A DNA stretch of 63,281 nucleotides, from positions 1-63,281 of the forward strand of contig NZ_JAMXHT010000012.1 of assembly GCF_023955655.1 (NCBI RefSeq), in the 5' to 3' direction. The notes under the pieces are model-generated. The model was not told where the DNA came from, did not search any database, and worked only from the letters and a program-made list of their open reading frames with translations. Position 1 is the stretch's first letter. Every line of letters starts with the position of its first letter. Both the position numbers and the translations under genes were made by a program. The stretch comes from Ralstonia soli (GTDB lineage Bacteria > Pseudomonadota > Gammaproteobacteria > Burkholderiales > Burkholderiaceae). This document shows, piece after piece, positions 1-63,281 of the stretch.

Positions 1-127
1 CCAACATGCCCACCGTGATCACCTCTGTATCCCCTGCTCAAAGATTGAGCAGGACATTCAATCACGTGGGTCAAATTTCGATGCAAATCACCCCGCCAAG
101 TGGGTCAATTCTGCTCGCGCGTTAACA
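1..127 (-). mobile_element. End of an IS21-family-like insertion sequence (partial)
   Basis: Two copies of GTGGGTCAA lie 34 bp apart (66-74 and 100-108), in the multiple-terminal-repeat style of IS21 elements. Read on the minus strand, the element would begin TGTTAACG at 127 and run off the left edge. An 8-bp inverted repeat (33-40/46-53, loop AAGAT) sits inside it. Next to the window edge the minus strand shows AGAGGTG followed by a GTG codon at 13-11, which could be the start of istA. The transposase itself is outside the window, so the family is assigned from the terminal repeats alone. Confidence 0.6.
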
Positions 128-171
128 CATATAGGTTTGACTGGATCGACTATCACGCCATAAAGAGCCAA

Positions 172-196
172 GGGCGCCTTCCGGCGTCCTTTTTTT
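172..196 (+). terminator. Rho-independent terminator beside the IS end
   Basis: GGGCGCC (172-178), loop TTCC, GGCGTCC (183-189; one G:T pair), then seven T residues. It would stop rightward transcription. Only about 44 bp separate it from the insertion-sequence end, so it is probably the leftover terminator of a gene cut off by the element. A possible stop codon lies at 161-163. Confidence 0.75.
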
Positions 197-228
197 GTCC
201 CCACTTACTACACGAACCGGAGCGCCTA

Positions 229-711
229 TTGCCGAAGACCTTCACTGAGCAACAGATCAACATCGAAAGCCTTGCCGCACACATCAGCGACAGCGGCTTG
301 ACACCCCATGAAGTGCAACCTGACGGCATCTGGATACGGTCGCCGAAGGGGTTGGGGTTTCGTATCTCCCTCATCACTGACCGGAAGTTCATCCGGTTCG
401 CCACGTACCTTCCCCTGAATCAGCACGCCACCATCGGCCAGAAGCACGAACTCGCACGGCGACTGAACGAGAACGTGTTTTTGCCGGTCTTCACCATCGA
501 CCCAGACGAAGACCTGACCGTGATGTATGTATTGCCGTTCAGCGGGGGATTGGTTCCCGCAAACTTCATGGCGGTGGTCAACCAATTCGGCTTGATGCTG
601 GAATATGTTGTCCAGACCTTCAACGAGGACCGGCTGATTCATTTTGGTGCGCCGGACGGGAAGCCTGCCGATATGGATTTGGTGCCAGCCAGCGGCGAAC
701 TGCTGCACTGA
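229..711 (+). CDS. YbjN-like protein (type III chaperone-like fold), island gene
   Basis: A 160-residue protein if translation begins at the TTG at 229, which has GGAG about 7 nt upstream. The open frame extends back to 100, but that part crosses the IS end and the terminator. The middle reads like the YbjN family: a short N-terminal helix, an alternating strand region around PKGLGFRISL, then a helix containing LARRLNENVF and a strand with MYVLPF. YbjN relatives have a fold like type III secretion chaperones, and their role is poorly defined. It stands alone, with no downstream partner on its strand. The family call is from recognition only. Confidence 0.65.
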   Translation: MPKTFTEQQINIESLAAHISDSGLTPHEVQPDGIWIRSPKGLGFRISLITDRKFIRFATYLPLNQHATIGQKHELARRLNENVFLPVFTIDPDEDLTVMYVLPFSGGLVPANFMAVVNQFGLMLEYVVQTFNEDRLIHFGAPDGKPADMDLVPASGELLH

Positions 712-740
712 CTGTTCAAGATCGACCCCGAACCGTCACG

Positions 741-884
741 ATGGCCGTCATGATGCGGGGCGAAAAACCCGTTGAACTACGCACCGCCGTTCTTCACGAT
801 ACCGTCGCAAACAGTACCGTACTCACAGCAGTGCGTTCTAGACGGGTGGGTGAAGGTTCCGAAGGCATTGCGCCAATCCGGTGA
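741..884 (+). CDS. Possible 47-aa ORF, weakly supported
   Basis: This short frame (MAVMMRGEKP... to IAPIR) occupies the otherwise empty stretch between the YbjN-like gene and the membrane-protein gene. It has no clear ribosome binding site and I recognise nothing in it. The codon pattern is compatible with coding but too short to be convincing. It is recorded so that the 712-926 gap is accounted for; nothing else stands out there. Confidence 0.15.
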   Translation: MAVMMRGEKPVELRTAVLHDTVANSTVLTAVRSRRVGEGSEGIAPIR

Positions 885-926
885 AGCTACCGGCGTTTCC
901 GGCTGGCGGTGCCATCAAAACCGGCG

Positions 927-1463
927 TCAAATGGTCAGGCCCCTATACAAGACCCACACTGCATACAGGCATACGCCCGATTGGCAGGCGGACAAGACCG
1001 CCTGCAGTTGCAAGATGCGATTGGCTATACGGCCTGTACAGGTGAAGTCCCTTACGCGCATACGTCGAACGACCCAACGCACTGCCCATGCGTTCAGTCC
1101 CCACGCGGTCTTGTCATATTCGGCCATGAGAGAGTCAACATTCACAGGGTTGCCGCCCATGGATTTGACTGCGCTTTCGCCCGCCTCCGTGCTGGCACCA
1201 AGAACCGACACAACCATGGCAGCGTACTTGGCCAGAACGCCAGCCACCAGTGCAATTAGGAACAGGCGCACTAGTCCGGGCAATGTTGCCTTCGCAAGAT
1301 AAGGGGAAAGGTCCGAAATCTTGCCAAGCAAAAAGGCAAGCATGGCGCCAAACGCTGTCAACATCCAGCCCGAAAATGCATCAAGCTTTTCCGCACCTTT
1401 GGCGCTGCCCTGTACGAGGGTCTTGTTCACAAGGACTTTGACTACGTCCAACTCGTTGGTCAT
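927..1463 (-). CDS. Small membrane protein of unknown function
   Basis: 178 residues starting at ATG 1463 with AGGA about 8 nt upstream; the frame stays open further upstream but without a better start. Hydrophobic segments lie at about residues 31-48, 63-88 and 152-173. Between the last two is a polar loop containing GESAVKSMGGNPVNVD and a basic RWVVRRMRVR patch. No catalytic motif is visible. It sits at the far end of the island, downstream of the SOS-linked genes and separated from them by about 230 bp, so it may have its own promoter. I do not recognise the family. Confidence 0.6.
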   Translation of the reverse strand: MTNELDVVKVLVNKTLVQGSAKGAEKLDAFSGWMLTAFGAMLAFLLGKISDLSPYLAKATLPGLVRLFLIALVAGVLAKYAAMVVSVLGASTEAGESAVKSMGGNPVNVDSLMAEYDKTAWGLNAWAVRWVVRRMRVRDFTCTGRIANRILQLQAVLSACQSGVCLYAVWVLYRGLTI

Positions 1464-1691
1464 CGGGGAATCCTGAAGGTAAAGATGGCCCAATATAGCC
1501 CGACGCCTTGGCGCGGCAAAGGCAGAAACCTGCCATGGGTTGGAGCGGTTCCATGAATGGCAGATCACGCCACTGTGCGGGAACGATGAATATGAAGGAG
1601 ATGCCCGACACCGCCGCTACGTGCGAAAGATGGATAGTGCTGGCGGATGCAACGCGTACTGCATCAGTGTTGCTGGTCGGGCGACACACCG
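1464..1691. other. Intergenic stretch, no convincing gene
   Basis: About 230 bp between the membrane-protein gene and the SRAP gene. Short frames exist on both strands, but none has a good ribosome binding site together with recognisable sequence. It presumably carries the promoter of the membrane-protein gene; I could not point to one. Confidence 0.4.
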
Positions 1692-2621
1692 TTACTCCGC
1701 GAACTTGTGCAAGTAGTACGGCGCGGCCCGATCTTCAAGAATCGCATCCATCGCGTCTAGGTTCTTCGAATCGGGATTTAGCCAAGCATCAATGTTCTCG
1801 GCTTTGATCGGCACGATGCATCGGTCGTGTCCAGCTTCCACAATTTCCGGTGGCGGGTCGTCCGTGATGGCTGCAAACGAGAGCAAGTCCTTCTGTCCGG
1901 GTTCGGTCCAGTGCGACCACAGGCATGCAACCAGCAGTGTTTGTGGCGGATCGGGCCGGAACTCCATCACCACGTTCGACCCGTCTTCGCGGGTGACGTT
2001 CTCATAGAAGGCATCAACCAGAATCAGGCCGTGGGTGTGGCCGTACTGTTCTTTCCAGAATCCACGCAGGTTGTCCCGCCGTGCGTTGTACGTGCCGGGA
2101 TACTTGGTGTCATAGAAGGCTGGCTTACCTGCTGGCCTGCATCCGTACCGCATTGGTTTGACCGTACGCCGACCGTTCTCCATCACCATTACCGGTGCGT
2201 ACCAGCCCGGATAGATGCGCGAATCACGCGGCTTCAGTTCGGTGCTGTTGAGGTCTTCCAGCTTGCCTTTGGCTGCTTCGATCTTGTTGGTTGCGATGCG
2301 CACATCTTCGGCAGCCTTCTTGGTCGCCTTTATTGCCAGCGCCTGTTTGGCCTTCTCCAATCGCTCCGTCTGCTTGGCGAGTTCTTGCAGAAGTTCGATT
2401 TCGTCGGCGGCCATCCGTGCACGCAGCACCTCGGCAATCTTTCGCTCCTCGTCCGTCTCCGGTGACACGAGGAACGGTGCCGTCATCGCCTTCGGGACAC
2501 GCATCTTGGGATTGCGGAAGTACTCCATGATCATCCGCGTGAAGTCATCCAGCGACATGATGGCGCCGTACTCCTTCACGAAGCGCCGGTAGTCGGCTTC
2601 AATACGGGCGGAGTAACACAT
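1692..2621 (-). CDS. SRAP (YedK/HMCES-type) DNA-protein crosslink enzyme, variant with helical insertion
   Basis: 309 residues. The family signature is present: Cys2 directly after Met1, an Asn in the TYNARRD motif (N179), a Glu in AFYE (E207) and a His in GHDRCIVPI (H265). These match the catalytic Cys, Asn, Glu and His of SRAP proteins, which cap abasic sites in single-stranded DNA through the N-terminal cysteine. YedK is about 220 residues. The extra length here is mainly a charged, probably coiled-coil stretch at about residues 55-125, rich in Lys, Glu and Ala. The N-terminus reads MCYSARIE rather than MCGRF. The gene lies 32 bp after the gene at 2654-3184, and the two follow a LexA box, so SOS induction is likely. 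The family call is firm; the role of the insertion is unknown. Confidence 0.88.
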   Translation of the reverse strand: MCYSARIEADYRRFVKEYGAIMSLDDFTRMIMEYFRNPKMRVPKAMTAPFLVSPETDEERKIAEVLRARMAADEIELLQELAKQTERLEKAKQALAIKATKKAAEDVRIATNKIEAAKGKLEDLNSTELKPRDSRIYPGWYAPVMVMENGRRTVKPMRYGCRPAGKPAFYDTKYPGTYNARRDNLRGFWKEQYGHTHGLILVDAFYENVTREDGSNVVMEFRPDPPQTLLVACLWSHWTEPGQKDLLSFAAITDDPPPEIVEAGHDRCIVPIKAENIDAWLNPDSKNLDAMDAILEDRAAPYYLHKFAE

Positions 2622-2653
2622 GGTGGTCCCCGAAGTGGTGCGGCCATGATAGA

Positions 2654-3184
2654 TCAGCGCCGTCTTCGGGCGGTGCGCTTCATGATCACCAGTTCTGCAC
2701 TAGTCCATTCCAGCGGCGCCGGGGATGGGTGGCTGGCGAGTGCCATGCGAAGCCCTGTGAAGCGCCTGTCAAACGGCGGTTCGATGTCGGCGCATTCGCA
2801 CCATTCAGCAACGTATCTGGCGTATTCAACAGTGCTTCGGAGATACCAAATCTCCCACATCAGACGCCGCACATCTTCACACTTGTTCCGTTCCCATATC
2901 GCACGAATTTCATCGACCGTGAGCCTGCTTGGTGGAGGCGGCGTGCTCTTCGGCGGGTTGCACTGAATCCCCGGCCCATGCATCGGATAGCCAGTGCCAC
3001 GATCTTCGCGCGTGCACTCCACCGGTTCCCATCGCTCGACCTTCAGATAAGGGTTCCAGTCACCGGCGAAGAACTTTGCGGCCTGATCGGCGCTCATGTG
3101 GTGCCGGGTCATTCTCCACTGACCGGTCTTGGCATCCAGATACCGGTACTTGTGGACGATGTGGGGTGGCGGGGGGGTTTCCAT
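2654..3184 (-). CDS. Uncharacterised protein, first gene of the LexA-box operon
   Basis: 176 residues. The N-terminus starts with a proline run and a segment HKYRYLDAKTGQWR, followed by HHMSADQAAKFF. The middle has a second proline run and an acidic/basic helix (VDEIRAIWERNKCEDVRRLMWEIWYLRSTVEYARYV region, residues about 95-125). The C-terminus ends in a KRTARRRR basic tail that could contact nucleic acid. I recognise no domain. The start codon lies only 8-9 nt from the edge of the LexA box, so this is the promoter-proximal gene of an operon with SRAP. Its position suggests a DNA-damage role, which is inference. Confidence 0.6.
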   Translation of the reverse strand: METPPPPHIVHKYRYLDAKTGQWRMTRHHMSADQAAKFFAGDWNPYLKVERWEPVECTREDRGTGYPMHGPGIQCNPPKSTPPPPSRLTVDEIRAIWERNKCEDVRRLMWEIWYLRSTVEYARYVAEWCECADIEPPFDRRFTGLRMALASHPSPAPLEWTSAELVIMKRTARRRR

Positions 3185-3192
3185 GATGCGCA

Positions 3193-3216
3193 GATACTGT
3201 ATGGATGTACAGTATC
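3193..3216 (-). promoter_or_regulatory. LexA box (SOS operator)
   Basis: CTGT at 3197-3200 and ACAG at 3209-3212 are separated by exactly 8 bp, which fits the gamma/beta-proteobacterial LexA consensus CTGT-N8-ACAG. The dyad extends outward to GATACTGT/ACAGTATC. It lies immediately upstream of the gene starting at 3184 and would repress the two-gene operon that includes the SRAP enzyme. Confidence 0.88.
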
Positions 3217-3297
3217 AGGCGACCCTCATGAGCGGTCAATCCGCGACAATGGAGACATGCCTTTGACACCACACCATGTCCCCAATTCCGTGCCGGA

Positions 3298-4026
3298 TCA
3301 AGCTTGCACGGGTGGCGGGACAAGCGGCAGACAGTCGGCGAAATCCACGTACAACTTGCGGATTGGATGCATGTTCTCTGGATCACCGGACAGTATCGAT
3401 ACCAACTGTGCCGTGATGGAAACCAGTGCGTTGGAGTTCCGCAGGGCGTCAGTTGCAAGCGGTGCTGGGTAGCCGGTAAGTGTTCTGGATAGCGGATGGA
3501 TGCCACCGTGCGTGTAACTGCACAGCGCCTTCCATGCCACTTCATGGAATTGCTTCAGTTGATCAACCAACTGTGGCTGCACCTTGCTGCTATCCAACTT
3601 CTTCAGCATTTCGGACAGAGAAGGCCCTTCGTTCGCCTGTCGGGCACTGTTCACGGTCAGCGGTTCACTAAGCTTGTCCACCCACTCTTCTGTGGCGCCA
3701 TAAAGCAACCAGATGCCACGGACGAGTGTTTCGAACTGAGGTCGCACCAAGGCAATGCCCGAAGCGAACAACCCGTTATCGATGAGAACCAGCGCACCCA
3801 TCGCGTGTTCCAGCGACAGTATCCCGGCTTGAAACGAAACAACGAATCGCTTTTCAGGGCAAGGAATGATGCGGTCCACGTGCGCTGCTACGGCTTCATG
3901 CAACTGCGCGGTGCGATCCAGTGTCGCGGATAGTTTTTCTTCTTCGGTCATCTCGGGATAAGGGTGCGGCCAGACCAACGGGTCAATGAGGAGGGCACCA
4001 GCGTACCCAATGTCCTTTTGTTGCAC
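3298..4026 (-). CDS. Uncharacterised island protein downstream of the integrase
   Basis: 242 residues, predominantly helical. A central region contains LRP/VRPQFETLVRGIWLLYGAT followed by SLSEMLKKLD, and later the motif CSYTHGGIHPLSR with two conserved-looking histidines. No signal peptide or transmembrane segment is seen. It begins 12 bp after the integrase stop and is probably co-transcribed with it. It faintly recalls uncharacterised DUF families of mobile elements, but I cannot name one with confidence. Confidence 0.6.
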   Translation of the reverse strand: MQQKDIGYAGALLIDPLVWPHPYPEMTEEEKLSATLDRTAQLHEAVAAHVDRIIPCPEKRFVVSFQAGILSLEHAMGALVLIDNGLFASGIALVRPQFETLVRGIWLLYGATEEWVDKLSEPLTVNSARQANEGPSLSEMLKKLDSSKVQPQLVDQLKQFHEVAWKALCSYTHGGIHPLSRTLTGYPAPLATDALRNSNALVSITAQLVSILSGDPENMHPIRKLYVDFADCLPLVPPPVQA

Positions 4027-4038
4027 ATGTCGGACCGC

Positions 4039-5022
4039 TTAGCCGATCTTCTTCGCCAGTTCAACGGCAGACGGGTGGTAGTACCGCTTCAGCATTGCCA
4101 AGTTGCGATGCCCTGATACCGCAGCAAGTTCAATGAGGTTGGGAAGCTTCGCCGCCAGTCGCGTGATCGCCGTATGACGCAGATCGTGCCAGTGCAAGTC
4201 CACCAGTCCGGCACGCTTGCATGCCCGCTTGAACGCCGCATGGTGCGCTGGTGCGTTGACAGGAAACACTCGACCATCAATGCACCGTGGCAGTTCTCGC
4301 AGCAGGTCCACGGCCTTCCGAGATAGCGGCACAGTTCGGGCAGTTCCGTTCTTGGTCATCGGAAGAAATGCGGTCTGATTTTCGAGATTGATGTTCGACC
4401 AGCGAAGTTGCAGCAATTCACCGCGTCGCATTGCCGTCTCAAGACTCAGAATCATCATCGGTCGAAGCCACGGACTACGACGACCGGTAGGTGCCAATGC
4501 CGCAAGCAGCCGATCTTCTTCATCGGCCAGCAGTAACCTGTCTCGGCCCTGTGGTGTCGGTGGTTTGCGAATCAGTGCGACGGGGTTGGTGATGTTGATG
4601 TCCCATTCGCGACGGGCATGGTTGATGATTGCCGATAGGTATGCCAAATCCCGGATCACCGTCGCAGGTTTTACCTGCTTCAGCCGTTCATCCCGGAAAG
4701 CCGCCAAGACCTTCGGCGTCAGTGCCGCCATGCTGAGTTTCGCCAGCGTGTTGCGGCAAGTGGCGCGAAGCCGAATTACTGCGTCAGTGCCGCCGCGCTG
4801 TGTGGGGCACACGTCAGTGATGTAACGGTCGATGATGTCTTCGAGCGTGTTGGCTTCGGCTTGGCTGCGGCTGACGAAGCTTCCGCGATCCATGTCCGCT
4901 TCCGCAGATCGCGCCCACTGTTCGGCTTCTTTGCGGGTGTTGAAGGTCTTTACTTCTGGTGGGAAGCCTTTACGCGTAATCCGGGCCTGCCACTTGTTTC
5001 CTCGATGTCTTATGGATGCCAT
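4039..5022 (-). CDS. int: Tyrosine recombinase (phage-type integrase)
   Basis: 327 residues with the full active-site set in order: Arg199 in AMRRGELL, Lys224 in TKNGTART, His279 and Arg282 in HDLRHT, His305 in SGHRN and Tyr314 in RYYHP. An N-terminal Arm-type DNA-binding segment (RHRGNKWQARITRKG) precedes a core-binding SAM-like domain at about residues 55-140. It is the outermost gene of the island, reads away from moaC, and probably mediated insertion there. The usual TG before the first catalytic Arg is TA here, which need not affect activity. No recombination directionality factor was recognised nearby. Confidence 0.9.
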   Translation of the reverse strand: MASIRHRGNKWQARITRKGFPPEVKTFNTRKEAEQWARSAEADMDRGSFVSRSQAEANTLEDIIDRYITDVCPTQRGGTDAVIRLRATCRNTLAKLSMAALTPKVLAAFRDERLKQVKPATVIRDLAYLSAIINHARREWDINITNPVALIRKPPTPQGRDRLLLADEEDRLLAALAPTGRRSPWLRPMMILSLETAMRRGELLQLRWSNINLENQTAFLPMTKNGTARTVPLSRKAVDLLRELPRCIDGRVFPVNAPAHHAAFKRACKRAGLVDLHWHDLRHTAITRLAAKLPNLIELAAVSGHRNLAMLKRYYHPSAVELAKKIG

Positions 5023-5159
5023 CTTCTGTCTCCACTTGGACAGAATTTGGACAAGATCGACTTTTCGTCACTTCGCAGCAGCCGTTGCGATCAGATCAGC
5101 GGTGCGGTCAGTGGTCGTGCGGACAAGTGGCGGTGTCGAGAAAAAGACTGAAAAAACAA
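5023..5159. other. Probable island attachment junction next to moaC
   Basis: The 137 bp between the integrase start and the moaC stop hold no gene. Integrases of this type usually sit beside their att site, so the junction should lie here or in the last bases of moaC. The moaC reading frame is complete, which suggests the element restores the 3' end or inserts just beyond it. No second copy of the sequence can be seen because the other end is lost behind the IS or outside the window. Confidence 0.4.
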
Positions 5160-5645
5160 TTACTTAACGTTGCCAGCCACCCACTCACCAGACTTCCCCC
5201 CCCGCTTCTCCATCAACCGCACATCCCCGATCACCATCCCCCGATCCACGGCCTTGCACATATCGTAGATGGTGAGCAGCCCCACCTGCACCGCAGTCAG
5301 CGCTTCCATCTCCACCCCCGTCTGCCCATGCGTCTCCGCACGAACGGTACAGCGGATGGTGTGTGCAGCCTCATCCAGCGCAAATTCCACCGCCACCTTG
5401 GTCAACGCCAGCGGGTGACACAGCGGGATCAGATCCGACGTTCGCTTGGAACCCTGGATCGCCGCAATGCGTGCGATGCCGAGCACGTCGCCCTTCTTGG
5501 CGGTGCCGTCGCGCACCAGCGCAAACGTCTCGGGCAGCATGCGGATCGTGCCGGTGGCCACCGCCACGCGGTGCGTGACGGCCTTGTCGCCGACGTCGAC
5601 CATGTGGGCTTGTCCGGCGGAATCGAAATGGGTGAGTTGCGACAT
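5160..5645 (-). CDS. moaC: Cyclic pyranopterin monophosphate synthase MoaC
   Basis: 161 residues, the usual length. MoaC converts 3',8-cyclo-7,8-dihydro-GTP to cyclic pyranopterin monophosphate in molybdenum-cofactor synthesis. Catalytic residues known from the E. coli enzyme fall at identical positions here: Lys51 (TAKKGD), His77 (LCHPL), Asp128 and Lys131 ([11 protein letters not shown]). It is transcribed away from the divergent protease gene at 5751. Its 3' end abuts the genomic island. A second molybdenum-cofactor gene, mobB, lies at 22.4 kb. Confidence 0.97.
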
Positions 5646-5750
5646 GGGTGACAGCGCGTTTTGCGGGGCAGAGTACGAAGCGTTTTATGATAGCAAGCCA
5701 CCGGCGCCCGACGAGGTGGCCGCGCTGATCCCGCTTACTGTGTTCTCCGT

Positions 5751-7454
5751 ATGACGCCTCTCCTGTCTCTGCCGCGTGTGCACAAGCTGACGGCTGCTGT
5801 GCTGTTGTTGACGTGGCTTGCGCCGCTGTCCCTGCCCGCACTGGCGCAGGGGGCGGCATCTGCGCCTGGGGCGACGGCCAATCCGGGGCTCGGCTCCGCC
5901 GCGGCGGCCGATCAGGTGCAGAGCAACCTGAATCGCAGCGTGCAGATTGGCCGGCAGTCGCCGTATCTCACGAAAGATCCCACCGTCGTTGATGCGCCGA
6001 CCTACGAATTGCCCGATATGGGCGATCCGTCCACCGCGTCGTTGTCGCCCGAGATGGAGCGCCGCCTGGGCGACCGCGTGATGCGCCAGATCCGCCGCGA
6101 TCCGGACTACGTGCCCGACCCGCTGCTCACCGACTACCTGAACGGCATCGGCTACAAGCTGATTGAAGCCGCGCGCCGGCAGCGGGTGGGCGGGAGCTCC
6201 TCGGCGTCGAGCTTTGAGCTGTTCGCCGTGCGCGATCCGGGCATCAATGCGTTTGCGCTGCCTGGCGGCTACATCGGTGTGAACACGGGCACGCTGGTGG
6301 CGACCGAGAGCGAATCGGAACTGGCCTCGGTGCTCGGCCACGAAATCGGCCACGTGCTGCAGCGGCATATCGCCCGCGGGATCGACAAGTCCGGCGAGTC
6401 GATGTGGATTGCGCTGGCGTCGATCCTGCTGGCGGGTCTTGCAGCCACCAAGAGCGGTGATGCGGCGCAGGCGCTGGCCATGGGCGGGCAGGCGGCGGCG
6501 GTGTCCAACCAGTTGGCGTTCTCGCGTGGTGCCGAGCGCGAGGCGGATCGCGTCGGCTTCACGCTGCTGACGGGCGCGGGTTACAACCCCGATGGCATGC
6601 CCGATTTCTTCCGTCGCCTGCAGCGGGTGACGAATATTGCCGACACCGGCGTGATCCCCGGCTATGCGCGCACCCATCCGCTCACCGGCGAGCGTATCGC
6701 CGACATGGAAGACCGCGCGCGTGGCCTGCCGCATCCGCGCCAGCCGCATCGCCCGGAATTCGGCTTTGCCAAAGTGCGTGCCCGTGTCTTGCAAGAGACG
6801 TCGACCAGCGGCTACATCGACGTGCGCAATGCGATGCGCTCGCAGTTGTCTTCCGCGCCGGCTGCGCCGATCGAGAAGCGCGCCGCGCTCTGGTACGGCG
6901 TAGCGGTGACCAACCAGATGGCCGGCCGGCTCGACGAAGCCGAGCAGGCGCTGCAGGAAGCGCGGCGCCTGTACGGCAACATTCCCGGCATCACCTCGGG
7001 CAGCGTTGAGCTGGATGTGACCGCCATCGAACTGGCGCGTGCCCGTGATCGTGCGCCCGAGGCGTTGGCCTTGGCGCGCGCGGCGTTGACTGCGTATCCG
7101 CTCTCACGCGCGGTGGGCATCACCTATGCGCAGACGCTGCTGGCGGCGCGCCGGCCGGATGACGCCATTCCGTATCTGAAGGACAAGACTCGCGAAGACA
7201 CCGCCCAACCGGTCTGGTGGGACTTGCTGGCACGCGCGTATGCCGACAAGGGCAAGCGTGTCGAGCAGCATCGTGCGTTGGCCGAGAAGTACGCGCGGGA
7301 TGGAGCGTGGGGCGCGGCGGTTGAGCAGTTGAAGCTCGCACGCGGCGCGGGGGATGCGGATTTCTACACGCTCTCCGAGGTCGATGCGCGCTTGCACCAG
7401 ATGGAGCGGCAGTACAAGGAAGAGAAGGCAGAAGACAAGCTGCTGCCGAAATAG
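5751..7454 (+). CDS. bepA: Periplasmic M48 metalloprotease with TPR tail, BepA-like
   Basis: 567 residues. An N-terminal signal peptide (hydrophobic AVLLLTWLAPLSLPALAQ, cleavage after LAQ) sends it to the periplasm. The zinc site is HEIGH at 197-201, with the third ligand in READRVGF (about E264). The C-terminal half (about 360-560) has the helical repeats expected of a TPR domain (ARRLYGNIPG, LLAARRPDDAIPYL). BepA proteins degrade or assist stalled outer-membrane proteins such as LptD at the BAM complex. The symbol follows domain layout; close orthology to E. coli BepA is not proven. Confidence 0.85.
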   Translation: MTPLLSLPRVHKLTAAVLLLTWLAPLSLPALAQGAASAPGATANPGLGSAAAADQVQSNLNRSVQIGRQSPYLTKDPTVVDAPTYELPDMGDPSTASLSPEMERRLGDRVMRQIRRDPDYVPDPLLTDYLNGIGYKLIEAARRQRVGGSSSASSFELFAVRDPGINAFALPGGYIGVNTGTLVATESESELASVLGHEIGHVLQRHIARGIDKSGESMWIALASILLAGLAATKSGDAAQALAMGGQAAAVSNQLAFSRGAEREADRVGFTLLTGAGYNPDGMPDFFRRLQRVTNIADTGVIPGYARTHPLTGERIADMEDRARGLPHPRQPHRPEFGFAKVRARVLQETSTSGYIDVRNAMRSQLSSAPAAPIEKRAALWYGVAVTNQMAGRLDEAEQALQEARRLYGNIPGITSGSVELDVTAIELARARDRAPEALALARAALTAYPLSRAVGITYAQTLLAARRPDDAIPYLKDKTREDTAQPVWWDLLARAYADKGKRVEQHRALAEKYARDGAWGAAVEQLKLARGAGDADFYTLSEVDARLHQMERQYKEEKAEDKLLPK

Positions 7455-7461
7455 GGCGGCG

Positions 7462-8058
7462 CTATTCGGCCGGCTGCGCCACGAAGCCGTAGCGCTTCGC
7501 TACTTCTGCGTGGCGGATCGGCTCGATGTCGAACGTCCGGCCGCCCAGAGGCAACGTGCCGAGGGCTGCGCTACACGCTTGCCCATGCCATTGCGCTAGT
7601 GAAGAGAACGGCTCCAGGTCGTGATCGTGCAGCAGGGCCACGGTTTCCTGCGTTTCCAGTCCGGCCACATGGCCGGAGAGCAGCACGCTCCCGTGCTCGT
7701 CGACAAAGCAGCCGCTCGGTGAGAACGCGGCGCCCGTGGTGGTGGTCAACGCGGGCAGCCCGCTCTCGGGCGACAGCCGCACCACCCACGGCGTGTAGTC
7801 GAGCTCCACAAACACCCGCTGCGGCCCGTTCTGGAAGAACCAGCGCCCCGTATCGTCATGCGTGTAGTTGCGCACGATGAAGTCGATGAGCGCTGCGTGG
7901 CGGATCGGGTCTCCCGCCAGCTTGTGCTGCTGCGCGTATTCATTGCGCATGCGCCACTGGCCGCGCCGGTCCAGCGCCAGCCAGCCGAAGCAGTTCGGCA
8001 CGTTCGGCCACTTGGCCATGGCCTGGCGGACGATCTCATCCACGGGCTTCACCTGCAT
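7462..8058 (-). CDS. Conserved DUF protein downstream of the YheT-type hydrolase
   Basis: 198 residues from ATG 8058. I preferred this start to a longer upstream frame because it overlaps the hydrolase gene by 23 nt and reads MQVKPVDEIVRQAMAKWPNVPNC. The protein contains NCFGWLALDRRGQWRMR and NGPQRVFVELDYTPWV, both typical of a conserved beta-proteobacterial family of unknown function. It is soluble, beta-rich and has no signal peptide. Translational coupling to the hydrolase suggests a shared task. I recognise the family but not a function or a reliable family number. Confidence 0.75.
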   Translation of the reverse strand: MQVKPVDEIVRQAMAKWPNVPNCFGWLALDRRGQWRMRNEYAQQHKLAGDPIRHAALIDFIVRNYTHDDTGRWFFQNGPQRVFVELDYTPWVVRLSPESGLPALTTTTGAAFSPSGCFVDEHGSVLLSGHVAGLETQETVALLHDHDLEPFSSLAQWHGQACSAALGTLPLGGRTFDIEPIRHAEVAKRYGFVAQPAE

Positions 8059-9112
8059 CCGGTTGACGGCCGAGCACGTCATCGAAAAAGCGCAGGATGC
8101 GCGCGGGCATCCAATCGACGCGGCCCGTATTGCCATGGCGCAGCAGGAAGCCGACATGGCCGCCATGCAGCGGCTGGTCCAGCTCGATGTCGGGCGAGAC
8201 GTCGGACGGGCCGGGCAGGAAGCGGCCGGGCAGGAACGGATCGTTGCGCGCGTTCAGCACCAGAGAAGGCACGCGTACCTCGCGCAGCACGGGCTTGGAC
8301 GAGGCGCGTGTCCAGTAGTCGAGCACATCGCGAAAGCCGTGCAGCGGCGCCGTGACGAGGTTGTCGAACTGGCCCAGCGTGCGCGTGGCCATCATGGCGG
8401 CGCGGTCGTACAGGCCGGGATGCTGGTCGAGCTTGGCGTTGGCCTTGTCCTTGAGCGTGCGCAGGAACATGCGCGTGTAGACCATGTTGAAGCCCGTGGA
8501 TAGCGCAGCGCCGCCGGCCCGCATGTCCAGCGGCGCGGAGACCGTTGCCGCCGCGCTCACGTAGCGGGCATCGGCGCCATGTTCGCCGAGATAGCGCAGC
8601 AGCGCATTGCCGCCCAGCGAGATGCCGACGACCAGCAGCTTGCGGCCTTGCGGCACGCAGACCGTCCGATAGAGACGCTCGAGAATCCACGCGATCTCGG
8701 CGCCGTCGCCGCAGTGGTACATGCGCGGCGCGAGGTTCATCTCCCCCGAGCAGCCACGGAAGTGCGGGATCACGCCCGGCCAGCGGCGCGCGCGCAGTGC
8801 ATCCATCAGCAGGCTCGCGTAGTGGCTGCGCGAATCGCCCTCCAGGCCATGGAACATGACGACGAGCGGCGCGTGTGCTTCAGTTGCGTGCGTGGTCCAG
8901 TCGAGATCGACGAAGTCGTGATCGGGCGTATCCCAGCGCTCGCGCCGATACGTGATGCGCGGAAAGCGCCACAGGCGTGCGGGCACGATGGTCTGCGCAT
9001 TGCCGCCGATCAGCCACCACGGCGAGCGGAACGCGTGCGGCTCGAACGGCCCGGCGAGCAGAGCGCCCAGATTCAGTTCAAGGGGAGTGGCGTGGCGAGA
9101 CGGGTGAGTCAT
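8036..9112 (-). CDS. YheT-family alpha/beta hydrolase
   Basis: 358 residues. The N-terminus carries the YheT/ABHD hallmark GGNAQTI, then the oxyanion loop MFHGLEGDSRSHY, the HFRGCSGEMN segment, and the nucleophile elbow VGISLGGNALL. A C-terminal GGHVGF supplies the catalytic His. These enzymes act on small esters or lipids in the cytoplasm; the substrate is unknown. It overlaps the next gene (7462-8058) by 23 nt and follows a short NTF2-like gene on the same strand, giving a leftward run from waaF onward. Confidence 0.85.
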   Translation of the reverse strand: MTHPSRHATPLELNLGALLAGPFEPHAFRSPWWLIGGNAQTIVPARLWRFPRITYRRERWDTPDHDFVDLDWTTHATEAHAPLVVMFHGLEGDSRSHYASLLMDALRARRWPGVIPHFRGCSGEMNLAPRMYHCGDGAEIAWILERLYRTVCVPQGRKLLVVGISLGGNALLRYLGEHGADARYVSAAATVSAPLDMRAGGAALSTGFNMVYTRMFLRTLKDKANAKLDQHPGLYDRAAMMATRTLGQFDNLVTAPLHGFRDVLDYWTRASSKPVLREVRVPSLVLNARNDPFLPGRFLPGPSDVSPDIELDQPLHGGHVGFLLRHGNTGRVDWMPARILRFFDDVLGRQPDAGEARG

Positions 9113-9148
9113 CAGGAACAGTCGGCGGCCACGCCTGGCGTGGCGCGC

Positions 9149-9589
9149 TTAGTGCAGGGAATGCGTGACGCTGGCGATGGACGCAGCCACGCGCTCTTCG
9201 GCGGCCTGGCTGGAATGCACATGGGCGATGCGCCAGCCTTCGTGGTTCTGCATCATCACGTAGGTCGTGTGCACGTACAGGTCGGCCTCGGTGGCCGTGG
9301 CGGAGAAGCGCAGCGCCTCGGTCGCTTCGAAGATCGACACGCCCAGCGACGAATGCACCTGCTGCGAGAGGCATTCGATCCAGACTGGGTTCTTCTCGAC
9401 GAGCGCATCGAGGCAGCCGCGCAGCTGCTCGTGGCCGTGCAGGCGCTGGCCGTCAGGCAGGATGAAGCTCACCGAATCCTCATCCAGCCACAGCTTGAGC
9501 GCGCCATCGGCATCGCGGCGCTTGAGCGCTTCGCGATAGGCTTCGAGGATGTCCTCGGCGGCTTCGAACAGGCGGGCAAATCGTGGCAT
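9149..9589 (-). CDS. NTF2-like (SnoaL/YybH-type) protein
   Basis: 146 residues from ATG 9589. The sequence begins with a helix (RLFEAAEDILEAYREALKRRD), followed by DADGALKLWLDEDSVSFILPDG and the YVMMQNHEGWRIAHVHSS strand pair. This is the cone-shaped NTF2-like fold used for ketosteroid isomerases and many small-ligand proteins. The start lacks a strong ribosome binding site. It sits 23 bp after waaF and may be read through from it. Substrate unknown. Confidence 0.75.
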   Translation of the reverse strand: MPRFARLFEAAEDILEAYREALKRRDADGALKLWLDEDSVSFILPDGQRLHGHEQLRGCLDALVEKNPVWIECLSQQVHSSLGVSIFEATEALRFSATATEADLYVHTTYVMMQNHEGWRIAHVHSSQAAEERVAASIASVTHSLH

Positions 9590-9612
9590 GGCGGTGATGT
9601 GGAAGGAGAGCG

Positions 9613-10638
9613 TTACTGCGGCTGCAGCAGCCGGCGCAATTCGTGAAACACCATCTCGGGGCCGATGTCGCGCAGGCAGCGCAGGTGACCCAGCGGGCAT
9701 TCGCGCGCGAAGCACGGACTGCATTCCAGATGGAGCCACATGATACTCGCAGCGGGCGACAGGGGCGGCGTGTGGCGCGGGTCGCTCGAGCCGAAGACGG
9801 CCACCTGCGGGCGCCCCAGGGCGGCGGTCACGTGCATCAGGCCCGAGTCGTTGCAGACGGCGGCTTCGGCACGGGCGAGCAGTTCGATGGCCTCGTCCAG
9901 CGAGGTCTCGCCGCACAGGTTGCGCACGAACGGCGCGCGCTCGACGATGGCGTCGGCCATCTCGCGGTCCTTGCCTGAACCGAGCGCGACGATCTGCGCA
10001 TACGGGAACGAGCGACGCACCATCTGCGCAAGTTCTGCGAAGTGCTCGGCGGGCCAGCGTTTGGCGGGGCCGAATTCCGCGCCGGGGCAGAAGGCGATCA
10101 GCCGTGCATTGCCCGGAAGACCGAATTTGGCCGACGTGGCCATCACACGTTGCACGTCGACGTTCAGCTTCGGGTCGGGCAGCGTGTCGGGCAGCTTGGC
10201 GTGGGGCTTGAAGGCCAGCGCCGCATAGTGCTGCACCATCGGCGGCCGCGAGTTCTTGGGCGGATTCGGATAACGCACGTTCAGCACGCCCAGCCGCGAT
10301 TCGCCCTTGTAGCCGATGCGCAGCGGAATGCCGGCCAGCCAGGGGATCAGCGCGCTCTTGAACGAGTTCGGCAGCACGTAGGCCGCATCGAAGGTTTCGT
10401 TCTTGAGCTGCTGCGCGAACATCGTGCGGCTGCCAAGCTGCAGCTTGCCGTGTGCGAGGTCGGTGGGCAGCACGCGGGAGATTTCCGGCATGCGCGCGAG
10501 CACGGGCGCCACCCATTTCGGGGCGATTGCGTGGATCTGCGCGCGCGGATGCCGCGCCTTGAGCTGCGCAAACAGCGGCTGCGCCATTAGCGCATCACCG
10601 ATCCAGTTGGGGGCAACGACGAGGATCTTGCGCATCAT
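9613..10638 (-). CDS. waaF: ADP-heptose:LPS heptosyltransferase II
   Basis: 341 residues. It adds the second L-glycero-D-manno-heptose to the lipopolysaccharide inner core at the cytoplasmic face of the inner membrane. The GT9-family signature is clear: VAPNWIGDALMAQPL at the N-terminus, FCPGAEFGPAKRWP in the donor-binding half, and ETSLDEAIELLARAEAAVCNDSGLMHVTAALG near the C-terminus. ATG 10635 is an equally possible start. Downstream of a small zinc-finger gene, it heads the leftward run to the YheT locus. Confidence 0.95.
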   Translation of the reverse strand: MMRKILVVAPNWIGDALMAQPLFAQLKARHPRAQIHAIAPKWVAPVLARMPEISRVLPTDLAHGKLQLGSRTMFAQQLKNETFDAAYVLPNSFKSALIPWLAGIPLRIGYKGESRLGVLNVRYPNPPKNSRPPMVQHYAALAFKPHAKLPDTLPDPKLNVDVQRVMATSAKFGLPGNARLIAFCPGAEFGPAKRWPAEHFAELAQMVRRSFPYAQIVALGSGKDREMADAIVERAPFVRNLCGETSLDEAIELLARAEAAVCNDSGLMHVTAALGRPQVAVFGSSDPRHTPPLSPAASIMWLHLECSPCFARECPLGHLRCLRDIGPEMVFHELRRLLQPQ

Positions 10639-10684
10639 CGACTCGCCGGCAGAAGGTTGCAGGCGGTCAGCGGGTGAACACAGC

Positions 10685-10882
10685 TCAATGGTGGCCCTTC
10701 AGTTCAACGCCGGGAGCCAGCTTGTAGACCGTGCCGCAGTACGGGCACTTGGCAACGCCCGTGTCGGCGATGTCGAGGAACACGCGCGGGTGGTAGTTCC
10801 AGGCCGGCGTCTTGGCAGTCGGGCAGTGCAGCGGCAGGTCGTCTGCGCCGATTTCGATCGTGGGTGCGGTTTGCGTGGTCAT
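10685..10882 (-). CDS. CHCC zinc-finger domain protein
   Basis: 65 residues from ATG 10882. The sequence has the zf-CHCC arrangement: Cys in LHCP, His in NYHPRVFLDI, then the pair CPYCGTVY. This family is related to the mitochondrial complex I subunit NDUFS6 and is common in proteobacteria, where its role is unclear. It lies 46 bp ahead of waaF on the same strand. The longer frame upstream is rejected because it lacks family similarity. Confidence 0.88.
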   Translation of the reverse strand: MTTQTAPTIEIGADDLPLHCPTAKTPAWNYHPRVFLDIADTGVAKCPYCGTVYKLAPGVELKGHH

Positions 10883-11203
10883 GGTGAGTGAGGAATGCCG
10901 GCGTGGTCTGCACAGGGTCAGCCACGCTTGATGTGCCGACAAAGGCGAAATTGTAAGGGGTGGGCGCGGGCGCGCCAACGCCGATTGTTGCACTGCGTGG
11001 CGCCCAGCACGAATCGCGGCACGGAACACGAGACACGCGCATCGGAACGCATGGGCATTAAGCAACTGCTTAACATCAAAAGTATAATCGCGTGTTTCCT
11101 ACGAGCTCCACATGTCGCCCTCGACAGCTAAACGTTTGCGCCCGGCTGGCAGGTTCCACCCGGTCCGCAGAAAAGAAATGACCCCGCCGCTTGCGAGGAC
11201 GTC
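10883..11203. promoter_or_regulatory. Divergent promoter region between the zinc-finger gene and azlC
   Basis: This 321-bp gap holds no certain gene. Rightward, TATAAT at 11083-11088 makes a good -10 element. Just upstream, where a -35 would fall, is the inverted repeat TTAAGC-AACT-GCTTAA (11058-11073), a plausible operator. A 33-codon frame (ATG 11112) in the resulting leader overlaps the azlC start in another frame and could be a leader peptide, but it is unsupported. Confidence 0.45.
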
Positions 11204-11998
11204 ATGGCGCTAGTCCGCTGGGCGGCCGCGCTGCAGCGCCGTTGGGAAGCGATCGACCCCGGCGAGCGCGCCGGCTTCATCGCCGGCCTGCGCGCGTATG
11301 CCCCGTCCACGCTGCCCGTGTTCACGTGGGGCGCGGTGACCGGCGTGGCGATGAGCAAGTCAGTGTTGACCATTCCGCAGGCGATCGGCATGTCGATCTT
11401 CGTCTACGCGGGGTCGTCGCAACTGGCGGTGCTGCCCTTGCTGGCGGCCGGGCTGCCGATCTGGACGGTGCTGCTGACGGCGTTTATCGTCAACGTGCGC
11501 TTTGTCATTTTCGGCGCGGGGCTGATGCAGCATTTTGCGCATCTGCCATTCCTGCGTCGGGTGATATTGGGTTCGTTCAACGGCGATTTGCCGTTTGTGC
11601 TGTTCACCCAGCAGTACCCGTCGGCCGCGCCGCAGGCCGGCAAGGAGGGCTACTACTGGGGCATGGTCCTGCTGAATTTCGTGGTCTGGCAGGTGTCGTC
11701 CATCCTGGGCATCGTCGCGGCGAGCCTGTTTCCGGATGCGTGGGGCCTGGCACTGGCCGGGACGCTTGCGCTGATTCCTGTCATGGTGTCGACCATTCGA
11801 GGCCGTGCCACCCTCATGGCGGTGGCGGTGGCGGCCGTGCTGGCGCTGGTGGCGTTCAAGCTGCCCTATCGACTGAGCCTGGTGATTGCGGTAACCGGCG
11901 CGATGGCCGCCGGCCTGGCCGCCGACGAGGCCGCCGCGCGTCTGCAATGGCAGCGCCGTCGCGCTGCGCAGATGCCTTCCAACGAGGACGACGCATGA
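11204..11998 (+). CDS. azlC: Branched-chain amino acid exporter, large subunit AzlC
   Basis: 264 residues with multiple membrane segments. ATG 11204 follows GAGGA at a good distance. AzlC hallmarks include GLRAYAPSTLPVFTWG near the N-terminus, YAGSSQLAVLPLL, FIVNVRFVIFGAGL and a GSFNGDLPFVLF motif. AzlC and AzlD together export branched-chain amino acids and analogues across the inner membrane. The stop overlaps the azlD start by 4 nt (ATGA), so the two are translationally coupled. Confidence 0.93.
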   Translation: MALVRWAAALQRRWEAIDPGERAGFIAGLRAYAPSTLPVFTWGAVTGVAMSKSVLTIPQAIGMSIFVYAGSSQLAVLPLLAAGLPIWTVLLTAFIVNVRFVIFGAGLMQHFAHLPFLRRVILGSFNGDLPFVLFTQQYPSAAPQAGKEGYYWGMVLLNFVVWQVSSILGIVAASLFPDAWGLALAGTLALIPVMVSTIRGRATLMAVAVAAVLALVAFKLPYRLSLVIAVTGAMAAGLAADEAAARLQWQRRRAAQMPSNEDDA

Positions 11999-12318
11999 GC
12001 GCACTGGACATCTGGTTGGTCATTGCCGGCATGACGGTGGTCACCATCGTCACGCGCTCGCTGTTTCTGGCGGTGGGCGACCGCATGACGCTGCCGGCGC
12101 GCCTGCAGCATGCGCTGCGCTTCGCGCCGGCTGCCGCGCTCATGGCGATCGTGCTGCCCGATCTGCTCTGGAATCAGGGCCACCTCGAAGCGAGCTGGAC
12201 CAACCCCCGCCTGATGGCCGGCATTGCCGCAACCGCCTTCTATGTGGCAACGCGGCGCATGCTTGGCATGGTGATCGTCGGCATGGGCGTATTTACCGTA
12301 CTGCGCCTCTGGGGCTGA
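11995..12318 (+). CDS. azlD: Branched-chain amino acid exporter, small subunit AzlD
   Basis: 107 residues, mostly membrane-spanning, with the AzlD features IVTRSLFLAVGDRM, ALRFAPAAALMAIVLPD and a C-terminal FYVATRRMLGMVIVGM. It partners AzlC and overlaps it by 4 nt. The stop codon overlaps the rarD start, so azlC, azlD and rarD form one tightly packed operon. Confidence 0.93.
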   Translation: MSALDIWLVIAGMTVVTIVTRSLFLAVGDRMTLPARLQHALRFAPAAALMAIVLPDLLWNQGHLEASWTNPRLMAGIAATAFYVATRRMLGMVIVGMGVFTVLRLWG

Positions 12319-13226
12319 TGGGGATGAATGTGTCGGGGTCCACTCGCAACGGCGTGATCTTCGCCTTCCTGGCCTACACGATGTGGGGCCTGTTTCCGCT
12401 GTACTTCAAGCTGCTCAAGGCCGTGTCGCCGGTGGAGATCCTCTCGCACCGGGTGATCTGGTCATTGGCGGTGATGGTGGTGATCCTGCTCGTGAAGCAG
12501 CACTGGGCCTGGCTCTGGGCGTTGCGCACGCAGCCGCGCGTGGTGGGGCGCTACGCAGCCAGTACCAGCCTGCTGGCCGCCAATTGGCTGACCTACATCT
12601 GGGCGGTCAACCACGACCACGTGCTCGAAGCCAGCCTGGGCTACTTCATCAACCCGCTGGTGGTGGTGATGCTGGCCGCGCTGGTGCTGGGCGAGCGGCT
12701 GCGGCCAGTGCAGTGGGTATCGGTGGCGCTGGCCGCCGCCGGCGTGGCGTGGTTGACGTGGCAGGCCGGCAGCCTCCCGTGGATCGCGCTGGCGCTGGCG
12801 TTTTCGTTCGGGTTCTATGGCTTGCTACGGAAGACCTCGCCCCTGGGCGCGCTCGAAGGGCTGACGCTGGAGACGCTGCTGCTGTTTCCGCTGGCGCTCG
12901 GCTATCTGGGGTGGCTGGCTTCGGCGCACCAGAACGCGTTCCTGGCCGCATCGCCCGGTACGCAGCTGTTGCTGGTGCTGGCCGGCCCGCTGACGGCACT
13001 GCCGCTGCTGATGTTCGGCGCCGGCGCGCGGCGCATTCCGCTGTCGCTGCTGGGTTTGCTGCAGTACGTGAGCCCGACGCTGCAGCTGCTGCTGGGCGTC
13101 TGGCTCTATAACGAGCCGTTCGCAGGCCCCAAGGTGGCGGGCTATGTGCTGATCTGGGCCGGGCTGGCCGTCTATTCGGCCGAGGGCTGGATGCGGCTGC
13201 GCCGCCGCACGCCGCTGCCGGCCTGA
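12318..13226 (+). CDS. rarD: EamA-family transporter RarD
   Basis: 302 residues with about ten membrane segments. The start MWGLFPLYFKLL and the following ILSHRVIWSL, SLLAANWLTYIWAVNHD and YFINPLVVV are typical of RarD within the drug/metabolite transporter superfamily. The substrate is unknown; the name comes from chloramphenicol-sensitivity annotations. The ATG shares a base with the azlD stop (TGATG); ATG 12324 is an alternative start. Its position after azlCD suggests metabolite export. Confidence 0.9.
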   Translation: MGMNVSGSTRNGVIFAFLAYTMWGLFPLYFKLLKAVSPVEILSHRVIWSLAVMVVILLVKQHWAWLWALRTQPRVVGRYAASTSLLAANWLTYIWAVNHDHVLEASLGYFINPLVVVMLAALVLGERLRPVQWVSVALAAAGVAWLTWQAGSLPWIALALAFSFGFYGLLRKTSPLGALEGLTLETLLLFPLALGYLGWLASAHQNAFLAASPGTQLLLVLAGPLTALPLLMFGAGARRIPLSLLGLLQYVSPTLQLLLGVWLYNEPFAGPKVAGYVLIWAGLAVYSAEGWMRLRRRTPLPA

Positions 13227-13379
13227 GGTTGGCCGATTCCCCCGGGGGCGCCCATCGGCTGGCCTCGGCAAGACGGCGGAGCCCGGAAGTGGGAGCCGAC
13301 GGGTGAGCGCCAAGAACGCACGTTTTGACCGGTCGCATCAGGTAAAATCGTCGTTTTCCGTGATTCCTCCGTAGCTGCC

Positions 13380-14591
13380 ATGCCTCACGTCCTGCGTCTG
13401 TCCGATCTCATCTCCGAAGGCAAGCTTGCCGGCAAGCGTGTCTTTATCCGCGCTGATCTGAATGTGCCGCAAGACGATGCCGGCAACATCACCGAAGACA
13501 CGCGCATCCGCGCCTCCGTGCCAGCCATTCAGGCCGCGCTGGACGCCGGCGCCGCCGTGATGGTCACTTCACACCTGGGTCGTCCGACCGAGGGCGAATT
13601 CAAGCCCGAAGACTCGCTGGCACCAGTGGCCAAGCGCCTGGCCGAGTTGCTAGGCTGCGACGTCAAGCTGGTGCAGAACTGGGTCGACGGCGTGGATGTG
13701 GCGCCCGGCCAGGTCGTGCTGCTGGAAAACTGCCGCGTGAACAAGGGCGAGAAGAAGAACAGCGACGAGCTGGCCCAGAAGATGGCCAAGCTGTGCGACG
13801 TCTACGTCAACGACGCGTTCGGCACCGCCCACCGCGCGGAAGCCACCACCCACGGCATCGCCAAGTTCGCCCCCATCGCCTGTGCCGGCCCGCTGCTGGC
13901 GGCCGAGCTGGATGCGCTGGGCAAGGCACTGGGCCAGCCGGCCCGTCCGCTGGTGGCCATCGTGGCCGGTTCGAAGGTGTCGACCAAGCTGACCATCCTG
14001 AAATCGCTGGCCGACAAGGTCGACAACCTGATCGTCGGCGGCGGCATCGCCAACACGTTCATGCTGGCGGCGGGCCTGAAGATCGGCAAGTCGCTGGCCG
14101 AGCCGGACCTGGTGGGCGATGCCAAGGCCATCATCGACATGCTGGCCGCACGCGGCGCGTCGGTGCCCATCCCCGTGGATGTGGTGTGCGCCAAGGAGTT
14201 CAGCGCCACCGCTGCTGCCACCGTCAAGGATGTGGCGGACGTGGCCGACGACGACATGATCCTCGACATTGGCCCGAAGACGGCCGCGCAACTGGCTGAA
14301 CAGCTGAAGTCCGCCGGCACCATCGTGTGGAACGGCCCGGTCGGCGTGTTCGAGTTCGACCAGTTCGGCAACGGCACCAAGGTGTTGGCTGAGGCGATTG
14401 CTGCCTCGTCGGGCTTCTCGATCGCGGGCGGCGGCGACACGCTGGCGGCCATCGCCAAGTACAACATTGCCGACAAGGTGGGCTATATCTCCACCGGCGG
14501 CGGTGCGTTCCTCGAATTCCTGGAAGGCAAGACGCTGCCCGCCGTGGAAGTCCTGGAGCAACGTGCCCAGAGCCAGGCAGCCGTGGCCTGA
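13380..14591 (+). CDS. pgk: Phosphoglycerate kinase
   Basis: 403 residues. It catalyses the reversible transfer between 1,3-bisphosphoglycerate and ADP in glycolysis and gluconeogenesis. Signatures: [12 protein letters not shown] near the N-terminus, [24 protein letters not shown], the nucleotide-binding GSKVSTK, and the C-terminal GGGDTLAAI. The 150 bp upstream contain TAAAAT, a possible -10. It is followed 47 bp later by pyk and then fba, a glycolytic cluster. Confidence 0.97.
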
Positions 14592-14638
14592 CCGAGGCGC
14601 CGGACACATACCCCCAACAACAACGAGACACCGCCGCC

Positions 14639-16078
14639 ATGACCCGCGCCACCAAGATCGTCGCCACCCTCGGCCCGTCGTCCAACACGCTGGAGATCCT
14701 CACGCGGATGATCGCGGGCGGTGTGGACGTGGTTCGGCTGAACTTCTCGCACGGCACCGCGCAGGATCACGTGGCGCGCGCCGAACTGGTGCGCGAGGCG
14801 GCGCGCTCGGTGGGCCGCGAAGTGGCCATCATGGCCGATCTGCAGGGCCCCAAGATCCGCGTCGGCAAGTTTGAGAGCGGCAAGATCACGCTCGAACCCG
14901 GCGACCGCTTCACGCTCGACGCACGCTGTGAACTGGGCAACCAGGAGCGCGTCGGCCTGGACTACAAGGAACTGCCCCGCGACGTCGGTCCCGGCGATCT
15001 GCTGCTGCTCAACGACGGCCTGATCGTGCTGCAGGTCGAGCGCGTGGTTGGTGAAGAGATCGAGACCATGGTCAAGATCGGCGGCGACCTGTCCAACAAC
15101 AAGGGCATCAACCGCCAGGGCGGCGGGCTATCGGCGCCTGCGCTGACCGCCAAGGACATGGAAGACATCAAGACCGCGATGGCGCTGGGCGCCGATTACG
15201 TCGCGGTCAGCTTCCCCAAGAACGCGACCGACATGGAAATGGCGCGCCAACTGGCCGCCGTGGCCGGCGCGCCGCACAACCACAAGACGCGCATGATCGC
15301 CAAGATCGAGCGTGCCGAGGCCATCCGCCCGGGCGTGCTCGAAGAGATCCTGGCCGCGTCCGACGGCATCATGGTCGCCCGTGGTGACCTGGCCGTGGAA
15401 GTGGGTAACGCAGCCGTGCCGGCGCTGCAGAAGCGCATGATCAAGCTGGCACGCGAAGCCAACAAGCTGACCATCACCGCCACGCAGATGATGGAGTCGA
15501 TGATCGTCAACCCGGTGCCGACGCGCGCCGAAGTGTCGGACGTCGCCAACGCTGTGCTGGATGGCACCGATGCGGTGATGCTGTCGGCGGAAACCGCTGC
15601 GGGCCGCTATCCGGTCGAGACGATCGAAGCCATGGCCGCCATCTGCGTCGAGGCTGAAAAGTCGCAGCCGGTGCACCTGGATGCTGACTTCCTCGACCAG
15701 ACCTTCAGCCGCATCGACCAGTCGATCGCCATGGGCGCGCTGTTCACGGCGCACCACCTCCAGGTCAAGGCGATTGCCGCGCTCACCGATTCCGGCGCCA
15801 CGGCGCTGTGGATGAGCCGCCACGGCATCAACATCCCCATTTATGCGATGACGCCCAATGTGGGCTCGCAGCGCAAGATGGCCCTGTACCGCAACGTGCA
15901 GTCGCTGCCGCTGGCCACCAGCTCCGACCGTGACGAAGCGCTGCACCAGGCCGAAGAGCTGCTGGTCGCGCGCGGCGTCGTGCAGCGCGGCGACTTCATC
16001 GTCCTGACCGTCGGCGAGCCGATGGGCCAGGCCGGCGGCACCAACACACTCAAGATTGTCCGCGTCGGCATGCACTGA
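14639..16078 (+). CDS. pyk: Pyruvate kinase
   Basis: 479 residues. It converts phosphoenolpyruvate and ADP to pyruvate and ATP. Visible hallmarks are ATKIVATLGPSS at the start, RLNFSHG, the catalytic MIAKIERAEA, the metal-binding MVARGDLAVEVG, and ATQMMESMI in the active-site lid. Length fits type I/II bacterial enzymes. It lies between pgk and fba on the same strand. Confidence 0.97.
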   Translation: MTRATKIVATLGPSSNTLEILTRMIAGGVDVVRLNFSHGTAQDHVARAELVREAARSVGREVAIMADLQGPKIRVGKFESGKITLEPGDRFTLDARCELGNQERVGLDYKELPRDVGPGDLLLLNDGLIVLQVERVVGEEIETMVKIGGDLSNNKGINRQGGGLSAPALTAKDMEDIKTAMALGADYVAVSFPKNATDMEMARQLAAVAGAPHNHKTRMIAKIERAEAIRPGVLEEILAASDGIMVARGDLAVEVGNAAVPALQKRMIKLAREANKLTITATQMMESMIVNPVPTRAEVSDVANAVLDGTDAVMLSAETAAGRYPVETIEAMAAICVEAEKSQPVHLDADFLDQTFSRIDQSIAMGALFTAHHLQVKAIAALTDSGATALWMSRHGINIPIYAMTPNVGSQRKMALYRNVQSLPLATSSDRDEALHQAEELLVARGVVQRGDFIVLTVGEPMGQAGGTNTLKIVRVGMH

Positions 16079-16159
16079 CGCGCACGACGGAACGCCGTTT
16101 GCTAAGGGTTCAAGATGCGTTCCAGAGACCGAATACAGATCGATCCATAGGAGAAAACC

Positions 16160-17224
16160 ATGCCACTCGTCTCGATGCGCCAATTGCTGGACCACGCCGC
16201 TGAAAACGGCTACGGCCTGCCGGCATTCAACGTGAACAACCTGGAACAGGTCCAGGCTGTAATGGAAGCGGCCAAGGAAACCGGCGCGCCGGTGATCCTG
16301 CAGGCCAGCGCAGGCGCCCGCAAGTACGCCGGCGAGTCCTTCATCAAGCACCTGATCCAGGCCGCGGTTGAGGCCTATCCGGAGATCCCGCTGGTGATGC
16401 ACCAGGATCACGGTCAAAGCCCGGCCATCTGCCAGGGCGCCATCGACCTGGGCTTCGGCTCGGTCATGATGGACGGCTCGCTGCGTGAAGATGGCAAGAC
16501 CCCGGCCGACTTCGACTACAACGTCGACGTGACCCGCCGCGTGGTGGAAATGGCCCACAAGGTTGGCGTGACCGTGGAAGGCGAACTCGGCTGCCTGGGC
16601 TCGCTGGAAACCGGCATGGCTGGCGAGGAAGATGGCCACGGCGCCGAGGGCAAGCTCGACCATTCGTCCCTGCTGACCGATCCGGAAGAAGCCGCCCAGT
16701 TCGTCAAGGCGACGCAGCTCGATGCCCTGGCCATCGCCATCGGCACCAGCCACGGCGCCTACAAGTTCACGCGCAAGCCCACCGGCGACATCCTGGCGAT
16801 CAGCCGCGTGAAGGAAATCCACGCACGCATTCCCAACACCCACCTCGTGATGCACGGCTCGTCCTCCGTGCCGCAGGAGTTGCTGGCCATCATCAACCAG
16901 TACGGCGGCAAGATGAAGGAAACCTACGGCGTGCCGGTCGAAGAGATCCAGGAAGCCATCAAGTACGGCGTGCGCAAGATCAACATCGACACCGACATCC
17001 GCCTGGCGATGACTGGCGCGGTGCGCAAGTTCCTGGCCGAAAACCCGGACAAGTTCGACGCCCGCGAATGGCTCAAGCCGGCGCGCGAAGCCGCCAAGCA
17101 GGTCTGCAAGGCGCGCTACATCCAGTTCGGCTGCGAAGGCCAGGCCGGCAAGATCAAGCCGGTGGGCATGTCGGTCATGGCGGCTGACTACGCAAGCGGC
17201 AAGCTGGCGCAAGTGGTGCAATAA
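16160..17224 (+). CDS. fba: Class II fructose-bisphosphate aldolase
   Basis: 354 residues. Zinc-dependent cleavage of fructose 1,6-bisphosphate. Motifs are the N-terminal [12 protein letters not shown], the metal site [23 protein letters not shown] with a downstream acidic loop, GTSHGAYK and VMHGSSSVP. An AGGAGAAAACC ribosome binding site precedes the ATG. In R. solanacearum-type genomes this gene is often named cbbA or fbaA. It ends in a strong terminator at 17246-17272. Confidence 0.97.
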
Positions 17225-17245
17225 GCCTTTCGCGTCACATCTAGC

Positions 17246-17272
17246 AAACGGCTGGCACTGCGCCAGCCGTTT
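17246..17272 (+). terminator. Terminator after fba
   Basis: A perfect 11-bp stem, AAACGGCTGGC (17246-17256) and GCCAGCCGTTT (17262-17272), with loop ACTGC. It ends the pgk-pyk-fba transcript before the purC promoter, where TATAAT is at 17290-17295. Confidence 0.85.
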
Positions 17273-17289
17273 TGCATGGGGCCGGCACG

Positions 17290-17295
17290 TATAAT
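17290..17295 (+). promoter_or_regulatory. Candidate -10 element of purC
   Basis: A perfect TATAAT lies 41 bp upstream of the purC GTG and after the fba terminator. I could not see a convincing -35 at the standard 16-18 bp spacing. No purine riboswitch is apparent in the short leader. Confidence 0.5.
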
Positions 17296-17336
17296 GTCGG
17301 CCTTCCACGTTTTCTCATCTCCTCTCGGGTTCTGCC

Positions 17337-18272
17337 GTGTCCGCCGCATCTAACAACCCCGCTGCATCGTCCGCCCTTTACGAATCGTCGATCACCAGCC
17401 TGCCGTTGCTTGGCCGTGGCAAGGTGCGCGAGAACTACGCTGTCGGCGACGACAAGCTGCTGATGGTCACCACCGACCGCCTCTCGGCGTTTGACGTGAT
17501 CCTGAGCCAGCCGATTCCGGACAAGGGCAAAGTGCTCGCGCAGATGTCTGACTTCTGGTTCAACAAGCTGCGCCACATCGTGCCGACGCACGAGACGGGC
17601 ATCGCCCCGGAAACCGTGGTGGCTCCGAACGAAGTCGACCAGGTGCGCGGCCGCGCCATCGTGGTCAAGCGCCTGAAGCCAATCCTGGTGGAAGCCGTGG
17701 TGCGCGGCTACCTGGCCGGCAGCGGCTGGAAGGACTACCAGGCCACCGGCGCCGTTTGCGGCGTGCATCTGGCTCCCGGCCTGCAGAACGCACAGAAGCT
17801 GCCCGAGCCGATCTTCACGCCCGCAGCCAAGGCCGAGATGGGCGAGCATGACGAGAACATCTCCTTCGATGAAGTCGAGCGCCGGATCGGCCCGGACCTC
17901 GCCGCGCAAATCCGCGACGTGAGCATCCGCCTGTACAAGGAAGCTTCCGAATTTGCCGCCACGCGCGGCATCATCATCGCCGACACCAAGTTCGAGTTCG
18001 GTTTGGACGAGAACGGCACGCTCACCCTGATGGACGAAGCGCTCACCGCCGATTCGTCGCGGTTCTGGCCGGCGGATTCGTACCAAGTGGGCACCAACCC
18101 GCCGTCGTTCGACAAGCAATTCGTGCGCGACTGGCTCGAAGCCGTGCGTATCGACGGCAAGCCGTGGCCGAAGACCGCGCCGGCGCCGCAACTGCCCGCC
18201 GACGTGATCGAAAAGACCGCCGACAAGTACCGCGAGGCGCTGACCCGCCTGACCGGTCAATCCCTGCGCTGA
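17337..18272 (+). CDS. purC: Phosphoribosylaminoimidazole-succinocarboxamide synthase
   Basis: 311 residues, starting at GTG 17337. It joins aspartate to CAIR in purine synthesis. Family motifs are [33 protein letters not shown] and LIDEALT-like [17 protein letters not shown], followed by [10 protein letters not shown]. This is the longer eukaryote-like/SAICAR-synthetase form found in Burkholderiaceae. It starts a purC-purE-purK-tsaC run with 10 bp to purE. Confidence 0.96.
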
Positions 18273-18282
18273 CATTGGAGCG

Positions 18283-18795
18283 ATGACGATGACTGCACAA
18301 TCCGCTCCGCTCGTTGGCGTGGTGATGGGCTCCAATTCCGACTGGGAAATCATGCGCCACGCCGTGGACATGCTGACCCAGTTCGGTATTCCGTTTGAGG
18401 CGCAGGTCGTCTCGGCGCACCGCATGCCGGACGACATGTTCCGCTACGCCGAAGCCGCACGCGGCCGGGGTTTGCGCGCCATCATCGCCGGTGCCGGCGG
18501 GGCGGCGCACCTGCCGGGCATGATCGCCGCCAAGACGATCGTGCCGGTGTTCGGTGTGCCGGTGCCGTCCAAGTACCTGCGCGGCGAAGACTCGCTGCTT
18601 TCCATCGTGCAGATGCCCAAGGGCATTCCGGTGTCGACGTTCGCCATCGGCGAGGCGGGTGCGGCCAACGCGGCACTGGCTGCCATTGCCACCATTGCCA
18701 CCACCGACTCGGCGCTGGCCGACAAGCTCGAAGCCTTCCGCGCGCAGCAGACCGAAGTCGCGCGCGGCATGAAGCTGCCGGTCCATGGGGCCTAA
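18283..18795 (+). CDS. purE: N5-carboxyaminoimidazole ribonucleotide mutase
   Basis: 170 residues. It moves the carboxyl group of N5-CAIR to give CAIR. The phosphate-binding loop GSNSDWEIM, the catalytic SAHRMPD and the [12 protein letters not shown] loop are all present. Its 3' end overlaps the longest purK frame by 11 nt, suggesting coupled synthesis of the two partner enzymes. Confidence 0.96.
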
Positions 18796-20059
18796 GGTGC
18801 TCAAGCAACAGACGACCCCATTCATGGCCGACGACCTGAACCCGCGCCTGGCGCAAGCCCACACGGCGGAATCCCGCGCGCTGAACGTTCCCAACGCGAT
18901 CCTGCCCGATGCCTGGCTGGGCATGCTGGGCGGCGGCCAACTCGGCCGCATGTTCACGCACGCCGCGCAGGCGATGGGCTACAAGGTCTGCGTGCTCGAC
19001 CCGGACCCGAACAGCCCCGCCGGCACGATTGCCGAGCGCCATCTGTGCGCCGGCTACACCGATGAAGCCGCACTGGCGGAGATGGCCGCGCTGTGCCCGG
19101 CGGTGACCACGGAATTCGAGAACGTGCCCGCGGTTGCGCTCGATCGCCTGGAGCAGCTGGGCGCATTCGTCGCGCCGCGCGCCAACTGCGTGTCGATCGC
19201 CCAAAACCGCATCGCCGAGAAGAAGTTCTTCGCGCTGTGCGCCGCACGCACCGGCATTCACCCGGCCCCGAGCTGGGTGATTGAGCATGAAGCCGACATC
19301 GAGCAACTGCCCGCCGACCTGCTGCCCGGCATCCTGAAGATCGCCCGCATGGGCTATGACGGCAAGGGCCAGGCGCGCGTTTCCACCGTTGAAGAACTGC
19401 GCGCCGCCTGGGGTGCCATGCAGCACGTGCCGTGCGTGCTCGAGAAGATGCTGCCGCTGGCCTACGAGGTGTCCGTGCTGGCCGCCCGCGCCGCCGACGG
19501 CACCACGGCGACGTGGCCGCTGGCCGAGAACGAGCACCGTGACGGCATCCTGTTCTCGACGATCATGCCGTCGCGCAGCGTGTCGGACGACATCGCCACG
19601 CGCACCCGCGCCGCTGCAGCGATGATCGCCGAAGAGATGGGCTACGTCGGCGTGCTGTGCGTCGAGTTTTTCGTGCTGCAGGACGGCTCGCTCGTCGCCA
19701 ACGAAATGGCGCCGCGCCCGCACAACTCCGGCCACATCACCATGGATGTGTGCGAGACCAGCCAGTTCGAGCAGCAGGTGCGTGCCATGGCCCGCCTGCC
19801 GCTGGGCAGCACGCGCCAGCATTCGCCGGGACGCATGCTCAACGTGCTCGGCGACGTGTGGTTCGAGTACGGCCTCGAGCGCACGCCCGCGTGGCACGAG
19901 GTGATGGGCCACAGTGGCGCCAAGGTCCATCTGTACGGCAAGGCCGATGCACGCCCGGGCCGCAAGATGGGTCACGTGAACTGCGTCGGCACCTCGCCGG
20001 AAGTGGTGGACGAAGCCTTCCGCCACGCCGCACACGTGCTCGGGCTGCAGCCGGAGTAA
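18785..20059 (+). CDS. purK: 5-(carboxyamino)imidazole ribonucleotide synthase
   Basis: 424 residues from ATG 18785; ATG 18824 (MADDLNPRL) is a plausible later start that would avoid the purE overlap, and neither has a strong ribosome binding site. It is an ATP-grasp enzyme that carboxylates AIR with bicarbonate. Motifs are [46 protein letters not shown] and [12 protein letters not shown]. It is followed 14 bp later by tsaC. Confidence 0.95.
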
Positions 20060-20073
20060 CCACGAGCATCGCC

Positions 20074-21078
20074 ATGCACAAGTCGACCACGCCCACCGTC
20101 ATGCCGTCGCGCCAACGCCTCGACGAGGCTGCGCGCGCGCTGGAAGCGGGCGAGCTGGTCGCCTTCCCGACCGAGACCGTCTACGGCCTCGGCGCTGATG
20201 CGGAGAACCCGCAGGCCATCGCCAAGATCTACGCCGCCAAAGGCCGTCCGTCCAATCACCCCGTGATCGTGCATGTGGTGGATGGGGCGGACATCTCTTA
20301 CTGGGCCGATGAGGTGCCCGGCATCGCGCTGCAACTGATCGAAGCGTTTTGGCCCGGTCCGCTGACGTTGATTCTGAAGCGCGCCCCGCATATCCCGGCC
20401 GCCGTGGCGGGCGGTCAGGACAGCATCGGGCTGCGTTGCCCGTCGCACCCGGTGGCGCAGGCGCTGCTCTCGCGCTTCAAGCGTGGGCGCGGCGGCATTG
20501 CGGCACCGTCGGCCAACAAGTTCGGCCAGGTCAGCCCGACCACCGCGCAGCACGTGCGTGACGAATTCGGCGATGCCGTGTTCGTGCTCGAAGGCGATGG
20601 CGTGGACGTTGGCATCGAATCGACCATTGTCGATCTCTCTCGTCTGGATCAAGGGATCGGTCCCGTGCTGCTGCGCCCGGGTGCCATCACGCCCGAAGAC
20701 ATCGAGCGCGTGACGGGCGAGTTACCCGCGCTGCCTGATGCCGCTGCACCGCGCGCGTCCGGCACGTTGAAGGCGCACTACGCGCCGCGCACGCCGCTGT
20801 ATCTGTTGTCTGCCGCCGACGTGCCTGCGCGCGTGGCCGCACTGCCGGCCGGCAAGCGTGTTGTCTGGCTCGGCGCACCTGTGGCGCTGCCCGCAGGCTG
20901 CGACCAACGCGTCGCGCCTGCCACGCCCGCCGCTTACGCCAACGCGTTGTATGCGCTCCTGCGCGAACTCGATCGCGGTGGCTATGACGCCATCTGGGTG
21001 GAAACCCTGGCTGACACGCCCGCCTGGGCGGCCGTCAACGACCGCCTGCGTCGCGCCGCCGCCGCGTTCGCGGCTTAG
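20074..21078 (+). CDS. tsaC: L-threonylcarbamoyladenylate synthase (Sua5/YrdC type)
   Basis: 334 residues from ATG 20074; ATG 20101 is an alternative. It makes threonylcarbamoyl-AMP for the t6A37 modification of ANN-decoding tRNAs. The YrdC domain (residues about 15-205) shows LVAFPTETVYGLGADA, YAAKGRPSNHP, the EAFWPGPLT motif and SANKFG. The remaining C-terminal part, with SGTLKAHYAPRTPL, is the Sua5 extension, so this is the long two-domain form. It ends the pur cluster. Confidence 0.94.
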   Translation: MHKSTTPTVMPSRQRLDEAARALEAGELVAFPTETVYGLGADAENPQAIAKIYAAKGRPSNHPVIVHVVDGADISYWADEVPGIALQLIEAFWPGPLTLILKRAPHIPAAVAGGQDSIGLRCPSHPVAQALLSRFKRGRGGIAAPSANKFGQVSPTTAQHVRDEFGDAVFVLEGDGVDVGIESTIVDLSRLDQGIGPVLLRPGAITPEDIERVTGELPALPDAAAPRASGTLKAHYAPRTPLYLLSAADVPARVAALPAGKRVVWLGAPVALPAGCDQRVAPATPAAYANALYALLRELDRGGYDAIWVETLADTPAWAAVNDRLRRAAAAFAA

Positions 21079-21239
21079 TTCGAGTCAGGCCTCTAATTCT
21101 TCCGGGTCGCCCGTTCGTCGAACGGCTGTCTACCTCGCTACACTGGGTCGTTGTGTCGTTCCGCGTGCTTCAAACGCGCGCAGTGAGTCGCGTACCGCGG
21201 CACCACAGACCAAAAAAATTTCCACACGGGAGACAGACC

Positions 21240-22280
21240 ATGAAGTTGCGTCAATGGATGGGCGTCGCATCGGCGGCCCTCGCCTTGGGCCTGACCGCTT
21301 GCGGCGGCGAATCCGATCAGAGCGGTAACAGCAACATTGCCAAGGTGCAGCGCATGGTGGTGTTCGGCGACAGCCTGAGCGACGCTGGCACCTACACGCC
21401 GGCAGCGGCGGCCGTGGGTGGGGGCAAGTTCACCACCAACCCGGGCCCGGTGTGGGCGGAAACCGTGGCCACGCAGCTGGGTATGTCGCTCACGCCCGCC
21501 GTGATGGGCTACGCCAACTCCGTGCAGACCTGTCCGAAACCCGGTTGCTTCGACTACGCACAGGGCGGTTCGCGTGTGACCGATCCGAACGGCATTGGCC
21601 ACAATAACGGCGCCGGTGCGCTCACGTATCCGGTCAAGCAGCAGCTCGCCAACTTCTACGCAGCCAGCAACAACACGTTCAATGGCAGCAGCGATCTGGT
21701 GTTCGTGTTCGGCGGCAACAACGACATTTTCTATTGGGCCGCCGCCGTGGCGACACCCAATTCAGGTGTGACGCCGGCTATTGCCACGGCGCAGGTCCAG
21801 CAGGCCGCGACTGACTTGGTCGGCTACATCAAGGACATGATCAGCAAGAACGCCACGCAGCTCTACGTGTTCAACCTGCCCGACAGCAGCCTGACCCCGC
21901 AGGGTGTGGCAGGCGGTGTGGCAGGGCAGGCGCTGCTGCATGCGCTGGTGGGTACGTTCAACACCACGCTGCAGACCGGTCTGGCCGGCACGACGGCTCG
22001 CGTGATCGACTTCAACTCGCAGTTGACCGCCGTGATCCAGAACGGCGCAATGTTCGGGTTCAGCAACACCAGCGTCCCGGCCTGCGATGCGAACAAGATC
22101 AACGCACTGGTGCCGGGCGCTGGCGGCAGCTCGCTGTTCTGCTCGGCCAACACGCTGGTCGCCGCGGGTGCAGATACGTCGTACCTGTTCGCGGACGGCG
22201 TGCACCCGACCACGGGTGGCCATCGCCTGATCTCGAGCAACGTGCTGCAGCGTCTGCTGGCAGACAACCTGGTTCACTGA
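21240..22280 (+). CDS. SGNH/GDSL hydrolase, predicted lipoprotein
   Basis: 346 residues from ATG 21240, preceded by GGGAG. A lipoprotein signal ends in LTAC, so the protein should be lipidated at Cys21. The catalytic Ser is in the GDSL-like block VFGDSLSDAG, the Asn in GGNND, and the Asp/His pair in FADGVHPTTGGH. It resembles secreted lipases/esterases of Ralstonia, but the substrate is unknown. It is followed by a classical terminator. Confidence 0.9.
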   Translation: MKLRQWMGVASAALALGLTACGGESDQSGNSNIAKVQRMVVFGDSLSDAGTYTPAAAAVGGGKFTTNPGPVWAETVATQLGMSLTPAVMGYANSVQTCPKPGCFDYAQGGSRVTDPNGIGHNNGAGALTYPVKQQLANFYAASNNTFNGSSDLVFVFGGNNDIFYWAAAVATPNSGVTPAIATAQVQQAATDLVGYIKDMISKNATQLYVFNLPDSSLTPQGVAGGVAGQALLHALVGTFNTTLQTGLAGTTARVIDFNSQLTAVIQNGAMFGFSNTSVPACDANKINALVPGAGGSSLFCSANTLVAAGADTSYLFADGVHPTTGGHRLISSNVLQRLLADNLVH

Positions 22281-22303
22281 TCCGGCTAGCACCGCACCCA
22301 AAC

Positions 22304-22333
22304 AAAACGCCCGCGCAAGCGGGCGTTTTTATT
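22304..22333 (+). terminator. Rho-independent terminator after the SGNH hydrolase
   Basis: ACGCCCGC (22307-22314), tetraloop GCAA, GCGGGCGT (22319-22326), flanked by AAAA upstream and T-rich sequence downstream. This symmetry would let it work in both directions; mobB converges from the right. Confidence 0.93.
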
Positions 22334-22379
22334 TCCTGTGATTGCTCGCCTCCTTGATGGCTGAGCCGCCAAGCGTGCC

Positions 22380-22907
22380 TCATGTTGGCGCGTGAGCCAG
22401 ATGCTGCACGGCAAACCGGTACACCGCATCCACATCGTTCAGATCCAGCACCGCCACGCCTTCGGGCGGGTGCACGGCATCGGGCGCATCGGTAGCGACC
22501 GCCACCACGCCGCCAATCTCCGGCCACAGCGGTGTGCGGCCCAGCGATGGCCGGAACACTTCGATCTTCGGAAAGGTGCTGCGCTTGTAGCCTTCCACGA
22601 TGACGAGGTCGGTGCCGGGCGAGAGCAGCGCGAGCACGTCGGCCAACTCGGGCTCGCGGGCGTGGGCGTATTCGCGCATCAGGACGAGGCGCTCGCCACC
22701 CACCAGCACGACTTCCGCGCTGCCGGCTTCGCGCATGCGGTACGAATCCTTGCCGGGCGAGTCGAGGTCAAAGCCGTGATGCGTGTGCTTGATGGCGGCC
22801 ACGCGGCGTCCGTCTTGTACGAAGCGCGCGATGAGTTGCTCGATGAGCGTGGTCTTGCCGCTGCCCGACGTGCCCGTGATGCCCAACAGTGCCGTATGTG
22901 TGTTCAT
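22380..22907 (-). CDS. mobB: Molybdopterin-guanine dinucleotide synthesis protein MobB
   Basis: 175 residues from ATG 22907. A Walker A loop GTSGSGKT is at residues 12-19, followed by AAIKHTHHGFDLDSPGKDSYRMREAG, the family signature, and the DLVIVEGYKRSTFPKIEV block. MobB binds GTP and assists MobA in attaching GMP to molybdopterin. The start overlaps the dacB stop by 4 nt. I reject the 8-residue upstream extension because it would deepen the overlap. Confidence 0.94.
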   Translation of the reverse strand: MNTHTALLGITGTSGSGKTTLIEQLIARFVQDGRRVAAIKHTHHGFDLDSPGKDSYRMREAGSAEVVLVGGERLVLMREYAHAREPELADVLALLSPGTDLVIVEGYKRSTFPKIEVFRPSLGRTPLWPEIGGVVAVATDAPDAVHPPEGVAVLDLNDVDAVYRFAVQHLAHAPT

Positions 22908-24442
22908 CGTTGTGCGCCCTGATAGATCCATTGCAAGAGTGCGTCGTGCGCTGCCTGGCCGGCACCGGCGTTCGGGTGGTTGATCATGCTGACCACCACG
23001 AAGCGCTGGCCGCCTTCGCCTTCCACATAGCCGGCGATGGCGCGTACGTCATTGAGCGTGCCGGTCTTGATCTCGGCGTTGCCGGCCACACCGGCGCGCG
23101 TGAGGCGATTGCGCATGGTGCCATCCACGCCGACCACCGGCAACGCATCGCGCAGCACGCTGCCGTTCGGGTTGGCATCGGCCTGCTGCAGCAGGCGCCC
23201 CATGTTGCGCGCGCTGATGCGCTCCACGCGCGACAGGCCGGAGCCATTCTCGAGCACCAGCTCGGGCATCGTCAGGTTCTGCTTGGCGAGCCAGCGGTTG
23301 ATGACGTCGGTCGATTGCCGCACCGATGCGGGCTTGCGGCCGATCTCCGCGCCGATGGTCAGGAAGAGCTGGCGCGCCATCACGTTGTTCGAATACTTGT
23401 CGATGTCGTGCACGACCTCCGACAGCGGCGGGCCGTAGTGTGTAGCCAGGAGCACGGCTTGGCGCGGTACCTTACCCTCGCGCAGGCCCGGGGTGAAGCG
23501 CGTCGTGCCGCCGGCTTGCTGCCACAGCGCCAGGAAGCCGCCCCAGATGAAGTCGGCATGCGTGAGCGCGGCGATGTTGAACACGCGCTCGCCGCACGCA
23601 GCGGCATAGCGGCCGTCAAAGCTGGCAAGCACGTGGCCGTCGGTCTGCGTGGCGATGTTGGCGCCGGACGATGTCTTCCAATCGCCGCAGCCGCCGCGCG
23701 TGGTGCGCAGCTGGTTGTCGATCTGCAACTGCGCCAGCGGCGGCGACACGTCGATGTTGACCCCGCCGTTGCCCGCATCGGGCGACAGCGTGAACGTGAG
23801 CGTCTTGAACGAATACAGCAGCGCGTCGGGCGCCACGTTGTAGGCGCGTGCGCTGTCGCCATCGAGCGGCGGCGCTTCCGACAGCCCGCTCTCGAAGTAG
23901 GTGCGATCCAGCACGATGTTGCCGGCCAGTTCGTCCACACCGGCGCGGCGCACATCGGTCACGAGCTTCACGAGCTCTTCCGGAATCAGCTTCGGATCGC
24001 CCTGGCCGCGCAGATAGAGATTGCCGTTGAGCGTGCCGTTGACGGGCTGGCTATCAGCATAGGCCGTGGTCTTCCAGCGGAAGTCCGGACCGAGCAGATC
24101 GAGCCCGGCAAAGGTCGTCAGCAGCTTCATGGTCGACGCCGGGTTCATTCCGGTGTCGGCATTCCATTGCAGGATGGGCGCGGCGGTGCCGGTGCGGATC
24201 ACGAACACGCTTACTGCATCGAGCGGAATATGCGCACGGGCAAACGCGAGCGCCACGTTGGCGGGCAGCCCGGCGGGATTCTGCGCAGCTTGGCGCATCT
24301 GCGCTGCCGTGGCATGCGGCGCGGCGTGCGCTTTGGCCTTCTTGGCGTGGGCGAGCGGCGTGGCCGCAACGGCGAGGAGCACCGCGCAGGCAAGTGCGCT
24401 ACGCGGCAGGTTCAGCAAACGGGTGGGACGAATTCGGGCCAT
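22904..24442 (-). CDS. dacB: D-alanyl-D-alanine carboxypeptidase/endopeptidase (PBP4 type)
   Basis: 512 residues from ATG 24442. I chose this start because it gives a clean signal peptide (LACAVLLAVAATPLAHA). The penicillin-binding triad is complete: STMK at 103-106, SNN in KYSNNVMARQLF, and KTG in IKTGTLNDV. It trims peptidoglycan in the periplasm. The gene lies between ligD and mobB in a leftward run, and its stop overlaps the mobB start. Confidence 0.94.
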   Translation of the reverse strand: MARIRPTRLLNLPRSALACAVLLAVAATPLAHAKKAKAHAAPHATAAQMRQAAQNPAGLPANVALAFARAHIPLDAVSVFVIRTGTAAPILQWNADTGMNPASTMKLLTTFAGLDLLGPDFRWKTTAYADSQPVNGTLNGNLYLRGQGDPKLIPEELVKLVTDVRRAGVDELAGNIVLDRTYFESGLSEAPPLDGDSARAYNVAPDALLYSFKTLTFTLSPDAGNGGVNIDVSPPLAQLQIDNQLRTTRGGCGDWKTSSGANIATQTDGHVLASFDGRYAAACGERVFNIAALTHADFIWGGFLALWQQAGGTTRFTPGLREGKVPRQAVLLATHYGPPLSEVVHDIDKYSNNVMARQLFLTIGAEIGRKPASVRQSTDVINRWLAKQNLTMPELVLENGSGLSRVERISARNMGRLLQQADANPNGSVLRDALPVVGVDGTMRNRLTRAGVAGNAEIKTGTLNDVRAIAGYVEGEGGQRFVVVSMINHPNAGAGQAAHDALLQWIYQGAQR

Positions 24443-24577
24443 CGGCGGGGCAGGGTGGGGCACACACGCGTGCGCCAAGTGCGGACGCAGGCATGTTAAC
24501 GCAGCGGCCCCCCGCTCCGGCCGACAAGCAATGGCGGGTTCACCGCCCAATTCGTTGGGAATCGTCAGGTGTGACGC

Positions 24578-27160
24578 TTAAGTATCGAGGCCGATGCGCT
24601 TGCGCATCGCGGCCGTGACGGATTGACGCGTGCCGCTGTAATCCGCCCACGGGTCGCCCTTGAGCTTGTCCAGCCGATCCGGCAGCGTGCGCAGCGTCCA
24701 CTGGGCGGAAGACTGCAGCCCTTCCAGCTCGTCATGGCGGATCGGCACCGACACCGGCAGCCCCGTGCGTGCGCGCACCGAATATGCCGCCACCGTGCTC
24801 GCGCCGCGGTTGTTGCGCAGATAGTCGATGAAGATTTTCCCCACGCGGTTCTGTGGGCCCATCTTGGCGACGAAGCGGTCGGGGAAGGTCGCGGCCATGT
24901 GTTGCACAACGGCTTGTGCGAACGCCTTGAGCGCATCCCAGTCGGCAGATTCGCGACGTGTGAGCGGCACCACCACATGCAGGCCGTGCCCGCCGCTGGT
25001 CTTCAGGAAAGCCTGCAGACCCAGTTCATCGAGCAACGCAAGCGTGAGCTGCGTGGCCTCGATCACGCGCACGAAGGGCAATGCGGGGTCGGGGTCGATA
25101 TCGAAGATGATGCGGTCGGGTTGTTCGATGCGATCGGCCAGCGCATTCCAGGTGTGCAGCTCCACCGTGCCCATCTGCACCGCGCCGACCAGCGCCTCGG
25201 CCGAGTTGATGGCCAGCAGCGATGGATGGCCAGGGTCAAGCGCCGGATCGAGCTGCGTGATGCCAGGCAGTTTCAGCGCGGCTGCGTGCTTCTGGAAGAA
25301 GCGCTCGCCGTCGATGCCGTCGGGGGCCCGCACGAGCGACGTGGGCCGGTTGCGCAGATGCGGCAGCATCCACTCGGCTACGCTCGCGTAGTACCGCGCG
25401 AGATCAGCCTTGGTGGTGCCGCTGGCCTTCTCGATGACGCGGTCCGGGTGCGTGATGTCCACGCCTGCGATGCGCTCGGCGCCGGGGCGGACCCTGCGTT
25501 CGGAAGCCTTCACGGCGTGGGTCTCCTTGCGGTGGGCGCTGCTTGGCGGCTTGGCTTTCTCGCGCACGATGTTGCGCGCGGGCTTGTCGTCGCGCAAGCC
25601 CTGGAACACGGCCTGGCGCACGATGCCTTCGCGCGTCCATTCGGCAAAGGCGATCTCGGCCACGCGCTCCGGCCTGACCCATTGCACATCGCGCGCGTCC
25701 GCGCCCACGGGCGGGTTGGCAAACGGCGGTGTGTCGATTGTCAGGCCGTTGAGCTCATGATGCAGGGCGTGCAGGCTGGTCTCGTTGAAGCCGGTGCCGA
25801 CGCGGCCCGCGTAGCGCAGCTTGCCTGCGTCGTCATACACACCGAGCAGCAGCGCGCCAAAGCCGCTGCGGCTGCCCTTGGGCGCGCTGTAGCCGCCGAT
25901 CACGAACTCCTGCCGCTGCCCGCACTTGAGCTTGATCCACGCGGGGCTGCGGCCGGCGCGGTAGGGCGCGTCCGCGCGCTTGCCGATCACGCCTTCGAGC
26001 GACATGCTGCACGCCGAGGCCAGCAGGTCTTCGGCCGGCGCATTGAAGGTGCCCGAGAACAGTACCGCCTCGCGATCGAGCTCGCCCGGCGCCGCGTCGA
26101 GAATGCGCTGCAGCAGCGCGCGTCGCTCGTGCAGCGGCACGCCGCGCAAGTCCATGCCGTTGCAGAACGGAATGTCGAACAGGTAGTAGACGATGCGTTC
26201 GGCATGCGCGGTTTCGAACGCGTTCTGCAGCGCCTGGAAGTCGGGCACGCCGCGCTCGCCCATCACCACGACCTCGCCGTCGAGCCACGCTTCGTGCAGG
26301 CCGAGCGCATGCAGGGTGCGCGCCTGGCGCGGCAGCTTCGCCGTCCAGTCCCGGCCGTTGCGGCTGAACAGTCGCACTGTGTTGCCATCGATGCGCGCCA
26401 GGATGCGGTAGCCGTCGAACTTGACCTCGTAGTCCCATTCGCCGTGCGCGGGCGGCGCATCGACCAGCGTGGCGAGCTGCGGCTCCAGCGTGTTCGGCAA
26501 CGCCTCCGGAACGGCACCTTCGGGTGGCTGGACTTGCGTGGGTTCGGCGTGATCGGGCTGGCGGTTTTTCTTGGCCTTGGCGCCGACGTTCTCGCCGCTG
26601 ATCACGCTGGCGGGCAGCGCCTGTGTCACGTCATAGTCGCTCGATGGCCGCACCTGGTCGTCGCGTTCCTTGATGAGCAGCCACTGCTCCTTCGGGTGCT
26701 TTCCGCTGCCATGCAGGTGCGTGCGGACCAGTGCCCACGCACCGTGCAGCTTCTCGCCGTCGAGGTCGAACTTGAGCTTGCCGTCGCGGTAGGCCTTGCG
26801 TGGGTCGCCGTGCGGGCGCCAGATGCCGCGGTCCCACACGATCACGTCGCCGCCGCCGTATTGGCCCTCGGGGATGTGGCCCTCGAAATCGGCATAGTCG
26901 AGCGGGTGGTCTTCAACGTGCACGGCGAGGCGCTTGTCCGCCGGGTCCAGGCTCGGGCCCTTCGGGATGGCCCAGCTCTTGAGCGTGCCGTCGAGTTCGA
27001 GCCGGAAGTCGTAATGCAGCCGCGTGGCGTCATGCTTCTGGATCACGAAGTGCAGGGCGCCGTTGGCGTGGCGCTCATCGGCCTTGCGGCGGGCGCCGGC
27101 GGGCTCCTGTGTTTGCGTGAAATCGCGTTTGCGGCGGTAGTCGGCGAGATGGCGTGGCAT
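24578..27160 (-). CDS. ligD: Multifunctional ATP-dependent DNA ligase LigD (NHEJ)
   Basis: 860 residues with domains in the order phosphoesterase, ligase, polymerase. Phosphoesterase (about 35-150): FVIQKHDATRLHYDFRLE, HVEDHPLDYADFEG and EGQYGGGDV. Ligase (about 240-530): the adenylated Lys is K247 in EVKFDGYR, with EGVIGKR further on. Polymerase (about 570-855): IIFDIDPDPAL carries the two catalytic Asp, and SGGHGLHVV follows. It repairs double-strand breaks with Ku. The gene begins 17 bp after ku. Confidence 0.96.
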   Translation of the reverse strand: MPRHLADYRRKRDFTQTQEPAGARRKADERHANGALHFVIQKHDATRLHYDFRLELDGTLKSWAIPKGPSLDPADKRLAVHVEDHPLDYADFEGHIPEGQYGGGDVIVWDRGIWRPHGDPRKAYRDGKLKFDLDGEKLHGAWALVRTHLHGSGKHPKEQWLLIKERDDQVRPSSDYDVTQALPASVISGENVGAKAKKNRQPDHAEPTQVQPPEGAVPEALPNTLEPQLATLVDAPPAHGEWDYEVKFDGYRILARIDGNTVRLFSRNGRDWTAKLPRQARTLHALGLHEAWLDGEVVVMGERGVPDFQALQNAFETAHAERIVYYLFDIPFCNGMDLRGVPLHERRALLQRILDAAPGELDREAVLFSGTFNAPAEDLLASACSMSLEGVIGKRADAPYRAGRSPAWIKLKCGQRQEFVIGGYSAPKGSRSGFGALLLGVYDDAGKLRYAGRVGTGFNETSLHALHHELNGLTIDTPPFANPPVGADARDVQWVRPERVAEIAFAEWTREGIVRQAVFQGLRDDKPARNIVREKAKPPSSAHRKETHAVKASERRVRPGAERIAGVDITHPDRVIEKASGTTKADLARYYASVAEWMLPHLRNRPTSLVRAPDGIDGERFFQKHAAALKLPGITQLDPALDPGHPSLLAINSAEALVGAVQMGTVELHTWNALADRIEQPDRIIFDIDPDPALPFVRVIEATQLTLALLDELGLQAFLKTSGGHGLHVVVPLTRRESADWDALKAFAQAVVQHMAATFPDRFVAKMGPQNRVGKIFIDYLRNNRGASTVAAYSVRARTGLPVSVPIRHDELEGLQSSAQWTLRTLPDRLDKLKGDPWADYSGTRQSVTAAMRKRIGLDT

Positions 27161-27177
27161 GCATCACCTCCGTCGGG

Positions 27178-28089
27178 TCAGGCGCGCTTGCGGGCGGCCG
27201 TTTTGCGCGCGGACTTGGCCGCCGTCTTGCGCGGCGCACGCTTGCGTGGCGTGGGCGCGTCTTCTTCCGCGCTCGGTGCTTCTTTGCCCTTGCCGCGCTT
27301 GGCGAGGCTTTGCCGCAGCAGGTCCGTCAGGTCGATCACGTTGTCGGTGCGCGGTGCCGCGCGCTCGGCTTCCAGCGGCTCGACCGACTCCGTGCGGCCT
27401 TCGCGCACCTTGCGATCGACCAGCGCGAGGATGTCGTCGCGGAAGGTGTCGTGATACTCGGCAGGGTCCCACGTGCCGCTCATGTCGTCGATCAGCTTTT
27501 CGGCCATGTCGATCTCCTTGGCCGTCAGCTTGGCGACCTTGGCGCCCTCGGTGGGCACGTCCAGCTCGGACCAGTCGCGCACCTCGTTGGACCACCGCAG
27601 CGTATGCAGCACCAGCACCGGCCCCAGCGGAATCAGCGCCGCCAGATGCTGCTTGGTGTGCAGCACCACGTTGGCCACGCCGATCTTCTGCGAGCGCGTC
27701 AGCGCCTCGCGCAGCAGCGCATAGACCTTCTCGCCGCGCCGGTCGGGTGCGAGAAAGTACGGCGTGTCGAGATAGAGAAACGGAATCTCTGACGCATCCA
27801 CGAAGGTCAGCAGATCCACTGTTTGCGTGGAGACCGGGTTGGCGGCGCGGATGTCGTCGTCGGTCAGGATCACATAGCGGTCCTTCTCGTAGGCATAGCC
27901 GCGCACGATCTGCTCGCGTGGCACTTCCTTGCCGGTGGCCTTGTTGATGCGCTTGTAGCCGACGCGGTCCATGGTGCGGCGGTCGAGCCAGTCGAAATCG
28001 AGGTCGTCGCTGCGGGTGGCCGGATAGAGCGCCACCGGAATGTGGACGAGGCCGAAACTGACGGCACCTTTCCAGATCACGCGGGGCAT
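27178..28089 (-). CDS. ku: Ku homodimeric DNA end-binding protein
   Basis: 303 residues. The Ku beta-barrel core begins RVIWKGAVSFGLVHIPVALYP and continues with YKRINKATGKEV, CLREGPL-type segments and KLTAKEIDMAEKLI. After residue about 255 the tail is Lys/Arg/Ala-rich (TPRKRAPRKTAAKSARKTAARKRA region), which in Ku homologues supports DNA threading and LigD recruitment. It is the promoter-proximal gene of the ku-ligD pair. Confidence 0.96.
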   Translation of the reverse strand: MPRVIWKGAVSFGLVHIPVALYPATRSDDLDFDWLDRRTMDRVGYKRINKATGKEVPREQIVRGYAYEKDRYVILTDDDIRAANPVSTQTVDLLTFVDASEIPFLYLDTPYFLAPDRRGEKVYALLREALTRSQKIGVANVVLHTKQHLAALIPLGPVLVLHTLRWSNEVRDWSELDVPTEGAKVAKLTAKEIDMAEKLIDDMSGTWDPAEYHDTFRDDILALVDRKVREGRTESVEPLEAERAAPRTDNVIDLTDLLRQSLAKRGKGKEAPSAEEDAPTPRKRAPRKTAAKSARKTAARKRA

Positions 28090-28202
28090 GACGGGTCTCC
28101 CGAATGCATTGGATGCCCGTGTGGTGACGCAAGCGGCATACCCGCGCGGCGCGCTGCCCGCGTCATACGTTCTTCAGGCTGACGCGGTAGCATGGTGCCT
28201 TT

Positions 28203-28225
28203 GCGGCGCAACGGGGTTGCGCCGC
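28203..28225. repeat. Perfect 10-bp inverted repeat in the MFS gene leader
   Basis: GCGGCGCAAC (28203-28212), loop GGG, GTTGCGCCGC (28216-28225). It ends 22 bp before the MFS start codon. The following bases are not a clean T-run, so it is a leader hairpin or operator rather than an obvious terminator. Confidence 0.7.
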
Positions 28226-28247
28226 GCGTGTTTCATCAACCTTCTTC

Positions 28248-29432
28248 ATGTCTTCCGAATACGTTCAGTCTGCCGGTACCTTGCAGCCACGCCGGCTTCC
28301 CCTGTCGGCCCGCGCGGCGACGATGGCGCTTTTTTTCGTCAACGGCGCAACGTTTGCGACGTGGGGCATCCACATCCCGACGGTGAAGGCGCGCTTCGGG
28401 TTGTCCGAGGCATCGTTGTCGTTGGCGATGTTCATGGTGGCCGCGGGGGCCATCCTTTCGATCAAATTTGTGGGCCGCTGGGTGGCGCGCGTCGGCACAC
28501 AGCACGCCAGCATGCGGGGCGGCATCGCGTTCAGCGCAATGCTCGCGCTGATCATGCTGATGCCGACCTACCCGGTGTTGCTGGTGGCGCTGTTTTTGTT
28601 CGGCGTCAGCACCGTGGGGTTTGACGTGGCCATCAATGCGCAGGCCACCACGGTGGAGGCTCGCCATCACAAGCCCATCATTTCATCGCTGCACGGCATG
28701 TTCAGCCTCGGCGGCATGGTCGGCGCCGCCCTGGGTGGCGTGTTACTGGAACTGGGTGTGTCTGCGGCCGCGCATTGCGGCGGCATGGCGCTGGTGTTGA
28801 TCGCGACGACGCTGTGCGCGGGGCCGTTCATGCTGCCCGATCACGTGCATGCGGAAGGCGAACCCGCACACCCGACCACCGGCCGAACGCTGCTCATGCT
28901 CGGTCTGCTGGCTTTCTTGGGTCTGCTGGGGGAAGGCGCGATGTACGACTGGACGACCGTGTACATGCGTGAGATCGCGCAATCGCCCGAGGCTGTTGCC
29001 AGCGCGGGCTATGCGGCGTTCTCCGGCGGCATGGCGCTGGCCCGATTCGGCGGTGATTTTGCGCGCGGACGCTGGGGCAACATGCGCGTGCTGGGCGCCA
29101 GCGGTGTGCTGGCCACGGGCGGCATCCTCCTCGCGCTGTTGTGGCCCGCGCCCGCGGCCGTGCTGGCAGGCTTTGCGCTGATGGGCGTGGGCGCGGCCAA
29201 CATGGTGCCGATCTTCTTTATCACCGCGTCGCGCCTGCCCGGCGTGCCGGCGGCGGAGGGTATTGCCGCGGTGGCGCGCTTTGCCTACGTGGGTTTGCTG
29301 ATCGGCCCGGTCATCATCGGGTTGATTGCGCATCACTCTGATCTGCGCTGGGGGCTGTCGGTGGTGGCGCTGACCATGGTGTTGATTGCGGTGACGGGGC
29401 CGCGGGCGATCCGCCTGCCGGAACATCGTTAA
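28248..29432 (+). CDS. MFS transporter
   Basis: 394 residues and about twelve membrane segments. The first segments read FFVNGATFATWGIHIPTVKARFGLSEASLSLAMF, a pattern seen in the YbjJ-like branch of the major facilitator superfamily. A central loop contains PDHVHAEGEPAHPTTG. Substrate unknown. It is divergent from ku, with a hairpin in its leader. Confidence 0.85.
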   Translation: MSSEYVQSAGTLQPRRLPLSARAATMALFFVNGATFATWGIHIPTVKARFGLSEASLSLAMFMVAAGAILSIKFVGRWVARVGTQHASMRGGIAFSAMLALIMLMPTYPVLLVALFLFGVSTVGFDVAINAQATTVEARHHKPIISSLHGMFSLGGMVGAALGGVLLELGVSAAAHCGGMALVLIATTLCAGPFMLPDHVHAEGEPAHPTTGRTLLMLGLLAFLGLLGEGAMYDWTTVYMREIAQSPEAVASAGYAAFSGGMALARFGGDFARGRWGNMRVLGASGVLATGGILLALLWPAPAAVLAGFALMGVGAANMVPIFFITASRLPGVPAAEGIAAVARFAYVGLLIGPVIIGLIAHHSDLRWGLSVVALTMVLIAVTGPRAIRLPEHR

Positions 29433-29472
29433 ACGGCGGTCATTTGCTTAAAAAATATGCAGTTGCTGTGCG

Positions 29473-29501
29473 TTGACTTTCCTGTGCGCTTGCCATAGCT
29501 T
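29473..29501 (+). promoter_or_regulatory. Candidate sigma-70 promoter of the DPYTQGAK gene
   Basis: TTGACT (29473-29478) and TAGCTT (29496-29501) are spaced by 17 bp. The resulting leader would be about 125 nt before the ATG at 29633, which has AGGAAAGGAG upstream. Confidence 0.5.
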
Positions 29502-29632
29502 ACGACGAGGAGAGGGGGTTTCCCGGTGCCACCGCCACGAGACAAGCGTGAGGAGGCATCGGGATGCGTTCAAAACGAGGCTGCTCCATTGATTTGATCA
29601 GCCCAAACGACCCATAGGAAAGGAGCTTCAAG

Positions 29633-30022
29633 ATGCCGTACAAACGTCTCACCCTCGTGGCAGCGGTCGCTGTCGTGGCAGCCATCAGCGGCATGGCCCA
29701 CGCGCAGACCGACAAGAAGTTCGACCCCTACACCCAGGGCGCCAAGGCGGGCGACAAGTTCGATCCGTACACCCAAGGCGCAAAGGCCGGCGACAAGTTC
29801 GACCCGTACTCGCAAGGCGCCAACAAGAACGACAGCACCGCCAGCGCACTCAACCCGGGCGCGCAGCCGGCCAATGTCGAGAAGGGCAAGTACGATCCGT
29901 ACACCCAGGGCGCGAAGGCCGGCGACAAGTTCGACCCGTACACCCAGGGAGCGAAGAGCAAGGACCCGTACACCGACGGTGCCAAGGCCACGGACCCGTA
30001 CACCGACGGCGCGAAGAAGTAA
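29633..30022 (+). CDS. Secreted protein made of DPYTQGAK repeats
   Basis: 129 residues. A signal peptide ends at AHA/Q (cleavage about 24/25). The mature protein consists of seven copies of DPYTQGAK or close variants at residues 31, 44, 57, 88, 101, 111 and 121. The first three and the fourth-fifth are spaced by exactly 13 residues (39 bp), with AGDKF as linker; the last two are DPYTDGAK at 10-residue spacing. A 23-residue non-repeat stretch interrupts the array. It should be disordered, hydrophilic and periplasmic or secreted. I know similar proteins in Ralstonia only as hypothetical. A terminator follows immediately. Confidence 0.8.
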   Translation: MPYKRLTLVAAVAVVAAISGMAHAQTDKKFDPYTQGAKAGDKFDPYTQGAKAGDKFDPYSQGANKNDSTASALNPGAQPANVEKGKYDPYTQGAKAGDKFDPYTQGAKSKDPYTDGAKATDPYTDGAKK

Positions 30023-30045
30023 GCGTGCGATCGGGTTTCACGAAG

Positions 30046-30079
30046 ACGCCGGTGCATTTCCCAATGCATCGGCGTTTTT
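30046..30079 (+). terminator. Strong terminator that contains the next gene's start codon
   Basis: ACGCCGGTGCATT (30046-30058), loop TCCC, AATGCATCGGCGT (30063-30075; one G:T pair), then TTTT CTTT. The ATG at 30064, the best start of the downstream exported protein, lies inside the 3' arm. Confidence 0.85.
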
Positions 30080-30855
30080 CTTTCTGGCGGTGCGCCGCGA
30101 TGGTGCTCGCGGTGGCCCTGCCGCTGCCCGGCCATGCTGCGGGCTTGTGTACCGCGCCGTGGGTACACGACGGCAGCCGCGTGCGATTGGACGGCAACGG
30201 CAAGACGCCGATGATCGTCGAATTCACGCTGCATGACGTTAGCCGCGACATGCAGGACGGCTGCGAGATCGGCCTGCACATCTATGCCAAGTCGGGCCTG
30301 GTGGCACTCGGCGGCCGCCCGATCGAGACGGTGCAGGAGCACCAGTTGCTGGTGGATGAGGCGGGCGTCGTCACGCGGGTCGTGAGCATCAACGGCAAGG
30401 TGTTTGCGCAAAGCGAACATACCGATCTGGTGGGTACCGTGAGCACGGCCATCTCGGGCATGTTCCTGTATGGCGCCGGCCTGGCGCCCGAAGCCGAAAT
30501 GCTGCCGGGCGATACGTACGAATCGAGCTTCGATTTCGATGTGGTGTCGCCACGGCTGGGGATCTCCGTGGGGCGCATGCGGGCCGAGCACGCCAAGGTG
30601 GAGGTGTCCGAGCGCGAGGTGGGTCCGCCGCAGACGATGAACACGGTGGTGGGCGAGCTGCAGTGCCGGCCCATCCGCTACACGCGCACGGCCCGGTTGG
30701 GCGTGCTGCAACTGGGCAATGAAACACTGGAGCCCGATCCGACCGTCGCGCACATCACCGATTGGTATTGCCCGGAAGCGGGCGTGGTGATGCGCCAGGA
30801 GGTCGAGCAGCACGGCCAGACGCAGGTGATCGACGTGGTCGAGCTCAAGCGCTAG
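30064..30855 (+). CDS. Exported protein of unknown function
   Basis: 263 residues from ATG 30064. That start gives a normal signal peptide (basic MHRRFSFWR, then AAMVLAVALPLPGHAAG). Starts at 30025 and 30100 are possible but less good. The mature part is beta-rich, with CTAPWVHDGSR, GCEIGLHIYAKSG and a late CRPIRYTRTARLG. Cys residues at both ends may form disulfides. It follows the DPYTQGAK gene and shares its terminator region, so expression may need read-through. I do not recognise the family. Confidence 0.65.
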   Translation: MHRRFSFWRCAAMVLAVALPLPGHAAGLCTAPWVHDGSRVRLDGNGKTPMIVEFTLHDVSRDMQDGCEIGLHIYAKSGLVALGGRPIETVQEHQLLVDEAGVVTRVVSINGKVFAQSEHTDLVGTVSTAISGMFLYGAGLAPEAEMLPGDTYESSFDFDVVSPRLGISVGRMRAEHAKVEVSEREVGPPQTMNTVVGELQCRPIRYTRTARLGVLQLGNETLEPDPTVAHITDWYCPEAGVVMRQEVEQHGQTQVIDVVELKR

Positions 30856-30882
30856 TGCGCGCTCCCATCTTTCCCTAGCTTG

Positions 30883-31656
30883 TCACGCCTGCGCGGCGTC
30901 GAAATGTTCGATGCCTCCGTCAAAGCGGTAGACCCGCACAACGTTGAATGGCGCCTCCGGTGCAGGCTGCGAGAACAGTGCGATGTGGTCGACGGGCATG
31001 GCCGCCGGCAGCACCACACGGCTGGCTTCCAGGGCCCGATAGCACGCGAGCTGCTCGGCATGTCCGAGCCGCCCCGTGAGCGTGATGTGGAACGTGAACG
31101 TGCCGAACACATACGGATAACCCCAGCGCAGCAGATGGCGCTCCTGTGCATCCGACAGACCGGCGCGGCGGCGGCGTGCCAGTTCGGTGGCAGGCGGCGG
31201 CGCGCGGAAGGCGTCGAATTCGCTCACGCAGGCATCTGCGAACCGGTGCAGCGCATCACGGGCCGGGTCGCCGTGACGCAGGCGCCAGGCCAGGAAACCA
31301 CGCAAGGTCTGCAGGGCCGGTTCGATGGTGAAGGCCTGCTGCTGCGGGGCGAACTGGCGCAGCGCGGCGTCCAGCTCGTCGACGGTGCGGTCGGCAGCCA
31401 AGCGGAACGGCGGCTTGAACGTGGCATGCAGGCCGTACTGGCGCGGGGCTTCGGTCCAATGGTCGAGCGTGACGAGGTCGATGCCGGCTTCGCGCACGAA
31501 CGGCTCGCGCTGATCTGCGGGGATGGTTTGGTTGGTCCGCGCGCAGCGGCCCAGCCAGCTGGAACCGAGCCCATACCAGGGCTCGGGCGGCAGCAGGTAG
31601 AGCGCGTATCGCCAGGCCGCGGGTATCGGGGGCAGCACGGGTGGCAACGTGTCCAT
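30883..31656 (-). CDS. DUF1045 protein, 2H-phosphoesterase-like, phosphonate-linked
   Basis: 257 residues from ATG 31656. The two HxT motifs of 2H phosphoesterases are present: H77-A-T79 in YGLHATFKPPF and H190-I-T192 in FTFHITLTG. The family (DUF1045) is typically encoded in phosphonate-utilisation operons and its reaction is not settled. It starts 8 bp after phnM on the same strand. The longer upstream frame, overlapping phnM, is a shadow. Confidence 0.85.
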   Translation of the reverse strand: MDTLPPVLPPIPAAWRYALYLLPPEPWYGLGSSWLGRCARTNQTIPADQREPFVREAGIDLVTLDHWTEAPRQYGLHATFKPPFRLAADRTVDELDAALRQFAPQQQAFTIEPALQTLRGFLAWRLRHGDPARDALHRFADACVSEFDAFRAPPPATELARRRRAGLSDAQERHLLRWGYPYVFGTFTFHITLTGRLGHAEQLACYRALEASRVVLPAAMPVDHIALFSQPAPEAPFNVVRVYRFDGGIEHFDAAQA

Positions 31657-31664
31657 GCGGAGGC

Positions 31665-32840
31665 TCAGCCGATCAGCGGGAGGTGGCCGGTGGCGTGGCG
31701 CAGCCGCCCGCCCACCACGGTGGCCACCACGCGCGGCAGGCCGGGGCGGTGGTCGTCGACCACGATGGCATCGGCGCGCAGGCCGGCGGCGAGCGTACCG
31801 CGGTCGGACAGCCCCGCTGCTTCGGCCGGGTTGGCGGCCACCAGCGCCCACGCCTGCGCCAGCGGCGCCACGCCCCGGTCGACCAGCTTGAACGGGGCGG
31901 CCAGCAGGGCGGGGTAGTAATAGTCGGACGCCAGCACCGTGCCGACACCCGCCGCTACCATGGCTGTGGCATCGGGCGCGCCGTTGTGGCTGCCGCCGCG
32001 CAGCACGTTGGGCGCGCCGAAGACGATGTGCCCGCCGTGCGCACGCGCGGCGTGGGCCACCGCCTCGGTCAGCGGGAATTCGGTCACGGTGCAGCCGTGC
32101 GCGTGGAAGGCGTTGCGCGTGGCCACATCCGGCTCGTCGTGCGAGGCCATGCAGATGCCGCGTTGCAGCGCTGCGCGCGCGAGCGTGCCGGTCACCGTGT
32201 CGATCTTGCCGGCGTTGAGTGCGGCGCTGTTCAGGCGCGCGAGGAAGGTTTCGACGTCGCACTCGGCGCGGTCGGCGTATTGTGCGAGCTTGCGCGTGTC
32301 GCCCAGCTTGTCGCGCATGATCGGCAGGTGGTCGTTGAACGACAGGAAGTGCACGCGGCCGGCGTGCATCCAGGCCAGCGCATCGGCCACGCCGTCGGCA
32401 TGGTGCAGTTCGAAGCGCAAGTGCATCAAGTGCTGGGCACCCAGGTGCGGACGCATGGCGTCGAGCGTGTCGAGCATGCGCAGGGCATAGGCGTGGCCGC
32501 GCAGGCCGCCTTCCCATGAATACGTTACGCCGTGAAATTCGGTGGTGATGCCGTTGGCAAGCAATTGGCTGTCCACATCCGCCAGCGCGGTTTCGTAGGG
32601 AAAGGCAACGCCGGGGCGTGGCATGACGGCGCGCTCGAAGGCATCGCCATGCAGATCGACGATGCCGGGCAGGACGAGGAGGTTGCCGCAGTCGATCATG
32701 CCGCGCGTCGGGTTGGCATCACATGTTGCGATGCGCCCATCGCGGAACTGCACGGCGGTTTCAGCCAGACCTTCGGGCAGCAGGGTACGGTGCGAAACCA
32801 GCCCGGCCACGTGGCCGACGGAAGACGAAAACGATTGCAT
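31665..32840 (-). CDS. phnM: Alpha-D-ribose 1-methylphosphonate 5-triphosphate diphosphatase
   Basis: 391 residues from ATG 32840. An amidohydrolase-fold enzyme; the metal site GIVDLHGDAFE, the FHGVTYSWEGG segment, FLSFNDHLPI and MASHDEPD fit PhnM. In the C-P lyase pathway it removes pyrophosphate from the triphosphate intermediate. No other phn genes (phnG-L, transporter) are in view, so the pathway core must be elsewhere if it exists. It is divergent from the large GGDEF-EAL gene. Confidence 0.92.
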   Translation of the reverse strand: MQSFSSSVGHVAGLVSHRTLLPEGLAETAVQFRDGRIATCDANPTRGMIDCGNLLVLPGIVDLHGDAFERAVMPRPGVAFPYETALADVDSQLLANGITTEFHGVTYSWEGGLRGHAYALRMLDTLDAMRPHLGAQHLMHLRFELHHADGVADALAWMHAGRVHFLSFNDHLPIMRDKLGDTRKLAQYADRAECDVETFLARLNSAALNAGKIDTVTGTLARAALQRGICMASHDEPDVATRNAFHAHGCTVTEFPLTEAVAHAARAHGGHIVFGAPNVLRGGSHNGAPDATAMVAAGVGTVLASDYYYPALLAAPFKLVDRGVAPLAQAWALVAANPAEAAGLSDRGTLAAGLRADAIVVDDHRPGLPRVVATVVGGRLRHATGHLPLIG

Positions 32841-32979
32841 GGTGCCAACTCGCGGCGTGCGCGCCGTGGAAGAGGAGCGGGCATTGTCTCGCAACTGGCG
32901 TGCCGGCCGATGTGACATTGGTCATTCGCCCCACTCTGAAGTAGGGAAAACCTCCGGACGCCTCAACTTTCCCGACACG

Positions 32980-35715
32980 ATGGTCGATATCGATAAAAAC
33001 AGGCCTGATATGGACGCCACCTCCACCGAGCGGCCTGACCCCGAACCGGACGTGACCACCGGGGCGCGGCCGCTCCCGCTCGCTGACGACCGCTACGAGG
33101 CGCTCGTCCGGCAAATGCCGGACGCGCTGTACATCGTGGCGGACGACATCATCGTTTTCATCAACGAGGCGGGCGTTCGGCTGTTTGGTGCGCAGAGCGC
33201 GCGCGATATCGTGGGCCGCGAGCTGGACGAGTTCGTGCACGACAAGTCGCTGCATCTTGCCCGCCAGCGCCGTGGGTGGATGGTCGACCATGGCGCCGGC
33301 CTGCCGCCCGTCGAGCAGACCTTACTGCGCTGTGATGGCACACCGGTCGAGGTGGAGGTGCTTTCCGCACCGGTGCAGCTCGGCTGGCGCACCGCCATCC
33401 AGGTGGTGGCGCGCGACATCACCCAGCGCAAGCAGGCCGAACAGGCCCTGCGCGAATCCGAAGCCAACTACCGCGCGCTGGCCGCCGAAACCGCCCGCGC
33501 CAAGGAACTGCTGCGCTGTGAAAAGACGGTGCTCGAGCTCAGCTCGCGCAACGTGCCGATGCACGATCTGCTGGCGGAGGTGTGCCGCCTGGTCGAAACG
33601 CTGCTCGACGACGGCGCGGTGTGCTCCGTGCTGCTGTCCGGCGACGGCGAGCACGTGACGCAGGCGGTGGCGCCGTCGCTGCCGTACATGCTGTCGCAGG
33701 TGCTGATCGGCTCGGCGATCGGGCCGGCGCACGGCTCGTGCGGCACGGCCATGTACCTGAACAAGCGCGTGGTGGTGGAAGACATCGGCGCCGACCCGCT
33801 GTGGGACGACTACCGCGACATCGTCGCGCCGCTGGGGCTGCGCGCCTGCTGGTCCACGCCCATCCGCGGCGACAACGCGCAGATGATCGGCGCGATGGGC
33901 GTCTACTACGACACCCCGCGCGCGCCCACGCGTGACGCCATGGACCTGCTCGACGGCATCACCGATATCGTCGGCGTGGCGGTCCAGAAGGCCCGCATCG
34001 CGCGCGACCTGCAGGAGAGCGAGGAGCGCTACCGCCTGGCGGTCGACAACCTGACCGAGGGCATCCTCGTGCAGGCCGACGACGGAACCATCCTGGCGTG
34101 CAACCCGAGTGCGCGGCGCATCCTGCGGGCGGGCAATCTGTCGCCCGTGGGCGATAGCCACCTGACGCTGATGCGCCGCTCGCTGCGCGAAGACGGCAGC
34201 GAGATCCCGTTTGAAGAGCGCCCCACACGCGTGGTGCTGCGGACCGGCCGCCCGCTGCTGGGCCTGACGGTCGGCCTGGAGCTGGTGGACGGCGACGTGG
34301 TGTGGGTGCACGAGAACGTGCTGCCCATCGTGCGCGCCGGCGACGACACGCCGTCGGCCGTGCTCATCTCGTTCAACGACATCGGGCCCGCACGCGCGCA
34401 GCAGCAGCAGCTCACCTTCCTCGCGCAGCGCGATGGCCTTACCGGCCTGTACAACCGCGCGTTCTTCTCGCAGCGCATGCAGGTGGTGATGGAGCAGGCC
34501 GCCAGCGAGGGGCGCCAGGTGGCCGTGCTGTTCCTCGATCTGGACGGCTTCAAGAAGGTGAACGACACTGCCGGCCACGAAGCGGGGGACCACCTGCTGC
34601 GCATCGTCGCGCAGCGCCTGTCGGCCTGCGTGCGCCAGAACGACACGCTGGCGCGGCTGGGCGGCGACGAGTTCGTCGTGCTGCTCGACCACGTGCGCTC
34701 GCTCTCCGAGGCCGAGCGGCTGGCCAAGCGCATCGTCCACGCGATCGCGCAGCCGTTTTCGATTGGCGGTACCGAGTACTACCTCGGCGCATCGATCGGC
34801 ATTGCGGTGTACCCCGAACATGGTGAAGACGCCGCCACGCTGCTGCGCTGTGCCGACGCCGCCATGTACCACGCCAAGCAGAACGGCCGCAACCAGCACC
34901 GCGTGTACACCGCGCGCCTGTCGCAGCGCGCGCAGCGGCGCTTCCTGCTCGAATACCACCTGCGCCGCGCACTGGCGGCGGATGAACTGTCGCTGCGTTT
35001 CCAGCCCATCGTCGATGCCACATCGATGGGCATCGTCGGCGCCGAGGTACTGTTGCGCTGGAGCAGTGCCGAACTGGGCGAGGTGTCGCCTGCGGAGTTC
35101 ATCCCTGTGGCTGAAGACTCGGGGCTTATCGGCGACATCGGCGAGTGGGTGCTGGCGCAGGCCTGCCACCAGGCCGCGCAGTGGCGCGCCACCTGCATGC
35201 CGGATTTCTTCGTGGCCGTGAACCTGTCGCCGCGCCAGTTTGGCGAGGGGCTGGTGCCGACCATCTCGCGATGCCTGACCGAGGCCGGCCTGCCCGCCAG
35301 CGCGCTGGAGATGGAGATCACCGAAGGCCTGCTCATGCGCGACACGGCTGCGGTGATGCCCGTGCTCGATGCGCTCACGGCGCTGGGCATCCGTATCTCG
35401 ATCGACGATTTCGGCACCGGGTATTCGTCGCTGTCGTACCTGCAGCGCTTCCCGATCGACAACCTGAAGGTGGACCGCTCGTTCGTCTCGGGCATTCCGC
35501 GCCACCGGGATTCGGTGGTGATCTCGCGCGCGGTGGTGGCGATGGCCGCGTCGCTGGACATGACGGTCACAGCCGAGGGTGTCGAGACACTCGAACAGGC
35601 GGAGTTCCTGCAGGCGGCCGGCTGCGACAAGCTGCAAGGCTTCCTGTTCGGCCCGCCCATGACGGCCGCTGCCTACGAGGCACGGCTGCGCCGCGACCAC
35701 GCCGCACAGGACTAG
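32980..35715 (+). CDS. PAS-GAF-PAS-GGDEF-EAL cyclic-di-GMP enzyme
   Basis: 911 residues from ATG 32980 (ATG 33010 is an alternative). No signal peptide or membrane segment: a cytoplasmic sensor. Order: PAS about 30-140 (RQMPDALYIVADDIIVFINEA), GAF about 170-335, PAS about 345-460, GGDEF about 470-635 and EAL about 655-900. The cyclase motif GGDEF (561-565) is intact, and RQND five residues upstream fits the inhibitory I-site RxxD. The phosphodiesterase motif reads EVL (E689), with ITEGLLM and DDFGTGYSS intact. Both activities look possible. Confidence 0.93.
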   Translation: MVDIDKNRPDMDATSTERPDPEPDVTTGARPLPLADDRYEALVRQMPDALYIVADDIIVFINEAGVRLFGAQSARDIVGRELDEFVHDKSLHLARQRRGWMVDHGAGLPPVEQTLLRCDGTPVEVEVLSAPVQLGWRTAIQVVARDITQRKQAEQALRESEANYRALAAETARAKELLRCEKTVLELSSRNVPMHDLLAEVCRLVETLLDDGAVCSVLLSGDGEHVTQAVAPSLPYMLSQVLIGSAIGPAHGSCGTAMYLNKRVVVEDIGADPLWDDYRDIVAPLGLRACWSTPIRGDNAQMIGAMGVYYDTPRAPTRDAMDLLDGITDIVGVAVQKARIARDLQESEERYRLAVDNLTEGILVQADDGTILACNPSARRILRAGNLSPVGDSHLTLMRRSLREDGSEIPFEERPTRVVLRTGRPLLGLTVGLELVDGDVVWVHENVLPIVRAGDDTPSAVLISFNDIGPARAQQQQLTFLAQRDGLTGLYNRAFFSQRMQVVMEQAASEGRQVAVLFLDLDGFKKVNDTAGHEAGDHLLRIVAQRLSACVRQNDTLARLGGDEFVVLLDHVRSLSEAERLAKRIVHAIAQPFSIGGTEYYLGASIGIAVYPEHGEDAATLLRCADAAMYHAKQNGRNQHRVYTARLSQRAQRRFLLEYHLRRALAADELSLRFQPIVDATSMGIVGAEVLLRWSSAELGEVSPAEFIPVAEDSGLIGDIGEWVLAQACHQAAQWRATCMPDFFVAVNLSPRQFGEGLVPTISRCLTEAGLPASALEMEITEGLLMRDTAAVMPVLDALTALGIRISIDDFGTGYSSLSYLQRFPIDNLKVDRSFVSGIPRHRDSVVISRAVVAMAASLDMTVTAEGVETLEQAEFLQAAGCDKLQGFLFGPPMTAAAYEARLRRDHAAQD

Positions 35716-35757
35716 CCCCGGCGTAATGCCCGCGTAAGTCTGCGCGCGTAGCGTGTC

Positions 35758-35785
35758 TCAAGCGTGCATTCGCGCGCGCCGATAT
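35758..35785 (+). promoter_or_regulatory. Candidate sigma-28 (FliA) promoter of the soluble MCP
   Basis: TCAAGCGT (35758-35765) and GCCGATAT (35778-35785), spaced by 12 bp; the E. coli consensus is TAAAGTTT-N11-GCCGATAA. Seven of eight bases match in the -10. The spacer is one longer than ideal. The chemoreceptor function of the downstream gene supports the call. Confidence 0.6.
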
Positions 35786-35854
35786 GCCCCATAGAGGGTT
35801 GCCCCGCCACCACGGCGAGGGCGCACACAACAACGACACCTGGAGACACCGCAC

Positions 35855-37267
35855 GTGAAGCCATTTGCCTGGGGCCGTGGCCCCAAAGCCTCTTCCGAAC
35901 TTGTTGCCCGTATTGCCGAAGAGGCCGGCCGCGTGGGCATGGGCATCTGCGAGGTGTCCGGCAACGTGGAGGACGTGGCCGTGCGCCTGCGCCGCCAGGC
36001 CGACGTGTTCGACCAGCTGCGCAATGCCGCCGACGTCACCATGCGCGGCAATCACGACATTGCCGTGGCCGCACGCCATGCGCGGGAAGTGGCGTCGCAT
36101 GCGAGTGAAGAGGTGAGCGGCTCGCGCGCCACGGTCGATGCCTCGCTGCGCGATATCCGCGAACTCACCGTGGGCGTGGCCAGCATGGAGCAGCAGATTG
36201 CCGCCCTGCGCGAGGCGCTGGTGCAGGTGGCGCAGGCTTCCGAGCAGATCTCGCAGATTGCCAAGCAGACCAACCTGCTGGCCATCAACGCCGCCATCGA
36301 GGCCGCCCGCGCGGGCGAATCGGGCCGCAGCTTTGCGGTGGTGGCGGGTGCCGTCAAACAGCTCGCCGGCCAGACCGCCGAAGCCACGCGGCGCATTGAA
36401 ACCACGCTGGCCGATCTGTCCGGCCAGACGGAAAAACTCATCGGCGACAGCAGCGCGAACGTGGCACGCGCGCAGCGCGTGGACTCAGGCACGCAGGCCA
36501 TCGGGGCGGTGATCGGTGTGGCGGGAGACGCCATCGCGCGCTTTGATGTCGAAGCCACCAGCATTGCCGAATCCACTGCCGCTATCGAAGGCGAATGCGC
36601 CTCGCTCGCGCGCGAGGTGGACGCGATGGCCGAGGGGGTCAAGCAATCGAGCCACAACATCGACAGTGCGCAGCAGCAGTTGTCGGGGTTGCTGGGGGCG
36701 TCGGAAACGCTGATCCGGCTGACAGCCTCCACCGGTGTGGAAAGCGCAGATACCCCGTTCATCAACGCAGTGCAGAGCACGGCGGCCAAGATTGGGACGC
36801 TGTTCGAATCGGCGCTGGCGCGGGGGGACATCAACGAGGGCGACCTGTTTGACCGCGCGTACGAGACGGTGCCGGACACCAATCCGACGCAGCACATTAC
36901 GCGCTTTACGGCGTTCACCGATCGGGTGCTGCCGGCGCTGCAGGAGCCGCTGTTGGAACTGGATGCGCGTGTGGTCTTCTGTGCGGCGGTGGACAACAAC
37001 GGTTACCTGCCCACGCACAACCTGAAGTTCTCTCAGCCACAGGGGAGTGATCCGACGTGGAATGCGGCGAACAGCCGCCAGCGGCGCATGTTTGCCGACC
37101 GCACCGGCTTGGGCGCCGCGCGCAATACGGAAGCCTTCCTGCTCCAGACCTATCGGCGTGATATGGGGAACGGCACGTTCGCGATGATGAAGGATGTGTC
37201 GGCGCCTATTTTTGTGAAGGGGCGACACTGGGGCGGCCTGCGGATGGGGTACAAGGTCGCGGCGTAG
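35855..37267 (+). CDS. Soluble methyl-accepting chemotaxis protein
   Basis: 470 residues, GTG start with TGGAGAC upstream. No membrane segment. The signalling hairpin tip is conserved ([25 protein letters not shown], residues about 127-151), flanked by coiled coil. The C-terminal third (about 310-468) is a small sensory domain with [27 protein letters not shown] and [15 protein letters not shown], a pattern of Cache/PAS-like folds at the C-terminus of cytoplasmic receptors. Ligand unknown. It is likely in the flagellar regulon, given the promoter. Confidence 0.9.
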
Positions 37268-37268
37268 G

Positions 37269-37405
37269 GTTCCGAACGGGGTGGATGGCGTTCGGAACGT
37301 AGTCCGTGGCGTTCGGAACCCGATGCGTTGCGTTCTGAACGTCAGACGTCGGGGTTCGGAACTTTGAGGAGTGGGGTTTGGAACGCCGCGGGTGGGGTTG
37401 GGAAC
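37269..37405. repeat. Tandem array of GTTCGGAAC palindromes with 21-22 bp period
   Basis: Seven near-identical 9-mers: 37269, 37290, 37311, 37332, 37354, 37376 and 37397 (GTTCCGAAC, GTTCGGAAC twice, GTTCTGAAC, GTTCGGAAC, GTTTGGAAC, GTTGGGAAC). A decayed eighth copy may be at 37418. The 12-13 bp between are poorly conserved. The spacing is about two helical turns. It directly follows the MCP stop. Translated, it gives heptad-like peptide repeats on either strand, but no gene is supported. Confidence 0.85.
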
Positions 37406-37482
37406 CTTGCTGGCGGGGTGGGATGCGGTTGGATTGATGCTGGTGGTGCATCCCTTGTTTCTCCCCCTGCCGGGGGCGACTC

Positions 37483-37508
37483 ACTTTCTTTGTCTTGCCA
37501 AAGAAAGT
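37483..37508. repeat. Short inverted repeat (ACTTTCTTTG / CAAAGAAAGT)
   Basis: Ten-bp perfect arms at 37483-37492 and 37499-37508 around a 6-nt loop TCTTGC. Followed by a further CAAAGAAAGG. This sequence type recurs between genes in Burkholderiaceae and xanthomonads, from memory. Confidence 0.75.
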
Positions 37509-37530
37509 CAGCAAAGAAAGGCGCGCCCGA

Positions 37531-37644
37531 GATGGCGAAAGACTCCTTGAATTTCCGTAACCCGGCGGAGACGGGGAAAACTCGCTGCGCTCAGACAGTT
37601 CCCCGTCTTGTTTCCGCCCGCTTACGAAAATTCAAGGCGCCATC
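37531..37644. repeat. 114-nt long-range imperfect hairpin element
   Basis: Nested complementary arms: GATGGCG (37531-37537) with CGCCATC (37638-37644); CCTTGAATTTCCGTAA (37545-37560) with TTACGAAAATTCAAGG (37622-37637, one mismatch); GGCGG (37564) with CCGCC (37614); GACGGGGAA (37570-37578) with TTCCCCGTC (37599-37607). The apical loop is about 20 nt. It lies between the repeat array and the MFS stop codon. No gene overlaps it. Confidence 0.85.
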
Positions 37645-37719
37645 TAGGGCAGGGTACGGCCAAACCATCGTGGTGCATGTGTTGGGGCCACGATGGTTTC
37701 TTGGGGTCGAGGGGCGTGC

Positions 37720-39033
37720 TCAGTGCTTGCGCGTGCCTAGGATGACCAACACGGCTGCGCCGAGCTCCAGCACCGCTACGAAGTACAGGCCGGCCGACAG
37801 GTGGCCGGTGCTGGTCTTCAGCCAGCCGATCATGTACGGTGCGACGAAGCCTGCCAGGTTGCCGATCGAGTTGATGAGCGCGATGCCGCCTGCGGCTGCC
37901 GTGCCGGCCAGGAACACGGCCGGGATCGACCAGAACACCGGGAACGCGGCCAGGATGCCGATGGCCGCCACCGTGAGGGCAACCAGCGCGAGCACCGGCG
38001 TGCCGAGCGTTGCCCCCGTTGCCACGAGGCCGGCGCTGGCGATGAGCGCGGCAATGGCGCAGTGCATGCGACGCTCACCCGTGCGATCGGAATGCGCGCC
38101 GTTCCACACCATCGCAATCGTGCCGGCAATGAACGGAATGGCACTGATCAGCCCGATCTGGAAGTTGCCCTGAACACCGAGCTCCTTGATGATCGACGGC
38201 GTCCAGAATGCGATGGTGGCGTTGCCGCTGACCACGCAGAAGTAGATCGCGGCGCAGATCCACACGCGGACGTTGGCGAGTGCGGCGCCAAACGAGGCGT
38301 GCTTGGCCGGGTCGCGGTTCTCTACCTCAACGGCCTGGATGACGGCATCTTGCTCGGCGGCGGAGAGCCACTTTGCCTGGCGCGGCGTTTCCGGCAGCCA
38401 CGCGAGCACGGCAAAGCCGGCCAGCACCGAGGGAATGCCTTCGAGCAGGAACAGCCACTGCCAGTTGGCCAGGTGGCCGACGCCTTCCATGCGGCTCATG
38501 ATGAAGCCCGCAACCGGGCCACCCACCACGCCTGCGATCGCAAACGAGGTCATGAACAGGCCGTTGATGCGCGCACGGTGCGCGGACGGGAACCAGTACG
38601 TCAGGTACAGCACCACGCCCGGAAAGAACCCCGCCTCGAAGATGCCCAGCAGGAAGCGCATCACGTAGAACGAGGTCGGCGTCTTCACGTAGATCATCGC
38701 CATCGAGGCCAGGCCCCACAGGATGGTGATGCGCGCGAGCGTCTTGCGGGCGCCGATCTTTTCCAGCAGCAGGTTGCTCGGCACTTCAAACAGGAAGTAG
38801 CCGATGAAGAAGATGCCGGCGCCCAGGCCGTACACCGCTTCGCTGAACTGCAGGTCTTGCAGCATCGACAGCTTGGCGAAGCCGACGTTGACGCGGTCGA
38901 TCCAGGCAAGGATGAACAGCACCACCAGGAACGGCACCAGCCGATACGCAATGCGGCGGTAGGTGACATCCAGATCGGTGCTGTGGGGTGGGCTGCCTGC
39001 GGGTTTGGCAGGCAGGGCTTGCGCTTGAGACAT
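37720..39033 (-). CDS. MFS transporter, anion:cation symporter (ACS) family
   Basis: 437 residues from ATG 39033, with an excellent GGAGG ribosome binding site. Twelve membrane segments. ACS-type signatures are RLVPFLVVLFILAWIDRVNVGFA in helix 1 and FLFEVPSNLLLEKIGARKT in the second. Members import organic acids, often aromatic or sugar acids. It is the last gene of the leftward GntR-DUF2848-amidase-MFS run, so it probably brings in the substrate of the amidase. Confidence 0.9.
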   Translation of the reverse strand: MSQAQALPAKPAGSPPHSTDLDVTYRRIAYRLVPFLVVLFILAWIDRVNVGFAKLSMLQDLQFSEAVYGLGAGIFFIGYFLFEVPSNLLLEKIGARKTLARITILWGLASMAMIYVKTPTSFYVMRFLLGIFEAGFFPGVVLYLTYWFPSAHRARINGLFMTSFAIAGVVGGPVAGFIMSRMEGVGHLANWQWLFLLEGIPSVLAGFAVLAWLPETPRQAKWLSAAEQDAVIQAVEVENRDPAKHASFGAALANVRVWICAAIYFCVVSGNATIAFWTPSIIKELGVQGNFQIGLISAIPFIAGTIAMVWNGAHSDRTGERRMHCAIAALIASAGLVATGATLGTPVLALVALTVAAIGILAAFPVFWSIPAVFLAGTAAAGGIALINSIGNLAGFVAPYMIGWLKTSTGHLSAGLYFVAVLELGAAVLVILGTRKH

Positions 39034-39214
39034 GGTTTCCTCCAGTAGCGTGAGAGCTTGCCTGCGCTTCGTTGTGCCGCTTTGTGGTACGAAGCGCAGG
39101 CATGAGTTGAGCCGGGCGCGTCTGTTGCGCGCCTTGTTTCGTGGTGAATCGTGGTGAATGAAGCGAACCGCCTGCGTGGCCCGGATGCAGGCGGAGAAGG
39201 TTCGTGTTAGCCGA

Positions 39215-40561
39215 TCAACGCAGTGCAGCCTCCACCGCCCGGCCGACACGCAGGATGCGCGCGTCGTCGCCCGCGAGACCGCAGAGCGACAGGCCGACCG
39301 GCAGCTCGCCGGTGGCGTGGACGGGCAGCGTCAGCGCGCAGCCGTCCAGGAAGTTGATCACGCTGGGGTTGCGCAGCGTGAGCGCATTGGTGCGGAAGAA
39401 CTGCGCGTCGTCGGCTTCGAGCGGGGCGACTTCCGGCGGCACGATCGCCACGGTCGGCATCAGCCATGCATCGATGTTGCCGAGGCGCTTGCGTGCGGCG
39501 GCAATCATGCGTGCGCGTGCGTCCAGCACGTCGATGTACGCGGCAGCGCCCATCTGCTCGCCGCGGCGGATGCGGGCGGCCACGCGCTGGTCGTACTGCG
39601 CTTCGGCGCGTGCCAGCAGCGGACGGTGCCATGCCCACGCCTCGGCCGCCGTGAGGCCACCACCGCCGTTGATCTCGGGCAATTGCAGCAGCTCGGGGAA
39701 TTCAAACCGCACAACGTGTGCGCCGGCGCGCTCGAGCGTTTCCACCGCGCGCTGGAACGCCTTGGCGACCGTGTCATCGAGGTCCGCGCCCACGTAGTCT
39801 TGCGTGACGCCAAAGCGCAGCCCGGCCAGCGGCACGGCGTCAGTGTCGAGCGTTTCTCCACTCAGGACGGCGTCGACGATGGCGCAGCAGTCGACCGAGT
39901 TGGCGAGCGGCCCGCCCGAATCGAGCGAGGTGGACAGCGGCACGCCGCCCGCCATCGGTACGCGGCGTGCGGTGGGCTTGAAACCCGTCAGGTTGCAGAA
40001 GGCGGACGGAATGCGGATCGAACCGCCCGTATCGGTGCCCAGTGCCGCCACGGCCATGCCACCCGCCACGGTGACGGCGCCGCCCGAGGTGGAGCCACCT
40101 GCCGCGCGCGCACCATCTGCCGGCGTGCGCGGTGTGCCGTAGTGCGGGTTCAGGCCGAGGCCCGAGAACGCGAACTCGCTCATGTTGGTGCGGCCGAGCA
40201 GCACCGCACCCGCCGCGCGCAGGCGCGCCACGGCAGCGGCATCGGCGGTGGCGGGTGGCTGATCGGCCAGCGCGCGCGAGCCGGCGGCCGTCACCTGGCC
40301 CGCCACGTCGAACAGATCCTTGATCGACACCGGCAGCCCCGCCAGCAGCGACGGCACGTTGCCGGCTGCACGTGCAGCGTCGGCGGCGCGTGCCATGGCC
40401 AGTGCGGCTTGCACGTCGATGCTCACATAGGCGGTGCCACCGGCGGTGCGGTGCGACTGGGCACGTTCCAGCGCGGCTTCGGTCAGCGCGACGCTGGTGA
40501 TGCGGCCGGCAGCCAGATCAGCGGCCAGCGTGCGGATCATGTTCGGGCGGGGCGTCATCAT
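39215..40561 (-). CDS. Amidase-signature family amidase
   Basis: 448 residues. The Ser-cisSer-Lys machinery is visible: K81 in PVSIKDLFDV, the serine block GGSTSGG at 155-161, and S181 in GTDTGGSIRIPS. GFKPT follows at about 192-196. It is not expected to be GatA, because no gatB/gatC is nearby. It hydrolyses an unknown amide, probably one imported by the adjacent transporter. Encoded 27 bp after the DUF2848 gene. Confidence 0.9.
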   Translation of the reverse strand: MMTPRPNMIRTLAADLAAGRITSVALTEAALERAQSHRTAGGTAYVSIDVQAALAMARAADAARAAGNVPSLLAGLPVSIKDLFDVAGQVTAAGSRALADQPPATADAAAVARLRAAGAVLLGRTNMSEFAFSGLGLNPHYGTPRTPADGARAAGGSTSGGAVTVAGGMAVAALGTDTGGSIRIPSAFCNLTGFKPTARRVPMAGGVPLSTSLDSGGPLANSVDCCAIVDAVLSGETLDTDAVPLAGLRFGVTQDYVGADLDDTVAKAFQRAVETLERAGAHVVRFEFPELLQLPEINGGGGLTAAEAWAWHRPLLARAEAQYDQRVAARIRRGEQMGAAAYIDVLDARARMIAAARKRLGNIDAWLMPTVAIVPPEVAPLEADDAQFFRTNALTLRNPSVINFLDGCALTLPVHATGELPVGLSLCGLAGDDARILRVGRAVEAALR

Positions 40562-40588
40562 GCGGAGATCTCCGTTGGGTGGGGCGCT

Positions 40589-41266
40589 TCAGCCTTCAAC
40601 AGGCAGGGTGTCGACAGCATACTGATGGCGCAATTCGCTACCGGATACCGGATCAATCAACGCCATATCGAAAGCCTCGCCAAAACCGAGCTCACCGATG
40701 ATCGGCTGCGTGCCGCAGAACATGGCAGTGCCAACGGGGAGCGTGTCAGCGCCGGTGTAGCGGCGGATCAGGTCGCGCGGGTCGAGCATGCGCGTCACGC
40801 TGCCTTCCTGGTACAGCGCGGTCTGGCCGTCGCGGGTGCGCCAGGTCTTCATCTGCAGGCTGTCCCAGTGATCGGCCAGCGCTTCGAAGCGCCATACGTC
40901 GCGGCTTACGGGCTTGGCGCACATCTGCTTGGACACCGTCACGCCATAGGCTTCGACCTTGCGATCGGTGTGGTCCGAGCCGATGCCGACCAGCAGGCCC
41001 ATCGGCGTGGAATACAGCACGAACTCGGCTTCGCCCGACGAATCGGCGCCGGGAATCTCCACGCGCGCATCGGTGGTCAGCAGCGAATGCGACACGCGAT
41101 AGAAGCACGGCACACGCGCCGGGCGCGCCACGCCGATCGCTTCGAGTTCTGCGATGTGGTGTTCAACGGCTTCGGCATCGCGGCCGGTCCAGCCGGCAAT
41201 GACGAGGTGGTCCACGGTCACGTCGATGGGGCCGTGGTCGATGAGGTTCAGGTGCAGCGTGGTCAT
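40589..41266 (-). CDS. DUF2848 protein (FAH-like fold)
   Basis: 225 residues. The sequence VPCFYRVSHSLLTTD, SGEAEFVLYSTPMG and VGIGSDHTDRKVEAYG, then SKQMCAKPVSRDVWRFE, is the DUF2848 pattern. The family is distantly like fumarylacetoacetate hydrolases and is often placed next to amidases, but no reaction is established. It lies between the GntR gene (49 bp upstream) and the amidase. Confidence 0.85.
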   Translation of the reverse strand: MTTLHLNLIDHGPIDVTVDHLVIAGWTGRDAEAVEHHIAELEAIGVARPARVPCFYRVSHSLLTTDARVEIPGADSSGEAEFVLYSTPMGLLVGIGSDHTDRKVEAYGVTVSKQMCAKPVSRDVWRFEALADHWDSLQMKTWRTRDGQTALYQEGSVTRMLDPRDLIRRYTGADTLPVGTAMFCGTQPIIGELGFGEAFDMALIDPVSGSELRHQYAVDTLPVEG

Positions 41267-41314
41267 GCGGTATCCGGAAGAAGCGGGGAAAAACGAACGA
41301 AGGGGAAGTCGGGA

Positions 41315-42025
41315 TCAGAGCGTGCGGATGATCGTGCGGCGGAATTCGTCGATGTGCTCGCGGATGGCCTCGCGCGCGGCGGGCACGTCGCGGCGTTCCA
41401 GCGCATCGAGCACGGCGAGGTGTTCGTCGTACACGTTCTGCAGGTGTTGCGGCTCCGACAGCGAGAGGAACCAGAAACGCGCCTGCTTTTCATGCAGGCC
41501 GCGCAGCAGCTCGGCCAGCACGCGGTTGCGCGAGGCGGCCGAGATGGCGAGGTGGAATTTGAGGTCGAGCGCGGCGAGTGCGGCAATGTCGCGGTGCGCG
41601 ATCAGCGCGGGCGACGCATCAACGATGGCGCGCATGGCCTCGAAGTCGGCCGGGTGGGCGCGCTCGGCGGCCAGCGTCACGCAGAGGATCTCATTGGTGG
41701 CGCGCACCTCGATCATGTCGAGCACGTCGTTGAGCGAGAGCGGCGTCACCAGCACGCCCTTGCGCGGCAGGATCTGCACCAGCCCCTCGACCTCCAGCCG
41801 ATGCAGCGCCTGGTGGATCGGCGTGCGGCCCAGGCCCAGCAGCGTGCCGAGCTGCGCTTCGTTGAGCGGCTCGCCGGGGCGGAATTCGCACGCCATGATG
41901 CGGCGCTTGATCTCGGCATAGGCGAGTTCGCGCATGGCGGCGCCCTTGGGGGCGTGCGCGGAGGGCTCCGCGGCGAAGGGCGCGGCGGCAGATACCAGTT
42001 GGATCGGGCGCTTGATCGACGACAT
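41315..42025 (-). CDS. GntR-family (FadR/FCD type) transcriptional regulator
   Basis: 236 residues from ATG 42025. Winged helix at about 30-95 (ELAYAEIKRRIMACEFRPGEPLNEAQLGTLLG, RTPIHQALHRLEVEGLVQILPRKGVLV), then an FCD ligand domain with DLKFHLAISAASRN as part of its metal site. It opens the leftward amidase operon and faces the monooxygenase. A TGTGA-N4-TCACA operator lies in the shared intergenic region, so autoregulation and control of both directions are likely. Confidence 0.9.
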   Translation of the reverse strand: MSSIKRPIQLVSAAAPFAAEPSAHAPKGAAMRELAYAEIKRRIMACEFRPGEPLNEAQLGTLLGLGRTPIHQALHRLEVEGLVQILPRKGVLVTPLSLNDVLDMIEVRATNEILCVTLAAERAHPADFEAMRAIVDASPALIAHRDIAALAALDLKFHLAISAASRNRVLAELLRGLHEKQARFWFLSLSEPQHLQNVYDEHLAVLDALERRDVPAAREAIREHIDEFRRTIIRTL

Positions 42026-42065
42026 GAGAGGGGCTTTGAATCTCGTAAAAGTCGAGTGATGGTAT

Positions 42066-42079
42066 TGTGATATCTCACA
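42066..42079. promoter_or_regulatory. Candidate GntR operator
   Basis: TGTGA (42066-42070), 4-bp spacer, TCACA (42075-42079). It lies 41 bp upstream of the GntR start and 123 bp before the monooxygenase start. A CRP site would need a 6-bp spacer, so a local GntR operator is preferred. Confidence 0.55.
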
Positions 42080-42201
42080 GGGCGTCAAGAGAACAAAACC
42101 TCCCATGCGGGGGCAATCGTCTAGGGATTTGCCCTGAGATGGATCAGGCTGGACGGCCCGGAAAGTTGTTATAGACTGCAACAAATTTCACGGAGACAGC
42201 C

Positions 42202-43479
42202 ATGAAGATCGCCATCATCGGGGCGGGTATCGGCGGGCTCACGCTCGCGCTGATGGCGCAGCGCCAGGGCTTCGAGGTCGAGGTGTGGGAGGCGGTGCAG
42301 ACATTGCGGCCGCTGGGCGTGGGTATCAACCTGCTGCCCCACGCGGCCCGGCAGTTGTGCGAGCTCGGGCTGGAAGACACGCTCGGCGCGCTGGCGATCC
42401 GCACTTCGGCACTGGCCTACTACAACCGCTTTGGCCAGCCGATCTGGCATGAGCCGCGCGGTTTGGCGGCGGGTTATGACTGGCCGCAGTTCTCTATCCA
42501 CCGCGGCGAATTCCAGATGGCGCTGGCCGACGCCGTGGCCGAGCGGCTCGGTGCCGATTGCATCCGCCTGGGCCACAGTTTTGAGGCCGTCCAATCGACG
42601 GGAGAGCAGGGCGCCCCCGTGCGTTTCACGTTGCGAGACCGTTCGAATGACACCCTCGTCGAATCGTCAGCCGATGTGCTGATCGGCGCGGACGGCATCC
42701 ACTCCGCCGTGCGCCGGCACTTCTATCCGGCGGGCGATGTGCCGCGCTTTGCCGGCCGCATGCTGTGGCGCGCCGTCACCGAGGCCGAACCGTATCTCGA
42801 TGGCCGCACGATGTTCATGGCCGGCCATCAGGATCAGAAGTTTGTGGCGTATCCGATCTCCGAGCCGCTGCGCCAGCAGGGCCGCTCTCGCATCAACTGG
42901 ATTGCCGAGCTGCGCGTGCCCGACGAGGCACCGCCGCGCAGCGACTGGAACCGCGAGGTCGACCGCGCCATCTTCCGCAGCGCCTTCGCCGACTGGAAAT
43001 GGGACTGGATCGATATCCCCGCGCTGATTGATGGCGCCCAGGCGGTATATGAGTTCCCGCTGGTCGACAAGGACCCGCTGCCGCGCTGGACCTTCGGCCG
43101 TGTCACGCTGCTGGGCGATGCCGGGCATCCGATGTACCCGATCGGCTCGAACGGCAGCGCGCAGGCGATTCTCGATGCGCGTGCGCTCATCGACTGCCTG
43201 CTCACCACGCGCGACATCGGCATCGCGCTGCGCGAATACGAAGCCGCTCGCCTGCCGCGCACCGCCGGCATCGTGCTGCGCAATCGCCTGAACGGGCCGG
43301 AGCAGGTCATGCAGCTCGCGCATGAACGCGCGCCGCAAGGCTTTGCCAGCATCGACGACGTGATCCCGCGCGCCGAGCTGGAAGGCATTGCGATGCGCTA
43401 TAAGAAGTTGGCCGGTTTCGATCCGCAGTCGCTGCGCGATCAGCCGCCCATGCCGGGGCAGATGCGCGTGCCGGCGTGA
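42202..43479 (+). CDS. FAD-dependent aromatic monooxygenase
   Basis: 425 residues. Class A flavoprotein monooxygenase: Rossmann GAGIGGL at 7-13, a central DVLIGADGIHSAVRR (DG motif), and GDAGHPMYPIGSNGSAQAILDA (GD motif) at about 305. Enzymes like salicylate or 6-hydroxynicotinate hydroxylases share this plan. The substrate is unknown. Divergent from GntR and followed by a periplasmic binding protein 50 bp later. Confidence 0.9.
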   Translation: MKIAIIGAGIGGLTLALMAQRQGFEVEVWEAVQTLRPLGVGINLLPHAARQLCELGLEDTLGALAIRTSALAYYNRFGQPIWHEPRGLAAGYDWPQFSIHRGEFQMALADAVAERLGADCIRLGHSFEAVQSTGEQGAPVRFTLRDRSNDTLVESSADVLIGADGIHSAVRRHFYPAGDVPRFAGRMLWRAVTEAEPYLDGRTMFMAGHQDQKFVAYPISEPLRQQGRSRINWIAELRVPDEAPPRSDWNREVDRAIFRSAFADWKWDWIDIPALIDGAQAVYEFPLVDKDPLPRWTFGRVTLLGDAGHPMYPIGSNGSAQAILDARALIDCLLTTRDIGIALREYEAARLPRTAGIVLRNRLNGPEQVMQLAHERAPQGFASIDDVIPRAELEGIAMRYKKLAGFDPQSLRDQPPMPGQMRVPA

Positions 43480-43529
43480 GCCATTCCGAAGTACAGACAA
43501 ACGACAAGAGAAACGAGGAGAGGAGCCCC

Positions 43530-44672
43530 ATGACCATCCGCCGCACCGTCTGCGCCGCTGCCGCGCTGCTGCTTGCTACCGCCACTGTCGGTGCCCATGC
43601 CGAAGTCGTCGTTGGTGTCAGCCTGTCGACCACAGGACCATCGGCGTCGCTCGGCATCACGCAGAAGAACTCGCTGGCGTTCTATCCGGACACCATCGGC
43701 GGCGAGAAGCTGCGCCTCGTGGTGGTGGACGATGCGTCCGACCCGAGCACCGGCACGCGCCTGGCGCGCAAGCTGGTGACGGAGGACCACGTCGACATCA
43801 TCGTCGGCTCGTCCGCCGTGGCGCCGTCGATCGCGATTGCCGAAGTCGCGACGGAATCGCACACACCGCAACTGTCGCTGGCGCCCGTCGAGCTGAAGCC
43901 GGGCAAGGGCGACTGGACGTACCGCCTGGCGCAGCCGATCTCGCTGATGGCCGAGGCGATTGCCGCGCGCATGGCGGCGTCGGGCGTCAAGAACGTCGGC
44001 TTCATCGGCTTTTCCGACGCGTATGGCGAGAGCTGGCTGAAGGACTTCACCGCAGCGGCCACGCCGCGCGGCATCAAGATCGTCGACGTGGAGCGCTATG
44101 CCCGCGCCGATACCAGCGTGACGGGGCAGGTCGCCAAGCTCACCAGCATCAAGCCCGATGCGATCCTGGTGGCCGGGGCGGGCACCGGCGCCGCGCTGCC
44201 GCACACGGCGTTGCGCGATCGCGGCTATGCGGGGCCGATCTACCAGACGCACGGCGCTGCCACGAAGGACCTGATCCGCATTGGCGGCAAGACTGTCGAT
44301 GGCGCGATCCTGCCCGCCGGGCCGGTCATCGTGGCCGAGCAACTGCCCGACAGCCATCCGAGCAAGAAGACCGCGCTGGAATACGTCACGCGCTACGAAA
44401 AGGCCAACGGCCCCGACACGCGCACGCAGTTCGGCGCCCACACGTGGGATGCGCTGCAGGTGCTTCAGCGCATCGTGCCGGTGGCGCTCAAGAAGGTGAA
44501 GCCCGGCACGCCTGAGTTCCGCCAGGCGCTGAAGACCGCGCTGGAATCGGAGCGCGACATCGTCGTCTCGCACGGCGTGCTCAACTACACCGCCACCGTC
44601 CATTTCGGCTTTGACGCGCGCGGCCGCGTGCTGTTGACCATCGACCACGGCAAATGGAAGCTGCTGGATTGA
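43530..44672 (+). CDS. LivJ-type periplasmic substrate-binding protein (orphan)
   Basis: 380 residues from ATG 43530; GAGGAGAGGAG lies upstream. Signal peptide ends at AHA/E. The mature start VVVGVSLSTTGPSASLG is characteristic of type I periplasmic binding proteins of branched-chain amino acid/aromatic acid ABC systems. No permease or ATPase gene is adjacent. It may borrow a permease or act as a sensor for the monooxygenase substrate. Confidence 0.9.
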   Translation: MTIRRTVCAAAALLLATATVGAHAEVVVGVSLSTTGPSASLGITQKNSLAFYPDTIGGEKLRLVVVDDASDPSTGTRLARKLVTEDHVDIIVGSSAVAPSIAIAEVATESHTPQLSLAPVELKPGKGDWTYRLAQPISLMAEAIAARMAASGVKNVGFIGFSDAYGESWLKDFTAAATPRGIKIVDVERYARADTSVTGQVAKLTSIKPDAILVAGAGTGAALPHTALRDRGYAGPIYQTHGAATKDLIRIGGKTVDGAILPAGPVIVAEQLPDSHPSKKTALEYVTRYEKANGPDTRTQFGAHTWDALQVLQRIVPVALKKVKPGTPEFRQALKTALESERDIVVSHGVLNYTATVHFGFDARGRVLLTIDHGKWKLLD

Positions 44673-44687
44673 AGCGCACGCGCGTGC

Positions 44688-45257
44688 ATGGCCGACAGGC
44701 GCATCGCCGACGATAATCGAGGGGATTCCACCATCGATGCCACCATGCCGCGCAGCCCCAAAGCCGACGACCTGTATCCCGCCGTGGCCCCCTCGGGCCA
44801 TTTCGATCCGCACGTGGCGGACGTGGAGTACGGCGCCCTCGACGGGCTGGTCGGCTATGCCGTGCGGCGCGCGCAGCTGTACATCTACGAAGATTTCGTG
44901 CGCTCGCTGCAGGCCTGGAACATCACGCCGCCGCGCTTCTCGGCCATGACCGTGATCGCGCACAACCCCGACCTCAAGCTCACGGAGCTGGCCAATATCC
45001 TGGGCGTGGCGCGATCGGGCGCGGTGTTGCTGGTCGATACGCTGGAGGACATGGGCATGGTCGAGCGGCAGCCCTCGCCGAAAGACCGGCGCGCCTTCCG
45101 CCTGGTGCTGACCGCCAAGGGCGCGACAACGCTGGAGGACATCACCCGGGCCGTCACCGCGCACGATGCCCGCGTGACGGCGCATCTCTCGCCCGACGAG
45201 CGGCAGACCCTGCTGACCCTGCTCAACAAGCTGGCAGCGGGGGCGGGCGCCGCCTGA
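44688..45257 (+). CDS. MarR-family transcriptional regulator
   Basis: 189 residues; an inner ATG at 44745 (MPRSPKADD) is an alternative start. Winged helix: ITPPRFSAMTVIAHNPDLKLTELANILGVARSGAVLLVDTLEDMGMVERQPSPKDRRAF. MarR proteins of this kind often sense aromatic acids. It follows the binding-protein gene by 15 bp and probably regulates the module. A hairpin after it ends transcription. Confidence 0.92.
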   Translation: MADRRIADDNRGDSTIDATMPRSPKADDLYPAVAPSGHFDPHVADVEYGALDGLVGYAVRRAQLYIYEDFVRSLQAWNITPPRFSAMTVIAHNPDLKLTELANILGVARSGAVLLVDTLEDMGMVERQPSPKDRRAFRLVLTAKGATTLEDITRAVTAHDARVTAHLSPDERQTLLTLLNKLAAGAGAA

Positions 45258-45288
45258 ACCGACCTCCGCAAACGCTCGCGCAAATGAG

Positions 45289-45312
45289 AAGCGGCCCCAA
45301 CGCGGGCCGCTT
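45289..45312 (+). terminator. Hairpin after the MarR gene
   Basis: AAGCGGCCC (45289-45297) and GGGCCGCTT (45304-45312) around a 6-nt loop. There is no real T-run, so it may work with Rho or serve both converging units. Confidence 0.6.
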
Positions 45313-45359
45313 CGTCTTGGTGCCGGGCGCTTCAGCGCCACAGAGGGGCGTCAGCGGCC

Positions 45360-45701
45360 TCAGCGTTTCTTGGCGTCGATGGCCTGCTGCCAGAGATCCT
45401 TGTCGGGCGGATACAGCGAATCGAAGTACTCGCGAAGCGCGCAGATCTCCTGGACGATCTGGAACGGAAAGCCCTGGCGGCCGCCGCGCTCATCGATCTG
45501 CAGGCTGTTCAGATAGCGCCGGCATCCGACGAAGTCGGTCCACTTGGCGGCGATCGTGTTGATGACGCGGGGAAACTGTTGGCCGAGCTCGATCGGCCGC
45601 ACCTCGTCGGGCAGGGTCGCGAGCCAGCGGATGGCGTCGCGGTTGAGCGCGAAGTCATCGGGGCTCTGTTGCTTGCGTTGGGAAATAGGATCTTGGGTCA
45701 T
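45360..45701 (-). CDS. Conserved protein of unknown function
   Basis: 113 residues, soluble. Contains DFALNRDAIRWLATLPDEVRPIELGQQFPRVINTIAAKW, FVGCRRYLNSLQIDERGGRQGFP and a helical LREYFDSLYPPDKDLWQQAI tail. I have seen related hypothetical proteins in Ralstonia and Cupriavidus but know no function. It converges with the MarR gene and is divergent from the HD-GYP gene. Confidence 0.75.
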   Translation of the reverse strand: MTQDPISQRKQQSPDDFALNRDAIRWLATLPDEVRPIELGQQFPRVINTIAAKWTDFVGCRRYLNSLQIDERGGRQGFPFQIVQEICALREYFDSLYPPDKDLWQQAIDAKKR

Positions 45702-46034
45702 GTCGGATCGGCATCCTTAAGGCTTAGTGTACCCCGGCCGAGGCCGGCTGCCAGCCCGGCGGAGGCGGGTTTTGATGCGTCACCTGCTTGACCGGCCGCG
45801 GGCGTGCCCGTGTTGACCCATGTGCCCTGCGCCGCGCCTGCTGTGCCGCTCACGCGCCGCGCGGACCACATTCGGCCTCAAGTTTTGGCCGGGCTTGCCG
45901 ATAAGCCAAGCGCGGCTCGACTCGCTAGTGGCCCAGAGCACCCACGCGAAGGCGAGGACGGCGCCAGTGTCGTTTGGCACGCCGCTTCCTATTTCAATCA
46001 AAAAACCGGACTTCGAGCCGAGGGCAGGCAGGGT
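45702..46034 (+). promoter_or_regulatory. Long upstream region of the HD-GYP gene
   Basis: 333 bp with no supported gene, although the HD-GYP frame stays open back to 45804. It contains the sigma-28 promoter at 45878-45904 and a GC-rich inverted segment near 45738. The leader from the predicted start site to the ATG is about 120 nt. Confidence 0.5.
45878..45904 (+). promoter_or_regulatory. Sigma-28 (FliA) promoter
   Basis: TCAAGTTT (45878-45885), 11-bp spacer, GCCGATAA (45897-45904). This equals the E. coli consensus TAAAGTTT-N11-GCCGATAA except at the second base. It points toward the HD-GYP gene. Confidence 0.85.
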
Positions 46035-47255
46035 ATGAAGCAAATCGATGCGAGCCAATTGCGTGTCGGCATGTTTGTGATGAAGCTGGGCGGGTCCTGG
46101 CTCAAGCATCCGTTCTGGCGAGCGCAATTCCAGTTGTCGCACCAGGGGCAGATCGACGACATCCGCAAGGCGGGGATCAACGAGGTCTGGATCGACCCTG
46201 AGCGCGGCGAAGACGTCATGCCCGAAACGCTGATGCCCACCCCGACCCCGGTGAAGGCGTCCGAGCCCGAGCCGCTCACGCGTGAATCCGTGGCGGCGCG
46301 CCCGCCGATCAAGCCCACGTCGCTCAAGGAAGAGTGGAAGCATGCCCAGCAGCTGATGCAGAACGGCAAGGCCACGCTGGGCCACATGTTCGCGGAGGCA
46401 CGCATGGGTCGGGCGATGCAGACCGACAAGGCGCTTCTGCTGGTGGACGACGTATCGAATTCGCTGGCGCGCAACTCCTACGCGCTGATTGCACTGGCGC
46501 GCCTGAAGAACAAGGACGACTACACCTACCTGCATTCGTTTGCCGTTTGCGCGCTGATGGTGGCCCTGGCCAAGACGCTGGGCTTGCCCGAAGAGCAGAT
46601 CCGCGAATGCGGGCTGGGCGGGCTGGTGCACGACATCGGCAAATCGGCCATGCCGCGCACGCTGCTCGACAAGAGCACGGCGCTCACCAAGGACGAACTG
46701 GCACTGCTGCAGACCCACGCGGTGGGTGGGCACCACGTGCTGCAGGGCTCCGGGCAGTTCAGCGAGATCGCGCGCGAGATCTGCCTGCACCACCACGAAC
46801 GGATCGACGGCAGCGGCTACCCCGATGCGCAGAAGGCCGACGCCATCAGCCTGTGGGCCAAGATGGGCGCCATCTGCGACGTGTACGACACGCTCACGTC
46901 GAGCAGCCCGTACCACCATGCGTGGTCGCCGGCGCAGGCGCTGAAATACATGATGGCGCGCACCGACACGCAGTTCGATCGCACCGTGTTCCAGGCCTTC
47001 ACGCGCAGCGTGGGCATCTATCCGGTCGGCACGCTGGTCAAGCTGCGCACCAACCGGCTGGGCGTGGTCGTCAACCAGAACGAGGCCTCGGCGCTCAAGC
47101 CCGACGTGGTGATCTTCTACTCGGGCAACACCAAGACGCGCGTGCGCCCCGAGCGCATCAGCCTGAGCAAGTCCGACGATGCCATCGTGACCGTGGAAGA
47201 CGCCACCACCTGGGGCCTGTCGGACGAGGAAGTCTCCGACATGTGCTTGGTCTGA
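46035..47255 (+). CDS. HD-GYP cyclic-di-GMP phosphodiesterase
   Basis: 406 residues from ATG 46035. The N-terminal DUF3391 domain (about 1-125) begins QIDASQLRVGMFVMKLGGSW. The HD-GYP domain follows: HD at 199-200 in LVHDIGKSAMP and the signature HHERIDGSGYP at about 253-263. This family hydrolyses c-di-GMP to pGpG or GMP and commonly controls motility. The sigma-28 promoter upstream fits. No receiver domain is present. Confidence 0.95.
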   Translation: MKQIDASQLRVGMFVMKLGGSWLKHPFWRAQFQLSHQGQIDDIRKAGINEVWIDPERGEDVMPETLMPTPTPVKASEPEPLTRESVAARPPIKPTSLKEEWKHAQQLMQNGKATLGHMFAEARMGRAMQTDKALLLVDDVSNSLARNSYALIALARLKNKDDYTYLHSFAVCALMVALAKTLGLPEEQIRECGLGGLVHDIGKSAMPRTLLDKSTALTKDELALLQTHAVGGHHVLQGSGQFSEIAREICLHHHERIDGSGYPDAQKADAISLWAKMGAICDVYDTLTSSSPYHHAWSPAQALKYMMARTDTQFDRTVFQAFTRSVGIYPVGTLVKLRTNRLGVVVNQNEASALKPDVVIFYSGNTKTRVRPERISLSKSDDAIVTVEDATTWGLSDEEVSDMCLV

Positions 47256-47264
47256 GCGGCGGGT

Positions 47265-47435
47265 TCAGACGTCTTCTACGGGCGGTTCGTTCTGCTCGGG
47301 TTTGCCGGGGCGGGTGTCACGCGGTACGAGCGGGTTGCCCGGCTTGTGTTCGTGCGGCTCCCGCGGGGCTTCAGGCCCGCCGGGCCGCGGCGGCTGCGTC
47401 GTATCGGTTTCGGAACGGCTGGGCTTGGTGGACAT
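47265..47435 (-). CDS. Small proline-rich protein
   Basis: 56 residues from ATG 47435, with AGGAG upstream. Sequence is low complexity: PPRPGGPEAPREPHEHKPGNPLVP and an acidic end. Likely disordered. It converges on the HD-GYP gene (9-bp gap). Similar in style to the small protein at 53317-53520. Function unknown. Confidence 0.65.
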   Translation of the reverse strand: MSTKPSRSETDTTQPPRPGGPEAPREPHEHKPGNPLVPRDTRPGKPEQNEPPVEDV

Positions 47436-47664
47436 CGCGGTCTCCTGGTTGGCAGATGCCCCTCTTGCAGCATGCTGCGCGCCTGGCAAGCCCCTATGTG
47501 GCATGTGTATTTTTCTTAACACGGACTTCAACAAACTTCATGGCATACCCCTCTAAAGTGGGGTACGGTTGCGTCGTTGGTTTTTACATTGCCGAACAAT
47601 CGCCACGCATTCAGAGCGATGTCGGCAGTCCGCAATCAAACGATTCAGTCTTCCGGGGGGTGAC

Positions 47665-48651
47665 ATGAACGTTTCCAATTGGCTGCATAAGGCGTCGGAC
47701 TGGGTGATGCAGTCGCGCGCTTTCAATGTCACGCAATCGGTTGCGCACCATCGCACGGAAAGCGATGCGCTGTCGCACTGGAAACTCGATATCTGGCACA
47801 AGAGCGTGCCGTTCCTGTTCGAAGCTGGCTTAGCCGAGCCCGCGCATCAGCTGTTTCCCAAGCATCTGGCGCATGCCGATTGGGTGGACGAGCTGCATCA
47901 CCATCTGAGCCAACTCGTGGGTGTGCGTCGCGAGCAGTGCAAGATCGATATCCGCGCGGTGACGGGGCTGGCGCAGTCGCCGTGCTCGGTGCATTCGTTT
48001 CCGAGCATGCTGGTGTTTGCGCATCAGCATTGCCGCCGCATTCCGCACAGCACGGATGCCGACTTCGCCGCCAACCAGCGCCACGTATTCCGCCACGCAG
48101 ACCAGGCCAACGTGTTTCGCGCCTACGACTTTGCCGGCGGCGAGCTGTTCTACATGAACGAGTGGGGCGCGCATCATTTCGCCGCGCTGGCGTTGCAGGC
48201 TCGCACGCAAAACCGTGTGTTGCTGGTTGACGCCGAGGTGCGCCATGCACGCTCCGCACTGGGGCTGCGCCGGCTGCTCGATCGCTTTTACGTGATCGGC
48301 GCACGCCGCCAGGCCCAGCAACGCTATGGCACGCGCCTGTCGGAAGCGCTGGCGGGCCACCAGGTGCCGCATCGCTGGATGCACGGCCGCCGCGAGGCCG
48401 AAGGCTTCGAGCTGTGCTTCCTGCCCAAGTCGGACCGCTTTGCCAACTGCGTGGGCGAACAGCTCGTGCGTGATGGCTGGTTCGACTACGGCGCCTGGCT
48501 GGCCGGCCTGCACGATGCCACCGAGGTGGGCGCACCCGCGCAACGGGCTGAGGCAGCGCGCAAAGCCCGCCCGAACTGGAAGCGCGTGCCGGTGTCGGGC
48601 CTGGGCGTGTCGACGGGCCTCATGCCGGGTTTTGCGCACACGCGCTTGTAA
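47665..48651 (+). CDS. Conserved protein, possibly DUF6685
   Basis: 328 residues from ATG 47665; the GGGGGG stretch before it is an unusual but adequate ribosome binding site. No signal peptide. Notable segments are AHQLFPKHLAHADWVDELHHHLSQL, VHSFPSMLVFAHQHCRR and YDFAGGELFYMNEWGAHHFAAL, rich in His. I associate it with DUF6685, with moderate confidence. Function unknown. A TACCCC/GGGGTA inverted repeat sits about 105 bp upstream. Confidence 0.7.
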   Translation: MNVSNWLHKASDWVMQSRAFNVTQSVAHHRTESDALSHWKLDIWHKSVPFLFEAGLAEPAHQLFPKHLAHADWVDELHHHLSQLVGVRREQCKIDIRAVTGLAQSPCSVHSFPSMLVFAHQHCRRIPHSTDADFAANQRHVFRHADQANVFRAYDFAGGELFYMNEWGAHHFAALALQARTQNRVLLVDAEVRHARSALGLRRLLDRFYVIGARRQAQQRYGTRLSEALAGHQVPHRWMHGRREAEGFELCFLPKSDRFANCVGEQLVRDGWFDYGAWLAGLHDATEVGAPAQRAEAARKARPNWKRVPVSGLGVSTGLMPGFAHTRL

Positions 48652-48763
48652 TGCGGGCGCGATAGGGTCGCGGGGCTGGCGCTTTTTCTGCTGCCGCCCC
48701 TCCGCCTGATGGATTGCTGAATCAGGCGGCCGGTGTCAGAATTCGCAACTTAGTTGCATTGGC

Positions 48764-49189
48764 GTGCTGAGTGATGGGTCACTTCACGCGCCGGCATCTG
48801 CGTCCCTGACTGTGCGTTCCTTCCGCTCCTCCTTCCTCCACCTGCGTTGGCTGGCGTGCCTGCTGACCGTGTTCCTGCTGTTTGGACAGCAGGGTGCGAT
48901 GCACCACGCGCTGTCGCATTGGAACGAGTTGGGTGAAGGGACTGCGGTCGAGTTCCGCGCAACCTCCGGTGCCAAGCCAGCTGGCGCGGAACGCAGCCAG
49001 CCCGCGCAGGAGCATGCCGCGTGCATGCAGTGCGCGGCCTTTGCTGCGTTGGCCGCCGCCCTGCCGATGCTGGTGGTGCTGCGGCTGCGCAGCACGCGTC
49101 GCTGGCACTTTCCGCATGTCGATCTGCACGCGGGTGCGCCGGTCTTTCCGGTGGCCGTGTGTTCGCGCGACCCGCCCTTCAGCCTTTGA
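48764..49189 (+). CDS. DUF2946-like small membrane protein before a TonB receptor
   Basis: 141 residues from GTG 48764; GTG 48812 gives a shorter form beginning at RSFRSSFLHLRW, which may be the true start. One N-terminal membrane helix (WLACLLTVFLLFG), then HHALSHW and a CMQC motif before a second hydrophobic segment. Proteins of this type are frequent next to metal-uptake loci. The TonB receptor starts 86 bp later. Confidence 0.65.
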   Translation: MLSDGSLHAPASASLTVRSFRSSFLHLRWLACLLTVFLLFGQQGAMHHALSHWNELGEGTAVEFRATSGAKPAGAERSQPAQEHAACMQCAAFAALAAALPMLVVLRLRSTRRWHFPHVDLHAGAPVFPVAVCSRDPPFSL

Positions 49190-49275
49190 TTCCTGCCGTG
49201 CCCATCCGCTCGTGCGCCGCGTTGATGCGTGCGCGAGCTTCTGTCTGAAGCATCCGCTCGATTCAAAGGTCTTTC

Positions 49276-51438
49276 ATGATTCCGTTCCAGCCCCGCAAGC
49301 TGGTGATGGCGCTTGCCGCCGTCTTGCCATCCGTCGCCGCCGTGTCCGCGTTCGCGCAGGAAGCGGCGACACCCGCGCCCGCCACCGCGCGCGACCTTAG
49401 CGAAACCCGCGTGACCGCCAAGCGCCTGGATGCCGCGCGCAACGGGTTGTCGCCCGACACCGGCAGCTCCGTCTACAAGTTCGACACCGACGACATCGCG
49501 CGCCTGCCAATGGGCGATGCGACCCCGCTGAACCAGGTGCTGCTGCAGGCGCCGGGCGTGGTGCAGGATTCCTACGGCCAACTGCACGTACGCGGCGACC
49601 ACTCCAACCTGCAGTACCGCATCAACGGCGTGGTCATCCCCGAGCCGATCAGCGGCTTCGGGCAGATGCTCGACACGCGCTTCGCCAACCAGATCAACGT
49701 GCTGACCGGCGCGCTGCCGGCGCAGTATGGCTATCGCACCGCCGGCATTGTCGACATCACCACCAAGGGCGCGTCCACCGATGAGGACGGCGAACCCAAG
49801 GCCTTCGGCGGCGAGATCGGCACCGTGCTCGGCAGCAACGCCACGCACGAGGTCAACGCGCAGATCCAGGGCACGAAAGACCGCTTCAGCTATTACCTGT
49901 CGGGCGTGTTCATGGAGAACAACCTCGGCATCGAAAACCCCACGAGCAACCGCAACGCCACGCACGACCACACCACGCAGAACAAGTCGTTCGGCATGCT
50001 CTCGTACCTGCTCGACAACGACAGCCGCGTGAGCTTCATGTTCGGCACGTCCAACGGCCGCTTCCAGATTCCGACGCGCCCGGGGCTCGAGCCGAAGTTC
50101 ACGCTGGGCGGCGCACAGGGTCCAACATTCCCGCCAGCATCGGAAGCGCTCAACGCCAACCAGCGCGAGAAGACCGACTTCCAGATCCTGACGTATCAGC
50201 AGAAGGTGTCGCCCACGCTGGACTATCAGGTATCGCTGTTCCGCCGCTCCAGCCGCATCGACTACATGCCGGATCCGATTGGCGACCTGGTCTACAACGG
50301 CGTGGCCGCCGACATCACGCGCCGCAACGAGGCCTATGGCGTGCAGGGCGACGCAAGCTACAAGCTGGGCGACAAGCACACGCTGCGCTTTGGCGTGTTC
50401 GCGCAGCGCGAGCGCTACGTGGCGGACAACACCTCAAGCGTATTCGCTGCGGACGCTACGGGCGCGCAAACCAGCACCACTCCGTTCACCATCGTGGACA
50501 ACCACAGCGGCAGCGGCACGACCATGGGCGTGTATCTGCAGGACGAGTGGAAGCCGACTGACAGGCTCACCGTCAACTACGGCGCGCGCTACGACCACGT
50601 CAACACCATCGTCAGCGAGCAGCAACTGAGCCCGCGCCTGGGCCTGACGTATGACCTGACGCCACGCACCCGCGTGCATGCGGGCTACGCGCGCTACTTC
50701 ACGCCGCCGCCCACCGAGAAGTTCGATACCACCTCGGTGCAGGCCTTTGCCGGCACGACCAATGCGCTGCCGTCGGATGCCAATACGGCCGTCAAGTCGG
50801 AGCGCTCGAACTACTTTGACCTGGGCGTCTCGCACCAGCTCACGCCGCATCTGACGCTGGGCCTCGATGCGTACTACCGCGACGTGCGCCACCTGCAGGA
50901 TGAAGGGCAGTTCGGCAATGCGCTGCTGTACTCGGCGTTCAACTTCCAGCGCGGCCGCATCTACGGCCTGGAAGGCAGCGCCAACTATCGCAACGGCAAC
51001 CTGGGCGCGTATGTGAACGTGGCGGTGTCACGTGCGCAGGGCAAGGGGATCGAGACCGGCCAGTTCAACTTTGATGCGGACGCGCTCGCGTACATCAACA
51101 ACCACTGGGTCAACCTCGATCATGACCAGCGCCTGACCGCATCGGCTGGCGTGTCGTACCTCTACGCGGGCACGACGTTCACGAGCGACGTGCTGTTCGG
51201 TACGGGCCTGCGCAACGGCTTTGCCAACACCGACCACCTGCCGGCCTACTGGCAGATGAACGTGGGCGCCGCGCGCGATTTCAACCTGCCGATGGTGGGC
51301 AAGTTCAAGACACGCCTGACCGTGCTGAATCTCTTCGATCGCAGCTACGAGATGCGCGACGGCACGGGTATCGGCGTGGGCGCACCGCAGTTTGCACCGC
51401 GGCGCACCTTCCTGTTGTCTGTGAGCAAGCCGTTCTAA
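49276..51438 (+). CDS. TonB-dependent outer-membrane receptor
   Basis: 720 residues. Signal peptide ends at AFA/Q (about 28). Plug domain about 45-160 with LNQVLLQAPGVVQDSYGQLHVRGDHSNLQYRINGVVIPEP and the GYRTAGIVDITTKG end. Barrel to the terminal Phe (SVSKPF), as expected for outer-membrane insertion. There is no N-terminal STN signalling domain. Ligand not identifiable; a DUF2946-like gene precedes and an exported protein faces it. Confidence 0.93.
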   Translation: MIPFQPRKLVMALAAVLPSVAAVSAFAQEAATPAPATARDLSETRVTAKRLDAARNGLSPDTGSSVYKFDTDDIARLPMGDATPLNQVLLQAPGVVQDSYGQLHVRGDHSNLQYRINGVVIPEPISGFGQMLDTRFANQINVLTGALPAQYGYRTAGIVDITTKGASTDEDGEPKAFGGEIGTVLGSNATHEVNAQIQGTKDRFSYYLSGVFMENNLGIENPTSNRNATHDHTTQNKSFGMLSYLLDNDSRVSFMFGTSNGRFQIPTRPGLEPKFTLGGAQGPTFPPASEALNANQREKTDFQILTYQQKVSPTLDYQVSLFRRSSRIDYMPDPIGDLVYNGVAADITRRNEAYGVQGDASYKLGDKHTLRFGVFAQRERYVADNTSSVFAADATGAQTSTTPFTIVDNHSGSGTTMGVYLQDEWKPTDRLTVNYGARYDHVNTIVSEQQLSPRLGLTYDLTPRTRVHAGYARYFTPPPTEKFDTTSVQAFAGTTNALPSDANTAVKSERSNYFDLGVSHQLTPHLTLGLDAYYRDVRHLQDEGQFGNALLYSAFNFQRGRIYGLEGSANYRNGNLGAYVNVAVSRAQGKGIETGQFNFDADALAYINNHWVNLDHDQRLTASAGVSYLYAGTTFTSDVLFGTGLRNGFANTDHLPAYWQMNVGAARDFNLPMVGKFKTRLTVLNLFDRSYEMRDGTGIGVGAPQFAPRRTFLLSVSKPF

Positions 51439-51444
51439 GCAAGA

Positions 51445-51469
51445 CGGGCCAGCGCGCAGGGCTGGCCCG
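51445..51469. terminator. Bidirectional hairpin between TonB and the exported-protein gene
   Basis: CGGGCCAGC (51445-51453) and GCTGGCCCG (51461-51469), loop of 7. No T-run on either side. It lies in the 39-bp convergent gap. Confidence 0.65.
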
Positions 51470-51477
51470 GACTCGCA

Positions 51478-52122
51478 TCACATCGGCGGGACCGTCCCGT
51501 CCTTGCCGACCAGCACGCGCTGCGCGATCAGCGTGCCTTGCGCATCCGGACGCACGAACAGGATGACGTGGGCGCCGGCTTTCAGATCATCGCGCTTGGC
51601 CGGCACGAAGGTGACGATGGGCACGCTGGGCGGCACCACGATGCGCTGCTCCCCATCCTTGTACTTGACCGACAGCGTGCGGCCCTGCGTGCCCGCCTTT
51701 GCGTCGGTGACGGCGCCGGCCTGTTCGACCGTGCCGTTGGTCATGCTGCTGTTCGGGCCCATGTCATAGGGGCGGTGGCCGTCGCCGGTGCCGCGCATGG
51801 CTTCGGGAAACACGTGCACTTCCAGCGCGCGCAGCGTGCCGTCGGGCTGCTTGACGGCGGCCGTGCCGATGTAGCTGCCGGCGCGGATGGCCGAGGGTTC
51901 GGTCGGCGCGACCTGTGTCACGTTGACGTCCACCGGCAATGTCACCGTGGCCTTGTTGCCGGCGTTGTCGGTCACATCGACTGCCGTGCTGTGTACGGCA
52001 TCGATGGTGGCGCGGACACGCGTCGGCGCGGGGGCCGTTTGCGCGGATGCGGCCAGCGGAAAGAGCGCCATCACCACAGTGGCAAGCGCAGCGGTACGGG
52101 CAGAAAAGTGTCGACGGATCAT
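51478..52122 (-). CDS. Exported beta-rich protein
   Basis: 214 residues from ATG 52122, GGAG about 9 nt upstream. Signal peptide ends at ASA/Q. The mature protein has DNAGNKATVTLPVDVNVTQV and GSYIGTAAVKQPDGTLRALEVHVFPEA, then VPAKRDDLKAGAHVILFV, which suggests two OB-like strands. It may be a DUF5666-like periplasmic protein, but I am not sure. Confidence 0.7.
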   Translation of the reverse strand: MIRRHFSARTAALATVVMALFPLAASAQTAPAPTRVRATIDAVHSTAVDVTDNAGNKATVTLPVDVNVTQVAPTEPSAIRAGSYIGTAAVKQPDGTLRALEVHVFPEAMRGTGDGHRPYDMGPNSSMTNGTVEQAGAVTDAKAGTQGRTLSVKYKDGEQRIVVPPSVPIVTFVPAKRDDLKAGAHVILFVRPDAQGTLIAQRVLVGKDGTVPPM

Positions 52123-52258
52123 CGGAGGGGGCTCCAAGGTTCACCCGGCGCGGGTGCGGCGGGCCCGCGTATGACGCATAAGGCCTACGCCGGTCCGCTG
52201 CCAGTCTATCTGCGTGCGCCCGGGCTTGCAGCGGGCGGCTGTCTTCATCTGAATCACC

Positions 52259-52846
52259 TCAACTGCGATGTTGACCCGGCACGCGCTTGCCCTTGTATGT
52301 GGGGCGGTTGCGTCGCATGTTGTCGGACCAGTCGGTGCCTCCGCCCGTGGGCGATTGCACGGGCACGTCGCGGGTACCGGGCTGTTGTTCGATGGGGGTG
52401 TCGTCCAGGTCAACGGCATCGGGGGCGTCGGCGTCGTCGTTCTCGCCGGCCAAGCCGGTGGCGTGTTCGAAGCTCTCGTCGTCGATGGGTATGTCGACTT
52501 CAGGATCATGTACGTCGCGTATGGCATCGGGCATCAGGTCGCCGCCTTCGCGGGTGACGGGTTCGTGCCCCGCCGCGCGGCGCTCGCCGGTGCCGGTGGA
52601 GTCGGTGTCGCTGTCGAGGTTGACGTCGCCCAAGTCCGCGCCTGCTGTGCGGTTGGCTGCGTTGCCGTGCGGGTGCACGGCAGGGTCCTCGTCAAAGCGG
52701 TCTTCGACATCACTGCCCAAGCCCGGGCCTCCCACCACGTCGCTGCCCGAGTCTGAACTGTCGGATGGGCCGAGTGCGTCGGTGCCGTGGCCCTTGCCGG
52801 TTTGGGCCGGCGCTTCGCCGGTGCGATACAGGTTGCTGGTTGCCAT
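52259..52846 (-). CDS. Acidic low-complexity protein
   Basis: 195 residues from ATG 52846 with GGAG upstream. Very rich in Asp, Gly, Thr and Pro (SDSSDSGSDVVGGPG; DLDDTPIEQQPGTRDVPV). Basic only at the end (NRPTYKGKRVPGQH). Predicted disordered, cytoplasmic. Divergent from the pair at 53012-53520. Function unknown. Confidence 0.7.
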   Translation of the reverse strand: MATSNLYRTGEAPAQTGKGHGTDALGPSDSSDSGSDVVGGPGLGSDVEDRFDEDPAVHPHGNAANRTAGADLGDVNLDSDTDSTGTGERRAAGHEPVTREGGDLMPDAIRDVHDPEVDIPIDDESFEHATGLAGENDDADAPDAVDLDDTPIEQQPGTRDVPVQSPTGGGTDWSDNMRRNRPTYKGKRVPGQHRS

Positions 52847-53011
52847 GTGGAATCTCCATGCGTGCTTGGCGCGCGGGAAGGCGCGACACTGCAGGTGCAG
52901 CAAGGCGGATACCTGCGTGGGGCGTGGTCATTGCGCAGGTGCGGCGGCACGTTCGTTGCGTGGCAATGGGTGACGGACGCGGGGTCCGTCGCAGAGACAA
53001 GGAGTCTGACG

Positions 53012-53320
53012 ATGAAGCAACATGCACAGCCACAGCACAAGCCTGGTGCCCAATCGAGAGATCAACGCAAGGAACAGAAGGGCAAGGAACAGAAGGGCAC
53101 GCCTAAGGCGAAAACGGACGAGCAAGCGGGTAGCGCTGCGAAGGAGCGGACGGAATCGGACCGCGCCGAGCGCACCTCGATGCAGCACGGCACGGACCAA
53201 TCGGCCAAGCGCCCAATGCAGGTGCCCTCAGAGGACGGCCGCGCCGCCGCGCAGGAGGGGCAATTGCCGCAGAACCAGCAGCGCCTCGGCCAGCACCAGA
53301 ACAGCCGCAAGCAGCCATGA
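53012..53320 (+). CDS. Hydrophilic Lys/Gln-rich protein
   Basis: 102 residues from ATG 53012 with AAGGAG upstream. The sequence is charged and repetitive (RDQRKEQKGKEQKGTPKAK, then NQQRLGQHQNSRKQP). No fold or motif known to me. The upstream extension of this frame is a shadow of the divergent promoter region. Overlaps the next gene by 4 nt. Confidence 0.65.
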   Translation: MKQHAQPQHKPGAQSRDQRKEQKGKEQKGTPKAKTDEQAGSAAKERTESDRAERTSMQHGTDQSAKRPMQVPSEDGRAAAQEGQLPQNQQRLGQHQNSRKQP

Positions 53321-53520
53321 GCACGCCCGGAATGCCCGCCCGTCACGACAAGCCCAAGGCGCCGCGGGGTGATCCGGCCGTCCGGCCTGTCGTGCCGGCC
53401 ATCCCGAGCGAAAGTGGGGTGGGAGAAGAAGACCCAGGCGACTTTGAGAACGCATCGATCCGCTCGGACGACGGCTTGCGCCCCGGCACGCCGCGGCGCA
53501 AGCCGGAAGAACGGCGCTAG
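53317..53520 (+). CDS. Small proline/arginine-rich protein
   Basis: 67 residues, ATGA overlap with the preceding gene, so translationally coupled. Rich in Pro, Arg, Asp and Glu (HDKPKAPRGDPAVRPVVPAIP, ending RRKPEERR). Function unknown. Confidence 0.6.
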   Translation: MSTPGMPARHDKPKAPRGDPAVRPVVPAIPSESGVGEEDPGDFENASIRSDDGLRPGTPRRKPEERR

Positions 53521-53556
53521 GGCGCTCGCCGTTTATCCACGGTTCAATCCGTTCAA

Positions 53557-53910
53557 TCAGCCGCGCGATATCTGGCGCGGCTGAATCCATGTCATCAGCC
53601 GCCGCCACACCAGCGACCACGCAGGACGGCGTGCACCTTGCGGCGGAGCCACGATGCGCAGATGTACACCGCTGCGCGCGTTCGCATGCAGGCCCCACCA
53701 GCCCGACGTTTCCAGCACACGTGCGTGCCCCGCGCTGAGCGGCTGCCACAGCGTGGGCGGCATGTCGGGCAGCCACCGCGACGGGGGTTCGAGTTGCATG
53801 CTGCCTTCCAGGGCGACCAGGGTGGTACCGGCCGCGAGCCAGTGCAGGCACACGCGCCCCGCGCCAAGGGCCAGCCATTCGGGGTCGGGGGAGGGTGTCG
53901 TTGCGGTCAT
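53557..53910 (-). CDS. DUF2917-like small protein beside a MocR regulator
   Basis: 117 residues from ATG 53910 with CAGGAGA upstream. Sequence: CLHWLAAGTTLVALEGSMQLEPP, then LSAGHARVLETSGWWGLHAN, a cupin-like strand pattern consistent with DUF2917. This family is often divergent from MocR-type regulators. It shares the 53911-54114 control region with the MocR gene. Confidence 0.7.
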   Translation of the reverse strand: MTATTPSPDPEWLALGAGRVCLHWLAAGTTLVALEGSMQLEPPSRWLPDMPPTLWQPLSAGHARVLETSGWWGLHANARSGVHLRIVAPPQGARRPAWSLVWRRLMTWIQPRQISRG

Positions 53911-53985
53911 GTCGATCTCCTGAGCATGAGGGCAGCGTAGGCACAGGCGCGCAAGGCCAACAGGCACAGACCGCCCGATGTGGGG

Positions 53986-54052
53986 CGCAACAGCGGGGCC
54001 AATGTGCCGATCTGTTGCGGTACAGTTTGCCGTTGTCTGTATCTGTTGCGGT
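53986..54052. promoter_or_regulatory. Repeat operator in the MocR/DUF2917 intergenic region
   Basis: Direct repeats ATCTGTTGCGGT at 54010-54021 and 54041-54052 (31 bp apart, about three helical turns). An inverted copy CGCAACAG lies at 53986-53993, facing CTGTTGCG at 54012-54019. MocR regulators are known to bind spaced direct repeats. Confidence 0.65.
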
Positions 54053-54114
54053 CGTGGCCGTGTCGGCATGATGTGTCGGACGCCTCACCCTGGCCGCATC
54101 CTCGCCCGCCCGCC

Positions 54115-55578
54115 ATGTCTGTCACCGAGTTGACTTCACCGCCCGCGCAGCCGCTGTATCGGACGCTTGCCGACCATTACTTGGGCGCGATCCGCAGCGG
54201 GGTGCTGACGCCGGGTGAACGCATGCCCTCGGTGCGTACGTTGATGCGCACCCACGCGGTGAGCCTCTCCACGGCGCTGCAAGTGTGCCGGCATCTGGAA
54301 TCAGAAGGCTGGCTGGAAGCGCGCGAGCGTTCGGGCTATTTCGTGCGTCAGCCGCGCCGCGCGTTGCTCGCACCGGTGAAGGAGCCGGAGGTGGCCACGC
54401 CCGATCCGGCCGCCTATGTGGGTGTACACGCACGTGTGTCAGCCATCGTGGCGCGCGGGCAGCAGGCCGACGTGCGCGTGGATTTGTCCGGGGCGAGCGG
54501 AGAGGCCACGCTGTATCCGTCCGCCGCGCTCAACCGGATTGCCACGCAGGTGCTGCGCCGGTATCCGCTACTGCTCACGCAGGCCGTCACGCCCAACGGG
54601 CATCCGGAGTTGCAGACCGCCGTGGCGCGCCGCGCGCTCGACATGGGCGTGCAGATCGCACCCGACGAGGTGATCGTCACGCACGGCTGTATCGAGGCAC
54701 TGAATCTGGCGCTACGCGCCGTGACACAGCCCGGCGACACGGTGGCGGTGGAATCGCCCACCTACTACGGGTTGTTGCAAGTGCTGGAAAGCCTGGGACT
54801 ACGCGCGGTGGAGATCCCCACCAGCCCGCGCACCGGCATGTCGATCGAAGCACTGGAAATGGCGGTGCAGGCGTACGGCAACATCCGCGCCGTCGTCGTG
54901 GTGCCTAACCTGCAGAACCCGCTCGGCTGCATCATGCCGGACGCGGCAAAGCGGCGCATGGCGGCCTTTTGCGACGCCAACCGCATCGTCCTGATCGAAG
55001 ACGACACCTACAGCCCGATGGCCGACAGCCCCACGCCGCTCAAGGCCATCAAGGCGTGGGACCGCACGGGCAACGTGATCTACTGCGCGTCGTTGAGAAA
55101 GACGGTGGCGCCCGGCGTACGCCTGGGCTGGGTGATCGCCGGGCGTTGGCATGAGCGCGTGCAGATGCTCAAGTTCGCGCAGTCGCGGCCGAACGATTCG
55201 TTGCTGCAGGTGGTGGTGGGGCGCTTTGTTGCATCGGGCGCGTATGACCGCCACCTCCGCGCATTGCGGCAGACCTTGCGCGAACAGCGCGAGCGCATGG
55301 CGGAGTCGATTGCGGGGAGCTTTCCGGCCGGCACGCGGCTGCTGGTGCCGGCGGGCGGGTTTGCGATGTGGGTGGAACTGCCACCCAATGTGTCGTCGAC
55401 GGATTTGTTCGAGGCGGCACTGGCGCAGGGCGTGCGCATTGCGCCGGGGACGATGTTCTCGAACCTGAACCGCTTCGATCACTATTTCCGCATCTGCTTC
55501 GGGTTGGCGCCGTCGGCCGACCTGGAAGCGGCGCTGGCCCTGCTGGGCCAGCTGACGCGGCAATTGTCAGAGCGCTGA
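54115..55578 (+). CDS. MocR-type regulator (GntR winged helix plus aminotransferase domain)
   Basis: 487 residues from ATG 54115. Winged helix at about 15-80 (LADHYLGAIRSGVLTPGERMPSVRTLM). PLP-fold domain about 110-480 with THGCIEALNLALRA, ESPTYYGLL, VVVPNLQNPLG, DDTYSP and the Schiff-base lysine K329 in SLRKTVAPGVRLGW. The usual SFSK is SLRK here; the Lys is kept. It probably binds PLP or an amino acid and controls the divergent DUF2917 gene, which is inference. Confidence 0.92.
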   Translation: MSVTELTSPPAQPLYRTLADHYLGAIRSGVLTPGERMPSVRTLMRTHAVSLSTALQVCRHLESEGWLEARERSGYFVRQPRRALLAPVKEPEVATPDPAAYVGVHARVSAIVARGQQADVRVDLSGASGEATLYPSAALNRIATQVLRRYPLLLTQAVTPNGHPELQTAVARRALDMGVQIAPDEVIVTHGCIEALNLALRAVTQPGDTVAVESPTYYGLLQVLESLGLRAVEIPTSPRTGMSIEALEMAVQAYGNIRAVVVVPNLQNPLGCIMPDAAKRRMAAFCDANRIVLIEDDTYSPMADSPTPLKAIKAWDRTGNVIYCASLRKTVAPGVRLGWVIAGRWHERVQMLKFAQSRPNDSLLQVVVGRFVASGAYDRHLRALRQTLREQRERMAESIAGSFPAGTRLLVPAGGFAMWVELPPNVSSTDLFEAALAQGVRIAPGTMFSNLNRFDHYFRICFGLAPSADLEAALALLGQLTRQLSER

Positions 55579-55587
55579 CCGGTCCGC

Positions 55588-56241
55588 CTACCGGCACCAC
55601 GCCGGCACGGCAGACGGCGATTCCAGCCCCTGCACACTCTGCGCAATCTGCTGCGACCACTGTTGCACGAGCCGCTGCGTGGACGACACCACCGCATTCA
55701 CACCGGCATTTGCGTCCGCACCTGCGGGCTGTGTCAGCGTCGTCTGGCAGGTGAGCGCCGCAGGCGTTGCATCTTGCGTGGCCAGGTCACGCGAGACGCG
55801 CCACGTCACCAGCGCCGTCACGCCCAGGCCGGGCCGCGCATCGTAGCTGCGCATCTCGGCGCCGATGCGGTAGAGGGGCACGCCCGCCGGCGCGGCGCCA
55901 CCGCCCACGTCCACTGCTGAGAGCGTGCTTGCCAGGTCGGCCGACAGCGCATCGCGCAGTTCCGAGCCGAACGGCGCTGCCCAGCGCTGCTGTTCGAGTG
56001 CCACCACTTCGCTGTCCGAGGTGCGCAGCACAATCTGCGGCTTGTCCAGGCGATCGGGCACGCGCACGCCCGAGAGGCGGAAGGCGCGCTGGAAGCGGCC
56101 CATGTCTGCGGCCTCGGGGCGCACCGACAGCGTATGCAGCGTCGGCTCGGGCGAGGCGCACGCGGCGACCATCGCAACTGCGGCACAGGCGCCCGCCAGT
56201 CGAAGAGAAGAAGACAGCATCGTCAATTGCATCGGCATCAT
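55588..56241 (-). CDS. pqiC: PqiC outer-membrane lipoprotein
   Basis: 217 residues. The signal ends in VAAC, a lipobox. The mature part begins TLHTLSVRPEA and shows VRVPDRLDKPQIVLRTSDSEV and WAAPFGSELRDAL, the ABC-type transport auxiliary lipoprotein pattern. In E. coli PqiC anchors PqiB at the outer membrane. Overlaps the pqiB stop by 4 nt. Confidence 0.9.
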   Translation of the reverse strand: MMPMQLTMLSSSLRLAGACAAVAMVAACASPEPTLHTLSVRPEAADMGRFQRAFRLSGVRVPDRLDKPQIVLRTSDSEVVALEQQRWAAPFGSELRDALSADLASTLSAVDVGGGAAPAGVPLYRIGAEMRSYDARPGLGVTALVTWRVSRDLATQDATPAALTCQTTLTQPAGADANAGVNAVVSSTQRLVQQWSQQIAQSVQGLESPSAVPAWCR

Positions 56242-57881
56242 TGCGCGTCCTTTGCCTTGCCCCGGATCAGTGCTTCGGGGTGGCGGTCCAGATAGTCGGT
56301 CAGCACGCGCACCGAGGCCGCGGCCTTGGCCACCTGCTCCAGCGTGTCGCGCGCATTGCGCTGCAGCGGCGCATCGTCGGAGAAAATCTGGCGCGCGCTG
56401 TCGAGCGTGCGGCGGGCCTCGGCCAGCGTTTCCTTCATCTGCGGCGCCAGGTCGGTATTGACCGTCTTGGCCAGTTGCTCGGTCTGCCTGAGCGTGGTGT
56501 CCAGCGTGCCCAGCACACGGTGCAAGTCCTGGCCGATCTGGTCGAACGGCACCTTGTTGAGCTTCTTGGCGATGCCGGCGAGTTGCGCTTCGATGTCGTC
56601 GGTCGGGTTGTCGGCGGTCGGGAAGACGTAGGCGCCATCGCGATCGCGCAGGCCGAAGCGCGGCGGGGTCTTCTCGCGGTCGGCCGTGTCGATGAAGTCG
56701 AGGTTCACGAACTGCTGGCCCGTCAACAGGCTCGCGCTCTTCAGTTGCGCGCGCATGCCGTTCTTGACCAGCACGTCGAACTGCGTGCGCACATCCTCGG
56801 CGGCGTGCTCGGCGTTGTCGTCGCGGATGTCCATGCCAAAGCGCGTCGGATACAGCACGGCGGTAACGGGCAGCACGAACTCGTGACGCTTCTTGCTGTA
56901 GTGGATGCCGATCGACTTGATCTCGCCCACGTTGATACCCTTGAACTCCACTGGCGCACCGACCGTCAGGCCGCGCAGCGAGCGGTGGAAGTACATCACC
57001 ACCGTTTGCGACAGATGCTCGGGATCCTTCAGCGCCATGGCTTCGTTGCGCACCAGCGGGAACTCGGCATCGGACGGCGCTACGGTGTGGTCTGCCTCTT
57101 CCGGTGTCTGGAAGGCGATGCCGCCCAGCGCGACGGTCAGCAGCGATTGCGTATCGACCTTCAGTCCGGTGGCGTCGAGCTTCAGATCGATACCGCTGGC
57201 GTTCCAGAACCGGGTGCCGCGCGCAACGAACCGATCGAACGGCGCATTGACGAAGATATGTACGGTGACGCCCTTGCCGTTGTCATCAATGTCGTAGGCC
57301 GTCACCTGGCCCACGCGCACGCGCCGGAAATACACTGGCGCGCCGATATCGAGCGAGCCCAGGTCGGGCGCATGCAGCGCAAACTGCTTGCCCGCCGTAT
57401 CGGCATAGATGGCCGGTGGCGTATCGAGGCCCTTGAAGGTGGATTTCTTCTCGTGCGAGCGGCCGCCATCCACGCCGATGTAGGCGCCCGAGAGCAGCGT
57501 GCCAAGCCCAGAGATGCTGCCTGCTGCCACGCGCGGGCGCACCACCCAGAAGCGCGTGTCGGAAGCGGCAAAGGCCTTGCCGTCGTGCGTGAGTTCGATC
57601 AGTACCACGGCGCCGGAGCGGTCTTCGGTCAGGCCCACGGCCTTGACCACACCGATGTCGACGCTCTTGTACTTCACGCGCGTCTTGCCGGCTTCGATGC
57701 CCTCGGCCGAATTGAAGGTGACGCTCACCTGCGCGCCGCGCTCCAGGATCACGCGCGCCATGAGCGTGGCGCCCACCGCCAGCGCGACGATCGGCACCAG
57801 CCAGATCAGCGAGGGGAGCCAGCGTTTGCGCTTCATGCGACGCGGCGCCGGGACGTTGTTTTTATCGAGGGGGTCGGTCAT
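56238..57881 (-). CDS. pqiB: PqiB, periplasm-spanning MCE protein
   Basis: 547 residues, as in E. coli. One N-terminal membrane anchor (SLIWLVPIVALAVGATLMARVIL). Three MCE domains: QVSVTFNSAEGIEAGKTRVKYKSVDIGVV, then GAPVYFRRVRVGQVTAY, then GAPVEFKGINVGEIKSIGI. A long helical tail (about 440-545) would build the tunnel. It moves lipids between membranes. 4-nt overlaps at both ends. Confidence 0.95.
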   Translation of the reverse strand: MTDPLDKNNVPAPRRMKRKRWLPSLIWLVPIVALAVGATLMARVILERGAQVSVTFNSAEGIEAGKTRVKYKSVDIGVVKAVGLTEDRSGAVVLIELTHDGKAFAASDTRFWVVRPRVAAGSISGLGTLLSGAYIGVDGGRSHEKKSTFKGLDTPPAIYADTAGKQFALHAPDLGSLDIGAPVYFRRVRVGQVTAYDIDDNGKGVTVHIFVNAPFDRFVARGTRFWNASGIDLKLDATGLKVDTQSLLTVALGGIAFQTPEEADHTVAPSDAEFPLVRNEAMALKDPEHLSQTVVMYFHRSLRGLTVGAPVEFKGINVGEIKSIGIHYSKKRHEFVLPVTAVLYPTRFGMDIRDDNAEHAAEDVRTQFDVLVKNGMRAQLKSASLLTGQQFVNLDFIDTADREKTPPRFGLRDRDGAYVFPTADNPTDDIEAQLAGIAKKLNKVPFDQIGQDLHRVLGTLDTTLRQTEQLAKTVNTDLAPQMKETLAEARRTLDSARQIFSDDAPLQRNARDTLEQVAKAAASVRVLTDYLDRHPEALIRGKAKDAQ

Positions 57882-58600
57882 GCGTCGGTCTCTTCGGGAT
57901 CGGGCTCGTCGATGACGTCCCAGATCAGGCGGGGATCAAAACAGCGGGCGGCGAACATGGTCAACACGACCACGGCGGCAAACGGGGCAACACCGGGGCC
58001 GGGCTTGATGATGGCCAGTGTCGATAGGTGTACCAGGCCCGCGAGCAGCGTTACCACAAACACGTCGAGCATCGACCAGCGGCCGATGGCTTCGACGATC
58101 ACGTACAGGCGTGTGCGCAACTTCGGGTTCCAGTGCCAGCGCTGCTGCACCGACAGGCACAGCACCGCCAGGATGCCGAGCTTGGCCAGCGGCACAAAGA
58201 AGCTGGCGATGAACACGATGATGGCCAGGTGCCACGAGCCCGACGTCCACAGGTAGACGATGCCGCTCATGATGGTGTCCTGCTGCGTGCCGAGCAGCGT
58301 GTCGGTGATCATCACCGGCAGCAGGTTGGCGGGCAGGTACATGGCGGCCGCCGCGATCAGGAGTGCCCAGCAGCGCATCAGGCTGTCGGGCTTGCGCACG
58401 TGCATGGGCGACATGCAGCGCGGGCAGACGGGCGCGGCGGCGGCCTCCGGGGCGTCGTCGTGGTCCAAGATGGCCTCGGCCGCAGCGGGAGCGTCGGGCA
58501 TGCGCGCGAGCAGGCCGCAGCGTTCGCAGGCGGCAAGGCCGTGTGCGGCCGCGCGCAGCGGGCGGGCGGGTTGTGACGGGGTAGCGCTGGCAGCGGTCAT
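57878..58600 (-). CDS. pqiA: PqiA-domain membrane protein (second)
   Basis: 240 residues from ATG 58600. Zinc-ribbon Cys pairs (CERC, CPRC) precede four membrane helices with CWALLIAAAAMYLPANLLPVM, the PqiA hallmark. E. coli PqiA fuses two such units in one 417-residue chain; here they are separate adjacent genes. Confidence 0.92.
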   Translation of the reverse strand: MTAASATPSQPARPLRAAAHGLAACERCGLLARMPDAPAAAEAILDHDDAPEAAAAPVCPRCMSPMHVRKPDSLMRCWALLIAAAAMYLPANLLPVMITDTLLGTQQDTIMSGIVYLWTSGSWHLAIIVFIASFFVPLAKLGILAVLCLSVQQRWHWNPKLRTRLYVIVEAIGRWSMLDVFVVTLLAGLVHLSTLAIIKPGPGVAPFAAVVVLTMFAARCFDPRLIWDVIDEPDPEETDA

Positions 58601-59403
58601 GCGCGCTCCTCGCCGGGGCGGGCGGCTGCATCGAGGCCGGTCGGCGCATCGATCTGCGTGCCGGGCGGCAGCGTCAGCCCGATCTCGCGCCAGAACGGGC
58701 GCAGGTCGATCGACAGCGCGACCGTCAGGAACACCGTGAGCGCGGCGAACCCCCACAGGCCCGCATCGGCCTGCAGCGACACCATATGCGCCACCTTGAT
58801 GAGCGCCACGATGGTGCCCAGCATGAAGATCTCGATCATGGCCCACGGACGGATCATCGCCGCCGCCCGCAGCGCCAGCGCCGCCGCCGGATGCTGCCGC
58901 CCCCGCAGCCGCGCGAGCAGCAGCGGCGTGAGCACCGACATGTACATCAGCGGACAAAGCAACGTGGTGATGCCCACCAGCGCGGCCGCGAACAGCATGT
59001 CGTAGCCGTACAGCGCCTCGATGGCACCCCACAGCGTGGTGGCGTGGCGGTTGCCGCCGCCGTTCATCTCGGCAATCGGGAAGATGTTGGCGACGATGTA
59101 GACGATGATGCCGGTCACCACGAGCGGCAGCAGCACCGAGAGCCGCTCGCTCTGGTTGCGATAGAGCTTGACGCCGCAGCGCGTGCAGTGCGCCTCTTCA
59201 TCGAGCGCGATGACTTCGTGCCGGTGCAGCGTGTCGCAGTGCTCGCAGGCGATCCAGGCGTCGGGGTTGCCGGGCAAGGGCTGGGCGACCGGCGCAGCCG
59301 GGGTATCGGGAATGTCGCCCGCCGCGTGATCCGGCGTCGGCCCGCGGGCCGCGCGCCATGACCGTGGCAGCGGGAAAGGGAATTTCACGTTGAACAACTC
59401 CAT
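58597..59403 (-). CDS. pqiA: PqiA-domain membrane protein (first)
   Basis: 268 residues from ATG 59403. Cys pairs CEHC and CTRC followed by LLPLVVTGIIVYIVANIFPIAEM and further helices. First gene of the operon. Overlaps the second pqiA by 4 nt. The upstream 253 bp hold the promoter. Confidence 0.92.
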   Translation of the reverse strand: MELFNVKFPFPLPRSWRAARGPTPDHAAGDIPDTPAAPVAQPLPGNPDAWIACEHCDTLHRHEVIALDEEAHCTRCGVKLYRNQSERLSVLLPLVVTGIIVYIVANIFPIAEMNGGGNRHATTLWGAIEALYGYDMLFAAALVGITTLLCPLMYMSVLTPLLLARLRGRQHPAAALALRAAAMIRPWAMIEIFMLGTIVALIKVAHMVSLQADAGLWGFAALTVFLTVALSIDLRPFWREIGLTLPPGTQIDAPTGLDAAARPGEERA

Positions 59404-59471
59404 CGTTGGACCGGCAACGCCATCGCAGCACCAGTCAGGCACGCGGTGGCAGGCCGGCAACAGCGCAGGCG

Positions 59472-59497
59472 ATTATACATACACACTTGAATGTATA
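59472..59497 (-). promoter_or_regulatory. pqi promoter with overlapping inverted repeat
   Basis: On the minus strand TATAAT (59477-59472) is a good -10 for pqiA. It overlaps an inverted repeat TATACAT (59474-59480) and ATGTATA (59491-59497), spacer 10 bp, a plausible repressor site. The -35 is not clear. Confidence 0.5.
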
Positions 59498-59656
59498 GAC
59501 GAGTGCGCATACCCGCATTTTGACGGACCGGCGCACGCAAAAATCCCGCCATATACCCTTCTTGACGCTTTGTGCGGCGGCGGTGATGGGGGCGTGACGG
59601 CGGAACGGGCCTTGCTGTGGCCAGGGGGTACGTTTTCACTGTCTGAGGAGCCATCC

Positions 59657-60151
59657 ATGACGTATCTTCGCGCATCTTCCTTGGTTGTTGCACTGGCGCT
59701 GGCGGGTAGCACGGGTGCCGCATTTGCGCAGGCGGCCGGCGCGCGGTCGAACAGCACGGTCGACGGGGGCGGCATGCCTGCAGCCGCTGCGATTGATTCC
59801 ACCGCAACGGATTCGACCGCGACGGGCACCGGCGCCAACGGCGGCCGCGATGCCTCCCGCAACCGCAATGCAGCCAGCACACAGCCGCGGTCCGGTACGA
59901 CGCCGCGCGGCGGGTACGGCGGAAATGCCAACGATTCCACCGGCGCTGTCATGCCGTCATCGCCGGCCGGAAATGCCATGGGTGGCGGATCCGGCGGCCC
60001 GGGCGTAGGCGGAGCGCCCGGCATGGGCACCTCAGGCGCACCGGGCATGGGGGGCGCGGTGGGCGCACCCGGCGGCAGCGCGGGCGCCGGGGCTGCGGGC
60101 GCCGGGGCGGGTGGTGCCGCTGGCGGCAATGCAGGGTCGGGCAGCCGCTAA
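59657..60151 (+). CDS. Secreted glycine/alanine-rich protein
   Basis: 164 residues from ATG 59657. Signal peptide ends at AFA/Q. The second half is a Gly-rich run with GGAPGMG/SGAPGMGG-type repeats; the first has Ser/Thr/Ala repeats (DSTATDSTATGTG). No Cys. Disordered, function unknown. Its stop overlaps the fghA stop on the other strand. Confidence 0.7.
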   Translation: MTYLRASSLVVALALAGSTGAAFAQAAGARSNSTVDGGGMPAAAAIDSTATDSTATGTGANGGRDASRNRNAASTQPRSGTTPRGGYGGNANDSTGAVMPSSPAGNAMGGGSGGPGVGGAPGMGTSGAPGMGGAVGAPGGSAGAGAAGAGAGGAAGGNAGSGSR

Positions 60152-61011
60152 CGTAGCTGTGCCGCGTGATGCAGCAGGTGGTCCTCAATGAAGGTTTCGA
60201 TGAAGTAGTAGCCGTGGTCATAGCCCGGGTGGCGGCGCAACTGCAGCGGTTGCCCAGCGGCGGTGCAGGCGGCGGCAAAATCTTCCGGATACAGCTGCTC
60301 GGCGAGGAATTTGTCGGCCTCGCCCTGATCGATCAGGATGCCGCCAGGGAACGGGCACTCCGCCTGCCGCATCAGCTGCGTGGCGTCGTGCGCGGCCCAC
60401 TCGGTGCGGTCGTCCCCGAGGTACCCGGTGAACGCCTTGATCCCCCACGGGCAGACGGACGGATGTGCAATCGGCGCGAATGCCGAGACCGAGGCGAAGC
60501 GCTCGCGGTGGCGCAGCGCCAGCGTGAGGGCGCCGTGGCCACCCATTGAGTGCCCGAAGATGCCGATGCGCCCGGCCGCCACCGGAAAAGCCACGCGCAC
60601 GATATGGTGCAGTTCCTCGGCGATGTAGCTCTCCATGCGGTAGTGCCTGCGCCACGGCGCCTGCGCGGCATCCAGATAGAAACCGGCACCGACGCCGAAA
60701 TCCCAGTTGTCCGCTTCGCCGGGTACGTTGGCGCCGCGCGGGCTGGTATCGGGCGCGATCAGGATGAGACCTTCGCGCGCCGCCACGCGCTGCGCGCCGG
60801 CTTTGATGGCGAAGGTCTCTTCCGTGCAGGTCAGACCCGCCAGGTAGAACAGCGCGGAGCACCTCTCGCCTGCCAGTGCCTGCGGCGGCAGGTAGACCGA
60901 AAAGCGCATCGGCAGCCCGATCGCCGTCGAGGCGTGCCGATAGAAACGCTGCACGCCACCAAAGCAGGCGTGTTCGGAGATCAACTCAAGTGCGGGTACC
61001 GGGACGGTCAT
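60148..61011 (-). CDS. fghA: S-formylglutathione hydrolase
   Basis: 287 residues from ATG 61011. Esterase D fold: LFYLAGLTCTEETFAIKAGAQR near the N-terminus, nucleophile S155 in GHSMGGHGAL, and a C-terminal GYDHGYYFIETFIEDH with the catalytic His. It splits S-formylglutathione to formate and glutathione, the second step of formaldehyde detoxification. 11 bp after adhC. Confidence 0.96.
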   Translation of the reverse strand: MTVPVPALELISEHACFGGVQRFYRHASTAIGLPMRFSVYLPPQALAGERCSALFYLAGLTCTEETFAIKAGAQRVAAREGLILIAPDTSPRGANVPGEADNWDFGVGAGFYLDAAQAPWRRHYRMESYIAEELHHIVRVAFPVAAGRIGIFGHSMGGHGALTLALRHRERFASVSAFAPIAHPSVCPWGIKAFTGYLGDDRTEWAAHDATQLMRQAECPFPGGILIDQGEADKFLAEQLYPEDFAAACTAAGQPLQLRRHPGYDHGYYFIETFIEDHLLHHAAQLR

Positions 61012-61022
61012 CTCGGTGCTCC

Positions 61023-62129
61023 TCAATACAGCACGACCGAACGGATCGACTCGCCGCGCTTCATCAGGTCGAAGCCCTCGTTGATGCGCTCCAGCGGCAG
61101 AGTGTGCGTAATCAGGTCGTCGATGTTGAGCTTGCCCTCCATGTACCAGTCGACGATCTTCGGCACATCGGTGCGGCCGCGTGCGCCGCCGAAGGCCGAG
61201 CCCTTCCACTCACGGCCAGTGACGAGCTGGAACGGGCGTGTGCTGATCTCCGCGCCGGCTTCGGCCACGCCGATGATGATCGACTGGCCCCAGCCCTTGT
61301 GGCAGCACTCCAGCGCCTGACGCATGACCTGCGTGTTGCCGATGCATTCGAACGAGTAGTCCGCACCGCCATCAGTGAGCTGAATGATGTGGTCGACCAC
61401 GCTGCCGACGTCCTTCGGGTTGACGAAGTGCGTCATGCCGAATTTGCGCGCCATGGCTTCACGCGCCGGGTTCAGGTCCACGCCGATGATCTTGTCGGCG
61501 CCGACCATCTTGGCGCCCTGGATCACGTTCAGGCCGATGCCGCCCAGGCCGAACACGACCACGTTGGCGCCGGCTTCCACCTTGGCGGTGTACACCACTG
61601 CGCCCACGCCCGTGGTGACGCCGCAGCCGATGTAGCAGACCTTGTCGAACGGCGCATCGGGGCGGATCTTCGCCAGCGCGATCTCCGGCACCACGATGTG
61701 GTTGGCAAACGTGGACGTGCCCATGTAGTGGAAGATCGGCTTGCCGTCGAGCGAGAAGCGCGACGTACCGTCCGGCATCAGCCCCTTGCCTTGCGTGGCG
61801 CGGATCGCCTGGCACAGGTTGGTCTTGCGCGACAGGCAGAACTTGCACTGGCGGCATTCCGGTGTGTAGAGCGGGATGACGTGATCGCCAGCCTTGAGCG
61901 AGGTCACGCCCGCGCCCACCTCCAGCACGACGCCCGCGCCTTCATGGCCGAGGATGGCCGGGAAGATGCCCTCCGGGTCCGCACCCGAGAGCGTGTAGTA
62001 ATCGGTATGGCAGATGCCGGTGGCCTTGATCTCGACCAGCACCTCGCCGGCGCGCGGGCCTTGCAGGTCGACTTCTTCCACGGTGAGCGGAGCACCGGCT
62101 TTCCAGGCGATGGCGGCTTTGGTTTTCAT
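61023..62129 (-). CDS. adhC: S-(hydroxymethyl)glutathione dehydrogenase (class III ADH)
   Basis: 368 residues from ATG 62129. Catalytic zinc ligands C40 (GICHTD) and H62 (GHEGAG); structural zinc Cys 92, 95, 98 and 106. Rossmann motif [19 protein letters not shown]. It oxidises the formaldehyde-glutathione adduct to S-formylglutathione with NAD. It forms an operon with fghA. No frmR-like regulator is adjacent. Confidence 0.96.
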
Positions 62130-62249
62130 GCGCATTCCTTTTTCTTTTGTGTGACGAGATTGGCCAGCAGCGTGTTGACCGACGGGCGATTGTAGAGCGT
62201 TGCCTGCCAGGGCAACGTGGCATCTTCGTAACGCGAAGCACATCAGACT

Positions 62250-62275
62250 TCAGATTTCCTTAACGCGGCCGTTTC
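62250..62275 (+). promoter_or_regulatory. Weak sigma-28-like promoter before the dCache MCP
   Basis: TCAGATTT (62250-62257), 10-bp spacer, GCCGTTTC (62268-62275). It is a poorer match than the site before the HD-GYP gene, with a short spacer. Noted because a chemoreceptor gene follows. Confidence 0.3.
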
Positions 62276-62360
62276 TTGTGCGACGGCAGGCCGACAGGGC
62301 CGTGTGCCGCATGCCTTACATGGCGGAACCGCCGCCGTGGACTTCGTAGGAAACGATACT

Positions 62361-63281
62361 GTGCTTGCATCCATCCGTACTCGCATTTTGCTGACCTGCG
62401 TTGCCATCGTGGTCGGCGCATTGACCTTCGCTGGCGGCCTCAACTATCTCGTCACGCGTTCGTACAACGACGCTTCCATCCAGCAGAACCTGCAATCCGT
62501 TGCGCGCGGCCACATCGCCGGCATTGACGACTGGGTCGCTTCCAAGACACAGATGATGGCGTCGTTGCAGGAGACAGCACTCTCCGCCGACCCGATTCCC
62601 GTATTCAAGGCCGTGCACCAGGCCGGCGGCTTCATCAACGTGTACGTCGGCTATCCCGACAAGACCTACAAGTTCTCCAACCCCGAAGGCATTCCGCCCA
62701 CTTACGACCCGACCGCGCGTCCGTGGTACAAGCAGGCCGTGGACGCCGGCAAACCTGTGGTGACGCCACCGTATGTGAGCGCGAGCACCGGGCAACTGGT
62801 GGTCACCTTTGCCGTGCCCATTCTGCAGGGCGGCAGCCTCAAGGGCGTGATCGGCGGCGATGTGGCCATGGATAGCGTGATCGCCAACGTGAAGGCGATT
62901 CACCCGACACCGGCCAGCTTCGGCTTCCTCGTCAACGCCGCGGGCAAGATCGTTGCGCATGCGAACGACAAGCTCACGCTCAAGCCCGCGACCGACCTGT
63001 CGGCCAGCCTCAACGAAGCCACGCTGGCAACGCTGGCGCGGGCGGACAAGCCTGTGGAGGTGGCCATCGACGGTGCCACCAAGTTGCTTTATCGCCAGGG
63101 CGTGGCGGGCACCGACTGGGGCCTCGTGGTGGCGCTGGACAAGGCCGATGCCACCGCCGGCATGCGCTCGCTCGTGATGACGTCGATTGGCGCCCTGGTG
63201 GGCGTGGCCATCGTGGCAGCACTCATCGTGGGTGCCATGACGGCACGCGCGTTCCGCCGCCTGTCGATGATCCGCGATGCG
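62361..63281 (+). CDS. Methyl-accepting chemotaxis protein, dCache type (5' part)
   Basis: The first 307 residues; the frame runs off the right edge. GTG 62361 with AGGAAAC upstream is the best start. A membrane helix (about 10-30) is followed by a double-Cache periplasmic domain: YVGYPDKTYKFSNPEGIPPTYDPTARPWYKQA and TFAVPILQGGSLKGVIGGDVAMD are typical, as used for amino acid sensing. A second helix (about 274-296) leads into HAMP. The signalling part is not visible. Confidence 0.93.
   Translation, partial: MLASIRTRILLTCVAIVVGALTFAGGLNYLVTRSYNDASIQQNLQSVARGHIAGIDDWVASKTQMMASLQETALSADPIPVFKAVHQAGGFINVYVGYPDKTYKFSNPEGIPPTYDPTARPWYKQAVDAGKPVVTPPYVSASTGQLVVTFAVPILQGGSLKGVIGGDVAMDSVIANVKAIHPTPASFGFLVNAAGKIVAHANDKLTLKPATDLSASLNEATLATLARADKPVEVAIDGATKLLYRQGVAGTDWGLVVALDKADATAGMRSLVMTSIGALVGVAIVAALIVGAMTARAFRRLSMIRDA

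What the first reader, a model, noticed from the sequence alone, without database searches (positions are those of the whole stretch)
1692..3216. LexA-controlled operon pairing an unknown basic-tailed protein with an atypical SRAP enzyme
Seen: a perfect CTGT-N8-ACAG box with extended dyad immediately before a 176-aa gene, then 32 bp later an SRAP gene with C2, N179, E207 and H265 in place. Known: SRAP proteins crosslink abasic sites and are linked to the SOS response. Inferred: the 176-aa protein, with its basic tail, is a partner in single-stranded DNA or crosslink repair carried by the mobile element. The SRAP has a charged helical insertion of roughly 70 residues not in YedK.
Basis: partly seen in the sequence, partly recalled or inferred. 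Interest (0 to 1): 0.72.

Follow-up and report, generated by a model that had tools for sequence, protein, structure and literature searches.

The report
SOS-switched pair of DNA-repair genes
A predicted DNA-damage switch sits in front of two neighbouring genes, one for an enzyme of a family known to cap damaged DNA and one for an undescribed small protein that related mobile elements appear to exchange while keeping the switch and the enzyme.

Summary
A LexA operator with 9-bp arms (3193-3216) overlaps a sigma-70-type promoter 12 nt before a 176-aa gene; an SRAP gene follows 32 bp later with C2, N179, E207 and H265. The same box type precedes lexA in this Ralstonia-group genome. The 176-aa protein belongs to an unnamed family ("A domain") of small helical proteins of Burkholderiales, often preceded by a LexA box. 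In 16 genomes of the genus, 18 of 28 SRAP hits have an A gene directly upstream; in 50 genomes, 22 of 48 A hits lie within 2 kb of an SRAP hit (about 0.07 expected). The pairing is not obligatory: 8 A hits lie in 6 genomes without SRAP, and 73 of 80 viral loci with insert-type SRAP lack A. New: related elements keep promoter and SRAP (81-97% identical) but differ in the first gene (23-51% between classes; in one pair dS 0.21 in SRAP against 1.82 in A). This is shown among relatives, not for the more distant window copy. Four copies lie beside the portal gene of P2-like prophages. Best reading: a damage-induced abasic-site-capping cassette whose first gene is an exchangeable accessory. The "atypical" SRAP insert is ordinary for a large subfamily. 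The A protein's function is untested.

The parts
3211..3239 (-). sigma-70-type promoter: TTGACC, 17-nt spacer, GATACT (-10 overlaps the LexA operator)
   Evidence: 9 of 12 matches; TTGAC conserved in 14 of 15 Ralstonia-type loci aligned on the box
3193..3216 (.). LexA operator, dyad GATACTGTA-N6-TACAGTATC
   Evidence: same box type before lexA of the same genome
2654..3184 (-). 176-aa gene of the unnamed A-domain family
   Evidence: third-position substitutions are the most frequent in each of five comparisons
3002..3160 (-). N-terminal beta-beta-alpha-beta domain of the 176-aa protein (residues 9-61), absent from most short relatives
   Evidence: AlphaFold2 model, mean pLDDT 79.9; alignments
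2660..2917 (-). A domain proper: four predicted helices (residues 90-175), motif LTxxELRxIWxRNxxPxVRxLLWEIxRL, basic tail
1692..2621 (-). SRAP gene, MCYSA type, 309 aa, with C2, N179, E207, H265
   Evidence: PF02586 E 3.2e-20; model matches YedK and HMCES structures; residue alignment
2247..2453 (-). helical hairpin insert of the SRAP (residues 57-125), with invariant Q84, R87, K98, T100, R108, K113
   Evidence: within residues 57-126, 29-41 substitutions at third codon positions against 9-15 at positions 1 and 2 together, in each of seven comparisons
3298..4026 (-). DUF6988 gene next to the cassette; matches a candidate anti-phage defence model
   Evidence: PF22491 E 4.5e-62; PADLOC PDC-S52 E 1.3e-74
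4039..5022 (-). tyrosine integrase, between the cassette and moaC (5160-5645)
   Evidence: PF00589 E 2.2e-28 and MoaC E 6e-58; phrog_1 integrase E 7e-69

Best explanation
A LexA-repressed two-gene cassette on a mobile element. When ssDNA and RecA inactivate LexA, one promoter makes both proteins. The SRAP caps abasic sites in ssDNA through Cys2 (established for YedK and HMCES; inferred here from residues and fold), which protects gaps and stalled forks from breakage. The 176-aa protein is an exchangeable accessory that targets, licenses or releases the SRAP, or links it to the repair partner that the particular element or host uses. Shown here: conserved operator and promoter, operon layout, intact SRAP active site, recurrent linkage, and, among relatives, exchange of the first gene between conserved flanks. 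Inferred: damage induction, abasic-site chemistry, physical or functional contact between the two proteins.
For: Operator and promoter. Of 54 first-in-row A genes examined, 33 have a strict box followed by an in-frame start codon within 120 nt, 28 of them within 3-17 nt; of ten others re-examined, four have a one-mismatch box, one of these 320 nt upstream. Linkage: 18 of 28 SRAP hits in 16 genus genomes; 22 of 48 A hits within 2 kb of an SRAP hit against about 0.07 expected, in three layouts: 16 co-directional with A first, 5 divergent, 1 convergent. The pairing occurs with three SRAP types: MCYSA with insert, MCTNY/MCNNY without, and canonical MCGR (one locus, L101). Active site; fold. Exchange of the first gene: L071 against L073 SRAP dS 0.21, A dS 1.82; L072 against L073 A dS 0.07, SRAP dS 0.36; L053 against L091 SRAP 96% identical, first gene(s) 27%. 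Four of eight insert-type plasmid SRAPs examined lie next to or near imuA, error-prone polymerase or ligD genes.
Against: 26 of 48 A hits are not within 2 kb of an SRAP hit, 8 of them in 6 genomes without any SRAP hit (of these 8 only one, in G105, has an E-value below 1e-6); two genomes of other families have A plus a strict box and no SRAP (G628, G571). Insert-type SRAP occurs without A: 73 of 80 viral loci have no A hit nearby (10 of the 80 have under 1.5 kb of upstream sequence), and in 9 the box starts 68-73 nt before SRAP. The exchange is not shown for the window copy itself, whose synonymous sites are near saturation against the relatives (SRAP dS 1.8-2.4). No complex could be modelled. 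No fold match for A.
Confidence: 0.45

Rival explanations
1. The A protein is an SOS effector in its own right (for example a regulator, cell-cycle brake or RecA/RNA-polymerase modulator) and is merely co-transcribed with SRAP in many elements.
For: A genes with a strict LexA box stand in two genomes of other families that have no SRAP hit, and 8 A hits lie in 6 further SRAP-less genomes; tandem A genes and other small proteins share the same promoter slot.
Against: Linkage with SRAP is far above chance and occurs in three orientations and with three SRAP types; the full-length 176-aa type was beside an SRAP or a truncated SRAP in 8 of 8 loci (window, L053-L056, L071-L073).
Confidence: 0.28
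2. The cassette is an SOS-triggered competition or anti-phage module: the SRAP and its exchangeable partner act on damaged or invading DNA, and the partner varies because the target varies.
For: Copies lie on the portal (gpQ) 3' side of P2-like prophages in four loci; in E. coli P2-like phages the cos-proximal region beside gpQ is an anti-phage hotspot (PMC9122126, passages); an Imm52 gene lies in the same stretch of one of them; the window copy is beside a PDC-S52 candidate defence gene; replacement of the first gene.
Against: Neither SRAP nor A matches any PADLOC model. The published hotspot lies between gpA and gpQ; in the G121 prophage an integrase lies about 2.3 kb to the left of the A gene with chromosomal-type genes beyond, and no gpA was recognised between (not every small ORF there was scanned). 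YedK was not needed for Brig1 immunity (PMC11078745, passage).
Confidence: 0.1
3. The A protein is a manager of translesion polymerases that replaces ImuA or another mutasome part beside SRAP.
For: Insert-type SRAPs on four of eight plasmids examined lie next to or near imuA, error-prone polymerase or ligD genes; SRAP is linked to UmuC, DinB and ImuA-ImuB-DnaE2 operons in print (PMC3765255, passages).
Against: No polymerase gene was seen between the cassette and the integrase or the contig end; A has no credible match to a family of known function; the genome has a separate polymerase-like IMS (ImuB-type) gene behind its own LexA box.
Confidence: 0.1
4. Neutral cargo: SRAP and A are hitch-hiking genes with no joint role.
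For: Several SRAP copies of the genus are short or split over two frames.
Against: Purifying selection on both genes including the insert, conserved promoter and operator.
Confidence: 0.05

Closest known systems
SRAP / YedK / HMCES (PF02586)
   Same: Cys2, Asn, Glu, His active site and SRAP fold; SOS-linked neighbourhood (PMC3765255; PMC9436759, passages)
   Different: N-terminal extension of about 100 residues with a helical hairpin; operon partner is a small unnamed protein, not a polymerase
SRAP-ImuA-ImuB-DnaE2 and SRAP-Ku/ligase neighbourhoods (PMC3765255)
   Same: SOS-type neighbourhood around SRAP; some insert-type plasmid relatives sit near such genes
   Different: No polymerase or ligase seen in the window cassette; variable A-domain gene in the first position
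phrog_32761 (phage proteins of unknown function)
   Same: 21 of 29 short A-domain proteins match it at E up to 0.1
   Different: The 176-aa protein has an extra N-terminal domain and matches only weakly (E 0.0068); PHROGs gives no function
P2-like phage cos-proximal hotspot (old/tin locus)
   Same: Location beside gpQ in L053, L072, L073 and the G113 locus
   Different: gpA not seen on the other side (in G121 an integrase lies there); no anti-phage test; the window copy itself is next to an integrase on a contig that ends before any portal gene
hypA/hypB, predicted LexA-regulated hypothetical genes of beta-proteobacteria (PMC3323433)
   Same: Predicted LexA-controlled hypothetical genes of the same bacterial group
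   Different: The passages read give no sequence; identity with the A family was not testable here

Membership tests
SRAP (PF02586) | Sequence match over the curated cut-off | tested here: met
   73 bits against 27.1
SRAP (PF02586) | Cys directly after the start Met, plus Asn, Glu, His of the active site | tested here: met
   C2, N179, E207, H265 align with canonical L101 SRAP; conserved in A4
SRAP (PF02586) | SRAP fold | tested here: met
   AlphaFold2 model (mean pLDDT 86.1) matches YedK and HMCES chains, E 5e-9 to 5e-7, TM by target 0.57-0.64
SRAP (PF02586) | Covalent capping of abasic sites | not testable with these tools
   needs biochemistry
LexA regulon | Palindromic CTGT-N8-ACAG operator overlapping the promoter | tested here: met
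LexA regulon | Same motif before lexA in the same genome | tested here: met
   two CTGT-N8-ACAG boxes directly before a gene with LexA_DNA_bind (E 2.1e-28) and Peptidase_S24 domains (L076)
LexA regulon | LexA binding and damage induction | not testable with these tools
   needs EMSA and expression data
Any named family for the 176-aa protein | Match to a curated Pfam or NCBIfam model | tested here: not met
   0 families at E up to 1 for the 176-aa protein; 29 short relatives against Pfam: only single-member matches, best E 0.008; the short relatives were not scanned against NCBIfam
P2-like anti-phage hotspot cargo | Location between gpA and gpQ of a P2-like phage | tested here: inconclusive
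   gpQ side seen in four loci; gpA not seen, in G121 an integrase lies on that side; the window contig shows neither
P2-like anti-phage hotspot cargo | Protection from phage | not testable with these tools
   needs plating tests

The most novel reading that the evidence does not exclude
SRAP has an unrecognised family of exchangeable partner proteins: prophages and islands of Burkholderiales keep one LexA promoter and one near-constant abasic-site-capping enzyme and swap the small helical protein between them, as competition systems swap specificity parts, so that damage-triggered or infection-triggered SRAP is aimed at different DNA or different replication machines in each element.
Probability: 0.2. 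Interest if true: 0.85.

Novelty: new variant of a known kind. Interest (0 to 1): 0.6.

Why it matters
SRAP proteins occur from bacteria to humans, but how they are aimed at the right abasic sites, and how the crosslink is resolved in bacteria, is to my knowledge open. A protein family that recurs beside SRAP behind a LexA box, in several layouts, and is exchanged between near-identical SRAPs gives a concrete, testable candidate for an SRAP accessory, and natural paired alleles with which to test it.

Tried and rejected

Sequence match of the SRAP to solved chains: none at E up to 0.001 by single sequence or profile; the fold search found them instead.

Membership of A in ImuA, UmuD or an anti-phage family was considered and dropped for lack of any match. 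The A protein in the annotated collections: no match of the 176-aa protein in plasmids or phages, nor of two short relatives in phages, although predicted viral contigs carry it. A moaC-side stretch of the window in plasmids: no match. An attachment-site duplicate of the integrase/moaC boundary: only the window copy itself was found in the genome. Eleven proteins near plasmid SRAPs, most of them small, were tested as A members: none.

Sampling limits: the loci behind searches were partly chosen after earlier hits, so their fractions describe the sample. Dropped before the count: L074, L075 (same places as L055, L056) and L095 (same protein as L069 in another genome; no strict box). In one search six hits that matched only the N-terminal domain were left out (two in G179, one in G125, two in G209, one in G197), and the hits in the 25 matching genomes not given to one search were not examined. 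The expected 0.07 is my own estimate from SRAP number and an assumed 6.5-Mb genome. In one search three of the seven A-bearing loci (L139-L141) are the same contigs as L071-L073, and one (L179) is a weak match in a 416-aa ORF. Counts may be low because only part of the candidates per genome was scored.

Literature: none of the papers listed by the searches was seen to describe this pairing; most lists were capped and only open-licence PMC papers are held. Papers were seen as follows: PMC3765255 outline, abstract and passages; PMC12926913, PMC11078745, PMC3323433, PMC9436759 and PMC9122126 passages; all others search listings only.

Full report
WHAT IS THERE. The window is a whole contig (C4) of a 5.73-Mb genome. 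Its genus is that of R. pickettii SSH4 and Ralstonia sp. UNC404CL21Col: two same-genus loci lie on contigs of the same lengths as the named contigs found. From the right: moaC (5160-5645), a tyrosine integrase (4039-5022), a DUF6988 gene (3298-4026; PADLOC candidate PDC-S52, E 1.3e-74), then the LexA operator, the 176-aa gene and the SRAP gene, all genes on the minus strand. The left side runs to the contig end, so the element is not seen whole.

THE SWITCH. The 16-bp core alone is not significant in a 63-kb window (0.66 expected). The 20-bp form occurs at two places in the genome; the other lies upstream of a gene with an IMS (ImuB-type) domain. An ORF between them resembles annotated ImuA by eye, but had no Pfam match. 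Two boxes directly precede lexA, which has its DNA-binding and peptidase domains. Aligned on the box, 14 of 15 Ralstonia-type loci show TTGAC at the -35 position, with the -10 overlapping the operator. The box ends 12 nt before the start codon in the window. Among 54 first-in-row A genes, 33 have a strict box followed by an in-frame start within 120 nt, 28 of them with a gap of 3-17 nt. With 35 strict sites in 5.73 Mb, such a position is expected by chance in about 1 of 10,000 genes (my arithmetic). Of ten further loci re-examined, four (L051, L058, L059, L060) have a one-mismatch box, in L060 320 nt upstream; six have none. In nine others the box is followed by another small ORF that precedes or overlaps A (L061, L062, L065-L067, L080, L082, L087, L088), two of them zinc-ribbon-like (sub-threshold Pfam matches only). 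So the operon form is box, variable small gene(s), often an A gene, often SRAP.

THE 176-AA PROTEIN. It has no Pfam or NCBIfam match. A profile of short relatives finds 221 proteins at E up to 1e-3; of the 120 listed, none has a Pfam domain and those with a name are called hypothetical or uncharacterised, from Burkholderiales where an organism is named more closely than Pseudomonadota. The predicted structure has an N-terminal beta-beta-alpha-beta domain (residues 9-61) and four helices (90-175), mean pLDDT 79.9. Most short relatives contain only the helical part. Third-position substitutions are the most frequent.

THE SRAP. It is a normal member with the complete active site. The charged hairpin (57-97, 101-125) is conserved in the 59-sequence alignment, with invariant Q84, R87, K98, T100, R108 and K113, and is under strong purifying selection. 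Such proteins are very common: 7111 hits among the 7999 scored, and the 120 listed all carry PF02586 and are mostly 307-320 aa long; 88 of 109 plasmid records with a match cover at least 80% of the query. The insert is therefore not an oddity of this element.

LINKAGE. In 16 genomes of the genus, one search found 28 SRAP hits; 18 have an A gene directly upstream on the same strand. Of the ten without, L124 has a LexA box and an unrelated 132-aa gene in that position; L118-L122 and L128 have SRAP ORFs of only 160-247 aa; in L126 and L127 the match is split over two frames; L117 is full length without a partner. In 50 genomes, 22 of 48 C-terminal-domain hits lie within 2 kb of an SRAP hit, against about 0.07 expected; 16 are co-directional with A first, 5 divergent, 1 convergent. 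In a sample of 399 genomes of the order, 10 had hits, the window genome included. In one genome of another family a canonical MCGR-type SRAP follows an A gene (L101). Against an obligatory pair: 26 of 48 A hits are unpaired by this measure (three of them, L054, L060 and L066, lie beside SRAP fragments), 8 of the 26 lie in 6 SRAP-less genomes, and 73 of 80 viral loci with insert-type SRAP, the best 80 of 227, have no A hit nearby.

EXCHANGE OF THE FIRST GENE. Among cassettes whose SRAPs are 81-97% identical, the first position holds one of three A forms: the window type (175-176 aa), a 174-aa type (48-51% identical to it), or two tandem short A genes (23-32% identical to the other two over the aligned part). 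Between L071 and L073 the SRAPs differ by dS 0.21, the A genes by dS 1.82. Between L072 and L073 the A genes differ by dS 0.07, the SRAPs by 0.36. Over L053, L055, L071 against L072, L073, L056, SRAP dS is 0.24-0.36 within A classes and 0.18-0.34 between them, while A dS is 0.07-0.42 within and at least 1.49 between. This points to replacement of the first gene by recombination rather than to fast evolution in place. L053 and L091 share an SRAP at 96% and a 120-nt promoter region at 68%, with first genes at 27%. The window copy is more distant (SRAP dS 1.8-2.4 to these), so for it the exchange is not shown.

SETTING. In L053, L072, L073 and the G113 locus the cassette lies on the 3' side of a P2-type portal gene (phrog_68), with the terminase gene beyond it where checked (L053, L072, G113). 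In E. coli P2-like phages the region between gpA and gpQ next to cos is a hotspot of anti-phage genes (PMC9122126, passages). Here gpA was not seen; in G121 an integrase lies about 2.3 kb left of the A gene, with chromosomal-type genes beyond. Membership of that hotspot is open. On plasmids, four of eight insert-type SRAPs examined lie next to or near imuA, error-prone polymerase or ligD genes.

READING. The evidence fits a damage-induced cassette in which SRAP is the constant enzyme and A is an exchangeable accessory. The chemistry of SRAP is known from YedK and HMCES (PMC9436759, passages); that it holds here is inference from residues and fold. What A does is not known; targeting, licensing or release of SRAP is my preferred inference at 0.45, an independent SOS role the main rival at 0.28.

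Noticed in passing
G000:C29:48860-48894 (L077 2061-2372): An 89-aa gene directly behind tandem LexA boxes, no Pfam match. The box TACTGTAAATATATACAG recurs in 15 of 16 genus genomes. It may be the predicted hypA of PMC3323433; not tested.
   Followed up: partly
window 3298-4026: DUF6988 gene beside the cassette matches candidate defence model PDC-S52.
   Followed up: partly
L124 3406-3804: A LexA box and an unrelated 132-aa gene take the place of the A gene upstream of an insert-type SRAP; no Pfam match.
   Followed up: partly
L061, L062, L067, L115: A family of 82-87-aa proteins follows the LexA box, before A genes in L061, L062 and L067 and before SRAP in L115; no Pfam match.
   Followed up: partly
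L065 3304-3549, L066 3419-3667: Small zinc-ribbon-like proteins between LexA box and A gene (Pfam matches below cut-off).
   Followed up: no
L143, L146-L153 upstream of SRAP: LexA box starting 68-73 nt before an insert-type SRAP in nine predicted viral contigs; only L152 also has A hits, farther upstream on the other strand.
   Followed up: no
L130 (Paraburkholderia fungorum plasmid): Insert-type SRAP between an error-prone DNA polymerase gene and BREX genes.
   Followed up: no
L221 537-1331: Imm52 immunity-protein gene between the cassette and the portal gene of the G113 prophage.
   Followed up: no
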